64,000 nt of DNA from Paramacrobiotus metropolitanus. Its lineage: Eukaryota; Tardigrada; Eutardigrada; Parachela; Macrobiotidae. The stretch is from assembly GCF_019649055.1 (NCBI RefSeq), contig NW_026570227.1, forward strand, positions 1,240,001 to 1,304,000. Reading direction: 5' to 3'. The first letter of the stretch is position 1. Each line of letters begins with the position of its first letter. The notes under the pieces were generated by a model. The model saw only the letters and a list, made by a program, of their open reading frames with translations, did no database searches and had not been told where the DNA came from. Position numbers and translations under genes: made by a program. Positions 1 through 64,000 of the stretch are shown here, piece after piece.

Positions 1-1252
1 CTCCATCGTTAACTTCCCAATAATTCCAAACAGATTCAATGATAAAAGTTAAACTGTGCTGAACGGTTATTTCCCTGTGCGACACTGCGCCAATACGTAT
101 CAACAGTACAGGGAAATCCCCATGCCAACCCTTCTAACAATGATATTACCAAGCATAAACAAGCTGTGCAAAATTAACGCGATGCCAAGGTTAAAAGCCA
201 TCTGTTCAAAAGAAGAGAAGTCTTCGCCGACACCACAAAGCACATTATTACCAGAACTTACTGTTTGCTGTGAAAATAAGGATCCGACAGAATGGATGAG
301 TGGATGAATCCAAACTGTCCCAGATTAGCCGTGTCTCACGAACCCGAATAACTTTACTGAAACCGTCAAAAAACTGAAAAAACGTACAATTTCTACAACC
401 TCTCAATTAAAACGTGTCGGCAACCCGAAAAAATCGCTAAATTCAAATAAAAAATCCATCAATTTTCAAGTCTGATCCTTTCGCAATGATCACGACCAGA
501 CGTCACGCGGAAGTGAAAAGTGACAAAAGTCTGCCGAAACGTCGAGAACGCTAACTCACCTCACTCTCTCTCAACAGTACAAAAAGATGATTAATCAGAG
601 TATGCTCTTGAAGGGTTTCGACTAAAGATAGCGCAGAAAAAGAGAGGAATTATACTGCAGAAATCAATACTATCACATTCACCTTAACGACCATCCTTCG
701 TTCCACGCAGAAACTGAATTTTTCAAAACTTGACTGGGCAAAATGCGTTATCAATTTCAAATCCATACTGCACGCTGAAACATGCACGTATGCTAATCTA
801 GCGCAGGGTGAATCACCACCTGGACGGTGCGATGTGACGCCCACTTCCAACACCGCGTTGGAATTGTCCAACGCTGTCGCAAGTTCAGGCTTCAAATATT
901 TGTATTTCATTTCGAATCGTTGCAAAACGGCTCAAAACTGTTTAGAATTCAATTTAAAAACAAAATGTCAATTTTAATTTTGTTTCATTTTGAATAATTT
1001 AAAACACGGCCCTCAAATGGAATTCAAACCACAGCGCAACGAAAATGGCGATGCCAGTCCAACTCCACTGGCATTGGAAGTGCCATCCGGAAAATTATAT
1101 CCGTTTATTTACGCTGCCACTCATTTTCTTCGCTCAGATTTGTAGAAAAAACTTATAAAATTAAATTTTCGTTTGCTTTATGTTTACGAAGTCCTTTCAT
1201 TTGGGAAATTATTTTTCCGGGAACAGATGTGTAATGTGGTGATGCGGGGAGA
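1..1252. other. Upstream region of ARFRP1; one open frame, otherwise nothing assigned
   Basis: No gene recognised. The one thing of note is a plus-strand frame open from 612 to the stop at 975-977. It has no ATG, so if real it would be a terminal exon of a gene reaching in from the left. It would encode about 120 residues with six cysteines in the C-terminal two thirds. A minus-strand frame (650-925) overlaps it, and I cannot say which, if either, is used. The rest is AT-rich with no tRNA, repeat or promoter I can support. Confidence 0.3.
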
Positions 1253-3021
1253 ATGTTCCATCTGTTTTACGGACTGTACAAGCAGTGCACGCAGAAGGAC
1301 GAGTATTTCATTCTGATTCTAGGACTGGACAACGCTGGCAAAACAGTGCGTATTTCAGCTTTCCTGAACTCTTTTTCTGCGCGTTTGATTCCCGTTCTTC
1401 TTAGACACTGTTGGAGCAGGCGAAGGCGCAGTTTAATTCCTCCTACGTCGGACTGAATCCCAAGAAGATCACGGCCACCGTCGGACTGAACAGTCAGTGG
1501 GGAATTTCTCAACACGCTGATTTTTTTCGCAGAATTATTGGTGATATTGAATATTCTGATGATTTGTTCTCCAGTTGGCAGAATCGATACGGCAGGAATA
1601 CGGCTGAATTTCTGGGATCTCGGAGGTAAAAATTTCACTAAAAAAACGGGAAGAAAATAATTGGTGGCTTGACTGGCTTTGATGTGTGAAATTTTATGGC
1701 AGAGAAATACGAAGAAATAAAATTAGCAAATTGCTGCTAATAAATGCAATTATTAAATAATAATTATTTTTGTATTTGCAGGACAGGAAGAACTGCAATC
1801 GCTATGGGATAAATACTATTCCGAATGCCATGCCATTATTTATGTCGTGGATTCCGGCGATCGGAATCGCCTCAACGAAACCAAAGACGCTTTCGGTAAA
1901 ATGGCTTTTTTATATAAAATGTTTTCCTTTTTTTTAAATTTAAAAACGTTGAATTTAAGAATGTTTTCTTAAATAATAAAAACTGGTAATTAATGAAATT
2001 TATTTCGTCTGCATCACCAAGAAATTTATTTCGACCCGAGAGATTCGAATCTGTTTATAAATATTAAATTGTAGTTTGGCAAATAAAAAAAATAAAAAAA
2101 ATTCTTGAATTATTCGCTGTATAAATATGTACTTTAAATGAATTGACGGAAAAAAGTTTTGTTGTATTTTTCTCAGCGACGATGATCCATAATCAGCATC
2201 TCGACGGTGTTCCCTTGCTTTTGTTGGCCAATAAGCAAGACATCGAAGTATGATTATTTTTCTTACATTTACCGGAATTTTACCCGAATTTGCCTGAATT
2301 TTACCGGAATTTTTGGAATTAATTTTCCGGCAGGCGTCGATGCTGGTGGCGGAAGTGAAATCGCAGCTGTCCAGCGTGGGAACGCCGTACATCGGCCGGC
2401 GCGAATGCCTGGCGCTCGGCTGTTCGGCATTAACTGGGTACGATATTTTCCGCATTTGACTGGTTCATAATTATTTTAAATTTTTATTCTCTGATGTTCA
2501 TCAATTTTTTCATGATTTTTTGTGGTATTTTATTGGGTTATTCAAGTGAGTATAGGTTGTAACACAAGATTAAATTTCATCAATTTATTTACGACGTTCG
2601 GGATAAAATGGTTGTACTTCCGATTGGAATATTTTCTTCCTTTTAAGGTGCATTTTAATCGGCTGCACCCAGTTCATTACAACAAAGGGGAACTTAATTA
2701 AAATAAAATCAAAAATTTAATTGGTGATTATTTGAAACGCATATTCTTACCAAGAACTACAAAATTAGTACAAATTTCGCCGCCCAATGCGCCTATGGAA
2801 GTGGACTAATGTCGTAGTGCAAGGGCTCTATAGATTCAGCAGAGAATTGACGTTTGATGGTTCTCAGTTACAGTTAATGTAAACTTGCTAGATAAAAATT
2901 TCCTTGTACCTTCTAAAATTTTTCTGGTTGTTTTTTTAGGGCCGGCGTGAGTGATGGAATCTCGTGGGTGGTTGAGCAGATCAAACTGAATCCTATCCGA
3001 CCGGCGCGGACGCAAATTTAA
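1253..3021 (+). CDS. ARFRP1: ADP-ribosylation factor-related protein 1 (Arl3/ARFRP1 small GTPase)
   Basis: Small Golgi GTPase of the ARF family that, with SYS1, acts at the trans-Golgi to recruit ARL1 and golgins. Seven exons: 1253-1345, 1405-1492, 1575-1625, 1782-1895, 2177-2247, 2334-2437, 2940-3021. Phase is conserved at every junction. The joined product is 200 aa, matching the family length of about 200. Motifs: P-loop GLDNAGKT (24-31), switch II WDLGGQEEL (74-82), NKQD (134-137), and CSALTG near the C-terminus. The N-terminus is MFHL, not Met-Gly. Arl3/ARFRP1 proteins are known to be N-terminally acetylated rather than myristoylated, and yeast Arl3 also begins MFHL. Possible polyadenylation signal AATAAA near 3177. 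The neighbour GET3 is convergent, about 530 bp away. Identification is firm; exon 1 start is the only ATG in frame. Confidence 0.95.
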
Positions 3022-3554
3022 ATCGTTTAATTATTGTTTTTTCTGGTGATGTTAAAATTACCTCAAACGGCGCTTGGATTTATGGGCGGTGTTTTCTTGA
3101 AATATCAAGAGCATTTTGTTTTTAATTTCGACGGCTTTTATTACGTGCGTTGGAAGGAAAACGGCGAATGCGATGAAATAAACTCAAACGACGGAATTTT
3201 TGCAGCAGTTAAATTATAATATTTTATTTAATTCATTTTTGTTAATTCAGTTTTGCCGTCTGTTTATTGTTCAAATTTAATTTATTTTTACTTTAATGCG
3301 GCGGACAAACTAATTATTTATTTTATTTCTTTGAAATGTATTTCCACGGAAAAATTTATTAGACATTCTATTTAATTCGTATTTTATTTCTTTTTAATTT
3401 ATTTCGGTGGACAAATCGATTACTCATTTTAAATAAATTTTATTTATTTTTATTTTATTTCGGCGGACAAATTATAGAGTAGCTGGAACACATTAACGGC
3501 ACGGGTTGTTTGTTAATTAACGGAAGATACAGGGAAATAATGCAGCGAATAATT

Positions 3555-6205
3555 CTAAGGCTGATACGGCGTGATTAGCATCTTGGAGAAATTCTCCATG
3601 GCCTCGCTGCCGCGCACCTCGTCCTCCAGCAACGGCAGCTTGATCACGTTGAAGTCCTCGTATAAATCTTCAATCTGTTGCGGAAAATAACAAGTACAAC
3701 CGGTTAATTTTGTGGATGCAGATGGCAGTTTTTCAAGGGAAATGATCACCTGTTTGACGTATTTTTGCTGGAGACGCTCGCGCGATTTACACAGCGAGCA
3801 GGGCTGGGTTTTGGAGGGATACACCAGCTGGTTGACGATGATGGTGTGGATGTCGATGCCGTGCTTGGCCAGCGCTTGTACTGCCCGATAAAAATTATTT
3901 AAAAAAATTATTCCAACAAATACGGATCAATTTTATAATGAAATAAATTTTTCAACAAATATTCCAAAGATTTTGTTCGTTTTATTTTTTAATTTCAAAA
4001 GCAAAATTAATTACCTCACGTAACGCATAAGAAGTTATTAAACAGAGTTTTTATTTCTCGACGGCAACATTAGTTCAACGAAGAAAATTCAGTATTAAAA
4101 AATATATAATGAATTTTTTAAAAACTTTACTGTGTAATCGTACTCTTTCCTGTCAATTTTAAATTCAAAACAAGATAAATGATACGTATAAATCATCCAA
4201 ACGATTAAAACAAATCTTCCTAGACAGTAAATGCTTTTATTTTTTATTTAATAAATCGTTTCAACGAACGAAACTAAGGTTACAAATGGAATAAATATAT
4301 AAAAAATAACTGTATTATTTTAGTAGATTTTCTTATTATTCATCGTGATAAAGCTCAACATAATAATTATTATTAAAAACTAGAGAAAACTAAAATCGAA
4401 AAAAATGGTAAAAAAAAATGGAAATATCGAAAAAAATGATAAAAAACTGGCAATAATACTTCGTTAATAAAATTAGTAATTTATGTATCGCCGATTTTCG
4501 GTTGATTACGGCATCATTTCCTTACCGAGTCGTTCGGTCTCGAAGAGCGAGAGGAACTCGGCGATGCAGACGCCGACGAAGGTGGTCATCTCGGGGTTGT
4601 GGAACTGCTCGTTGATCTTGCGGATGGTGGGGATGAGATCGTCGAGCTTCTTGGAGATCTGCTCGAAGTCGGAGCTGGTCTGCGGCACGCCCATCACGCT
4701 GGAGATCTGCGTGAAGAGCGGCCCGAGGCGGTTCTTCAGGCGGATGATCTTGCTCAGGCCCTGCTCGAACACGTCGGGGAAGGCCAGCAGACGCAGCGTG
4801 TGCCCCGTCGGCGCCGTGTCGAAGATCACCACGCTAAAGTTCATCGACTGGATCAACCTAAACCAAAGACAATCCAATGTGTCAGGCCTAACCAGAAATT
4901 ACAATTTTAACCGATTTATTTCCCATAATAATATTCATTTCCATATTTGTTTATTTTCGGAATTCCGGAAGTGATTTAATATTTTCTATTTTATTTTGCT
5001 GTTGCCCTGTTTGTCTATTTTCCCAAAGCGTTTTGTCTGTTTTCGTATTTTTCCGATTTTATTTGTCTATGATTTTTTTAATTTTCTATTTTCGGAAAAG
5101 TTTCTTATTTCTCTGTTTTGCTTTTTATTTTCCGAAAGTGATATTCTATTTCGTTTTCGTTTTTATTCATAATGATTTTCCTATTTTCGTATTTTACTAT
5201 TATTTTTTTACGCTCTCAATTTTATATTCCAATTTTCACATTTATTTTTTTGTATTTTCAATGTCATACCTAATTTTCTGTTTTCCGAAAACGGTAGGAT
5301 AATTAAAAAAACCACATACTTCATGACTTCCGCGTAGCTCATGGCTTCGTCGATGCCCGGCAGGGAGTTGGTGATGTCCAGCATCATTTTCCGTCCCGTA
5401 CTCCATAAATCTAATTCAACAACCACCGCGATATAAAACTGAACATCAGATTTGTCAAACAGAAATAGAGAAAAAAAGCACTGAAATGGAAATCTGGGGA
5501 AAGTTTGAAAAATTCGCTTTTAAATTTAATTTCGTAGAGAACAGCAGTTTCGCAGCTTCTCTTAAATTCACAATTTTATCCAGGCAGTGGTAATTAACAA
5601 AAAGATGGGAATAACCTGAAAAATTCAAAAAGCTGTTTAACAGCAAAAGAGAAAAAACTCCGGCAGTTTAACTGTCGAAACAAAGTGGAAAAATGCCACG
5701 TACGGTGACGTACCTTCTTCATCAGTCTGGACATGATCCTCAATCTCGTCGATCTTCCCGTGCACTTGCGGATCGATTTCCTTCAAAAACAATCACAACC
5801 ACACCCCATTAGACGCGGCCACTGCGGCAAGCAAACCAGATCCCACCATGGCGTAGAGGTTGGCGAACCCCGTGACGAGTGTGGGGTACTTGGTGAACTT
5901 CTGTCTAAACGCGTCCGACACGTTGTGCGCCGGATCCGTGGAGATGAGCAGGACGCTCTCGCGGCGACGGGCCATCAGGATGGCCAGACTGCAGCTGCAA
6001 ACATACACGGTCAGACTGGGAACAACCAGGAGCACGTTCAAGGCTGTTTGATCGAAGATTTTGCAGCCAACCTGCAGGTTGTTTTGCCCACGCCACCTTT
6101 CCCTCCGACAAACACCCAGCGCAGCGTCTCCTGCTCTAGCAGGCTGCGGACGGTGGGTTCTAAGTGGAATTCGGAGATTTCTTCATCCTGGGGAGATGTC
6201 GCCAT
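3555..6205 (-). CDS. GET3: GET3/ASNA1 (TRC40) ATPase for tail-anchored protein insertion
   Basis: Cytosolic homodimeric ATPase that binds tail-anchored membrane proteins and delivers them to the ER GET/WRB-CAML receptor. Seven exons, listed in transcript order: 6205-6072, 5994-5847, 5780-5714, 5410-5320, 4857-4526, 3880-3750, 3674-3555. All junction phases agree and the product is 340 aa (animal orthologs about 345). Visible motifs: deviant P-loop GGKGGVGKT (34-42), switch I DPAHN (65-69), switch [10 protein letters not shown] (160-167), TRC40 insert/substrate-helix region in exon 5, and the dimer zinc-binding CxxC (Cys285, Cys288). The ATG at 6205 gives an MATSPQDEE start as expected for a soluble protein. 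Nothing missing or broken. Upstream, 1.55 kb separates it from the divergently transcribed TNFR-like gene. Confidence 0.96.
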
Positions 6206-7757
6206 GTTGGGATTAATCAGATTCTGCAGTGTGGAGAATGAGAAGGAACGGAAAATCGTTAAATTCGGCTCAAAGATCGAAATTCAAAATTTAATTTCGA
6301 ACATGTTGCAACGTGCAGCGACGACAGCGATGTGCAACGAAACCACGGGCAAAGCCGCAGTACGTGGGCGGTTGCAACGAGATCACTGTGGGAATTGATG
6401 GAAAATTGAAAATATTGAAAACAGACTTTTCAAGGTCTTATTAACCGGAAAACTCCGACTTATTAGCCGAAAAATATGTAATTTCTTCGGTAATAATATT
6501 TTATTTGATTACGAACGGGTCTGGGAACAATTAAGGAATCAGCAAATTTGACACGGAACTGCTGATGCGACAACGGGCGATATGCAACGCAAGCATTCTG
6601 CAATCATCGACCATGCCGCAGTACGGGGGCGGTTGCAAATAGGACACGTTAGTAAATGCTAAAATTACTGTACGTTCTCTGCTGCAAATTTTCGCTTAAT
6701 TTGACCTTTTCCATCGAGAACAAATTATTTGTCTGCTGGTAAAACGTCAATTTGGTGTGGAGAATATTTATTGACATGGTCATAGGCCTGCTGCAATCGC
6801 GATTAATCAAATCTTTGTTCGATAAAGGTCGAGCTCTGGAAAAATAAATAAACGAAATTATATATCACGCGTATTAAATTTTATATTCGGCTTTAATCAT
6901 GTTAAGAATTATTATGCGAGTTGTGTTTAATTTGTTGTGATTCCAAAGACTCCAGTAAAATGTGGCCGATTATAAACGACACCGGCATAGATGCAAGGAG
7001 ACGTTTTAATTCACCGCAATCCACGAGCCCGATTTCTGGAATCGGCTGCTATGCGCTAATTTTATGGCGATGTTGTTGCTGGTGAGTGGTGGGCCGGCAT
7101 GTTGGAAGTGCCTTTCGGAAACAATAGCCCGTACCTTGTCGAAGATTAATGACGCTCCACATTAAGACACTCACACACAATGCCGCGCGAGCAATTAGAC
7201 CCTGCGTCCGATAAAGCGCACATCGTAAAACGACCACTGGCGCACAGACTGCTCTGGCTCGTTTACGACCGTCTTCTCCCTTCTGCTTGCAGACCAGAGT
7301 GGGGAGCAGATAATCCGTGCAATAAGCGGCAGAATGTGTTTTATTTGAGCCTGGCCTTTTTATGGTCTTCTCTCGGGCTCTCAGTGTCTCATCATGTAAA
7401 CGGACGCTGGTCTGTCTGTGTGCGGCCGACCAATCACAGTGCTGCGTTTAAGCCGGGTTTCATTTTATCGCATTCTCTCTGTTCTGTGTCTGGCTGATCA
7501 CACAAGCGGACGCTGGTCTGTCTGCCGTCCAGCAGCACCGCCCCGTCCAGCAGCGCTGACCAATCACCGCGCAAAGACGTCGTTATGCAGCGATAAATCG
7601 CCACACAATACCTGCGTCTGATCGCCACTGATTTCTCCGACCTTCATTCAATCCGAATCAGGTCGAGGACGTCTTTTATTTCTTTGGAAATCTCTTTTAC
7701 AAATTTCCTGAGTGCTTTCGCGGTTGTTGAAAAATACCGAAGATTTTGCAGCGTCGT
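6206..7757. promoter_or_regulatory. Divergent intergenic region between GET3 and the TNFR-like gene
   Basis: No coding sequence supported. The part nearest the TNFR-like gene holds a direct repeat: an 18-base module (CGGACGCTGGTCTGTCTG) at 7401-7418 recurs at 7507-7524. Each copy is followed by GACCAATCAC, a CCAAT-box type sequence, at 7428-7437 and 7558-7567. This looks like a duplicated upstream control element. The 6300-6700 part has two short similar GTGCAACG...GCCGCAGTACG stretches. No TATA box placed with confidence. Confidence 0.35.
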
Positions 7758-10700
7758 ATGATGGAGTTATACGCGGTGTTATTGTTGACCGTGCTGGCGA
7801 TTTATTACGGAATTATGCCGGTTGCAGCGATGGCTTTGCCGGTTGGCGACAATTCCATGGACTCGGTGTGGATTGTTCCCTGTGCATTTGGCGAGTATCG
7901 CCGGCTGAACGGGACGTGTGCGGCGTGTGCGGTGTGCTCCGATGGGCAACAGGTGCTGGAAGACTGCACGGAGCAGTCGGATACGGTGTGCGCCTGTCAA
8001 AGGTCAGCCGCTTTATATTCTTTACAGGAAAATTAAAGTATCATTTTTTAAAATAAATTATATTACTTAAATAAACAAAGATTTATTCCGAAAATTTATA
8101 ATTTTTTTAATCTTTTTAATTTTATGTATTATCAATTAAAATGATTATTTCTTCTAACTCCATAATTCAAATTTATATGGAATGTGGATTTTTAGCGGGA
8201 CATTTCGGGATCCGGTGAGCAACGGGTGCGCGACATGCCGGCAGTGTCCGACGGGAACGAGCGTCCAGCGGGAGTGCAGTGCCACGGCCGACACGGAGTG
8301 CAGTGTGTGCCCCGACGGCGAATACTTCGACATGGTCAGCAACGTGTGTATGCGCTGCAGCCAGTGCGCCGCCAACGAGATCCAGCTGAGCCGCTGTCTG
8401 CCCAATTCCGACACGGTCTGCATCGGTAAGTACACTTCTTGCCGCCCGTACACATTTTAAAAATTCGCTTTATAATCGGGCGCCGGGCGCACATAAATTC
8501 CGTGCAATTTGTGAAGGATTTTTTGTTTATAACATTTATATCTTAGATAATCAATGTGCTTGACAAATGAAGACAGATATTGTATAAAATTTATACAACG
8601 CTTATTATTTTATAAAATTTAGAAACAAAAATTTAAATCTACAAATAAAATTTAAATCTACAAATTTAGAAAAAATCTACTGAACGCTTATTTATATAAA
8701 AAAAATAGAAATTTTACAAAAAATTATTAAACGCTTATATTTTCATAATTTTTTATTTAACTACATTTAGCAGAACATTTAGTTGACCTTGAATTTTTTT
8801 AGTAAGGGACATGGTCAGTTTGCGCCGGTTCAATCCCTCGCACGCCAAACACACTGCCAACGCGGCCGCACCACCGCCCAAACGGCCCGCAACCGGCAAA
8901 AAACAGGACAAGGAAGACGTGGACTACGACCAACCCAGTGTCCTGTATTTCCTGCCGTTTTGCGGAATTATTCTTGGTAAGCAGCATTCAAAGCTGAATA
9001 AAAATTCGAGTGAATTAAATTAATTTAAATTTAAATAGTTTAGGAATTTTATGTAATTTTGTGCGATTCATATAACATATCACAGTAATACTGCTCTGCT
9101 TTGCAAATACAGAGCTTTCTTCAAAAACAATAACACAACAGAATAAATTAAATAATATCAAGCAACTACAGTTTTAAGTACCGTAACAAAAAATAATTAA
9201 AAAAAAATGTGAGTAACAATAAATAATTTTCTCTGAAGTAAGTAAATTATATAAAGGTTGAGGAATAAAGAACAGTACAAGAATGTGTCGGTTGACGTTT
9301 AATGAGGTCATTAGCAGGGGCTGCTGTTTTTCTGGGTGGAACGAAATTAATGGTCAGTCGGCGCGGAACACATATGCTTATATATGTTCATGTGAATATG
9401 GCTGTCTTATTTTGTGTACACTAATGGGAACCAGTGAGAGTGACCGGTGGCCATTTGATCAGAACCGGCGTTCTGCCTGTTCGGTGTGTAATGCGCAGCC
9501 AAATGAACATTAGCGCTGCAGCCACTCCACTGACCCTAATGAGTGCTGTCCCACACCGGCAAGATTAATTGTTCTTTAACGACTTTTTTATGGGTATATC
9601 GCGGCACAGCCACAATCACAGCTGCCATACCGCGTCTCCTTTTCGCACCGTCCCATTCACTGTTAACGTCGTCGTCGGCTTCGAGAGAACGCCGCGAACA
9701 GTCAGAAAAGGGAACCATTAATAGGAAGACGTGTATATTCTTCCGGCATAATTTCGTGAAATTTATTTATTATTTTTCCTGGACTGGTGAAATCTTGTAG
9801 AACAGCGGATCTGAACGCCAAATAAGTGGCGAATAATAGAAGACTAGTCAAAAGAGCTCCGTGACCTTTAAAAAACTACGAAAATGCACCACGTTCAACG
9901 CGCCCGATATAATTATGACGGCACATTTTTCCTTTTATTATTGAAGTTGTGCCGGTAAAGTTACTATACGGTATTCCCGCAGGAGAGAAGTTAAGGCAGC
10001 GCAAAATTAAAAACAACTGCAGCGAAAATATCACGAGTGGATACGGGAAGTTTTCAATACTTAACCAAATTTGGTTAAATGCTATTTATTTAGTAAATGC
10101 TATTCATTCGGTTTCATAACCGGAAAAGTAATTAACAGCACAAACATAATACTGGATACTGAAACTTTTATTATACGTAAATCAGTACGAGTATGTTTGT
10201 TAATATTATGCATTAGTGCCTCATAAATAATAAGTTCAGATTATATAAAATAAGTTAAATATAAATAAACATAAATAAATTGATCTATAAATAAACTCGC
10301 AGTTAGAAGTAGGTCGTTCATATAAAGAAGTATTTGATTAAATATACTGTACCGATTTTCGGTACAACAAATTTCATGCAGATAAATGCGTATATTGCAA
10401 AAAAACAATAAATTTATACTAATGTAAACGCGTACTGCACAAATTAAATTTATCTAATTTTTACTTATAAATTTATATACCATACATTTACCGTATATGT
10501 ACAATGCTCTATATGAGTATATAAATATTTATTGCATACAAATTTATCAAGTACAGTAAGTGTAAATACAAATGAATGCGTATTTAATGAATTACTGGAG
10601 CCTTTAATAAATATCGTCATGTAAGTACAAACTGAGTACTAGAAAAAATGAATTTATCTACAAATAAACGCGTATACTATAAGAAATTGATTTAAAAATA

Positions 10701-11124
10701 AATCCTAGATAAGTGCTATACACCTATAATAAAAATTAATGTAATTACAGTGACCTCGATCTACGCGGCCATCCAGACATACAGCAACACCACCCAGCGC
10801 CCCCTCTCCTGTGGCGGCTGGCAGCGCCTATCCAGCCTCTTCCGACGCGCCCAGCCCCCCACCCCGCCCGCCTTGACCATCACCGTCAACCCGCGCATCC
10901 TCCACCGCCCGCCGCTCCACCCGCCCGTCCTCACCCGGCCCAGCACCGACGCCGGCGCAGCGCCGCTCCGCAGCCCCGCCGCGCCCCCGATCCCCCCGGC
11001 CCCCTTTATCCTCCCCACCTGGACCAGTCCGCGGCGCTCCATGCTGTTGCATCAGGAACGCGCCGGCACGGAGTGGGAGGAGGAGTGCGCACCGCAGCCC
11101 CGCCCGCGGATGCCCACCGCCTGA
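7758..11124 (+). CDS. TNF-receptor-superfamily-like type I membrane protein
   Basis: Probable cell-surface receptor of the TNFR type. Four exons: 7758-8002, 8196-8425, 8803-8976, 10751-11124; phases agree; 340 aa. An N-terminal hydrophobic signal segment (about 1-26) is followed by cysteine-rich repeats with TNFR spacing (C-x2-C-x2-C ... C-x5-TVC). There are three such modules in exons 1-2, ending DTVC, DTEC and DTVC. A Ser/Lys/Pro-rich juxtamembrane stretch precedes one transmembrane helix (about 204-224) that spans the exon 3/4 junction. The cytoplasmic tail of about 115 aa is Pro/Arg-rich and ends MPTA. I see no death domain and no obvious TRAF-binding motif. The 1.8-kb third intron is AT-rich with nothing else assigned. 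ATG 7758 or 7761 both fit. The family call is good; orthology (for example to Wengen or Grindelwald) cannot be decided here. Confidence 0.8.
8977..10750 (+). other. Intron 3 of the TNFR-like gene (1.77 kb)
   Basis: AT-rich intron bounded by GTAAGC and ACAG. It contains several short imperfect repeats around TAAATAAACGCGTAT between 10.2 and 10.7 kb. I see no nested gene, tRNA or transposon. Open frames in 9.28-9.80 kb have no recognisable domain and are most likely chance. Confidence 0.5.
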
Positions 11125-11920
11125 ATTATGCCATTAAAATTGAATTCTGTTTTGTTCCTTTGCCAGTTTTGTTGATTTTTTTGCAAGGATTATTCCGGGA
11201 AAGACGTTTATTTTATTGTGATACATAACGCGTATACGATACACATGGGATTTGGTTCAGGAGATTTATGGGTGTGTTTTCAGTTTTTCCATGGGACATT
11301 AAGGGAGCCGGCATCGTGTTGCAATAAAATGATACGAAGATTTTTATTCCATGGTATGGTTAGTGATATCTTCTCGACTTCTCTCAACTAATCCGCGAGT
11401 ATTCATAGCAATATCAGTGAGAAAATTAAATAAAAAAAATTGTTAAACCGAAATTAAATAAAATGACTTATCTTATTGAATTCATTAGTATTCACATTAA
11501 TTTCACAATTTGCATGAAACGGAAGTATTATGGAAGAAAATACAGAACGACACCACGGGCGGCAGTTACAGTCGCCAGCACCGGATTCTCAGGGTGGCTG
11601 CTCTAATACCACGATTTTCGTGTTTCGACATGCAGACTGTTTTGCAGCTGCAAACAGCAAAGGCTGCAAAGCAGCAAACAAAAAACTTGGAAGATCTTTT
11701 TCGAACTCCTCATTCCGTAAATCACTTTTTATCTTTCATATTCCGATATTTTTAGAATTGTAGCTTATTTTTCTGAGTCGTAGCACGTGTTTATAACGTT
11801 TGCATCAACCACGGTATTATCGCCAGCGATTTGCAGTGAAGAGGGGGGTACCAGGTATCTGGTTGTAATTTATCGCGCGACGAACTTCCTTCGCGTGCCT
11901 CGCGTTAAGCACACACGATC
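11125..11920. other. Intergenic region between TNFR-like gene and ABITRAM
   Basis: Begins with the 3' flank of the TNFR-like gene (AATAAA near 11324) and ends in the ABITRAM 5' region. Short overlapping open frames at 11510-11763 have no domain signature. Nothing else supported. Confidence 0.5.
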
Positions 11921-13430
11921 ATGGCGGTAGACGACGCGGACGTGAAGCCCCCTGTCAGCCTTCTCCCGCCGACGGAGTCTTCCGCGCTGGATGACGAGTC
12001 CCCCGCCCCGAAACGCCGTCCTCCCGAGTTGTCGTCCAACCTCCCGGACCTTGTGACGAACCTCCCAGACGTGAACGGGAGTATCTCCTCTACTTCTGCC
12101 CCTCTTCCCGACATGCCCAAGTACATTCTCAACAACTACACTCGACTGTACCAAATGGGTAGGGACGGTTTATCCAGTATCCATAAATCGATTGATTGCA
12201 CGATCGAGTTGGATGAGACTGGGAGTTCTTGATGTGATTTGCAGATCAGCGTCCCGACTGCTCGGAGGATCTCTGCGTGCTGGTGCATACGAACAAGTCA
12301 GTCGAATAATTTTTTTCATTTATTTATCTTTTTCTTATTTCTTCATTATTTATTTGCTATTTATTTTGTATTTTTATTTATTTTCGATATTTTGTTGCGA
12401 TTTATTCATGTTATTTAATATTATTATTCAGGTTGTGTGTTATTGTGCTGGCGCCGTCGCATCCCGTGGTGGCCTTGAAAAAAGAGTGCCTTAGCGTCAG
12501 TTTCACCGACTGTGATGGTTCGGATCGGACGCAGAGCCACGGACAAGGCGCGCGGAAAAAGGTACACATTAGCGGAATTTACACAATATTTTCGATATTT
12601 TACTCACTTTCTTGTTGTTTGCCGATTTTCTTTCAATTTTTTCGTTATTTTCAGCCTTAAAATATTAATTCCGATATTTTCTTTTTATTCTTTTTGGTCA
12701 AGAATTTTCGGCAGCCGTCTTCGCGGATACCTTGATGTAGATATCGTTTAAATAAATGTGTGTAAATACATTTTTCACTGCTGTTAGATTTATTTTTTTC
12801 TGTGAAGTTAATGTTTCTCGTAGGGTGCCCAGTTTATTGAGCACGGCTCGGTAATCTGCCGCGTCGAGTGTGCCGACCGCAGCAGCTACGTGGTCAGCAG
12901 CGGGATCCGCGGTAAACTCCTCGAAGTCAACACCAATCTCTCCGCCCGACCGTCTCTCCTTTCCTCAAAGGTACACATTTACATTTGCCGCAGCATCGAA
13001 CTGTCTGCTGAATTTTTACAAATTATTGTTGAATTATTTTCTGAATTTTTATTAATTATTGTTGAATTATCTGCTGAATTTTCAGTAATTATTAGCAGAT
13101 AATTAATTACGTATTTGCTGAATTTTTATTAATTATTGTTGAATTATCTGTAGAATTTCTAGTAATTATTGTTAAATTATTGGCGGAAATTATATTAATT
13201 ATTTTTGAATAATCCGCTGAATTTTCTGTCATTATTGTCGAATTTTTATTTTGTTATTGCTGAATTATTCACTGAATATTTATTTGATAATTATGGCTGA
13301 ATTTTATTAATTATTGCAGCCTTTTTCCACGGGCTACCTGGCCATCATCATGCCGAACGCCATGGAGATGGACATTATCCGTGCGTCCCTCCACGACGAA
13401 GACATGTTCCGTCAACTGCGCAAAATTTAA
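11921..13430 (+). CDS. ABITRAM: ABITRAM/Simiate (FAM206A) homolog
   Basis: Actin-binding transcription modulator (Simiate), a conserved eukaryotic protein with a glycine-cleavage-H/biotinyl-like fold that binds actin and affects filopodia and nuclear speckles in vertebrates. Five exons: 11921-12158, 12245-12296, 12432-12561, 12824-12970, 13320-13430; phases agree; 225 aa. Characteristic pieces are YTRLYQM near residue 75, CVIVLAPSHPV, GAQFIEHG, VVSSGIRGKLLEVN and STGYLAIIMP. The N-terminal 65 residues (Pro/Ser/Asp-rich) are an extension relative to the about 180-aa vertebrate protein. Intron 4 is an AT-rich degenerate tandem repeat. AATAAA signals lie near 13608. Convergent with the loqs-like gene, 213 bp between stops. 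Confidence 0.9.
13005..13315. repeat. Degenerate tandem repeat in ABITRAM intron 4
   Basis: About seven imperfect units built around TGAATTTTTATTAATTATTGTTGAATTAT, roughly 35-45 bases each. They fill nearly the whole intron between exon 4 and the TTGCAG acceptor. Confidence 0.6.
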
Positions 13431-13643
13431 TAATTATACGAGTATTCATTCTGTCTTCCCAATTTTGACCAATGTACCAACGCGCTTCTCTAAGTAGAAA
13501 AATCTGCCTTTTAAAGTAATTCAAACTGTACAAAAACCCCGAGAAAATTGACAAAACTTCCATGCATCACTCAAAAAAAAGCAAAAAATGTCGTGAAGAA
13601 CTGTGATGAATAAAGATAAATAAAAACGTTGAAGAGGTGAATT

Positions 13644-16600
13644 TCAGGGAGATTTCTCCAGGGTGAGGGTTTGCGCGGCCGCCGTGTACAGGTAGCACAG
13701 CGCGTCGATGGCGGCGGCGCGGCGGGACGCGGATTTCGTGGCGCCCGTGCCGAAACAGACGACCTGTCGCGGCAATGTCAGGGTGATCAGGCTGGCCGCC
13801 GCCACCGGTTGCGGAAACGTCGGTAGCGAGATTTTCTCATCTGGAAAACCCACGAAAAACCATTTTAATAATTATCCCAAATTTCTGCAATTATTTTACG
13901 CAAATATTCGTATTCTAGACGATATTACTATATTTTTTATTAAACATTTTCACTTTAACCCACAAATAATTTTCATTGTTTTGTTGTAAAATGTTGTTGT
14001 TTAATTTCTTTACATTTTATTCGCGGCAATTTTTATTATTTCTTTTAGTTTTGCCGTACATATTTGCAATTTTTCCATTTATAATGTTTTGTATCATTTT
14101 ATTTTAAATATACTGTACGTAAATATTAGCGCAAATATGCTTAATGCTAACAAGTAATTATTCAGTTCGTTAATTAATTTTTTAAACGAATTTTTTTACC
14201 GAGAACATTAAATTTTAATACAATTTTATTAGTGATTTTATTTCACATTTTTTCGTAATGCTAATACATGGACGTAAATTGCCGCGGCAGTGTCAACGTG
14301 ATTAAAATGGCCGCCGCCACCGGGTGCGGCAACGTCGGTAGCGAGATTTTCTCATCTGCAAAACACACGAAAAACCATTTTAATAATTATCCCAAATTTC
14401 TGCAATTATTTTACGCACACGATATTATTATATTTTTTTATTTAATATTTTCACTTTAACCAGTGAATGATTTTCAACGTTTTGTTTTAAGTTGTTGTTT
14501 AATTTCTTCACATTTTATTCGCGGCAATTTTTTTATTATTTCTCTCATTTGTGCCGTATTTGCAATTTTTCAATTTATAATTTTTTGTATCTTTTTATTT
14601 TTAAACGTACTGTACGTAAATATTAGCGCAAATATGCTGAGTGCTAACAAGTAATTATTCAGTACGTTAGTCAATTTTTTAAACGAATTGTTTCCCCGAG
14701 AATATCAAATTTTAATACAATTTTATTAGTGTTGATTGTATTGTACGTTTTTTCGTAATGCTAATACACGTAGGTAAATTGTAGTACAGTGCCACAGTAC
14801 GATACAAATGCGCGCGAAATGCTGGCAATAATTACCATGTTCGTTAAGCAATTATTTTACCGACTTTAATCGATTTTTAAATGATTATTTGTCTGACTGA
14901 CCCTTGACGCGGGTGAAGTCGAAGAGATCGTCGAAGAGAATGTCGAAGTGGAGCTGCGTGGCCAGCTCGCGGATGACGTCCAGCGGGTCGGGATGGTTTA
15001 GGACCTCGTTGAGGGACAGACTGCGCAGCGCCGCCAGCGAATCGCACGTCTGGTTGGCCATCAGATCCTTGTACAGCGTCTGCATGGGCGGGGCGCGCTG
15101 CGGGATGGGCTGGCGGTGGCGGTTGTTGCGGTTGCTGTAGGCGCGCGCCGCATACGCCTACATCAACACAATAATCATGATCAGCGTCAATAAATCAATA
15201 AACAACAAATAATTCTTTTTATAAACAACAATTTTTCATCAAAGATTTTTTACAACATATTTTTCTTTTAAAAAGCTCAGGATCAATTAAAGATTTAACG
15301 GAAACAACTGGAAGAAACGGGATAAAATAAAGAAAATTATAAATAATAAAAATGAGTGAGAAATTCTTGATTTTATGTTAATGATTTAATCGAGTAGAAG
15401 CGGAAATTTTGCGAAAAATATTGTACCGGAAATAATTATTGCAAAAAGTTATTTCTATTCAGATGGAGTTTACTACAATTAATGGTCCAATAAAAATTAA
15501 AAAACAACCGACAAAAAATAATAAAAAATGTGTGAGAATTGAGAAATCAGTGATGTTCTATTAAACAATTAATCGGGTAACAGCCGGAATTTTTCGAAAC
15601 ACAATCGCGCAGGAAATAATTCTTTTTTTAAAAAAACTTATTTTCAGTTCAAATCAGATTTTCCAAAAAACCAGCGCCCACCTCGGCGCGTTTCTGCCAG
15701 AGCTCGAGGACGTCGGGCGCGGTGCGGAGGATCTCGTACATGTTGGCGGCGGCCATGCGCTTGGCCTCCTTCTTGGACTTGCCCCGTCCCAGCGCCTTGT
15801 AGCTCCACACGTAGCAGCAGATGCTGAAGGTGGCGTCGTGCGCCGCGCCTTCCCGCTCGTGCAGCTCGAACTGCGGCGGCGGCCAGCGGATACTCAGCGT
15901 CAGCTCCTGCAAACTACACCCCCCACCCCATTTGATTCCAATAGTTTTCGGTATTAATTATCTGTCACCAGAATCCAGAATTAAATCGGCGAAAATAAAG
16001 GCATTATCTGCTAATTATTATCCTATTTTTTAAATTATTATTTATTAATTGAATTAAATCGGCAAAAATAAACGTATTATTAATTTTGTTAATTATTATC
16101 CTATTTTGTAAAATTATTATTTATTTAATTATTTGTGACCAGAATTAAATCGGCAAAAATAAAGACATTATTCGATAATTATTATCGTATTTTTTAAAAT
16201 TAATATTTGTCAATTACTTGTGACCAAAATGAAATCGGCCAAAAATAAAGGCATTATTGTTAATTATTATCCTATTTTTTAAAAATTATTATGTAGTAAA
16301 TAATGCTGTTTATTGCGTGGAAGTCAACGTACCTGCCGACGGGATTTTCCTTGCGGCAGTGCGGCACCGGATACTGCTGGCCGGGCTGCGCCGGAAATCG
16401 TCGGGCGCCGGGCGCGGATCCGGGGGGCGGGGCGCTCGGCGAAGCGACCTCCGGCGCGGCCGCAACGGGCTCGGTCGCCGCCGGCGCCGCGGCCGTGTGC
16501 ACCGTCACCGTCGCCGTCGAACCATCCACAACGCTGCACAAACAGACGCCACAAACCAATAAATATAAAAAAAAACTGCCCAACTATTTATCATTGATAA

Positions 16601-17527
16601 TTATAAAAGAATAATTATTACGTTCGAATTCTAATCCACAGCGAATAAGTAACCCACTTAATAATTTAATTATCATTATTCATTCCCCATTACCCGAATA
16701 AAATCATTCGAATAAATTAAAAATCATTTATTTCGGACTTTACAAGGGAATAATTTTTTTTCTTAAAAATTCTTAAATATCTAATTCGAAAAAATTTATT
16801 TAACGTTTACTAAATCATTTTTTCTATTTTATACTGATATTTTTACACTACGTATGTATGTACTTACAATTACAAAACGTCCATAAGAAAATAACGGAAA
16901 AAATAAATAGCAAAAAAAGCGAATACAATCGCACCACAGCCAGCACAAATTCGATAAGGATGGTCTAAAAATAAATATCAAAATTCATTAAATAAATTAT
17001 TCACCTGCTGGTGTCCACCAGGGGAAACTTGGCCGCCAGCTGGATATTATGCACCCCGCGCCCCACCTCCTCCACTTTCTCCTCGACCAACGTCTCCCCC
17101 TCCCCTTCCATCGCATCCACCTCCGCGGGCGGGAGCCGATTGAGCTTGATGAGGAGATTCTTGGCGGCCAGCTGGCGCGCCTCCTGTTTGCGCCGTCCGC
17201 GGCCCTGCGCCTCCGTCCCGTCGACGTGCACCTTGTAGACGAAGGTGGGCTCGTGCGACATACCCTCCATGCTGACCAGCTGGTAGACGGGGGTCAGTTT
17301 GCGCTCCTGACTCAGCACGTCGTGCAGGATCGTCACGTAGGATTTCGGGCATTTCGACGGGGAGCCGCCCAGGCTGGGTTCCAGAGGGGTGCCCTGCGAA
17401 GGAAAAAATTGAGTTCATGTTAAAATGAATGTTTCGCATGGATGGGGAAGGTTGTAGGCGGGAATGGATGGAATAAGAGTGCGTTGGGGAAACATGAACG
17501 AACCTGTCGACTCTGCTCAGTATCCAT
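13644..17527 (-). CDS. Loquacious/TARBP2/PRKRA-type dsRNA-binding protein
   Basis: Cofactor of Dicer/Argonaute in small-RNA loading, by family. Six exons in transcript order: 17527-17504, 17393-17005, 16533-16333, 15913-15682, 15157-14902, 13840-13644; phases agree; 432 aa. dsRBD1 about residues 26-97 (ends in GRGRRKQEARQLAAKNLL). A 100-residue Ala/Pro-rich linker follows. dsRBD2 about 203-270 is preceded by NPVGSLQEL, matching the NPVGALQEL of TARBP2, and ends GRGKSKKEAKRMAAA. A degenerate third domain (about 340-425), with FGTGATKSASRRAAAIDAL, fits the type-B dsRBD that binds Dicer. The three domains in this order distinguish it from ADAR or Staufen. The start at 17527 gives a short first exon (MDTEQSRQ) and is the least certain part. 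A duplicated copy of the terminal-exon start lies in the last intron (separate entry). Confidence 0.85.
13768..14782. repeat. Tandem duplication (about 0.5-kb unit) covering half of the terminal dsRBD exon and its intron
   Basis: Copy A (about 13768-14280) and copy B (about 14281-14782) align along their whole length, from the exon sequence (GGCAATGTCAGGGTGAT versus GGCAGTGTCAACGTGAT) to a shared end TTTTTTCGTAATGCTAATACA. On the minus strand copy B keeps the splice acceptor and an in-frame segment at 14355-14261 that ends at a TAG (14263-14261). It could therefore serve as an alternative terminal exon encoding only the first 31 codons or so of the third domain exon. Confidence 0.85.
15955..16290. 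repeat. Degenerate tandem repeat in a loqs-like gene intron
   Basis: Four imperfect units of 73-91 bases, each containing AAATCGGC (15983, 16056, 16147, 16232) followed by AAAAATAAA and TTAATTATTATCCTATTTT. Confidence 0.7.
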
Positions 17528-17759
17528 GACTGATTCGCTGTATTTCTCGATATCCAGTTCTTCTCTGCCAAATAAACAATCAATTCATCCCCTAAACAAT
17601 CAGGGAGATGAACGTAAACAAATTTATTGTGAATCAATGAAAATGATCCTCGAAATGACGAAATCAAAAGTGAAAAAACGGAAAAGTTGAAAGTCAAAAA
17701 AACGACGAAAAGACGAAAACATATCGAGGCGAGAAAATCGAGGCACTGACTCTAAACTG

Positions 17760-18109
17760 CTCAGCACACGTAAGCGTCATTCCATGGCGGTTGCTTTAAA
17801 ACTTTTAACAAGACAGCTTTTTGGTCTGTTAGCTACTTAATTGTTTTTCGCTTTATTCATGTTTCGTTAATTATTCACTGCAAACGTATTCAATTAAATG
17901 GCTTTCGAGTTTTAATTGTGCCGGATTGATTCAGCATCACAACCATTGCTTTTTAACTAGACGGCTTATTTGTCTGTTAGCAAGCTGTACTTAATTTATT
18001 TATTTTATTAATTATTAACGCAAATGTATTATTTAATTAAAATGGCTTTTTAATAATTGTGCCGGGTTGATTCGGCACCACACCCGGCGCTATAAATATC
18101 TAAGCATTC
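17760..18109 (+). repeat. Relict 5S spacer units at the left edge of the array
   Basis: Two diverged spacer copies lie head to tail without an intervening 5S gene. The first is about 17805-17950 (GACAGC...AAATGGCTTTCGAG...TGCCGGATTGATTCAGCATCACAACC). The second starts at 17951 with GCTTTTTAACTAGACGG and runs into the first intact 5S gene. The missing gene implies a deletion at the array edge. Divergence from the inner spacers suggests this unit has escaped homogenisation. Confidence 0.7.
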
Positions 18110-18228
18110 GTCTACGACCATACCACGTAGAAAACTCCCGATCCCGTTCGATCTCGGAAGATAACCTACGTCGGGCCCGGTTAGTACTTGGATGGGTGAC
18201 CGCTTGGGAACACCGGGTGTTGTAGACT
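18110..18228 (+). rRNA. 5S ribosomal RNA, copy 1
   Basis: 119-nt sequence starting GTCTACGACCATACCACG and ending GTTGTAGACT, with the internal control region (CGGTTAGTACTTGGATGGGTGACC) of animal 5S genes. A run of T follows directly as pol III terminator. TATAAATATC lies about 25 bases upstream. The LINE insertion lies in the spacer downstream of this copy. Confidence 0.96.
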
Positions 18229-18336
18229 TTTTTGCCTTTTAACTAGACGGCTTTTTGGCTAACTGTACAGTACTTAATTTTTTTATATTTTGTTTGTTAA
18301 TAACGCTAATGTATTAATATTTAAATGGCTTGAGGA

Positions 18337-20933
18337 TTGGATGGCCTCCGACCGCAGCACATTAAGGACATGCTGAGTTGTAAAGATGCTGTCGAATCTC
18401 CGCTATGTATTGCGCTGTGCAAGTTGATAAATTTTCTTGTTGCTGGCAAGTTACCGGAGGAGTTGAGACCTGTTCTGTTCGGCGCTAACCTGATTGCTCT
18501 GTCGAAGAAAGATGGTGGTGTTCGTCCGATTGCTGTGGGAAATGTAATACGAAGACTTGCAGCCAAGATTGTCACGAAGCGTTGTGGGAAAAAAGCGAAT
18601 GAACTATTCACTCCCACACAAGTTGGATGTGGTACACGCGGCGGAGCAGAAGCAGCTGTACATGCAGTCCGAAGTTTCATTCAAGAGGAGCACGACGGCC
18701 TACGAGTTTTGTTTAAAATAGACTACAGAAATGCTTTTAACACTGTCCGTCGTGACATTATGTTACAGTGTGTCCTACAACACTTCCCGGAATACTATCC
18801 GTTCGTTTTGAGTGCATATGGAGCGCCGTCTGTCCTCTCGTGCAGCGGCAGTGATGAGGATTTGTCATCCGCCACGGGGATCCAGCAGGGCGATCCGATG
18901 GGACCACTGCTTTACTGCCTCGTCTCTCTTCTATTCTGTATAAATCTGTGTTCAAGGTTGAAGGTGTTTTTCTTGGACGACGGTGCCCTGGGAGGTACGG
19001 TGGAAGAAGTTGCCGAAGATTTGGTATCAATCATCACCGCCAGCAGCGCCGCTGGACTACAACTGAACCCCGCGAAGTGCGAAATGTTGCTCATTGGTGG
19101 AAGTGTTGAAGAACGCGAGGTGGCCAAGAACAGGCTGCACTCAATTGCTCCCGGTGCGATTGTTTTGCAGCCTGAAACGGTAACGTTTCTTGGTGCACCA
19201 TTAACTGACGAGGCGATAACTCACTCACTGCAACAGAAAATTGCTTCGCTAAAAATTTTTGCAGATCGTTTGCGATTACTGAGCGCACATCATGGATTTT
19301 ATCTTTTGCGGAACTGTCTGTCCATCCCGAAGCTCATGTACACGCTACGGTGTAGCCCCTGTTGGAAGGTACCTGAACTGTTGGACGAGTTCGATGGTCA
19401 CGTTAAAGAAGTCCTGGAAGAAATAACCAACACCGAACTGGACGGACAAGTTTATACGCAGGCTACACTCCCTGTTGCCAAAGGGGGTTTGGGTGTGCGA
19501 CGAGCGAAAGCGTTGGCTCCTTCAGCCTTTTTGGCTTCCATGTTTTCGACCCGTCAGCTAACATCACGGATCTACAATGGCGATACGGAGAAGTTAGTCA
19601 ATGCTGCATGTGAATGCTGGAAGCGAGAGTCCGCCTGTGAAGAGTTACCCCTGGATTTGGCACGCGTTCACCAGTGTGTATGGGATACAGTGATGGGTTA
19701 CTGAGTTTTTTGGACCCCTTACTTACTTTTACTTTTGCTTACTTTTGACTTACTTTACTGTTACTTTTTCGCTGCCGCAAACGCTACTTTTACTTACTGT
19801 TTACTAATTCGCCTTAAAGATTACTTACTCAGTAAGCCAAGTACTAATAGCTATAGCTTATGTGAGGAAGCAAATTTCGCGCGAAGCGCGAAGGTGACGA
19901 GCAAATTTATAGTGAAATCGTAAGAAATTCCAATAAAAATCGTATTGTCAGTAGAAATATTGCCAGTCTGAATTTTTCTCTACTTTTTACTTACTTTTAC
20001 TGTTACTTTAAAAACCTTACTTACTGTTACTGTTACTAGAGGTCCAAAACGTTACTGGTTACTGAATACTTAATATTAGGCTACTGTTTACTGAGTAACT
20101 TTCCCTTACTTACTGTCTACTCAGTAACCCATCACTGATGGGATAATGCTGTTATACAAAGGGACGTCACTGAGATATGGAGCAAAGCCGGAGGCAGTAA
20201 GCAAGACGAAGCACGGTTGAGAGCTATCAGCACGAAGTATGCCGGGGCTTGGCTTAACGCTCTTCCCGCAAAAGTGTTCGGCAATTTTTTGGACGATCAG
20301 ACTTTTCGAATTTCCGTTGGCTTGTGGCTTGGCGCTAAAATTGTCGAGTGTCATTCGTGTGCCAGATGTGGAAAAGATGTAGCAGAGAACGGATACCATG
20401 GGCTGGCCTGTAAGAAGTGCATTGGTAGAAGGGAACGACATAACGGTATTAACGATATTATCTTGCGAGCGCTATGTAATGCCGGGATTGAATCGTATCC
20501 AGAGCCTATTGGCTTTTTGCGCGAAAATGGAAAGCGTCCGGATGGAGCCACGCGCTGGAAGTGGTACCGCGGGCAGCCTTTAGTATGGGACGTGACCTGT
20601 AGAGATACGATGGCGGATTCGTATGTCGACGCGACCTCAAAGTGTGCCGGTGCGGCCGCTGAGCTGGCTTCCAAGGAGAAGATTGGGAAATACAAGTCTC
20701 TCACTGATCGATGTCATTTTGTCGCCTTTGCATGCGAGACTTTTGGCACTTGGTGTGAGACTGGCATTGTTACCTTAAAGGAGATTGGAAAGAAACTGTA
20801 TTTGAGAACGGGCGAGAGTCGCTCGACTTGTTTTTTGTTTCAACGTTTAAGTTTGGAGATTATGCGTGGTAATGCTATGAGTGTATTGTGCACAGTCCCT
20901 TCTCATGTAAATTGGGACAAATTCTTCATTTGA
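18337..20933 (+). pseudogene. LINE reverse transcriptase with C-terminal CCHC/endonuclease-like domain, split by a MITE
   Basis: First segment 18337-19704 (455 aa to an in-MITE stop) is a reverse transcriptase: KKDGGVRPIAVGNVIRRLAAK, GCGTRGGAEAAVHAVR, FKIDYRNAFN, GIQQGDPMGP and the catalytic FFLDDG (YLDDG type). The second segment continues from 20146 to the stop at 20931-20933. It has CARCG...HGLACKKC, then GRRERHN, GKRPDG and LVWDVTCRDT, which resembles the zinc finger plus restriction-like (PD-(D/E)XK) endonuclease of APE-lacking LINEs. Without the MITE and one 8-bp repeat the two segments are in the same frame. The upstream (N-terminal) part is absent, so this copy cannot be autonomous. 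The clade (R2/NeSL/CRE-like) is an inference. Confidence 0.88.
19688..20137. mobile_element. hAT-type MITE (450 bp) inside the LINE
   Basis: Perfect 19-bp terminal inverted repeats beginning CAGTGATGGGTTACTGAGT. They are flanked by a perfect 8-bp duplication ATGGGATA (19680-19687 and 20138-20145). The 8-bp duplication and CAG-type ends are hAT hallmarks. The interior is non-coding and rich in TTACTTACTTTTACT-like repeats. Confidence 0.93.
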
Positions 20934-21062
20934 ATATAATTGTTGAGCGAAGCTCGCTTTGTACATATTGAGAAATAAAATCCATATTTTAAATGGCTTT
21001 TTAATAATTGTGCCAGGTTGATATTCGGCATCACAACCGGCGCTACAAATATCTGAGCACTC

Positions 21063-21181
21063 GTCTACGACCATACCACGTAGAAAACTCCCGATCCCGT
21101 TCGATCTCGGAAGATAACCTACGTCGGGCCCGGTTAGTACTTGGATGGGTGACCGCTTGGGAACACCGGGTGTTGTAGACT
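21063..21181 (+). rRNA. 5S ribosomal RNA, copy 2
   Basis: 119 nt, identical in appearance to copy 1. First gene after the LINE insertion, followed by TTTTTT and the standard spacer. Upstream flank is the inner-array variant CTACAAATATCTGAGCACTC. Confidence 0.96.
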
Positions 21182-21347
21182 TTTTTGCCTTTTAACTAGA
21201 CGGCTTTTTGGCTAACTGTACAGTACTTAATTTTTTTATATTTTGTTTGTTAATAACGCTAATGTATTAATATTTAAATGGCTTTTTAATAATTGTGCCA
21301 GGTTGATATTCGGCATCACAACCGGCGCTACAAATATCTGAGCACTC

Positions 21348-21466
21348 GTCTACGACCATACCACGTAGAAAACTCCCCATCCCGTTCGATCTCGGAAGAT
21401 AACCTACGTCGGGCCCGGTTAGTACTTGGATGGGTGACCGCTTGGGAACACCGGGTGTTGTAGACT
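21348..21466 (+). rRNA. 5S ribosomal RNA, copy 3
   Basis: 119 nt, 285 bp downstream of copy 2. Carries one visible substitution (CTCCCCATCCC where the others read CTCCCGATCCC), so it may be a minor variant. Confidence 0.95.
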
Positions 21467-21632
21467 TTTTTGCTTTTTAACTAGACGGCTTTTTGGCTAA
21501 CTGTACAGTACTTAATTTTTTTATATTTTGTTTGTTAATAACGCTAATGTATTAATATTTAAATGGCTTTTTAATAATTGTGCCAGGTTGATATTCGGCA
21601 TCACAACCGGCGCTACAAATATCTGAGCACTC

Positions 21633-21751
21633 GTCTACGACCATACCACGTAGAAAACTCCCGATCCCGTTCGATCTCGGAAGATAACCTACGTCGGGCC
21701 CGGTTAGTACTTGGATGGGTGACCGCTTGGGAACACCGGGTGTTGTAGACT
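21633..21751 (+). rRNA. 5S ribosomal RNA, copy 4
   Basis: 119 nt, 285 bp downstream of copy 3, full internal control region and T-run terminator. Confidence 0.96.
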
Positions 21752-21917
21752 TTTTTGCCTTTTAACTAGACGGCTTTTTGGCTAACTGTACAGTACTTAA
21801 TTTTTTTATATTTTGTTTGTTAATAACGCTAATGTATTAATATTTAAATGGCTTTTTAATAATTGTGCCAGGTTGATATTCGGCATCACAACCGGCGCTA
21901 CAAATATCTGAGCACTC

Positions 21918-21996
21918 GTCTACGACCATACCACGTAGAAAACTCCCGATCCCGTTCGATCTCGGAAGATGGCCTGAACACCGGGTGTTGTAGACT
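21918..21996 (+). pseudogene. 5S rRNA pseudogene, copy 5 (40-nt internal deletion)
   Basis: Starts and ends like the other copies but is only 79 nt. After CTCGGAAGAT it jumps to GGCCTGAACACCGGG. It therefore lacks about 40 nt that contain most of the internal promoter (GGTTAGTACTTGGATGGG). It is expected to be transcriptionally dead and unable to form the 5S fold. Confidence 0.95.
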
Positions 21997-22162
21997 TTTT
22001 TGCCTTTTAACTAGACGGCTTTTTGGCTAACTGTACAGTACTTAATTTTTTTATATTTTGTTTGTTAATAACGCTAATGTATTAATATTTAAATGGCTTT
22101 TTAATAATTGTGCCAGGTTGATATTCGGCATCACAACCGGCGCTACAAATATCTGAGCACTC

Positions 22163-22281
22163 GTCTACGACCATACCACGTAGAAAACTCCCGATCCCGT
22201 TCGATCTCGGAAGATAACCTACGTCGGGCCCGGTTAGTACTTGGATGGGTGACCGCTTGGGAACACCGGGTGTTGTAGACT
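22163..22281 (+). rRNA. 5S ribosomal RNA, copy 6
   Basis: 119 nt, 245 bp after the start of deleted copy 5, as expected from the 40-nt loss. Full-length and intact. Confidence 0.96.
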
Positions 22282-22447
22282 TTTTTGCCTTTTAACTAGA
22301 CGGCTTTTTGGCTAACTGTACAGTACTTAATTTTTTTATATTTTGTTTGTTAATAACGCTAATGTATTAATATTTAAATGGCTTTTTAATAATTGTGCCA
22401 GGTTGATATTCGGCACCACACCCGGCGCTATAAATATCTAAGCATTC

Positions 22448-22566
22448 GTCTACGACCATACCACGTAGAAAACTCCCGATCCCGTTCGATCTCGGAAGAT
22501 AACCTACGTCGGGCCCGGTTAGTACTTGGATGGGTGACCGCTTGGGAACACCGGGTGTTGTAGACT
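22448..22566 (+). rRNA. 5S ribosomal RNA, copy 7
   Basis: 119 nt, last gene of the array. Its upstream flank (ACCACACCCGGCGCTATAAATATCTAAGCATTC) matches that of copy 1 and not the inner copies. After its T-run the sequence leaves the repeat. Confidence 0.96.
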
Positions 22567-22802
22567 TTTTTTTGCATCGTAATGAGAAATGTAATTTTTT
22601 TTAAAGTGCTTATATGATTATTTTTATACGTTATGGAACGTATTATGTTATTAGAGTCATTAAAAATTACATTAGTACTGTATAACTAAATTTTTAAACA
22701 GAGAGCAGTACCAAATCTTCTGTAGAAACTGCTTTATTGAGACACATTTGGGCGACATACAAAGTGTAATGACAAATTTTTCAGAAATGACAAGAAATGT
22801 GC

Positions 22803-25800
22803 ATGTGTCATGCAGCGGAAGCCGCCAGGAACCAACCGGAACTGCTGCGCACTAAGTTGCCGACGCCGGCCGTTTTCGTGGACGCCGTGGAGTATCTGCA
22901 ACCGGTAAGACGTCCCGCAGCCACTTTACATTTTCTGCTGAAATCAGAAAATTTACAGCGAACTGCATAAAAAAAACTGCAAAATCGCTACACATGATTG
23001 ATCGGTGTGTCCAGTAGTATGATTACGCTGTTGCAAGATTGTCTGCCTATGAGATCACTAATTACTCAAAAAATTTATAATTTTCTTTGCTCCGATTGAA
23101 AATTAAAATGTATCTGTTGTCTTTAACGTTGTTGGTACCGTTTGTGACCTATGTGTGTGGTCAGCTACCTTCCGCACAATTTTCAGCGAAATACCCTCTC
23201 GACCGGAAGTTACAGGTCGCCACCGTCGAAGTAAGAAAACGGCCGCATATAAGTGACCTGAAGATTCTCGGGAAGCCGGAAATTAAATTAGTCGCTTATA
23301 ATTTACTTAATTATGTGTTAATTTACCTAACAACTTACAGATACTAGTTATTCTATTTATTTTCCTTTTTTTAGTCGTTTTTAGTATTAATTAATACTAA
23401 AAAGGACTAAAAAAAGGAAAATAAAATAGAATAACTAGTATCTGTAAGTTGTAATATTTTATTGTAATTGTATTGTATCTGTAATCCTATATATTAATAA
23501 AATAAGCCTTAGCGAATTCCATTTCTGTCTCCCTTTTTTGAGCGAGCCACTGAACCAAACTTTGATGTCTATATGTCATTCAATAGCCGCGAGTTTGCAG
23601 ATTTGCAGAAACCAGTCAGTTTTTTGAAACTATGTGAAGTTTCAGAGAAAATCTTAAAAGAACTTAACATACAAAGTCTACGGGAAAAGTGGAGAACCCA
23701 CCACTGCAAACCCACCCACGCCACCACTATCACGAACAGCATAGGAAAAGCATCCATCTACATACACTTGATGGAACTTTGGTGTCCATTAGTTATCAGA
23801 ATGCCTTTAGTCCATAAGATTTTTATTAAGAGTTAGTTTTTAAAATATGTAGGCTTTGAAAGTGATATTTCTTAAAGACTGAACATGCAGAATCTCCTGG
23901 AAAGTGGGAACGACCCAAATTCAAAAAATAAAGTACTGTAGTTGCCTTTCGCAACGGGTTTATTAGATTTATTATTAAAACTGCTTCCACAGGGCGGTTG
24001 GCTTTGGTAATATCGTGCTGATGTGCCAATAAAGTGGAATACCCTTTTTTTCAAATCGCCAATAAACATGATTTTGTGAGAGACTTAAAATCGATTTTGA
24101 GAATTTTGGTGTTCGACTGGAAATGATGTGGACTGCTTGAGCAAATCAGCGAGTGCCAGTCCCACCTGGAGTACGGACTAGGATTCGAGTCTAACAACTG
24201 CCCGGGATAGAAGGCGGCTCAAGGCCGCAAATCTTTTCCGCCGACTGAAGTGAGGAGCGCGTATTTTAAATGTCCGCAGAGGGAGGGAGTGGAGGTTAAA
24301 ATTTTTCGAAAGGCTAAGGAACGTAGACAAAAACGGTTTTATGAAAACAAAAACCGCATTTTTAGCATTTAAAAATTTAAAACAAACCGAGGATTTAAAA
24401 AGCAAAACTTATCCGCATTGTAATCTATCTTTCCGCCAGCTATAAAGCAATCCGTCAGATCATCTCCCATCAAAGGTCAAAACAAAAAAATTAGGGGAAT
24501 ACCCTAACCGGTGTGCCTGGGTGCGATGCGCTACATTAATGAACCATCTGTGCGGACGTAAGCGTGAAGCGACAATGCGTTTAATGGGTTGGGGATGTTG
24601 TTGGCGTTTAATGGGTTGCGTTGGGTTGGGGATGCGACAATCTGCAGCGGGGGTCGCAAGCAATACACTGCGCTTAAGTTGTCGGCGTTAATTAATAATA
24701 AAAAATTCACCAAAGAACACAACGAAATTTTGAAGTCTTCATCAGGTTTAAATTGTTTTGTGTGTAAACAGCAGGAGGAAACTAGACACTGAAAGTATTT
24801 TCATTCTAAGTGGTCTAAAGGTTAACATCGGTGGTCGTACCGTCGTATCACTGGATTGTTTTGTCGGTCACAACGCAGTGAACGCAGTGACTAAAATTTA
24901 ACGAGAACGAAGCTCCGAATGGTATTTGAATCAGTAGATGTACGGTAATACGGCTACAAAAATTCCAGTAATTGTGGAGCTTATCTTATTTATAGTTGTT
25001 GACAACTAACCGGCACATGCTGCTGATTGATTTGGGAGAAACCAAAAAATTTTGTTTTATAATTGCAAACAAAAAGGGTTTATTCCTGGAAATTTTCGAA
25101 TTTTTCGGGTCTAATTTAAGGTTAGACCTGAAGTCAGCGGAACGCGACAATGTTTTTCTCAAAACGGTCTTAAACATTTAATTAAGTAGTAAACTGTGAT
25201 ATTTGTACATTCTAACTGCTACTAATCTGTCAGTGAACTATGGCCAAAATAAAGAATAATTTATGACAGTAAGTTATGATAAGAAGTCAACCGAATAGGT
25301 ATTTGGCAAATACTGTGTCTCTGCCAATGAAACTATATTATTATTATCATTATTATTATACGCTCCGCTCAATAAAACTAAATTTGTAGTCATGGGTTTG
25401 TACTTTGTACTTTTCCTAAATTACAATTTATCGCCGATTTATTCCGCGCAGTTTGCGCGGGGTCAACTAGTATTTTCTATACTGATCTATTTTCTGCTTA
25501 TCATTATCAATTTGTATTTCATTCGATTAATCCAAATTCATCTTGGAAATTTTTTCTGCAGATCCCGTATCTGTTCAATAAAGCGGACAAATCCGGTTTC
25601 TTCCCGGAACTGCTGAGACTCCTGGCCGAATACGGAAATCTCAATGTCGATCTGGATAATATCCATTTTTCCACCAATTTCGACGAGGCGAAGGATTATG
25701 TGGCCAACAAGGTGACCTTTACTGTCGCCATCCGGCTTGACCGCTTTGCTGATTAGTTAAATACTTAATAAGATTAAATTAAATTCGTCTATTTAAATTG

Positions 25801-27317
25801 ACTAAATAATTGCAAATTAATTTTATAGTATAAGGGTATATTTTCTTGGAACAGGAAGGCGACATTTTGGCCGTCGCCGTGGAGAACGACGGGATCTACA
25901 AGAGCAACCTCAACTTCACCTATCCCATTTTCGGCTCGAAGGTTGTCCAGGTGAAGAGCAGCCAGCATTCCGACGTCACCACCGTCTCCGTTCTCAGCAC
26001 CACGCCCACACAGGACACCATTAAAGTATGGCATTTTAAAAAAAATTTGATAGGAACTGGGCCGGTAGAGAGTACAGTTATCTTTATTTTTAAATTTATT
26101 TACTTAACTGATTTAACTAATTTGTTTAAAATGTCGATCTTTTTAGGATAATATCTTAATTTGTTTCAATTTTTTAAAATTGATTTTTGATTTTTTATAT
26201 ATGGTTTTGGTGATTGTTTTTGTATATATGCGGTGCTGACAATTCGTGACCTTTAGGCGCAACCCGGCAACTTCCCCGGTATGAGCTCCAACCTGGGCCC
26301 GCCCAGCGGATCCTCCTCCCAACCGGGCTCACTGGACGACGCCCTAAACGCCGTGGAAAACGGGAAAGCCACCTTCCTGGGGCGGACGCCGGTGCTGGAC
26401 ACGGCGGTCCGTTCCCGGACATCCCTGACCCTTTCCGACATGTCCACGCCCCTCGTCGTCTACTCTGGATTCGCCGTCGGAAGCGGTACGCCAACTCCAG
26501 TGTTTTTCATAACCTCCAACATAAAAACGTGACCTTTGTAGCGCCCATCGTCCTGGAGCGTCTGAACGCCGCCATTATTAAGGCGCGTCTGAATAACGCC
26601 ACCCAGAAACTCTTCCTGGCTAAATTCCCGCATTCCACGTTCCTGGAACCACCGTTGGACAAGTTCCCCCAGCTATCGACGGCCATCGCAGCTTTCTCCG
26701 GAAGTTCCACGTCGAATCCGGGAACTTCCGGCACCTCCACGCCGCTTCCGGTGACCTCCGGCACCTCGAAACCGACGACCGCGGCTCCCGGGAAACCCAC
26801 CCCTCCGCACGGCAAACCCAAACCCCCGTCGCCCCACCAACCTTCCAACGCCGGACCGGGACACCCCCGCCCTCCTCCCCCGCCGCACCACGGCCCCGGT
26901 GGTCGTTCGGAGGGTCGTGGAGGTCATTCCGGAAGCCGAGAAGAACGTCCCCACGGGGGCGAGCACCACGGCCGCCCGGGAAGCCGGTCTTTCGGACCAC
27001 CGCCGCCCCCGAAACAGGGCGGTGAGCAATCGGACTTTGGAGGTTATCCCAACGGTCCGGGAGGGGACGGACAGCAAGGGGGTTCGTGGCAGCCGCCGTT
27101 CGGGATGCCGTTCGGACCGGGCGGCCCACCAAACGGTCCGGGAGGCCCTCCTCCGCCGCCACCGCCGGGGGGTCCGCAGTTCGGGCCCGGAGGTCCGGGA
27201 GGCCCTCCGGAGGGATCGGGCGGGTATTCCGGGCCGCCGCCCAATCACGGCCCGATGTTTGTGCAACCCGGCGGCGGGCAGTATGGTTATGGAGAAATGA
27301 ATGCCGGACGTGGCTAA
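22803..27317 (+). CDS. Unrecognised protein with signal peptide and Pro/Gly-rich C-terminus
   Basis: I do not recognise the family. Common exons: 25562-25711, 25855-26025, 26257-26485, 26542-27317, all in phase. Two candidate first exons end in phase 0 at GTAAGA. One is 23108-23230, a clear signal peptide (MYLLSLTLLVPFVTYVCG, then QLPSAQF). The other is 22803-22904 (MCHAAEAA ... AVEYLQP), which has no signal. With the signal exon the product is 482 aa. The middle 200 residues look globular (GGSR-free, hydrophobic periodicity, e.g. NLNVDLDNIHF, FTYPIFGSKVVQV). The last about 190 are low-complexity Ser/Thr/Pro then Gly/Pro/His-rich, with long PPPP and GPGG runs. This suggests a secreted or matrix-type protein. 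The 2.3-kb first intron holds a long hairpin and degenerate repeats. First-exon choice is unresolved. Confidence 0.65.
23331..23451. repeat. Long near-perfect inverted repeat (about 60-bp arms)
   Basis: Left arm 23331-23389 begins CAACTTACAGATACTAGTTA and the right arm 23392-23451 ends TAACTAGTATCTGTAAGTTG. There are only a few mismatches and almost no loop (TTAATTAA at the centre). It lies in the first intron of the Pro/Gly-rich gene. Confidence 0.88.
23452..25561 (+). other. Rest of first intron of the Pro/Gly-rich gene
   Basis: Non-coding as far as I can see. 23645-23710 and 23870-23925 are diverged copies of one another (CTTAAAAGAACTTAACATACAAAG versus CTTAAAGACTGAACATGCAGAA). 24570-24635 carries a short repeat of GTTTAATGGGTTG. 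An (ATT)n tract lies near 25340. Short open frames show no domains. Confidence 0.45.
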
Positions 27318-27914
27318 TTTTTTTGATTTTTCCCACAATTATTAATCACGGCGGTTTATTATTCTCATAGCGATTTATTCTCAGTTTTACCGGATAAGGC
27401 CAATTTTCTACATTTAAGCCGTGTATCGGAACATGGAAAATCGCTGTATTACTCGTACATTCTTTACGTCAAGCTCTTATGCACAATCGAAAGTCACGTG
27501 ATTCCGGAATTAAATTAAAAAATAGGCAATTAATCTAAATTTGAACCGGATTATTTTCGATTCAAAAATTAAATTATATCCGAATTTAAATTTAGAAAAT
27601 AAAACGAAACCAAATTTAAACCGGATTATTTTGGATCTACAAAATTAAATTTTTAAAAGAATTAAATTTAAAAAAAAACACTAAAAATTTAAACCGGGGC
27701 AATTCTGGATTTAAAAACTATATCACAATGGAATTACCTTTGTAAAACATAAATCAAATTATTTTTATTATTAGATATTCTTGTATCCGACAATATCCGT
27801 CGAAAACTGCACAGGGCATTGGTAATAATAAAAATAAGTCGACAAAACTACAAAACGCGAGAAAAATCATCAGCATCCGGATGAAAATCCGGGGAAAAAA
27901 ACCGCAAATGTACT
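27318..27914. other. Intergenic region between two convergent unrecognised genes
   Basis: AT-rich. It contains several imperfect copies of AAATTTAAACCGGATTATTTTGGAT (27.53-27.71 kb). No gene or RNA supported. Confidence 0.45.
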
Positions 27915-29382
27915 TTACTCCGCTGCATGCCTTCGTTGACGAAAATGTGCCCACATTCCACGGCGGATAACGGTGCTCCTAAAACCATGGGAATAATCAC
28001 CCAATAAAAAACCAAAAAAAAAATGGAATAAATAAAATGAATCAAAACAATATTAATTATCTATCAAAACTAATCTAACAACGGTTACATAAAAAATTAC
28101 CGATAAAATTCATTGAAGCAATAAAAATCATTTAAAAAACTGTAAAAATAATTTGCCAAAATTAATCCAGCAACAAATCACAAAATTAATGAACTTCGAA
28201 GCATAAAATCCTGATTATAATTAATTAAACTCTAAAATTTAAATATCAATAAAAAGAAATAATATTATAGTGAATTAATATCGCCAAAAATTCAGAAAAA
28301 AACTCTACAGCAGCCAAAAAAATCTAGAAAAAGGCAGTAAAGTATATAAAAAATTAAAAACAAATTTCCTCACCGTTCGACCATCCCGTTCAGACAGACA
28401 ATGTCACAATAATTCACAATATCGCGATTCTTCAGGCATAAGCGCACAGCAGAACTAGAAAGCAGGAACGTCACTATGTTACAGCACTTTATCCTGATTC
28501 CTGATCAAACAGGCGAAATTAAATCCAATTTTATTATGATGACTGTTAAAAACTGCTCGGATATTCTAAAAAAAATGAAAAAATTACGCACACTGCCATC
28601 AGCAACGAGAAATGGAAGTAAAGAGAGCGAACAATAAAACCACCAATAAAAGCCAAAATTCAGCAATAAATTCGCCAATGAGAGAGCGAATAGGAAAAAC
28701 ACGGATTAAAAAGCCAAAATAAAATTCTGATTAATTTGGGGATGTGAGAAATTCTCCAATCCAGGAAATCTGTACAAGGAAAAATATTCCAGGAAATATT
28801 TTCCAAAACATATCCTCAATGTCGCGCGCACGTCCGTTTCCGCGTCTGGAGCTCCGCCCCGCCGCGGCGCCCCTCTGACGACCGCTCCCGCTTCCCCAGA
28901 CGTCCGCAGCTCCCTTCCCGGCGCGGGGAAAACTTCTCCCCGCAGCGCTTCGGAGATTTCATTGGCGAGAACTTCCCATCGTGGCCCTTACGGGGGCTCC
29001 GCAACCCCACCTCACTGGGCCGGCGGAAGGGGTCCACCCCCCGCGAGGAGGAGGGTTCACTGCGGTCGTCCAGACGCAGACCGTCGAGGGTGACCTCCGC
29101 GTCCAGGGTGGAGAAGTGCCCCCCGGGGGCGGCGGCCGGGGGGTGCGGTTTAGGGGCCTTGGTGGCCTTGGCGGCCAGCCAGGCGTTCTGGGTGAGGGCG
29201 CCGGCCAGGGCGCGGTTGAGGAAGGTGCGGTTGTGCTTGGGGACGGGGTTGCGCTGCCAGGCGGTGGCCCCGAAGGTGGCCGCGCGGTCCGAGGCGCGCT
29301 GGGCGTCGCGCAGCAGCTCGGCCACGGCTAGACGGTCCAGGTCCACGTCCACGGTTGGGTCGTCCGTTTCGCAGGCTTCCAT
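27915..29382 (-). CDS. Unrecognised basic/Ser-rich protein
   Basis: Family not recognised. The secure part is the first exon, 29382-28832. It is GC-rich, starts MEACETDDPTVDVDLDRLAV, and has a conserved-looking block WQRNPVPKHNRTFLNRALAGALTQN followed by a Ser/Arg/Lys-rich tail with repeated KFSP motifs. If not spliced it stops at 28816 (188 aa). A phase-consistent alternative splices from 28832 (GTGCGC donor) to 28454-28374 (RLCLKNRDIVNYCDIVCLNG) and then 27978-27915 (ends RRHAAE), giving 231 aa. A different frame through the last segment (VECGHIFVNEGMQR) is also open. Nuclear localisation is suggested by basic clusters, as inference only. Confidence 0.45.
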
Positions 29383-30230
29383 GACGTCGGAGCGGGTTTG
29401 TAGGTACCCAGATAAAAAAAACAGAAAAACCTGTATCCAGAGAGAAGCAAGCAGTTCGCCAAGATCAACACCAATCGAAGCTCAACAAATCCCAGTAAAA
29501 TCAGTCATGAACAAGGTGCTTTTTTCGGATAATTTTCCAGTCTACCGTAGCGTTTAAACACAAGGAACAGCAAGGATATTTTCACCGTATATTATGGGGA
29601 GAATTAATAAGGCAAAACAAGGAGATTGAAGACGAAAAGTTCGACGAGGGAATTTGTCAAATCGAACGACTCTAATATCGAACTCACGAGACACGAGAAA
29701 AATCCAAGAGAAAGGAAGAAAATTAATCACGCACTACGCAGTTTATTTACGTAATCCAGCTGCCAGCAGAAATGGGCATTCCAAAAGACTTGCGTTCGCC
29801 AACGACTTTGTCACCAATTCCATTTCTGTGACGTCTGTGGCTCTGTGCTCAGACCTGCGAATAGTGGTAATGCAATTCCAAAATCCAAAAAACCAAAATA
29901 ATCTGCCAATTCCAACCTCATGCCAATTCCATTCCGCCCCCATGCTAACAGATGGAAATCCCAGTGGATCGGAAGATAGTTTCCATTTCTGGTGGGCCAT
30001 TTCTTGTTGGAATTTGCCGTTGCTCGTCAAAAAGCACAACATTAGAAAACTCACGCAAACCAGATGTACTATTTGTAATTACAGTAATTTGTTAATTTTC
30101 TAGCTTCCACTGTTTTCTTCTCGTTTCTCCTGATGGTTTCCACGTTAAAAATTTAAAGAGGCGTAGTTTAAAGTCTAGACGATGCTTGATTGTCGGTTGG
30201 CTGTCTGTTTAATTTCCCGTTGACGTGAAA
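29383..30230. other. Intergenic region between the unrecognised minus-strand gene and exportin-6
   Basis: Presumably contains divergent promoters. Overlapping open frames on both strands at 29.65-30.10 kb have no recognisable domain and I treat them as chance. No TATA box placed. Confidence 0.4.
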
Positions 30231-33200
30231 ATGACGTCCCCCGCTCCGACAGCGGACGAAGCGACCCTGCAGCTGCTGCACAGCGCGGAATCCCTCTTCG
30301 CCGAGTACCACCAACCGGCCACCAGTAACCCCCGCAAAGCGGCCATCGAGATCCAGTTGAAGCAGTCCTTATCCGATCCCCGCCACTGGAAATTGTGGAT
30401 TGATTCGCTGTGCCTGAGCAGCAGTCCGTATTTGCTGCTGCACTGCCTCAATCTCCTCAACGACCTCATCACGCATTTCTGGTCCACTTGGACCACCCCC
30501 GACCAGAAGCAGTACATCAAGGTACCCTTAGAATCAATCCCAACTTTGAAAATTTCACCTAATTTTCTATCTTCTAATTAAAGTCATTTTAATATCAAGC
30601 CGGGCCTTCGCGTGCTGGACGTGATTTAACATGGAAAAAATTCGAATTTTATTTTTTTATTTTAAATTAAATCGTGATTAAAACCGGAGAAAATCGTGGA
30701 AATAAATTATAATTTAAAAAAATATGTAGATAAAATTATATTCGATCTTCGAGATTTCTTTCCCTTGCACTGGTGTTTTATTTTCCTAATTTTTGTATTT
30801 TGATGTCTTATTTCTGGTATTGTGTTTTTATTTTCCTTTTTTTTATTTTTCGTTGGTAATTTATTCTCCAGTTTTTAACTGACGATTTTATTTGCCTAAT
30901 TCTTTTCCAGTTGTAGTGGAGGATGTTTTACTTATTCGTTCTCGGATTAAAACGCACTATTTTTACGAAAGGCAGCTGCCGAAATCCTTTTAAAACATAT
31001 TACGAAAAAAATAACTATAAAGAAATAATTAAAATTTAAAAAAATAAAATAATATGGGTGGAAATGAAAGTTTTCTGAAATAATCTCGTATTAGTTGATT
31101 GAATACGAGTATTGAACATCATAATAAATTTTCAGCCGCACAAGCTTCGTTGCTTGACGAATTAATTTCAGATTATTTTATCGAATTAATTCCGGTTATT
31201 TTTAAAACAACTGAAAGTGTTCGAATTTCATTTTAAATTTTATTTATTTTAGGACCGTCTCCTGCACTATTTAACCGACCCCACGGCGCCGGCCCTGCCC
31301 GCCTTCCTGCACACCAAACTGCTAAAACTCCTGGTGGACGTGGGACGCAATGACTGGCCGCACTTCTACCCGGCCTTCTTCCAGCACGTGCAGATGATGG
31401 TGGGGGAGGCGCGGCTGCGACTGGTGGGGCTGAAGATGCTGCGGCTGGTGTGCGAGGAGTTTGTGGCGCCGCGGGAGGACGTGCGGGCCGAGCGGAAGGA
31501 AGAGCTGCACAAGCTGTTGCTGGGCAAGGTGCCGGCGGTGTGGGGCATGCTGGAGAAGGTGTTGGTCCCGGTGGCGGAGGGGTTGAGTCGCGGGGAGAAG
31601 GCGGCGGCGGGGAAGGAGGAGGTGCGCTGCGCCAGTGAGGCGCTGCAGGTAAATAACCGGCGTTTGTCTGTTTAATTTAATTCTGTCTATTTTTTTCGCT
31701 TTTTTTGTTTAGCTGTCTGCTTTCCCGTGTTCTCCAATTTTTTTCATTTTTTATTTCTGGTTATTTCACTTCGTGACTGGTGATCCTGATGATGTACTTT
31801 TTTTTCAAAGTTTACTGGTTTTTTTATTTTCCTAGTTTTTTTTATTTATAAAAATGTTTTTGTTGTACAACTTGCGCGGATTTTTTCTTAGTGTCTTTAT
31901 GTTCTGTTTCGAGTTTTTACTGGCCGCATTTTTACTGCTTTTGTGATTTTCTTTGCTTTTTTTGCTGGCGTGTTGGTTTTTTATTCTTAATAATTTTTTA
32001 CTGGAATTTTTATTCTTTAAATTCTTACTGGTATTTTTTTATTTGTATTTGTTTTGGTTTTACGGGTATTTTTATTTTCGTATTTTTTGGGTTTTTGCTA
32101 GTACTTTTATCCTTCCTCTATTAAATCCATTTCAATATTTACTGATAATTTTATTTTGTGTTCCCTTTTTTATGTTATTTGCTTCTTAAATGTTCCTGGT
32201 ATTTGTTCCGAAATACCTTTAGGAATCCAGTATTTTTCAGGTAGCAGTAAAGCTTATTATTTTGAATAAATCGTCCGTAAACAAGGTCGAACTGGTATGG
32301 GTTGATTTGCAGATTCTGAACCAACTGATAACGTGGATCCCCGCGGGAACGGCGGTCCCGGCGGCGCTGATGCAGGTGCTGTTCTTCCTGGCCAACTGTG
32401 ATCTGCAGACGGGGCAGCTGTTCGAGCTGGGCGCCGGCGGCATGGCCTGCCTGGTGGAGATGGCTGGGCGCGTCTGCGCCTCGCCGGACGTGGAGAAGAA
32501 TCTCTGGACCATCTACGAGTTCGCCTACGTCCGTCTGGAGGCCGTCAATCAGCAGCTGGAAGGTCGGTACTCCCGTTAATCCGCATTAATCATTTATCTA
32601 CACGTTTTGTTTGTCGGAAACATGTTTAATATCAGAATTATTTATAGACTGCATTTCCTAGTTTTTCCAGTCATTTTGTTCTTGCGATCATAGGACATTT
32701 TTCGTTTCATACAATAAATGGATAAATGCTTGAATAATTAAAATAGAAAAATTACAAAGAATGAACACTAAAAGATTATAAATATTTTTTTTTTATTTCA
32801 CAATATGTACAAGGCGAGCTTCGCTCAACAAATATGATCAGATGAAGAATTTGTCCCAATAACATGGGAAGGGACAGTGCACAATACACTCATAGCATTA
32901 CCACGCATAATCTCCAAACTTGAACGTCGAAACAAAAAACAAGTAGAGCGACTCTCGCCCGTTCTTAAAAACAACTTCTTACCGATCTCCTTTAAAGTAA
33001 CAATGCCGGTCTCACACCAAGTGCCAAAAGTCTCGCATGCAAAGGGAACAAAATTACAGCGATCAGTGAGCGACTTGTATTTTCCAATCTTCTCACGGCA
33101 AGCCAGTTCGGCGGCGGCGCCAGCTCACTTTGAGGTCGCGTCGATGTAAATATTCATTACTAGAAGTAAAGAATAAAAGGCAAGATGAAAAATGCTGCAG

Positions 33201-36200
33201 ATTTCTAAAACGATGAATAAATAAAAAAAATAGTTATTTAAACAATAACAAATTCACTGTAAATAAACAAAACTGAAATATACTGACTTCCCGTTTTTTA
33301 TGAAAAATTCTCGTTCCAGTTTGTAAAGCGTAAAGAGAAGCTGGTAAGCGTAAAGAGCGTTGTTGATTTTTATTTTTATAGCGTAGGTATGAACCCCTTG
33401 CACTTGCGCCACTCTACTACAATATCCTCGCACTATAACGTAAAATAAGAAAATACTTTATGTAAATTAAAAATTTAGCTTTCTGGATTTTCGATTAGGT
33501 AAAGTTTTTTAAAATTGTTCCTTATTTCGCACTTATTCATTTTACTTGTCTTTTTAAATCGCTCTTATTTCTCAAATTGTGTCGAGTTGACATTTTCTCA
33601 TGTTTTTAATTCAGTTTTTTTTTTAAAAATTTATCCAAATATATTTTCCACATTTTTCCTTCGGAATGTAGATTTTGCAAATCTGCTTGGATTTTTCTTA
33701 CTGAATTTTTCAATTTAAAATTTGAATGAATATTTTTCCTGATGTCGGATGTGGAAACTGCGCCTTTTCGAAGCTGTCCGTCTGTTGTGTAGGCCTGACG
33801 GAATTATCCGACACGGCCAGCGAGTATCTCCAGCAGTTCATCGAATTACTACGCCCCTTATTAACCAGCCATCTGCAGCGCTTCGAAGCCCACGCCCACT
33901 TCCCCACACTGAACCTCCTGTCGCGCTTCTTCCAGTTCACCTTCCACCTGCCGGCCGCCGACCTCTTCCTGCTGTGCACCGACATCTGGAACGACTTCCT
34001 CGACCGCATCCTGGCCGTTTCCTCCGCCCGCGCCTCCAGCAGCCGCGCCGCTATACTACAATCGTACGCCGCGCCTATTTTGGCGCTGGTGGAGTGTTTA
34101 TTCAAGAAAGTGCAGCTGCAGTATAACCAGGAGTTCCTGGAGAGTATGCAGGAAGACGGTGAGGAATTTGGATGATTTTTCCATTTATTTTGTGCTGGAT
34201 TTGTCGTAGTAGTAATTTTTATCGGTTTCCTATTGATTTCTCCCTTTTTTTAAATTTTTCTATAAAATTTTTTATAAATTAAATTGAAGTTGATTTAAGT
34301 TTCCCTTTTTTTAAATATGTTTAAATATTTTCCACCGTAATTTTTGCTCTGTTTTGCGCTTATATGCAATTAATACGAGTATATATGGTTCCTGAATTGT
34401 CCATTATTTCGCGCGGCTTCGGATGGTTTTTTATTACCGTTTGTATTATTTTTTAAAGCTGTTTTTATCGTATTATTTTATTTCCAGTCTCATTTTCTCA
34501 TTCATACTTTAAAAATATTTTTCCATTAATGGGTTGTCTGTTGTTTTTTTTTTGGTTGAACTACTGTAAATGTTTTCGTATAATCTGCCATTTATTTTCT
34601 CCCGTAATTGTCCCATCTGCCATGGTAGTATTTGTTTAATTTTTTTAACATTTTAATTAGGTGAGGGAGAAGGCCGGGAGCAGGAGGAGTATTTCGGACG
34701 GTGTATCGGGGTGATGATTAAGGCCGGGGAGATCGCGCCGCGGGAAGTGCTGGAGCGGCTGGTCGGGCGGTTTCGTGAGCTGAACGGGATGTTGGCCGGC
34801 GTGAAGAATCTCATTCGCACAGGTACACTCAACGCTACATCTATCAACGCTTGCCAGCAGACTATTTTTCATGCAATCCGCTCTTTCCATGCTTTTCCAT
34901 TCTCGCTCCTGTGTTTTTGTATATTTTTTTTTATCTAATTTCTGATATTTTTTCCCTGATAATTTTATTTTTCGATTTTCTTAGGTTTTTTTTCTTGGTT
35001 TCTTAGGTTTCTATCTTTTACTTGCCTATATTTTTTTCACTTGTTGATCTAAGTTTTAAGCAGATTATGACCATGAAAACCGTTTAAGAAACCGGATAAT
35101 TTTATCGTTCAAGTTTCTGTAATTATTTTTGCTCCGTTGTTCGGTTTGTTCATTGTTCAACGAGATGGGGCGAAGATAGTGTAGAAGAGTGGCGCAGTGA
35201 AATGAGATTAGCACCAGCGCTACAAATCAATAACGGTGTGTTACCCTTTCAAGTAAACGCAGGATTGATAATTTTTTTTTAATACTTTTTGTAATAATTT
35301 GCGGCAAATTGTTTATTTAAAATTTAGTGTTGTTTTATTTTGTTCATTTGTATTTTTGTTATTTATTTATAAATTGCTTATTTGTAAGTTATATAAATTG
35401 TTTATTTATAATTCTGTTTCAGTTTGGTTTAGACCAAAAAACTCATCCTTTACGTTTAGCTTTTTCCGTAGTTTTTAATCTTGCTTTTTACTGTGTACTT
35501 CTAATATTGAACAATTCATAATTTTTGATGTGGATTCTTTTTAATATTTCTGTTTTAATTGTGTTTGTGTAATAAATGTGTGTTATTTGCGTAGTTTCCT
35601 AATCATCAGCGGTAGCATTGCATACTTTTGTTATTTTCTTTTTTTGATATTTATTTTTTGTAATTCTTTTATCCCTATTCCCTAAAATATTTGTCTAGAC
35701 GTGAACGGCAGCGTTACCTTTTTGGAGTACTGTTAAAATTGCTCTTTTAAAATGTTTATTTTTTTGAAAATGTTTTTCTAGACGTGGGGTATACTTTTTT
35801 ATTATTATTCATTTTTTGAGGAAAAATGTTTCGCGTTTGCTTAATATTTTCCAGACATGTGCTCGGCATGAGCCGTAACTTTTGGGACTTTTTTTTTATA
35901 TTTTTTAAAAAATGGTTTTAGAAGCGAACGGCAGCGACACGGTGGTAACCTTGGCCATTAGCCAGGACACCGACATCCAGAACCTGCACGTCCTCCTGCG
36001 CGACCTCAGCGTCGTGTCGCAGGCCGCCGCCTCCCACTGCGGCCTCCTGACCGGCGACCTCTTCCCGCCGTACGCCGCCACGGTCCTGGCGACCCTCCAG
36101 TCCCTCCTGGACAGTCTCCAGCTCCTCAACCACGACCTGCACGCCCTCTACCACCTCCGGGCCCCCGCGCCCCTCCCCGCCGACCTCCTGCACCTCCACC

Positions 36201-39200
36201 GCGCCCTCTACAGCGCCCTGGAGGCCGGCGTCCCCTGGATCGCGCAGTTCAGCACCGCCGCCCCGGATCTGGGGGGTCTCCTGAAGACGATGCTGGAGAC
36301 GACGCTGGAGCCGGTGTTCCGGAGGGCGGATCCGCGGAGCGCCGCCGCGGGGGCGCAGATGGCACGGGCGCTGGTCAAGGCCATCCGGACGATGAATATG
36401 GTGGGTTTGGAGCCGGTGGAGCGGTTGTACGGGGTGGTGGTGGGCGGGGCGATCTGGGAGATGGAAGCGGAGGTGCGGGTCAACGTCCTGTGTGTGCTGC
36501 ACAGCGTGTATACCCTTCCGGTGGTGGGCGTGGCCGAGGAGGGGCAGGGGTGGGAGGAGCGGGTGGAGAAGCACCGGAGGGTCGTCCAGGCGGTCACGGA
36601 ACGGTTCTGCCGGGTCCAGCAGGCGGGCAACGCCCCGCCCACTCCGCAGGTACATTTCCGGCACAGAAAAAGGATTACATAATGGTTACACATTGAAATA
36701 ATAATTATTAACAATTATTGTCAATTAATAACTCTTAAAAAAGGTTAATGGATAAATTACAATTTAGATATTAATTATTAGCAATTATTGTTTATTAATA
36801 ATTTAGCAGAAAAATTTATTAATAATTTAGCAATCGCTAAATAATCAAATTAAAAATTAACTGAAATTTTTCGAATTTTATTAAATATTTTATTCTAAAA
36901 GCCATTTAAACTGATATTGAGGTCACACTACTGCGAAATGATATTTTTGCAAACTAATTTTCTTAGGTTATAAATCAATAATTTTTGAAGCTGTTTCTTG
37001 TTTTGAAGAAGTTGTTCTAAAGTAAAATGTGTGCAAATATAACACAGCTAAGAAGAAGGAAAAAAGCGCAAAATTTGTCCGGAAAATAAATACGATGGTG
37101 AATTGACCTAACGGACAGGTGATCGCCGTGGTGCGGGAGACGTTGGGCACGTTGAACGCGATTTTGTTGTACTGCGTGGACGAGCCGAAGAAGTCCAAGC
37201 AGATCCTGCTGCAGAACATCACCCCGGTGCTGCACGCCACCGCCGCCATGCTGCCGAGCATCTCCGGCGTCCCGGAGCAGCGCTCCGCCGTCCTCCGCTT
37301 CGTCCTCAACGTCTTCACCGCCCTCAAGTCCGCCTTCCCCGCCGACCTCACTCCGCCCTTGAGTGACCTCTTCGAAGGTACGCTGAAGCGCTTCAGAACG
37401 TTGCCGGTTGTTTTTTCTAATCATTTCCAGCATATTTCATTGGAAATAATTACTCAAATTTGCAATTTTTAAAACAGTGCGATTGTAAAATTTATTTTTC
37501 AGAAATTTTCACGGTCATAAATTTTAAAAAAATACGGTTGATTACTCGCATCACATACTTATATGTCGTTATTTTCAACATTTATTCCATTGTAATATGT
37601 TATTGATCAAATTGGCGTTTGGTATTATGACTATTATTCACAAGTATAATTTTCTAAAATTGTTTTTCTAAAAACTTTTGGTGACCACTCCGTACACATC
37701 CTTTCACACCCTTTCACTCCGTACACAACCTTTTGCACTCCCTTTCATTCCGTGCACAACCTTTTTGCGCACTACCATTCACTCGGTGCACTACCAAACT
37801 CTTATATATATCATACTTAAATACTTGTAATCTATATTACTACAGAAAAGCAAAACTACAAATATTGGCAAGCGAAGATTGAAATATACAAGTGTTACGG
37901 AGCAGATCTTGCGGAGATTAAGGGGAAAACGTTGCTGTTCAAAATCAGAAAAACTGTCGAGATTACGCGTTTTGCGCGTTGGCGTTCGCGGCAGAGATTG
38001 CCCTATATGGAAAAGACCCCGCGGCAACTTCTTACACAGGGAGGGACCTTCGAAACTGTGTCAAAACTCCTTCAAAAGCGGCGCTGTCCAAACCCTGCGA
38101 AGAAAAACCGGCACAAGGGCGCGTAGAATTATTCTCTCACGGGAATTCGATTTTGTTACTGCCTGTGATGCTTTGAAGTATGCAACAATAACTGCTGTTT
38201 ACGAAAAAACGGCAGTTCCAGAAATAACTCTGCTGTGAAAAAATTAACAAAATGTAAAAGGTTGTGTACGGAACGAAAGGTAGCGCAAAAAGGTTGTGTA
38301 CGGAGTGAAAGGGTGTGAAAGGGTGTGTACGGAGTGGTCACCAAAACTTTTTCTAATTTCTCTAAAATTCCTTAAGTAAAATTCGCAGCCTAATTTGTCT
38401 AAAATTCTTTAACGAATAGACAAAAAATTCAACTTCTGATTTTTAAACCGCTGCAAATTTTAAAATGAAATTAATTGAAAAGAATTTTTTTAGAAAATCA
38501 TAATTTTTAAAATAAACTTCCCTGGATAGTTTTCTCTTACAAATAAAGAAATTAAATAGTGTATACAATATTTAAATATTAAAATAAACGAAATACAATA
38601 TTCATTCGGCGTTTAATCTGATCAGTTTCTCCCGTTAAAATTATTTCAAAAATATTTTTAAAAATCCGTTTTTAATTTGCAACGCTTTTTGCAGGTCTGT
38701 TCGAGCAGTTTCTGGATCCGGAGGAGCTGCTGCGCACTTTATGCACCGCCGACCCCCTCCAAGCCGAAGCGCTGAGCACCTGCTTCGATTTACTGAAGCT
38801 GGTGGTGGCCGATCCGGCCTACAAGGCCTACCTGCCCTTCGTCATCGGGTTATGCCACATCGTGTGTCCGGCGCTGGAGCGGACGCCGGAAATCCGCATT
38901 GAGTTCCGGCAGGCGTCGTATGAATTATTGTTGAGCGTGCTCAGCCAGCACTGGAGCTATTTCTTCCGCAGTGCGCGCTTGGTGGAGGCCGGCAACGGCG
39001 AGGGCCTGGAGGTGGCCGTTATGCGCGAGGAGAAGGTGCAGACCAAGGATTTTCTTCTCATTATGCACTGCCTCGGTGAGTTCGCTGCCAGAGTTAAATC
39101 CAGCAATTTTTTTCAGTTTTTTTAGATTTTTTTTAGAATTTGTTATACTTTTTTCAGCATTTTTTTAGAATTTTTTAAAAAGGTTTTTAATTGTTTTCTA

Positions 39201-41564
39201 AATTCTTATTTAAATTCTTTCTTGTTCTTCGTTCTTTCTTAAATTCTTATTTAAATTCTTATTTAAATTCTTATTCAAATTCTTATTCAAATTCTTATTC
39301 TTATTTCTTTTTCAAATTCTTTTTAAATTTATTATGTATTAATTTATGGATTTTCTCCTCATGCTACACTTTTTTATTAATTAAGTTTGCTGAGATTTGC
39401 TGAAGACGTTCGGCCTTTTTATTTTCTTTTAAATTCGTTTTTTTAAAACCTTATTTAAAATTATGCTTGCATTTCATTTGTATTGATTTTTTATGGATTT
39501 TTCTCATCAGTATGCACTGCCTCGGTGAGTTCGCTGTCTGGTTTTAAAGCTTGCAATATTTTTTATTATTCTACAGTCTGTGTGCAATTTTTGTAGAATT
39601 GTCTCAGAATTTTTAGAAATGTTTTAGAATTATTGTACAGTTTTTTTATTGTTTTCCAAAATCGTGTTTGAATTCCTTGTCGTATTTATTTCTTTTTTAA
39701 ATTCTTTTTGAATTTCTTTTATATTAATTTATGGATTTTCTCCTTATTCTGCACTGTTTTTTTTTTAGTTTGCTGAGATTTCTTTAAAATGTTCGGCCGT
39801 TTTATTGTCTTTTTTTACATTTTTTTTAAACGTAAAAAAAGTTTAAATTTTTTTTAAACGTTAAAACATTTTTTTACAGTTTTTTTTTAATTCCCTTGTA
39901 ATTTTTTATGGGTTTGCTCATCAATCTGAATTTTTCTAAGCTTTTTCCACTTTTTGTAGTTTTTTAAATTCGTTCTTTTGTTCCTTTTCTTCTTTGTTAA
40001 TTCTTTTTGAATTTTTCGAAAATGTTCGGCCTTTTTCTTGTCTTTTAATTTTATCGTCGTGCAGACTCGTGCTAATTCGAAGGAAGAACGTAGAAAAGTG
40101 GCCGGAACATGCACCTTTCTACGTTCGACCTAGAACTTTTAGGCTTAAAAAAAGCCATTTTTCTATCAAAATTTAGCACAATGTAGATTTTTGTCGTCTT
40201 TCAATATGCCCGCATTAATTTCGTTCGTTTAGAATTTGTTTTTGTTTTAAAAACTGTCCGGCTGCAAGTGTACAATTCAAAAAATAGTTTTTAAAAAATT
40301 CAAAATCTGGCAATAAAAAATTTCAGAAATCAGATTTCAAAAACCGTATTTCAAAAATCGTATTTCAAAAATTTGGTATTTGAATTAATGGAAACTGAAA
40401 CCTGAAAGTAAAGCAATACAGAGTAATTCACCAAACAGAGTATGTAAATAATGGTCTGCAGTCGGCAAGTAAAATTTCGTAGAGTAATGGCCGATTTCAT
40501 TATCACCACATCATGAGTATCGTGCTAAAAATGAACTGGTTATTGCACGATGAATTTTGTTGATTTGGTAAATTTTTTCGACAAATTTTTACAAATTTAT
40601 CGCTGTTAATTAAAATAGTCAGTGGTGTTTAATTTGAGATAAATTCAAGGAAGTCGGCATCAGCTAAATTCGGTACGAATAGCATTAGACTACAAAATAA
40701 AACAGCAAACAAATTAAAACAATAAAATAAAAATATTGAAATCACATTAACTCTTCCGCAGCGTAACAGCAAGAACAAATTAGTAAATAATAATAATTAC
40801 AGGAATTTTTCTAATGTAAAAAAAAATAAGAAAACAGATAAAATAGTGATCAGAGTGTAAAATCACAAAAAAATAAACTATAAAATACCTAAATTCTTCG
40901 GATGGAATTGATAAGAAAAAGCTGATAAAATAATAAAATAGCATAAATCCTTCCGGTGTCAAAGATAAAATTATAAATAAATTAAAATAAAAGCAATAAA
41001 TCTGCGTAAAGTTTTCTGGTGTTGTGGAACAAAAAGCAGTTAAAATAAAAATAAAATTATGTAAATTCTTCCGCTGTAAAATGGCAAAAATTTACTAAAT
41101 TAATAATATAAAATTAGTAGAAAAATCCGATAAAATAAATTCTTGCCGGTGTAGGCGCAGCGCTGCTGCAACCGGAGATCTCCCTGACCGCGACGGTCCT
41201 GCGCGGTTTAAACCAGCTGCACACCGCCCGGCAGGTGTACGATAAAAGCGCCTTCCGGGAATTATTGCGCAATGATTATTTGACGGCATTACTGCGGATG
41301 TTGGTGCAACGGGAGAAGAGCTTGTTGGCGGAGGATATGGCGGCCGCGGTGTGGGGCATGACGCACGACAGCGCCGCCTGGTGGGCGGACGTCTTCCTGC
41401 CGGCCTTCCTCGGGCAGTGGGCGGGGCTGGATGAACGCCAGCGGGAAGTGTTACACGGCCAGTGGCGCCGCGTGGAGGAGCAGGTCGGGTTCACGCAGCA
41501 GCTGATGGCCTTCGCCATGGAGATGCGCTGCTTCCTCACCTACAATTCCATGACGGCGCAGTAA
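30231..41564 (+). CDS. XPO6: Exportin-6 (importin-beta family actin/profilin exporter)
   Basis: RanGTP-dependent nuclear export receptor for profilin-actin. Nine exons: 30231-30521, 31253-31648, 32313-32562, 33793-34158, 34661-34822, 35922-36649, 37119-37377, 38695-39075, 41155-41564. All junctions keep phase; 1080 aa (vertebrate XPO6 about 1125). Diagnostic stretches are KLLVDVGRNDWPHFYPAFF (importin-beta N-terminal repeat), CEEFVAPREDV..RKEELHKLLL, HFPTLNLLSRFFQFTFH, QLQYNQEFLE, LHVLLRDLSVV, and the C-terminal tail with LLRMLVQREKSLLAEDM and LPAFLGQW. Exons are GC-rich and the introns strongly AT-rich. Introns hold a LINE fragment (intron 3), a MITE (intron 7) and duplicated exon-8 ends (intron 8). 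AATAAA at about 41920. Confidence 0.95.
32787..33146 (-). mobile_element. LINE 3'-end fragment in XPO6 intron 3
   Basis: Reverse-strand copy of the last 350 bases or so of the LINE at 18332-20987, beginning at its TCGACGCGACCTCAAAG region and ending near GTACATATTG.GAAATAAA. Similarity is high, with scattered substitutions. TAAATATT flanks it on both sides (32779-32786, 33147-33154), a plausible 8-bp target duplication. Severely 5'-truncated and not functional. Confidence 0.9.
37672..38347. mobile_element. MITE with about 60-bp terminal inverted repeats in XPO6 intron 7
   Basis: The left end TTTTGGTGACCACTCCGTACAC and the right end GTGTACGGAGTGGTCACCAAAA are inverted copies. They extend inward through CACTCCGTACACAACCTTTT and its complement. 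TTTTTCTAA flanks both ends (37663-37671, 38348-38356). A 9-bp duplication and long TIRs would suit a Mutator-like element, but an 8-bp hAT reading is also possible. No transposase coding seen. Confidence 0.85.
39050..39800 (+). repeat. Tandem duplication of the XPO6 exon 8 end and intron 8 start
   Basis: The exon end TATGCACTGCCTCG|GTGAGTTCGCTG (39067-39082) recurs at 39511-39536, and again more degenerately near 39735-39760 (ATGGATTTTCTCCTTATTCTGCACTG). The intervening T-rich intron sequence is also repeated. Within it a 12-base unit AAATTCTTATTT repeats about six times (39230-39310). The second copy keeps both a CAG acceptor and the GTGAGT donor around a 14-nt segment (39511-39524). Confidence 0.75.
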
Positions 41565-42806
41565 TCGCGGGATTTTTTCCGGAATTTTTCGGGATTATTT
41601 TCCGGATTTTTGGGAATATTATCCTGGATTTGGGGATTTTTTGCTGAATTTTCGGGAGGTTTTTGGATTTCTGGGAAATTTTTTCCCAAATTGTTCGGAA
41701 TTTTTCCTGAATTGCTGGGAATTTTTCCTGAATTGTTGGGAATTTTTTCCTGAAGTGTGGGAAATTTTTTTCCTGAATTTTCGGGAATTTTTGTAGATTA
41801 GATTGTTTTGTGTCTGTTTTTTTATAATGGTGAATTTTTCTGTATGTTTTTGAATTCTTGTATGCATTCTTGGCGTGTACATTGTTGCAGATAGATTTTG
41901 TTTTTTTAGGAAATTACGAAATAAATCTGTACCATATTCGGTTAGTGTGATAATATCATTAATGATGGGTAATAATATAATTTAAAAATCATATGGGCTA
42001 TTTAATAAAAATATACACGATGTTATATTGCTTCAAGTAATTCATTCGAGTTTTATTGTTTTCACGAACTATTTAATATGTAAAATTACCAAAGCATTTT
42101 TTTAAACGTATAATCCTGGATTTTGTTGACTAAAAATTACGAAGGCGTATAATAAATATTGAAAAACTGCCGGCAGATGAAAACACAAACTGCAGTAAGC
42201 TGGAATTTTTCCCGCATGGTACAGGGTGATTATGCCGTCATTATGTAAGAGAGAGACATTTTTGGCTGCTGCCCTGGTGTTTCCCTGTATTAATCACCTA
42301 TCTAGCATCTCCTCATTTTTTTCCCATCAAGTTCAACGGTAGCGTTTGTTCGGTTAACGCCGGATAAGCTGGCATGCGTTATGTAAAAAGCCTCCACTAA
42401 AAGCCGGCATTTGCATACATATATTCCATGCTGACCATGTCGTGCCGTCGTTTTTTGCCGCGCTTTATCGCCCATCGGTTCATTAAGCGATGCAGCGCGT
42501 GATTACGCAAGCACCATATATTGTACCGGTGTTTTTGGCGGGCAGCGTAATTTATCAGCAATCGGGTGGGATTTTTTTCCTGCCCTTTCCACGCGGTGCG
42601 GGGCAACGCGCGGCGTATTTACTGACGGGAACGAGAACGATTACCGGCGGCATTTATCGTTTCCGAATCAGAATTTGACCAGTTATCGTTCTCATTTGCT
42701 TAATTACACTGCACGCGGCCGGATAAAGATTTTGTTATAATATTTTTTGGATTGAGCGGCCGCTGTGAAGCGTTGTTGCTGCTTATATATTGGATATCCT
42801 GTAAAT
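41565..42806 (+). other. XPO6 3' flank and upstream region of the secreted Tyr/Thr-rich gene A
   Basis: 41580-41790 is a degenerate repeat of about 23 bases (GGGAATTTTTCCTGAATTGTT), some seven units, directly after the XPO6 stop. AATAAA follows near 41920. Downstream, about 42.18-42.80 kb is less AT-rich and probably contains the promoter of the next gene. The open frames there show no domain. Confidence 0.5.
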
Positions 42807-44642
42807 ATGTCCGCATTATCCGCACTATTCCTCATAACCCTGGTGAGTGCGCTAAAAATCATTATCTTAATTATTTGAAATGATTATTTGAAATACTTAT
42901 AATTATTAATTATAAGCGCTCATCCATATCCATGGCCAATAAATATTTTTAATTAATTTTATTTCCAGCGTTTAAACACAACTAATCGTGCCTTGATTTT
43001 GTTAAAACGCAGTTATTAAAGAATAGAAATTTTTGTGCAGATCTGCTTGAAAAATAAAAGGTCAGCGGCAGTCACAGTGCTTAACATTTTTTTTTACCTG
43101 AATTTTTTACCTGAATCTTTTGCTTATGAAAACGTAGCCGGTAACAAATATATAAATAATCAATAAATTGTTAGCGAATAAATCGTTATGTTATAACTAT
43201 GATACAAAGCTATAACAATGGTACAAATAAATAATTAATAAATTGTTAGAGAATAAATCATTCTATTATAATGATACAGAAAGCTGTCAGTAGTGAAAAG
43301 ATGCTGTATATTTTAGAAAGAAAACTGAAAAAATAATCATCCGCAAAAGAACACATGATCATGAAGACGAAATAATGTACGATCGAAAAAGTGGAAGCTG
43401 GGCAGTCGGTTGGTGGTTTCGAAAACTGAATAATAAAATCAACAAACAGTGTGCAACAGGCCACTTTTAATGCAGATATAAATAAATACAGTATGCAAAT
43501 ATCATATATGTAATTGTATGAACGTATTGTCATATACGCGCATTTATCATAAGCCATATATGTAGTGATACATGTATTATGTCATATCATATAAACTAAT
43601 AATTATGGATGTAATATTATAATAATAATTTTGTAAATTTATTTCATGTTATATACGTAGTAATGTATGTCATATCATATATGTACATATATACTGTATG
43701 TACTATCACATATTATGTAAATTTTCTTGTATGGGAAGACTTCTTTGTATTCGGTATGCGCAGCATAAATGCTTTAAACGAAGCACATGTATTTTTACCC
43801 GTACAGTGTAATCGTTCAATCAGTGTGATAAATATGCCGACTGTACATATGCACATCTACAGGGCCTGACGGCGAGGTCATGCGTGGGTCAGTTGAACTA
43901 CGGCTACAACGCCCAGTACAACGACGACAGCTACCTGCAGCCGAGTATGCGCTACGGCGCCTACAACGCCAACTACAAGCAGCCTAACTACCGCGCCGCC
44001 AACGACTACACCCTGGACAGCTACAACCGCGGCCGCTCCGGCGCCGGCTCCTACGCCAACGACCGCTACAACGCGCCGCGCTACGGCTACGACCGCGACA
44101 GCAACTACAACTACCGCGACCGCTACGACGACTACAGCGACCGCTACAGCTCGCGCTACAAGAACCGCAACCGCTACGACTACGATTACACGATCAAGCC
44201 CACCACCTGCAGCGCCACCACCGTCACCGCCTCGCCCTCCTGCGTGACCTCCTCGACGAAGGTCACCGTGTCGTACGTGGGCGCCGTGTGCTTCCAGACG
44301 ACGACGACCACCAGCAGCGGCAACACCCAGGCGTCGACCGTCTCCAGTATCGCCGGCACCCGGGGCAGCTGCAGCCCGGTGGAGTACCTGCCCTACACGT
44401 CCAAACAGTCCTCCGACACGCCCGGCACCGTGCCCTGCTACACCACCACCCTGGCCAGTACCATCTACAAAAAGGTCACCTGCACCTTCAGCGTCCAGAT
44501 GACGTCCTTCTCCAATGTGGACACCGCCGGCGCCATCGCCACCGACAAGACCCGCGATCCCGTCTTCGCCACCGACAGCACCTGCTACTACAAGGGCGAG
44601 CGGCTGCGGACGCTCGGCACCGGCACCGGCGACGACGACTGA
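42807..44642 (+). CDS. Secreted Tyr-rich/Thr-Cys-rich protein, paralog A
   Basis: Unrecognised family. Two exons: 42807-42842 (MSALSALFLITL) and 43863-44642; 271 aa. The signal peptide spans the junction and probably ends ...SCVG|QLNYGY. The mature protein has a Tyr/Arg/Asp/Asn-rich repetitive N-terminal half (RYGYDRDSNYNYRDRYDDY and so on). A C-terminal domain of about 140 aa follows, rich in Thr/Ser, with spaced cysteines: TCSATTVTASPSC, VGAVCFQTTTT, CSPVEYLPYTS, VPCY, VTCTFSVQMTSFSNV, TCYY. It ends in an acidic tail (GDDD). The paralog at 49995-53903 has the same intron position, signal end and C-terminal cysteine plan. The Tyr-rich part suggests an extracellular or cuticular material, as inference only. 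Confidence 0.75.
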
Positions 44643-44836
44643 GACCGCCGAATGTGACCGTGCCGTGCATTACGGTTCTCCTTTGTATCTATGTACTGGT
44701 TTTAGACGATCTGCTGTATTATGTGAATGTGACGACTGTTGTATTGACTGCCTGAAATCGGCCTGTAATGAGGTGACGTAATTGTGTATACTGCGACCGG
44801 AAGACTCGATGAAATCCTTATGTCGTTACCACAATA

Positions 44837-44874
<38 letters not shown>

Positions 44875-45038
44875 GTTTGGACATGTACATAATACGGTAC
44901 CTGTAGCTCCTCTTATCCAGCGACCAGTGCGCATCGTTCGTTAGACTGCTTGTTGTGCTCGCCACTGAATAGTACCGCCCAACTATTGTAGCCGGAAGGA
45001 TCACAACTTGGCATACAGTGATACAGATACTACAGGTA
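44643..45038. other. 3' flank of secreted gene A, with (ATT)n microsatellite
   Basis: Contains an uninterrupted ATT microsatellite of about 11 units at about 44838-44871. No gene seen. Confidence 0.7.
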
Positions 45039-45373
45039 CAAGCCCGTCCGGAGTTAGAGCGCGATAGAGAACAGCGAACAATGTAAATTCATGGGTTACG
45101 CCAAACAACATACTACGCCACGACACGCCACACTCTTTAAACACGTAACATGCTTTTGGCTGGCTGGTGGCTTGGTGCACGCCATATATTTTAATGAGTA
45201 TATTCGTAATTTCCTGGCGGAGAAAACAGTCGGTGCAGTAAGGGACAATCTAACTGCGGAGCGCACTTACGCATTGTGGTAGACGTAGTGTAGTGGCCAG
45301 CGTGCTAAGCGCTAACATCGCGCTTATTTGGCGTTAGCTGTTCTCTATCGTGCTCTAACTCCGGACGGGCTTG
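45039..45373. mobile_element. 335-bp MITE-like inverted-repeat element
   Basis: Terminal inverted repeats of 37 bp with one mismatch: 45039-45075 begins CAAGCCCGTCCGGAGTTAGA and 45337-45373 ends TCTAACTCCGGACGGGCTTG. Interior non-coding. I could not identify a target-site duplication, so the superfamily is open. Confidence 0.82.
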
Positions 45374-47462
45374 AACATACTGGTGTACACGCAGTTGTGA
45401 TACACGGCGGTAGTATCGCCTAGCGGATCAAAGCTGCATCGGGTACCGGTTTGTATTTCGGTGTATTTTCGGTTACACTCAGCCCTCTGTTGCTGACGAG
45501 CATAGAATCTTTCAATGTAACACCTGGAATGAATAACGCATTTCCTATGAAATCTATATGCCGGTTATTGATGTACAAGTACCTACGAAAGGTCATACGC
45601 CCACAATACTTTAACAAATTTCTGTGTATGCCGGTCATGACTGATCCATCCGAGCAGGATACATGAGCAACTATAGTAGTAAGGAACGTTAGTTTGCGTG
45701 TTTCTTTCCTTATTTTGCCCCCAAGTATGATTTGACCAATAAAAATCATAAAAGGAACGTTTAAGGGGACCCCTAGCCGCAGTTGGGTGGGTTTGGGAGT
45801 AGTGGCTCTGCTATAATTACGATAGGTTATGTGGGAAAAAAACTGATGAGCACTTAATACGTAAATGTAATAATTTATCTTTAATTCAAATAAATAAAGC
45901 TTTATTTGAGTGAAGAAAAAGTGACTTTCTTGTTTTATTCAGGCAATGGCCGAACAAGATAACGAAAAGCCTGCGCTTGCAGACACTAACGAAAAAACAA
46001 GATTCAAATTTACACGTCAAAACAGCAACGATACCAGCTTTTTTCTAAATTTCAAGTACACTGTGCAGGCCTAAAGTCAAAGGGTATATCCATATCTTGC
46101 TTAAGGGAAATGGCCCGGTACAATGGTGTCAATAATGGGATACACACACTAAACTTCCGCTTTCGCGCACTCCGAATCACCTTTTTGTAATACTTTATGT
46201 CATTCTAAAGCTAAAGGATTTGTATACTGTACATTGTCCTGAAAGCCGTTTGCACGCGCCACATGGCGAACTAAAATGTGCGAATTAAAAGTTCAAATGC
46301 ATTGCTGTGTACCAAAGGTCTGGATATTACCTGATCGTCTTAAAACTGAGATAAAAGTTCATAGCCTAAGAATCGCACGCAGGAATGCTTTGTTTTAATC
46401 AGACAGTCGAATCAGTGCTTATACGTCTATGTATTATCGAACCTAATTATATTAATGTGCATTGATCCATAAATCTTGGAATCAGGAATTTGGATAAGCA
46501 AAAGCGTGTCTGGGAGTACGCGAAAGCGAAAGTTTTCGTGCATGTACACGAATTTGGAAACATCCGGGTCACACGCCATACATGTTTAAATTATGACTTT
46601 CCAAAGGTCACCGCTATACACGCGCTAGACGTTACACAACACGACGCCAAATTCGGCCAAAATGTTGACCATTCCCATTACTCCCGCCATACTGCGATAT
46701 ACTGTACCTGTATATGCGCTTGTAATCCAAACGATTTGTTTGCACTGTGCATCCTTTCTGTAACAGCACTTGAATAATGTGCATGAAATGCACAAAATTT
46801 CTTTAAACCCTTGATGCTCAAAATTGTATGCCAAGCAAGTACTGTACTGCATGCCAAGCAAATACTATACAACAAATTTGTGGTAAAATTGCGCGAAGGT
46901 CTTCAGCAGCGAAATTGCTGTGCGGCACTCCGTACTGGTCGGTGTTAAGCACGTGTACACGCTTAAAAATAATATTATGACAAAATGCCGGCAATACGGC
47001 CACATTCGTACATAAACGCTACTGTACAGCTGCACCGGAAATAGAAGGCACTCTTCTCCTGCGTAGTCGCGTAATTCTTCAATTCGGCGAAGGTGTAAAG
47101 TCATCACAAGCGCTAACAATGCGCCGATCGGTTGACTCAATGGGAAGCGATTCGCTGACGTATGCAGAACGAAGCTGGATCCTGTAAAGAAATAATGGAC
47201 AACCGCCATACATGCTGAAGCCAAACGCCGGCATTCCAGTCGCTCGACTGCCGGAAACACATGTAGTGTAACGTGTTGGCTACACATGATCATAATTCGT
47301 AGCGCCTTCAGCTACATAAATTATTCGGCTGCCGCTTGCTGGCAGAAAATATGGGAATTATTAATTAATTTTCGGCTGATTTTTTTTAATAAATATAATA
47401 TCATTCTTCCTAAACTTTTAATCTACCGCTGGCAAATTTCCTGGGAATAAAAATTGTAAAAA
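45374..47462. other. Gene-poor region upstream of the GPCR
   Basis: No gene recognised. Two ATG-started minus-strand frames are worth noting: 45749-45420 (109 codons) and 47293-46865 (142 codons, with a hydrophobic stretch FVIILFLSVYTCL). Neither has a domain I know, and neither shows the GC-rich codon use of the clear genes here. 46775-46875 has short direct repeats (ATGCCAAGCAAGTACT, ATGCCAAGCAAATACT). Confidence 0.4.
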
Positions 47463-49137
47463 ATGGAGAATAATACCGACGACGTGACGTGTGCGACAAA
47501 TTCGTATACAGACCTCCCGGCCGCGTGGCAGTTATTAGAAAAGGTCACGTATCCGCTGTTGCTGGCCATCTGCACGGTGGGCAACGTGCTGGTGCTGTTC
47601 ATCTGGGGCCGGCAGTTCCGGCAGTGCTCCACCAATGTCTATCTCGTCTCCATGGCCGCGATCTGCTTAATCTATATGTACGCGCAAAAGGTCACCGATT
47701 TTATTTAATATTATTATTTATATTATTATGAAATTATTCGGCACAGGTGGCTTGAGTTGCCGGTGAAGTTGCTGGCGTATTATCCGGCGTCCGACTGGAT
47801 GACAAACAGTCCCAACGGTTTACAGACGTTCATTTTGTGCAGCGACGGGGCCCGGTTGTGGGCGTCCTACACGGCATACAACAGCATCGACTGGTTGGTA
47901 TAATCGAATTTTATAATGCCGGAAAATTGACTGTGACCACAATAATTTTTTTAAAAAAAAGACTCGCAACAAATTGTACAATTTAATAATATTATTTTTT
48001 TGACAAATACTTTTATAAATATTAGTTCTCATTCTGTAACAAAAAAATATTTTATTGGATAAATCATGTGTTGAGTTATTTTTAATAATTATGGTTTATT
48101 GATGCAGGATATTAACTCTGTATTCGTTGGAGCGTCTAGCCGCCGTGACGCGTCCGTTATGGATCTATAAATGGATGAAGCCGGATTACGCTGTCGTCGC
48201 CGTCGGCGTTACCCTTCTCCTGGCCGCCATTCAAAACCTGGAAATCGCCGTAGCGTATTATTACTGGTTGCCCAGCGCTTTCGCCGACACGGACACGCCC
48301 TTCAGTGAAACGCGACCGGAATGGCTGACCACGTGGGATAACGTCACCAGTGAAGCGCAGGTACAAATAAAAAAATAAAAACTGTATGTTTATTTAAAAA
48401 TATATAAAAATTCCAAAAATTAATTAAAACAGTAGTAAGAAAAACTATTGATTTTTAAAAGTAATTATCTCATCAACGATAGAGGGAGTTAATAAATATT
48501 AAAATTGGTAATAATCATTGGATTATCGAAATATTATCTTTATAACACTTTCACGAATTTATTATACTATTTGTTTCATTTATTATCCGTCAGTTATTTT
48601 GTTATATGTAATTCTTATTTGTAAAATTAATAATTTAATTGCTGTTACTGTGTTGACGAATTTTATTTAATCGATTACGTCAATTGCGTGGGCGTGTGTG
48701 GACAGTTGGCCTTATCGTTCGGCATTTACGCCGGTTTAACGATCATCAACGCCATCCTGCTGATGCAGCTGTACCGGCAGCGTGACGCCGCCCACCTCCT
48801 GCGGGACGACAGTTCCGGCTGCTTGTCCCCGGACAAAGCCGGCAGCTGGGGCGGGCGCACCTCCACGCGGGTGCTGATCGCCTGCTCCGCGCTGTACTTA
48901 TTCTGCCATCTGCCGATTATTATCCAAACCATCCTGGAGACGCTAGCGCTACCGCCTTACTGTCGGCACATCTTCACCGGCGACAGCCGCGTCATCTGGT
49001 TTTCCGTGGCCAACCAGCTGAGCTACTGCGACTATACCTTCAAGTTTATGGTGTACTGCGCCTTTTCCCAACGGTTCCGCAAGGCGATGACGGTCTGGCG
49101 CGGAAAACTAAGCACTCGGTTAATGGGAAAGAAATAA
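47463..49137 (+). CDS. Rhodopsin-family GPCR, peptide-receptor-like
   Basis: Seven-helix receptor. Four exons: 47463-47677, 47747-47893, 48108-48360, 48706-49137; phases agree; 348 aa. The N-terminus is short with a NNT glycosylation site. TM1 has GNVLVLFIW. TM2 NVYLVSMAAICLIYMW runs across the first junction and I see no sodium-site Asp. The end of TM3 reads YSLERLAAVTRPLW, so the DRY motif is replaced by ERL. TM6 has LFCHLPIII (CxxP kept). TM7 and helix 8 read NQLSYCDYTFKFMVYCAFSQRFRKAM, where the NPxxY motif is replaced. This C-terminal pattern resembles FMRFamide/myosuppressin-type invertebrate receptors. Ligand unknown. The stop at 49135 leaves a short basic tail. Confidence 0.8.
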
Positions 49138-49334
49138 GGTACGAGTACAAGCGCATAAGAAGTAACCTAAAAAACATTTTCTAACGTTAATGCATTTATT
49201 ATACTAATCAGTATCGTTTTTCAACTGATTCCGGTACTGGATGTATAGATTTGTTTTTTTTTTATAATTCTTATTTGGTTGATCTGCGTCTCAGCAGGGC
49301 GCCATCCGAGGGAAACCGAGAAACGGCCGAAAAA

Positions 49335-49406
49335 TGGACCGATGGGGGAATCGAAGCCCGGCTACGTCGTAAGATCCGCGTAGGCAGTACCACTGCACCA
49401 CGGCCC
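49335..49406 (-). pseudogene. tRNA-like sequence (tRNA pseudogene or SINE head)
   Basis: 72 nt on the minus strand starting GGGCCGT with A-box-like TGCAGTGGTACTGC and B-box-like CTTCGATTCC. The 3' TCGGTCC pairs with six of the seven 5' bases. The anticodon arm (CTACG...CGTAG) encloses a 12-nt loop and the T-stem has two mismatches, so I do not call a functional tRNA. Confidence 0.4.
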
Positions 49407-49994
49407 AATACGTTGAAATTCTTTGAAAGATTTTGTCGCTGTACATGAGCCGCTTCTCTCCTCACATACGCATTTAAATTTGTTTGTGTACGACGATTTG
49501 TTGTGTTCATGTTTATTGCAATTAAAATTATTCGTTTATTTATTTATATTTATAATAAATTATAATTTTATTTATAATAAAACATCTACAAACATAATAA
49601 AGAAGACACGTGGACGTTAAAATGTTATTAACCGACAATGGCCTCGAAGCTGCGGAGAGCGGAACGTGCGATGTAGACTGCGATTATCGAGTACTACACA
49701 ATTGCATGGCACTCGTACACCCTATATGTGTATTCATTCGGTCATGGTTCAACACAGAAAAAAATAAACTAGATTAATATTGCCGCGGTTGTTGTGGACA
49801 GTACTAACGTAGTTCAGGAAATTACAGATAACGGTGTGTGGCTATTGACTAGCTACGACTAATTCTTCTCGGCGTTGGAACTTGTCAAACAGATCGATTC
49901 AGCGCGCCTACCAATTCCGTATGACGCGCAACATTCATGTATTTAATTATTTATTTATCTGTTCATCTATTACGTAATTTATTCTACAAGTACA
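49407..49994. other. Intergenic region between GPCR and secreted gene B
   Basis: AT-rich with no gene seen. Presumably holds the promoter of the downstream secreted-protein gene. Confidence 0.4.
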
Positions 49995-52900
49995 ATGACA
50001 ACGGGTGGAGTTTTCTGGCTGCTGTTGGCCGCAGCGTGGATGACGACGGTAAGGTTTTCCCATGCGTAGTGTTATAATACCTGGGAAATTCTGCATTATG
50101 GTAGGCTAGTGCACATTCTGGGCGATCTCAGCGGTTCACCATGTTGTGGCTGTCTGTTCTGACCAGCTGACCATGAGCGCAATATATCGGAAGCTGCGCC
50201 ATCAGTTTCTTAACCTGATTTTAGTTTGTCCTTCGTCTTTCGCTCGTACGCGGACGTTCTAATTAAATTTCATGGGCCGTAAAATTGGAGACTTAACTGG
50301 AGACGCGCATTCTGCTGCTTTCCTTAAGCAGCGTTTCCGTCTGGCCGTTGTTAAAGGAAATGCCACGGCTGTTTTGAGCACGTTACCTTCCCTCGTCAGA
50401 AATATCATATAGTTTAATGATTACTTTTGAATTAGCCTTAGATATTACAGATTACCTCCTTTTTTATATAAAACTTACCAATATGAAACATTTAGATATG
50501 GATATCAGATACCATTTTGTATTTATTTTGGCATATACGACATAACAAGTTTTGCATAAAAAGACCAGCATCCGAGACATACTTTCTCGAAAACACCAAC
50601 ATAATTAGAAAAAAATCGGATTGGATAATGCAAAAAAGGCATAAACGGAGAACTAAAAAGCGTGCTAGAAATTACAAAAGAGCCAGCATGGATAGCATTA
50701 GCTATTACTAGTTGCACAACAAGTTAATTATCGCCACAATTAACGATGGCAAGCACAATCACGGATGTTGACATCCACGCACTTCCCATTCGATTGGCGT
50801 CTAGCCAAGGACCTGCATCAGGAGAGCAGTACTTCATCTGTCCTGCAGAATAATTTAATTCTAAACCATCAGCGTGGTCAAACTGCAATATGATATTTCT
50901 AGTTGCACAATAACTGCATTCAATTTTCCGTGAAAGCAGATTTCAGATACGATTAATCGCTATAAAATAATGCTACGTGTTAGGACTTTCAATACATCAG
51001 CAACAAAATTGTTGTGCATGTTGACATGCAGTTCTCAAACAAGGAATCTTAACTTAAAATTAGTGTTTTTGGTACCAAAGAATTTGGCTAATAAAATAAA
51101 GCGAATGTAAAATCGTCATTTTGACACAAAATCCTGTATCGCCTTTACGCGTTCAACTGCAATGGTCAGTAGAGTCTGAGGAGACTCAGGACAGTGCAAG
51201 AACATCACTTTAAATTCATTATTTAATGCTTTTTTAAGTTTAGTACGAGCAGAGAGCAAGCATTTTCGGTAGCGCGTTCGAATAGTTAAGACTCTTTAAA
51301 CACTGTGCGTCAATTGTGCGACAGCATAGTTTACTTAACAGCCAACCGTGGACTGGTTCCTATCTAATTGCACCTCACCGTCAACCCTGGGTGGGTGCCA
51401 TGATTGACAGTGGCCAAGTCAAACGCGGATTGCCAGCCTTCCGCGGTTGACTGTTAAGCCACATTTGCAGCTACCGAGTGTTCAAAGTGTATTGACTATT
51501 CGAACGCGCTACCAAAGATGCTTGTTCCCTCCTCGTATTTGAGAAGAGAGTCAGGAAAAATGCCAACAAGACATGGCGAAAACAAATTCATGGACAAAAT
51601 ATACTCATTTATGCAACGCCAATTACGCAATGACTGCCACTGCTGAGAAATCTGCATGTCGACATGCAAATAAGCGATAAATAACAATTAAAGCAACAGA
51701 AATTTCAATACGTTGAACCTGTCACTGCTGAACTTCAAAAAACCTAAACAAATTGTTTAGTTAGAAATCTTTATCTGTTCGTTCCTTATGTCTGAGATAA
51801 CAATAAGAACTAAGATTCTCCATGAAGCGAAATTCCTTTTATCGTCTTATGACTGAAAACAGTGTCTCATAACGCACTTCGATTACCTTTCGCCTTACTG
51901 CATGTCTTCAGGCACATTTGTCCAGCTAATTAGTGCTACCTAAGGATCTGCAAATAAAAACGCACACAGTAAAAACGCACACTGCAAATTGCCACGTGCT
52001 GTTTTTATGATGTTAAAACAGGAAACTTCGTTCAGCTCTTACCGTAGAACTTGTTTAAAATTGCTGTGGGTCCTCGCTCCATTGCAGACTGGGTTGGAGG
52101 TCGAACTTTCTTCCAGAATCATGCCGTGCATGACAGTTCCACGCATAGATATCAACACTAGCAGTGTTTGTATTAATGTTTTAAAACGAAATCTGGCTGT
52201 CGACAGCCACCGAACTAAACAACGTCAAAGATCCAAACAAAATTACAAGAAATCATATTGAAAACACAGTTATAAAACAGTCGAGAAGCTTCGTTAACGA
52301 AACTGGCTGGCATAATCAAATTGGGCACAACGGCGCTGAACGTGAACTGGTGGTGAACAATGAACCTGCCCCACAGCCAATCATGAGCAGCATAAGAGGA
52401 GCTTTCAGTGACCATAGTCTGCAGCCATAGTACTGAAGCAACCACGCGTGCAGTTTTACACTTTCACGCGATGTCATTATAGCTTTGCCTCCAAATAGTC
52501 TGTTTTGCGCGCCGTTTGTTTTGAGAAATCTGTTTTGTTTTTCGTTTTTCGTTTTTGAAAAAAATTCATGTCAGTCGACCGATCCTTTTGTTCTTGCATA
52601 GAAATTGTGATTTTGATAACAGATTACATAACAAGGTTTCGTAGAAGAACTTCAATGCTCTAACTATAACGGCGACACAGATTTGAAAAGCTTTTGAGGT
52701 TTAAAAAGGCGATAAATGTCGGTCGGCCGACAAAAATTAAATGCAATTAAATAAATCAAAAAATGCCGCCCATCGTGCATGTGAAGATACCGATATTCGC
52801 CAGCGCTGATCGACGCGGATACGAGTTTCAAATAAATTTTGTAACTTCGATACGTTTTCAGATACCTAGATATAAATCACTACATAAGATCTGCTGCCAA

Positions 52901-53903
52901 AATCATGCCGTCGGCACATTTTATGATAAACGGTTTAACATTTGAGGTATGTTGATACAGTTTATAACAAACTTTTTGACGAGGGCTTTCAACCCGAGAG
53001 AAGACTTCGGTTGGTTTTTTTCAAGGTTTAAATTTTAACGTTCTGGTAGTGTTCCGGCGCTCGCAATCATTGTTATCTTGGCGGCTATTGCCCATTAAAG
53101 GTCCATCAGGTTTCGTCACTACGGCCGGCATTGCATAATCAAGAATTGAAGAAAAACAACCAAAATCAATAATAACTAATAAAATATCGATTTAGGTTAA
53201 GGTATTTGGCCAGCGTTATGACGAATATTACGTGCAACCCGGCAAGTACCTCCCTCCATACGCCGCATACAACGACCGGCCTCCACCGCCCCGAACTCCC
53301 TATAAGGTGCCCCAATACGATCCGGACACGCCCAGTTACGAGGACAGCCCGGCGGCCGACTACGGACCGAACTACTGGAGAGGTCAGCATATTCGGCCGA
53401 CGCCCACCGCCAACACCTGCCCTGCCACCACGCCCCCGCCCTGCAGCACCCTCCTGACCACGGTGACCGGGACGGTGGTCGGAGCGTTATGCGCGCAGAC
53501 CACCATCACCCTGTACGCCGGCGGCACCGTGGACTCGCCGGGACGACGTCGCCGCTCCAACGCCGAAACGGTAACCGTAACGCGTCAGGTAACTGTAACG
53601 GTAACCGCGCAGGCAACATCGGAGGTCGTCGTCAGCACCACCGTGTACACCGACCGCACGACGATCCCTTGCACGGCGGTGGAGATCCGCCTGCCGACCA
53701 CGGACGCGACGTCGCCGACCGTTGTACCGTGCTGTCCGTTGACGTTGTCGGAGACCAAGACCAGGACGTGCACCCTCAATGTGCAGGTGACCTCGTACCG
53801 CGATGTGGAGAACCGCGGCGGGACCCTGTACTCGGCGCTGGGCCAGTCCTATCCTCCGGTCACCGTGTCGTCCCGCTGCACGGTCCGTAATTGGCAAGGA
53901 TAA
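49995..53903 (+). CDS. Secreted Tyr/Pro-rich and Thr-Cys-rich protein, paralog B
   Basis: Two exons, 49995-50048 (MTTGGVFWLLLAAAWMTT) and 53196-53903, joined in phase 0 across a 3.15-kb intron; 253 aa. The signal peptide crosses the junction and likely ends VFG|QRYDEYY, the same layout as paralog A. The mature N-terminal third is Tyr/Pro/Asp-rich. The C-terminal domain repeats the A pattern: TCPATTPPPC, VVGALCAQTT, CTAVEIRLPTT, SPTVVPCC, RTCTLNVQVTSYRDVENRG, SSRC. It carries a RRRR cluster (possible processing site) that A lacks. Family unrecognised; secretion is well supported by both signal and architecture. The intron contains a LINE fragment and an inverted-repeat element. Confidence 0.72.
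50272..50412 (+). mobile_element. LINE C-terminal fragment in the intron of secreted gene B
   Basis: Open frame MGRKIGDLTGD..SAAFLKQRFRLAVVKGNATAVLSTL ending in a stop. It matches the last about 45 residues of the LINE endonuclease protein (compare TGESRST.FL.QR at 57590-57660 and 20814-20850). The bases upstream are not recognisably LINE. A severely truncated relic. Confidence 0.8.
51268..51513. repeat. Inverted-repeat (foldback/MITE-like) element
   Basis: Perfect 19-bp ends GGTAGCGCGTTCGAATAGT (51268-51286) and its complement (51495-51513). Weaker pairing continues inward (TTAACAG.CAACCG) and outward (GAGCAAGCAT versus ATGCTTGTTC). The outer similarity reaches GCATGT.GACATGCAG at about 51018 and 51655, so the full structure may span roughly 50.98-51.72 kb. 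Confidence 0.7.
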
Positions 53904-54954
53904 CATCTAAGAAACCTAAGAAAGACCGATGGTAATAAGTAATTCAGCTATGATAACGTGTGACCCTTGTGGAGATGCGTATTATACACGACTTGATAAC
54001 ACACGGTACCATGACAAGCAGTGTGCCTTTTCCATGTTAAATGTTGACTATTAGTTTATGTACACTCTCTCGCATTTTATGTTACTTTGAGGATTATCGC
54101 CTACTTAAAAACACTGTACTTTTTAACTTGATGCTGTACTTACTAACCTGCCTTTCTTTCATTTGATTTTGTTGATAGTATTTTTGTGACGCAGTGTGCG
54201 CAGGCTAATTAAAGTATTAAGTTATTTATTTGACTAGTTTAACTGATTTTTTCGTGCATTGTTTTTCCTCCGTAATAAATACTGCAATTATGCTATTTTT
54301 TGACTTTATTAACAATTTATATAGGTGGCGTATAATGGATAGCGTCAGAAGAATCCAAAACTGAATAAATATTTACCCAACGCACGTATGTAATAACGAT
54401 TCTGATTTTTTTTATTTTTAATCATTTTTTTTACTTGTAAATAGTATTGCGTATGTGCTCAAACGTTTCAGAGCACAAAGTGACTAATCGCGAATCGAAG
54501 CACAAAAAAAGGCAAAACGCGTATTTATTACCATCCTCTCGGAAGTTTGACTTCCTGACGCAGTGTCACTGAAGACATATCTTTTTATCAGAAATGTAAC
54601 TCTGAAATGGCTGATGTGTTGCTGACGGTGAGGACATAGTTTTCCCGAAACAAAACAACGGTTTACTACTGTATTTAACCGGTAGCGGCTTCTTTCCATA
54701 ACAAGCTGCTCGACCATCACAAGATTTAGTCACCACACATCCACGACACAAGCAAAACAGCTAACGACAGCTCAAAAATCTGCCAGCTCCTCATACAGAT
54801 AGTCTAACGAAGCTTTCCTTACAATGTTAGAAGCACCATTTGGATCGGCAAAGGCAGCATTTCTGGCTGACACTGCGTGCTGCTGAAAGAAGTACAGTAT
54901 AGCTATGAAGTAGTATATAGCTATACTGTACTTCTTCACTTCGTTTAGCCGCGT
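53904..54954. other. Intergenic region after secreted gene B
   Basis: No gene recognised. A perfect 18-bp hairpin lies at 54889-54906/54917-54934 (GAAGTACAGTATAGCTAT with its complement, 10-nt loop). It sits just before the LINE fragment. Confidence 0.55.
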
Positions 54955-55580
54955 TTAGCCGCTACCAATGAAGCGGACAAAGCAGTACTGCTAGCCGCCT
55001 GCCTTGAATCGTGGTTCCGGGGCATGGCTCAACGCTCTCCCTGCACCAAGTCTCCATACATTCTTGCGTGACGATGAAGTAAGAATTGGCGTCGCATTAC
55101 GGTTCGGACTTCCTGTGGTTGAAGAGCACGACTGTGTCAATTATGCTAGCCACGTGGAAACTAACGGCCAGCACGGGTTGTCATGTTCCAGTAGCAAAGG
55201 ACGATGGTCCCGGCATCTCGAACTGAACAACATTGCTAAACGCAGCTGGGAAACGGCAGGCTTCCCCTGTCAGAATGAGCCATCGGGATTGTCAGACAAG
55301 GATAACAAGCGACCGGACGGCATGACACTGATACCCGTGCGTGACGGAAAGGCGGTAGTGTGGGAAGCCACCTGCTGGGACACCGTGGCTACCTCGCACG
55401 TAAAAGCCAGCTCAAAGAAGTCAGGTAACGTGGCACGGCTGGCGGAAGACTTCAAGCGCGGGAAGTACGGATTTTTGGAGGATATGGGGTACCTGTTCTA
55501 CACCCTCGCAGTCGAAACTCTTGGAACTTTTGGTTCGAAATTTGCTGAGATGATACGTTTTGTCGGGAGGAAGATTCGCG
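54955..55580 (+). pseudogene. LINE endonuclease-domain fragment, first half
   Basis: From about 54960 the frame reads DKAVLLAACLESW. After a +1 shift near 55012 it reads SGAWLNALPAPSLHTFLRDDEVRIGVALRFGLPVVEEHDC, and then HGLSCSSSKGRWSRHLELNNI, NKRPDG and AVVWEATCWDT. This is the same zinc-finger/endonuclease domain as in 20217-20933 but clearly diverged. The first CxxC of the finger is degraded (CVNYASH). The frame continues into the inserted element and stops there. The homologous continuation is found at 57572-57732. Confidence 0.85.
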
Positions 55581-57571
55581 AGAATGTCCAAGTTAGGACA
55601 TTAGTGGTTCACTGGTTCTGAACCTAGAGAACCACCATAGAACCAAGAAGGCGACATGTAAACGCTTACTTGCCGACACATACTCACATAGTCTCGCTAT
55701 TCATTCTATCCTGCAAACCAGGTGAACCTACAGAACCACACAGAACCACCATAGAACCACTATAGAACCACAGTGAACCAAGTCCACTGACAGTGGTTGA
55801 CACGCTGCCGCATTACCCCTATCCTGCTTTAAACCGGTGAACCTATAGAACCACACAGAACCACCATAGAACCACTATAGAACCACAAGTGAACCAAGTC
55901 CACTGACAATGGTTGACACGCTGCCGCATTACCCCTATCCTGCTTTAAACCGGTGAACCTATAGAACCACACAGAACCACCATAGAACCACTATAGAACC
56001 ACAAGTGAACCAAGTCCACTGACAATTGCTGACACGTTGCCGCATTACCCCTATCCTGCTTTAAACCGGTGAACCTATAGAACCACACAGAACCACCATA
56101 GAACCACTATAGAACCACAAGTGAACCAAGTCCACTGACAATGGTTGCCACGCTGCCGCATTACCCCTATCCTGCTTTAAACCGGTGAACCTATAGAACC
56201 ACACAGAACCACCATAGAACCACTATAGAACCACAAGTGAACCAAGTCCACTGACAATTGCTGACACGCTGCCGCATTACCCCTATCCTGCTTTAAACCG
56301 GTGAACCTATAGAACCACACAGAACCACCATAGAACCACTATAGAACCACAAGTGAACTAAGTCCACTGACAATGGTTGACACGCTGCCGCATTACCCCT
56401 ATCCTGCTTTAAACCGGTGAACCTATAGAACCACACAGAACCACCATAGAACCACTATAGAACCACAAGTGAACCAAGTCCACTGACAGTGGTTGACACG
56501 CTGCCGCATTACCCCTATCCTGCTTTAAACCGGTGAACCTATAGAACCACACAGAACCACCATAGAACCACTATAGAACCACAAGTGAACCAAGTCCACT
56601 GACAGTGGTTGACACGCTGCCGCATTACCCCTATCCTGCTTTAAACCGGTGAACCTATAGAACCACACAGAACCACCATAGAACCACTATAGAACCACAA
56701 GTGAACCAAGTCCACTGACAATGGTTGACACGCTGCCGCATTACCCCTATCCTGCTTTAAACCGGTGAACCTACAGAACCACACAGAACCACCATAGAAC
56801 CACTATAGAACCACAAGTGAACCAAGTCCACTGACAGTGGTTGACACGCTGCCGCATTACCCCTATCCTGCTTTAAACCGGTGAACCTATAGAACCACAC
56901 AGAACCACCATAGAACCACTATAGAACCACAAGTGAACCAAGTCCACTGACAGTGGTTGACACGCTGCCGCATTACCCCTATCCTGCTTTAAACCGGTGA
57001 ACCTATAGAACCACACAGAACCACCATAGAACCACTATAGAACCACAAGTGAACCAAGTCCACTGACAGTGGTTGACACGCTGCCGCATTACCCCTATCC
57101 TGCTTTAAACCGGTGAACCTACAGAACCACACAGAACCACCATAGAACCACTATAGAACCACAAGTGAACCAAGTCCACTGACAATGGTTGACACGCTGC
57201 CGCATTACCCCTATCCTGCTTTAAACCGGTGAACCTACAGAACCACACAGAACCACCATAGAACCACTATAGAACCACAAGTGAACCAAGTCCACTGACA
57301 ATGGTTGACACGCTGCCGCATTACCCCTCTCCTGCTTTAAACCGGTGAACCTATAGAACCACACAGAACCACCATAGAACCACTATAGAACCACAAGTGA
57401 ACCAAGTCCACTGACAATTGCTGACACGCTGCCGCATTACCCCTATCCTGCTTTAAACCGGTGAACCCATAGAACCACACAGAACCACCATAGAACCACT
57501 ATAGAACCACTCGTGTCCTGGTCTATAGGTTCATTCCCATAGAACCACTAATGTCCTAACTTGGACATTCT
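55581..57571. mobile_element. TIR element carrying a 116-bp minisatellite, inserted in the LINE
   Basis: 1991 bp with perfect 30-bp terminal inverted repeats: 55581-55610 begins AGAATGTCCAAGTTAGGACA and 57542-57571 is its complement. LINE coding sequence stops exactly at the left end (...GRKIR) and resumes exactly at the right end (GDLTGESRS) in frame, so the ends are well placed. No clear target-site duplication is seen. The interior is almost entirely tandem repeat and I find no transposase. Confidence 0.88.
55715..57510 (+). repeat. 116-bp minisatellite, about 16 units
   Basis: The marker AAACCGGTGAAC recurs every 116 bp from 55831 to 57455 (15 times), with one earlier degenerate unit at about 55715. 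Units are nearly identical, differing at a few positions (TGACAATGGTTGAC/TGACAGTGGTTGAC/TGACAATTGCTGAC). Each unit itself contains sub-repeats of AGAACCACNATAGAACCAC. Confidence 0.95.
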
Positions 57572-57732
57572 ATGGCGATCTGACCGGGGAATCTCGATCT
57601 ACGGCTTTCCTTAGACAACGTTTTAGTCTCGCTGTTGTTAAAGGAAATGCGGCTGCTGTCTTGGGTACATTAAACGCGCGACCGAAAGTTGGATGTGACA
57701 GTAATGACTTTGGTTGTTTTTTCAATGTGTAA
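57572..57732 (+). pseudogene. LINE endonuclease-domain fragment, second half
   Basis: Continues the fragment at 54955-55580 beyond the inserted element: GDLTGESRSTAFLRQRFSLAVVKGNAAAVLGTL, ending at a TAA (57730-57732). Same C-terminal motif as the other LINE copies in the window. Confidence 0.85.
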
Positions 57733-58675
57733 ATTCAAACTTTAGTGTCTTTCGGCGCAGGCTTTTTGTTACGTTCAATTGGCTATTGTCTGAATAAAAG
57801 CAGTAGTATATGAATTAAAGCTACAACAGTAAAAAGAATATGGATTCACCTAACTTTTGACTGGGTTACCAGCGAAATCCCCCACCAATGCCTAAGCCAA
57901 GGCTGGGTGCTTCGAACCAGAATAAAGGGAAAAACCCAGCGAAATGCTGCTGCTTAGGAAATTATTGACTGCTTCCATAACTGAAGCGGTACCGAATTCG
58001 GGGCAAAACTTCCGGACACTGCCGTTCCCAGCGCCGCTCCATAAGTCACCCCGTTAGAGAAGCCCCCGTTGAAGACGGATATACCCACACCCGCACTGTA
58101 CAACAGTCCACGGTATTGGGCTTTTGATCGTTGGGACTCAAGGAAAAGTCGTACCCGAGCTACAACCAGTTGAACATTTTGCAACCGTACACGCTTGTTA
58201 AAATACGCTGCTGTAGGGAATGAGAGTCGCTTGTACAGAATGTACAGTACAGTACGAGTATCTTTAATGCAAAGAGTCGATGCAAGCCGTTTTACCGAAC
58301 ATTACAGCATGTCGAGAAGGCAATAAGAAAAACGTCGAAAAGATATTTTTGTAGCTGTCGTTTTACCTGAAGCGGCCGAGTGGTGCCGGTTGCCGTGGTT
58401 CCAGCAATATTGGCAGCAGCAGATTATTAGCAGCAAGCTGATAGATAGAGCACAGACTGGATAAAAGCGACGAGCGACAAGCAACTGCCACCAGAAGCGC
58501 GTTTGCGCAACGTCACAATTCTGAACTACACACGCTGTGTGCCTTATAAAAGTGACGTTATAAACACCTTTGGCTCTTTTGCAGCAAAAGCAAATCGACT
58601 AAACTTGCAAATGTGCAGGCTTAAGTTACTGGGCACTTTAACTTTATTTACTGGATAGGCATTCTCCGAGCACTG
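57733..58675. other. Region with possible minus-strand secreted-protein exons; uncertain
   Basis: On the minus strand 58484-58330 encodes a hydrophobic, Cys-containing stretch (YPVCALSISLLLIICCCQYCWNH) ending at a GTAAAA donor. 58184-57954 is an open frame with a Gly-rich end (GLLYSAGVGISVFNGGF). No ATG precedes the hydrophobic stretch, so I do not call a gene. TATAAAAG at 58545-58552 lies between this and the plus-strand TNFR-like frame and could serve either direction. Confidence 0.3.
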
Positions 58676-59008
58676 ATGCAACCGATGTACAAGATGGACA
58701 CCTGGGTTGCATCATGCGCGCGGTGTTTGCGGAGTGCCGCTTCTGTAGAGCCGGCTGTTTGCCGGGAAAATGCAAATACCGTATGTAAAGCAGCACAATG
58801 GAGCTATCTGTATTCTGTTTGTTCCGGTTTGATAGCTTTGTATTTTAGCGTGGCGCCATTTCGTGGTTGTTGTGGCGCGGCGACAGTCACATTCCAACGA
58901 GATAAGGAACTTCGCAAAAAGCTGCCGCAGTGCGGCCGTACTAGGGTAGGAATTCAACTGTCACCCAGTCGTCGGTCGGGTATACCGCCATGCCGGCTTG
59001 CCGACTGA
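58676..59008 (+). CDS. TNFR-like cysteine repeat with transmembrane segment (fragment or small gene)
   Basis: 110-codon open frame. Residues 4-37 (YKMDTWVASCARC ... PAVCRENANTVCKA) have the second half of a TNFR cysteine-rich repeat. Compare CMRCSQC..IQLSRCLPNSDTVC in the gene at 7758. A hydrophobic segment follows directly (YLYSVCSGLIALYFSVA), then a basic tail. There is no signal peptide, so either upstream exons exist that I cannot see or this is a gene relic. An AG precedes the frame at 58669-58670, and TATAAAAG is about 130 bp upstream. Confidence 0.4.
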   Translation: MQPMYKMDTWVASCARCLRSAASVEPAVCRENANTVCKAAQWSYLYSVCSGLIALYFSVAPFRGCCGAATVTFQRDKELRKKLPQCGRTRVGIQLSPSRRSGIPPCRLAD

Positions 59009-59462
59009 ATTTACCTTTTGATTAGTGTCGGACGATCTATGCAACAGGTATACTTTTCTGTGCAGTGTTGCAGTGCCTCACGCTATACTATACAAATGTA
59101 CTTTTACTCTTATGCTTTTATAATTTTCTTGTTTGTACAGTATTTGACTATAACTTTAAATATGATTTCCATTACAGTTTCCGTTGTGTTGTAGTTAGTG
59201 CTAGTGCGTATGAGGCTTCCCTCAATTCGAATCCAATATTTACAGGGTACAGCGCTAGCTAGTGTGAGCGTTTGAACGGAAGCTTCTTCAGCAGCATTAG
59301 GTATCACTCCTTTATTTAAAAAAAACGATTTAGGCCGACCCCACTTAATCATCTTTGCTGGAAAATGTGTTGTTTTAGTCATCCGACGTTGCCCATATGG
59401 TGTCAGTCCATGTTTGGAAAGGAATGGTTCAGCGTTTGACCTCACAACAAATTGCTCTCCAT
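59009..59462. other. Unassigned region before second TIR element
   Basis: No gene, RNA or repeat supported. A minus-strand open frame over 59110-59496 runs into the neighbouring element and has no domain. Confidence 0.4.
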
Positions 59463-61393
59463 AGAACGACCAAGTTAGGACATTAAGTGGTTCCATAGGA
59501 ATGAACCAATAGACCAGGACAGGAGTGGTTCACCAGGTTCTGAACCAATGGAACCAAGTGAACTTGAGGGACCACGATGGAACCACCACGGAACCACAAG
59601 TGAACAAAGTGCGCACCCTCATGCCGAGCCCTATCACACTACCTCTGTACCCAGTTAACCAATCGAACCAATGCAACCACATGGAACCACAATGGAACCA
59701 CTACCCGTAGTGAACCAAGCGTGCTCTCGCATGCCTACACGCTGTCACACTACCTCTGTACTCCCTGAACCTAACTTGCTGGCCGAAATTTTGCTAAAAC
59801 TCTTTCTTCGATCGACAGCTCACTTGTCAGTCAACAAAATATCGGTAATCGACAAATCGCTGACCGACACATTGCAGAGGACACAATCTTGCTGATCGAC
59901 AGTTTGCTTACCAGTTGAACATAACGAACTTTGCAAATCTCATTTCAAACAGAGAAGGAAGTCAACCCAATGCAAACAGTTTTCTTAGGTATTTTTTGGT
60001 ATCTAAGGTTTCTTAGGTTCTTTAGGGTTCTTAGGTTTTTTAGGTTTCTCAGGTTTCTTAGGTTTCTTAGGTTTCTTAGGTTTTTCAGGTTTCTCAGGTT
60101 TCTTAGGTTTCTTAGGTTTCTTAGCTTCTTAGCTTTCTTAGGTTCAACTTCGGCTGAACGCTGAGGAATCAGCATAGAAACAGTCGGCTTTAGACACGAT
60201 TAACTACGTGAAGATAAATCACAACAATTGCATAAACACTTGTTTACCAATGAACGCAACTGTACACGTACGTGACTTTACGTCACATAGCACTCCCTTA
60301 TTGAGTTTGAGGCACTGCGAAAACCGAAACACTGCATCGCTTCGCAAAACAAAACAACAGAAAAACCATAGCAAATCGCGAGCAAAAATCAAAACAGACG
60401 TTATGGCACGGCAAGGTTACGGTCACGCATTCCGCTTGTATGGTCCCGGTACGAACGCTTTTGATCACGGTTTGGTCTGAATCCTCCACGATAGTACACT
60501 GCTAAAGAATTTGGGAAGGCGGAAACTGCTCCGTTGACCCCATTTCCAGTGAACGAACCATGAGAGGTGACGAGGCGTTGCACAGTTGGAAATCAATACC
60601 AATGGATACCGACATTTTCTATAGCGCACTTAACATGATGGCTTGTGGCAAACTGCGAAACAGCACAGTTTTCGATTTAACACGATCAGTAAATTTGGCT
60701 ACTGTAGCCGCTAGATGAAGTGGCTCCACTTTTAGATCCGGCCGCTGCCTGCCTCTGGCCGGGCACTGAACACGAGCCTTCCTCCCACCGGGAGACGCAC
60801 ACTTTGCTTTTCGATATTAGTACTGTACTGTTGCCTGCCCCTGCCAGGGGCAACCCAAAAACCACAACAAACCAGGTTTATAAATTGAAAACTATCAGAG
60901 CTCTGACATTATGCTCTAACAATAATTATTGTCGTTGCTAAAAATAAGAAAACTCGGTAAAACATGTAGAACGTCAGCATCAGAGTCAAAATTGTTTGAA
61001 ATCAAAAACAAGTCTGCACGGAGCAATGTGTGTATATTGGGCTTGCATTTTCCCGTATACCAGACTCTGTGGAGCCACTTCATCTAGCGGCTACAGTACG
61101 TTCAGCCCGACCTTCACCCACGCATTGTGGCCAGCAGGGAGTCTTAATTTGCAGCACGCAATACAGTTCCATGCAGTAAACGGCAGAGGTGGTGTGACAG
61201 TGTGACGGCATGTGAGAGCGCTCTTGGTTCACTCGTGATTCCATTGTGGTTCCATGTGGTTCCATTGGTTCAGGGAATACAGAGGTAGTGTGACAGCGTG
61301 TAGCATGCGAAAGCACGCTTGGTTCACTAGTGGTTCCATGGTGGTTCCATGTGGTTCACAACCAATCCACTAATGTCCTAACTTGGACATTCT
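59463..61393. mobile_element. Second member of the TIR element family (1.93 kb)
   Basis: The left end AGAACGACCAAGTTAGGACATTAAGTGGTTCC and the right end CCACTAATGTCCTAACTTGGACATTCT match the termini of the element at 55581-57571. Further inward TAGACCAGGACA.GAGTGGTTC is also shared. The left terminus is mutated. Near both ends are diverged AGAACCAC/GTGGTTCC-type repeats and CTGTCACACTACCTCTGTA. There is no 116-bp array here. The middle holds the 9-bp repeat and short unassigned frames. No transposase or duplication found. Confidence 0.75.
60000..60145 (+). repeat. 9-bp tandem repeat (TTCTTAGGT)n
   Basis: About 14 units with minor variants (TTCTCAGGT, TTTTTAGGT). Because 9 is a multiple of three it leaves open frames on both strands (FLRFLRFLR and NLRNLRNLR). 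These are a product of the repeat and not evidence of a gene. Confidence 0.9.
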
Positions 61394-62144
61394 CTCACAA
61401 ATTGTCTTTGTGATTACGCAGCTGAATTGCTTGTGCCTAGTTTTAGTTTCGCGAACCTACAGTAGAACGCATCTCTTCAAATGAACCCGGCTGTGGCTAA
61501 CAAGTGTTTTTCGGCATCTTGGATTTTACCAGTAAACCCAGCCGCACGCTCGCTTTTGTTGCTGCCGTTTCCTTGTATACTATCGCGTGCTTTCCAAAAT
61601 ACTGGAGGTATCACTGAGAATGATCATATAAACTTCCTGCAGAAATGAGCCAATCCCCGGCCAGACCAGTAGCGGTAGCGTCAATGATGCGATTTTTTTA
61701 GCGCTATGGTTATTTGCGGTAGGTACACAAGCAGTACAGTCATAAGTTTCGTATAAAGTAAAAATTTGTACTGAATACACAGCGATGCAATTATACTCGT
61801 AAATCCCGGCTCTTCAGAAGGCGATTGTTTATCCTGTTTTGATCAGACTCCTAGGTTAACCCTGAAAAATACGGTGACCTTATACCGTACTGTACAGCGG
61901 CATCGGATCGCTGCCGATTATGCGGATTACAAATTTAATTTCCGCAACGGTACTGTGTCGGTTAGCATGTGCTAACCGACACAGTACCGCTGCGGAAATT
62001 AAATGTGCACACAAAAGCAGATCAGCTAGTCGGTTTGTATCGTACGCTGCACAGTACGGTGTACGGTTCTATGAATACTTACAGTTTTTTTTCAGATTGG
62101 ATTATTCACCATAACATAGGTTAAACGCAAAATTGCACAGTTCA
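61394..62144. other. Unassigned region with a 34-bp-arm hairpin
   Basis: No gene recognised. At 61933-62004 two 34-nt arms with one mismatch flank a 4-nt loop (ATTTAATTTCCGCA.CGGTACTG ... GTTAGC|ATGT|GCTAAC). This could be a pre-miRNA-like hairpin, a palindromic MITE remnant or a recent inverted duplication. Confidence 0.6.
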
Positions 62145-62369
62145 TCATTTCAACACGTAATACACTTCATCCAGTTTCTTACCGATACAAAACGTTTCCT
62201 GAACACACGCGGCATTTTCTCGCATTAAAGCAACACTGATTCTCTGCTTCAGAAACTGAGTGGACCGTTTCTCCTGTATCCGCTCAGAAAGCATCTTAGT
62301 GATCTTACCGAGCGTAGACATCTTACATTTCGATTCACTACTCCACACGCCCATTGTTACAAAAACCAA
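62145..62369 (-). pseudogene. LINE C-terminal fragment
   Basis: Minus-strand frame LGKITKMLSERIQEKRSTQFLKQRISVALMRENAACV aligns with the C-terminal motif of the LINE protein (IGKK...TGESRSTCFLFQRLSLEIMRGNAMSV at 20790-20880). Only this end is present, and it is more diverged than the other copies. Confidence 0.65.
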
Positions 62370-62750
62370 AGCAGAGCAATTGAAAGCAGCTTACAGTTTA
62401 TAATACCGCGATAGGCGACTGCAGAATGCGTTACAAGTATAAATCCTGATTACAGTATGGCTTATACCACATCCGGTCATGGCAAGACAAAGCAAAACCT
62501 ACAACTACCTTTCGACAGTAATATTATGGAATCGCTACAGCGATCGTTGTTGCAGGTACTGGATTATGTAATAATTCTGGTAGTTACGACAAGGGATCGA
62601 AAGATGTTTGATAGTTACGACATATGTAGGTACATCGAGCGGCACGCAGCAACAACTCGGAAGAATAATCTCTTGATGATATACAGTACATTTAAGCGCT
62701 TCCTTGTGCTTTATAAACAAAAGTACAAAACTGATATCTCTGCGTAATTA

Positions 62751-63469
62751 ATGTCAAGGGCAACAATGATAACCGACCGAACTATTCTGCCCTTCCTCAT
62801 AGTAGCGCTAGCACCGGTAAGGCGTCCGTCGCAACGAATGTGCTACCTAAGTAGGAAATATTCAGCTAACATGGTCCGTAACCGGTACCAGCATATTGCT
62901 ACTAGTATAGAAGGTCGTAACCGCCCTTAGTGCAAGCGAGCGAGCGTGTAAATTTTTTTGTTGTAAAAGACTTGGCAGGGTGAGACAACAACCTAACCAA
63001 GTAGTTGAGAGTCTACCTAGCTTTTTGTATCTTTTGCATATGCCGAGTTATCAACAGATCTGCTCAGATATCAGTTTGTTTTTGCCACCGCTGCGATGCC
63101 GACGCGATACCATCATTTTTATGAGGTTTTACGGAATCATGCTGACACGGTATATTAATTTTAAAACGATTCCTTCAGCAACTACAGCGCGGGCACTGCT
63201 AATGCTTTACCGCACATGGCCGCCTATTCCGCTTGTTCTCCGCCGCACCAAATTCTTTACATTGGGATACTGGTCTTATTTCTTCAGTTTCTTATTCCCA
63301 GTATCGATATTTCATTCCCAAACCGATAAGACTTATGCCGGTCACCGCCAGAGCCAATTCAGTAGCTACGCTCAGCTTGTCCGTTTATACTGCTTGGGAA
63401 GCTTTCCAGCCTGTTCAAGAACCCCAGCCACGGCCATCGTCAGTTCAGATAAATCATTTTCACGATTGA
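62751..63469 (+). CDS. Possible two-exon secreted peptide
   Basis: Exon 1 62751-62816 encodes a signal-peptide-like MSRATMITDRTILPFLIVALAP and ends at GTAAGG in phase 0, the same small-signal-exon layout as the two secreted paralogs. A phase-compatible exon 2, 63302-63469 after TTCCCAG, gives YRYFIPKPIRLMPVTA ... INHFHD and a stop; 77 aa in total. No homology recognised. The second exon choice is a guess among several AGs. An internal Met at 62766 could also start. Confidence 0.3.
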
Positions 63470-64000
63470 AATTCGAAAACCACCGCTTGCAAAGGCAAAA
63501 ACGATGAATTAATTACTGGAGAGATTTTTGAAAAGCACCTGCAATTTAGAGCAATTTTTTTGCTGCGGATGCATTTGCACAACGATTTACAAAAGAAGAC
63601 TCGAATGCCGATGGAACCGCACTGGTTCTGAAACGCACCGGCGGAGATTTCAAATTTTTGTGTCCAATAATTTTCCACTAATTTGCTGCGGAAACGATTT
63701 ATCGTTTCAGTACTTCATTCAGTGCTTAGTGGCAATAATCCAAGAATTGGAGTTTTACCAATTTTTTTTTCCGTGAAAAGTGACTATTAAATGCGACGCT
63801 TTCTGTAATAATAAAAACCCTTGACATGGATCTTTATTATTTTTTCTCAGTAAAGGAACAAAAATGTTTATCAATTAGGTTTATCTCATTAATTTTCAAA
63901 ATAAACTGATATGCAATTCTATAAATGAGCTCATGTTAGAAGTTGAAAATAATGGTGTAGCACAAAATGAGCAACTTTGATCAATCACTCAAAAAATTCC
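63470..64000. other. Right end of window, nothing assigned
   Basis: Overlapping short frames on both strands without recognisable domains. AT content rises towards the end. Confidence 0.4.

Follow-up and report, generated by a model that had tools for sequence, protein, structure and literature searches.

The region 55582–57574 (plus strand) of the window, the 64,000-nucleotide stretch of Paramacrobiotus metropolitanus DNA that was analysed, is occupied by a 1993 bp element, here termed E1, whose limits were set from its inverted arms and a target-site scan. E1 is a real element, and the borders first proposed for it in an earlier note need a small correction. That note had described a non-autonomous element with terminal inverted repeats (TIRs), composed mostly of minisatellite and lodged within a LINE, and this description stands. 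We consider it probable that E1 is a non-autonomous transposon of MITE or foldback-like character, in which the element's own subterminal repeats expanded in one direction after its middle had been lost. As judged from sequence comparison, it is most likely that the minisatellite is a subterminal repeat belonging to the family itself, and not a captured satellite.

The inverted ends of E1 are perfect over 30 bp (55581–55610 and 57542–57571), as had been claimed, and are contained within 50-nt arms that are 88% complementary. The 'B' terminus with its TIR (55582–55610, plus strand) starts with GAATGTCC..., and the 'A' end domain with its TIR (57511–57574) starts with CATAGAATGTCC... on the minus strand; read along the plus strand, the element runs from GAATG... 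to ...CTATG. A palindrome with a 7-bp stem, present in the B terminus, folds at both ends of E1, where 2 and 0 of 200 shuffles, respectively, fold equally well, in agreement with the earlier remark that the TIR is close to a palindrome.

An inverted relative, E2 (59460–61392, minus strand; 1933 bp with a nested TIR element), lies 1.9 kb from E1 in the opposite orientation. The left end of E2 is 89.5% identical to the A end of E1 over 76 columns, and its right end is 85% identical to the B end over 66 columns. The unequal termini are common to both copies: the terminus sequences of the two ends of the family are GAATGTCCAAGTTAGGACATTA and CATAGAATGTCCAAGTTAGGACATTA, with the A end starting CATAGAACGACC... 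in E2. With up to 3 mismatches allowed, the 25-nt TIR core is found three times in the window and never in 100 shuffles, and so is not a chance match. A shorter core of 15 nt is found without mismatch at all four ends of E1 and E2, and with 3 mismatches at position 32909. As 5 of 100 shuffles reach this total of five (1.93 expected), only the four exact matches are taken as real.

The palindrome folds in three of the four ends of E1 and E2, the A end of E2 having substitutions there and no fold. Terminal hairpins of this sort could be used by a single-strand element of the HUH or Replitron-like type, for which target-site duplications (TSDs) of 2–8 bp are also described in the portion of PMC10741241 drawn on here. 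The same portion describes Replitrons as having no TIRs and direct terminal repeats of 5–11 bp, whereas the TIRs of E1 are perfect over 30 bp, and we regard a single-strand mechanism as very improbable.

The earlier note saw no clear duplication at the insertion site and placed the interruption exactly at the TIR borders; neither point survived closer inspection. A border-shift scan places GCGA on either side of 55582–57574 (55578–55581 and 57575–57578), with the true left border 1 nt inward and the right border 3 nt outward of the TIR limits. When the borders of E1 and E2 were scanned jointly over a 25 × 25 grid of shifts, the single best solution was a pair of 4-bp duplications, GCGA for E1 and TCTC for E2 (59456–59459 and 61393–61396); three other solutions on this grid gave 3/3 each. 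Among 1000 random pairs of pseudo-elements drawn from the window, a joint 4/4 result arose in 6 with shifts of up to 6 and in 16 with shifts of up to 12. The family termini and the length of the duplication rest on two copies, and the TCTC of E2 is to be read with the caveat that it sits in CT-rich DNA. Just outside it, an 8-bp direct repeat ACAAATTG is present at 59447–59454 and 61397–61404. Taking this repeat as the E2 duplication would lengthen the A end by 5 nt and the B end by 4 nt; with borders of the same type on E1, the flanks share a single C and bases needed by the LINE frame are lost, and this candidate was rejected.

The interrupted LINE offers a view of the empty site. The left part of its C-terminal region (55004–55581, plus strand) is 41% identical (77/187) to a LINE open reading frame (ORF) at 20217–20933, and the last part (TGESRSTAFLRQR..., 57579–57732, plus strand) matches the same ORF at 19 of 30 positions. 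By its motifs the interrupted LINE is probably of the restriction-like-endonuclease type; a Pfam scan of this C-terminal region found no family. Removal of E1 together with one GCGA gives VGRKIRDLTGESRS, which restores the frame as VGRKI-RDL-TGESRS. Three residues then separate GRKI from TGES, a spacing equal to that in the copy at 20217–20933, on which the alignment of the left piece ends at residue 194 and that of the right piece starts at residue 198. Excision of 55582–57574 with both GCGA copies retained puts the two halves into different frames. The frame and exact spacing obtained with one GCGA removed thus provide further support for the 4-bp duplication. As a counterpoint, the TSD-free borders 55581–57571 also join the LINE in frame, as had been reported, but the product VGRKIRDGDLTGESRS carries two extra codons.

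Seven pattern matches to the interrupted LINE protein were returned from viral contigs, and none was confirmed. A minus-strand remnant of a LINE C-terminus is present at 62145–62390 (26/62 identity to the ORF at 20217–20933), and a near-perfect snap-back palindrome, with 38-nt arms that are 95% complementary and separated by 2 nt, is found at 61930–62007. Elsewhere in the window, a LINE with a reverse transcriptase domain (RVT_1) occupies 18332–20983 within an array of 5S rRNA genes. It lies in the spacer that follows the 5S gene at 18110–18228, is bordered on both sides by about 15 bp of 5S spacer (unit positions 208–222), and may target 5S arrays. Five further 5S rRNA genes follow at 21063–22566, with start-to-start spacings of 285, 285, 530 and 285 bp.

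Almost the whole interior of E1 is a tandem array on the plus strand. A tandem-repeat scan delimits it at 55715–57510 (116-bp period, 15.5 copies, 98% matches), and inspection of individual units resolves 15 complete units (55723–57461; one of 115 bp and fourteen of 116 bp), which differ from one another at 0–6 positions. They are preceded by a decayed edge unit of 104 bp (55619–55722) that adjoins the B end and differs from every one of the 15 core units at 48–51 alignment columns, and are followed by a truncated last unit (57462–57510) that passes into the A-end domain close to a GAACCAC motif. The spacing along the array is 104, 115 and then 14 × 116 bp. A homogeneous core with a decayed edge is the pattern expected of unequal exchange or slippage. 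For 14 units, the mean difference between units was 2.00 at lag 1, 1.75 at lag 2 and 2.57 at lag 7; as it barely depends on distance, there is no clear signal of neighbour duplication, which counts against simple growth from neighbour to neighbour.

Each unit carries five copies of GAACCA, at offsets 10, 20, 31, 42 and 53, and these steps of 10–11 bp take up about half of the unit. The extended motif GAACCAC also stands at the TIR's inner margin. In E1 the hexamer occurs 81 times on the plus strand and twice on the minus strand, compared with 10 and 10 occurrences in E2 and 9 and 12 in the remaining 60 kb; the total for E1 (83) is about fourfold that for E2 (20).

E2 contains related units in a different arrangement, with two subterminal units pointing inward from each end (A-arm, 59541–59772, plus strand; B-arm, 61175–61365, minus strand). 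The four are 76–89% alike among themselves and 65–71% identical to the E1 unit, a level that counts against an account based on shared origin. Each outscores all 300 shuffles when aligned with the E1 unit, with local scores of 50–56 against null maxima of 26–30, and the decayed edge unit of E1 likewise beats 300 of 300 shuffles. Eleven tiles of the E2 interior (59790–61054) score 10–20 on either strand, which is the null level. The middle of E2 is marked by 9-bp low-complexity repeats (TTTCTTAGG), and a separate element with perfect 30-bp TIRs (TACTGTAGCCGCTAGATGAAGTGGCTCCAC) is nested at 60700–61098; at shifted borders it shows a few candidate duplications of 4–5 bp, none of them clear.

These comparisons bear on the possibility that a TIR element captured an unrelated, pre-existing satellite whose copy number then changed inside it, as has been proposed for miDNA4 in Xenopus in the part of the review PMC12628747 used here. 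Such an event would sit well with the high homogeneity of the E1 array and with its single direction, unlike the inward-pointing arms of E2. However, the shuffle test shows the E1 unit to be homologous to each of the four subterminal units of E2, the decayed unit on the B side also outscores all 300 shuffles, and the GAACCAC motif of the unit is present in the TIR itself. The homology of the four E2 units in particular makes capture the less likely origin, and we judge it improbable.

Expansion of the family's own end repeats, which we favour, can be set out as a series of steps. Originally, each end of the family would have carried a short pair of inward-pointing subterminal repeats, as in E2, whose form we take as the probable ancestral one. 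E1 would have entered the LINE gene when a transposase supplied in trans pasted it into a staggered 4-bp cut at GCGA; the mover is most likely a DDE-type transposase of an unseen autonomous partner, which would cut and paste the elements with a stagger of 4 bp. The lineage of E1 would then have lost its middle and one of its arms through a join at shared GAACCAC, so that the units remaining between the TIRs all had the same orientation. We infer this deletion, and its direction, from the truncation of the last unit at GAACCAC and from the comparison of junctions, in which GGTGAACCACTCCTGTCC of E2 corresponds to TATAGAACCACTCGTGTCC of E1. Unequal exchange or replication slippage may then have raised the number of units to 15 near-identical copies. 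The units themselves probably started as putative accessory transposase-binding sites or enhancers, an idea suggested by the recurrence, at steps of 10–11 bp, of the GAACCAC that marks the TIR's inner margin.

With regard to class, E1 and E2 combine the features of a TIR transposon that encodes no transposase: perfect 30-bp TIRs in E1, a duplication of fixed length (4 bp in both copies, which share termini; n = 2), and little room for coding sequence, E1 being almost entirely repeat units. All 28 ORFs of at least 50 amino acids that overlap E2 are without a Pfam family above cutoff; weak sub-cutoff hits among them (E 0.0041 at best, within low-complexity sequence) were disregarded. Pfam revealed no transposase or autonomous partner among these 28 and 12 selected ORFs of the window outside E2. 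The only families above cutoff were RVT_1 and ArsA_ATPase, from a set of 18 ORFs (the 12 and 6 of the 28); the other 22 of the 28 gave none. The window also contains an ASNA1/GET3 gene fragment, which fits a eukaryotic source.

Target-site duplications of 4 bp for Sola and 4–6 bp for Ginger are given in the section of PMC10741241 consulted. The 4-bp duplication is compatible with Sola, which has a DDD transposase, and no transposase was seen in the ORFs scanned; the TG...CA termini ascribed to Ginger in that section differ from the ends of E1 and E2. Helitrons, as characterised in the extract of PMC4067079 available to us, have 5' TC and 3' CTRR ends and insert between A and T without duplication, whereas E1 has GAATG... 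and ...CTATG ends and a 4-bp duplication. A rolling-circle element of Helentron or HINE-like character whose centre is a tandem array, of the DINE-1 type, would account for palindromes near the ends and for tandem repeats, features that the same extract also gives for that group, the repeats in some copies. It also describes insertion into T-rich sites without target-site modification, but E1 and E2 are flanked by duplicated GCGA and TCTC, respectively, and the E1 site is not T-rich. The odds are accordingly strongly against a rolling-circle origin.

Together, E1 and E2 represent a two-copy case, within one window, of how a minisatellite can arise from the end repeats of a transposon, with E2 displaying the inward-pointing paired form and E1 the expanded one-way form. 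If the proposed binding function is true, the birth of a satellite would be tied to selection for transposase recognition. A bolder reading, which we hold to be unlikely, is that E1 is an array of its own putative transposase-recognition sites that outcompetes its relatives for transposase or serves as a sink for it, the satellite being a by-product of this arms race, and that the family perhaps belongs to an undescribed superfamily; the latter idea is prompted by the unequal termini, the palindrome inside the TIR and the 4-bp duplication.

A search of one library of papers with three TIR strings found no description of the E1/E2 family, which may be catalogued in Repbase or Dfam. Neither the 18-nt core of the TIR nor that of the unit had a match in viral contigs. 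In genome contigs the TIR core gave two matches, both in Brasilonema, for which about 7 chance matches are estimated (257 billion bases, equal base use), and these were discounted.

Non-autonomous elements that hold tandem repeats in their interior form a well-documented kind. The account of Tetris, a foldback element of Drosophila virilis, in the part of PMC4079207 used here is of a TIR element with no apparent coding capacity, whose autonomous partner was not found. Its TIR-220 tandem repeats have a stretch of 37 bp in common with the end domain of the element itself; changes in their copy number are ascribed to unequal crossing-over, and they have grown into satellite-like arrays. Its authors suggest that the repeats first helped transposition and later yielded the satellite. 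Compared by description, Tetris differs in having TIRs of up to 1,735 bp that hold the repeats, whereas E1 has 30-bp TIRs and one one-way array. Galileo, of the P superfamily in Drosophila, likewise has tandem repeats near its ends, and those in its TIRs carry secondary transposase-binding sites (PMC3688188, in the part considered); by analogy, these sites are a model for the function that the E1 units may have had. Again by description, Galileo differs in its long TIRs and known type of transposase.

Satellite-linked, non-autonomous elements further include pearl of bivalves and a MITE of Xenopus tropicalis, miDNA4, which contains a single satellite monomer or a variable number of them; in a comparison by description miDNA4 differs from E1 in being listed as Tc1/mariner and in having a repeat thought to be captured (PMC9659126 and PMC12628747, in the passages used). 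The same passages give the central repeats of DINE elements as another documented case of internal tandem repeats, and mechanisms for oyster elements of such kind are reviewed in PMC8268682, of which a part was used. In the excerpt of PMC4596501 cited here, the BrickBuilt MITE of Porphyromonas gingivalis similarly places a minisatellite between small inverted-repeat ends, but is bacterial and has a 23-nt unit. The CMITEs of Acropora corals, as presented in an excerpt of PMC2872659, form tandem arrays ascribed to replication slippage; they differ in that whole MITEs of about 100 bp are in tandem, with TTAA duplications and a piggyBac-like affiliation. To this known kind, represented by Tetris, Galileo, pearl and miDNA4, E1 and E2 add a new family.
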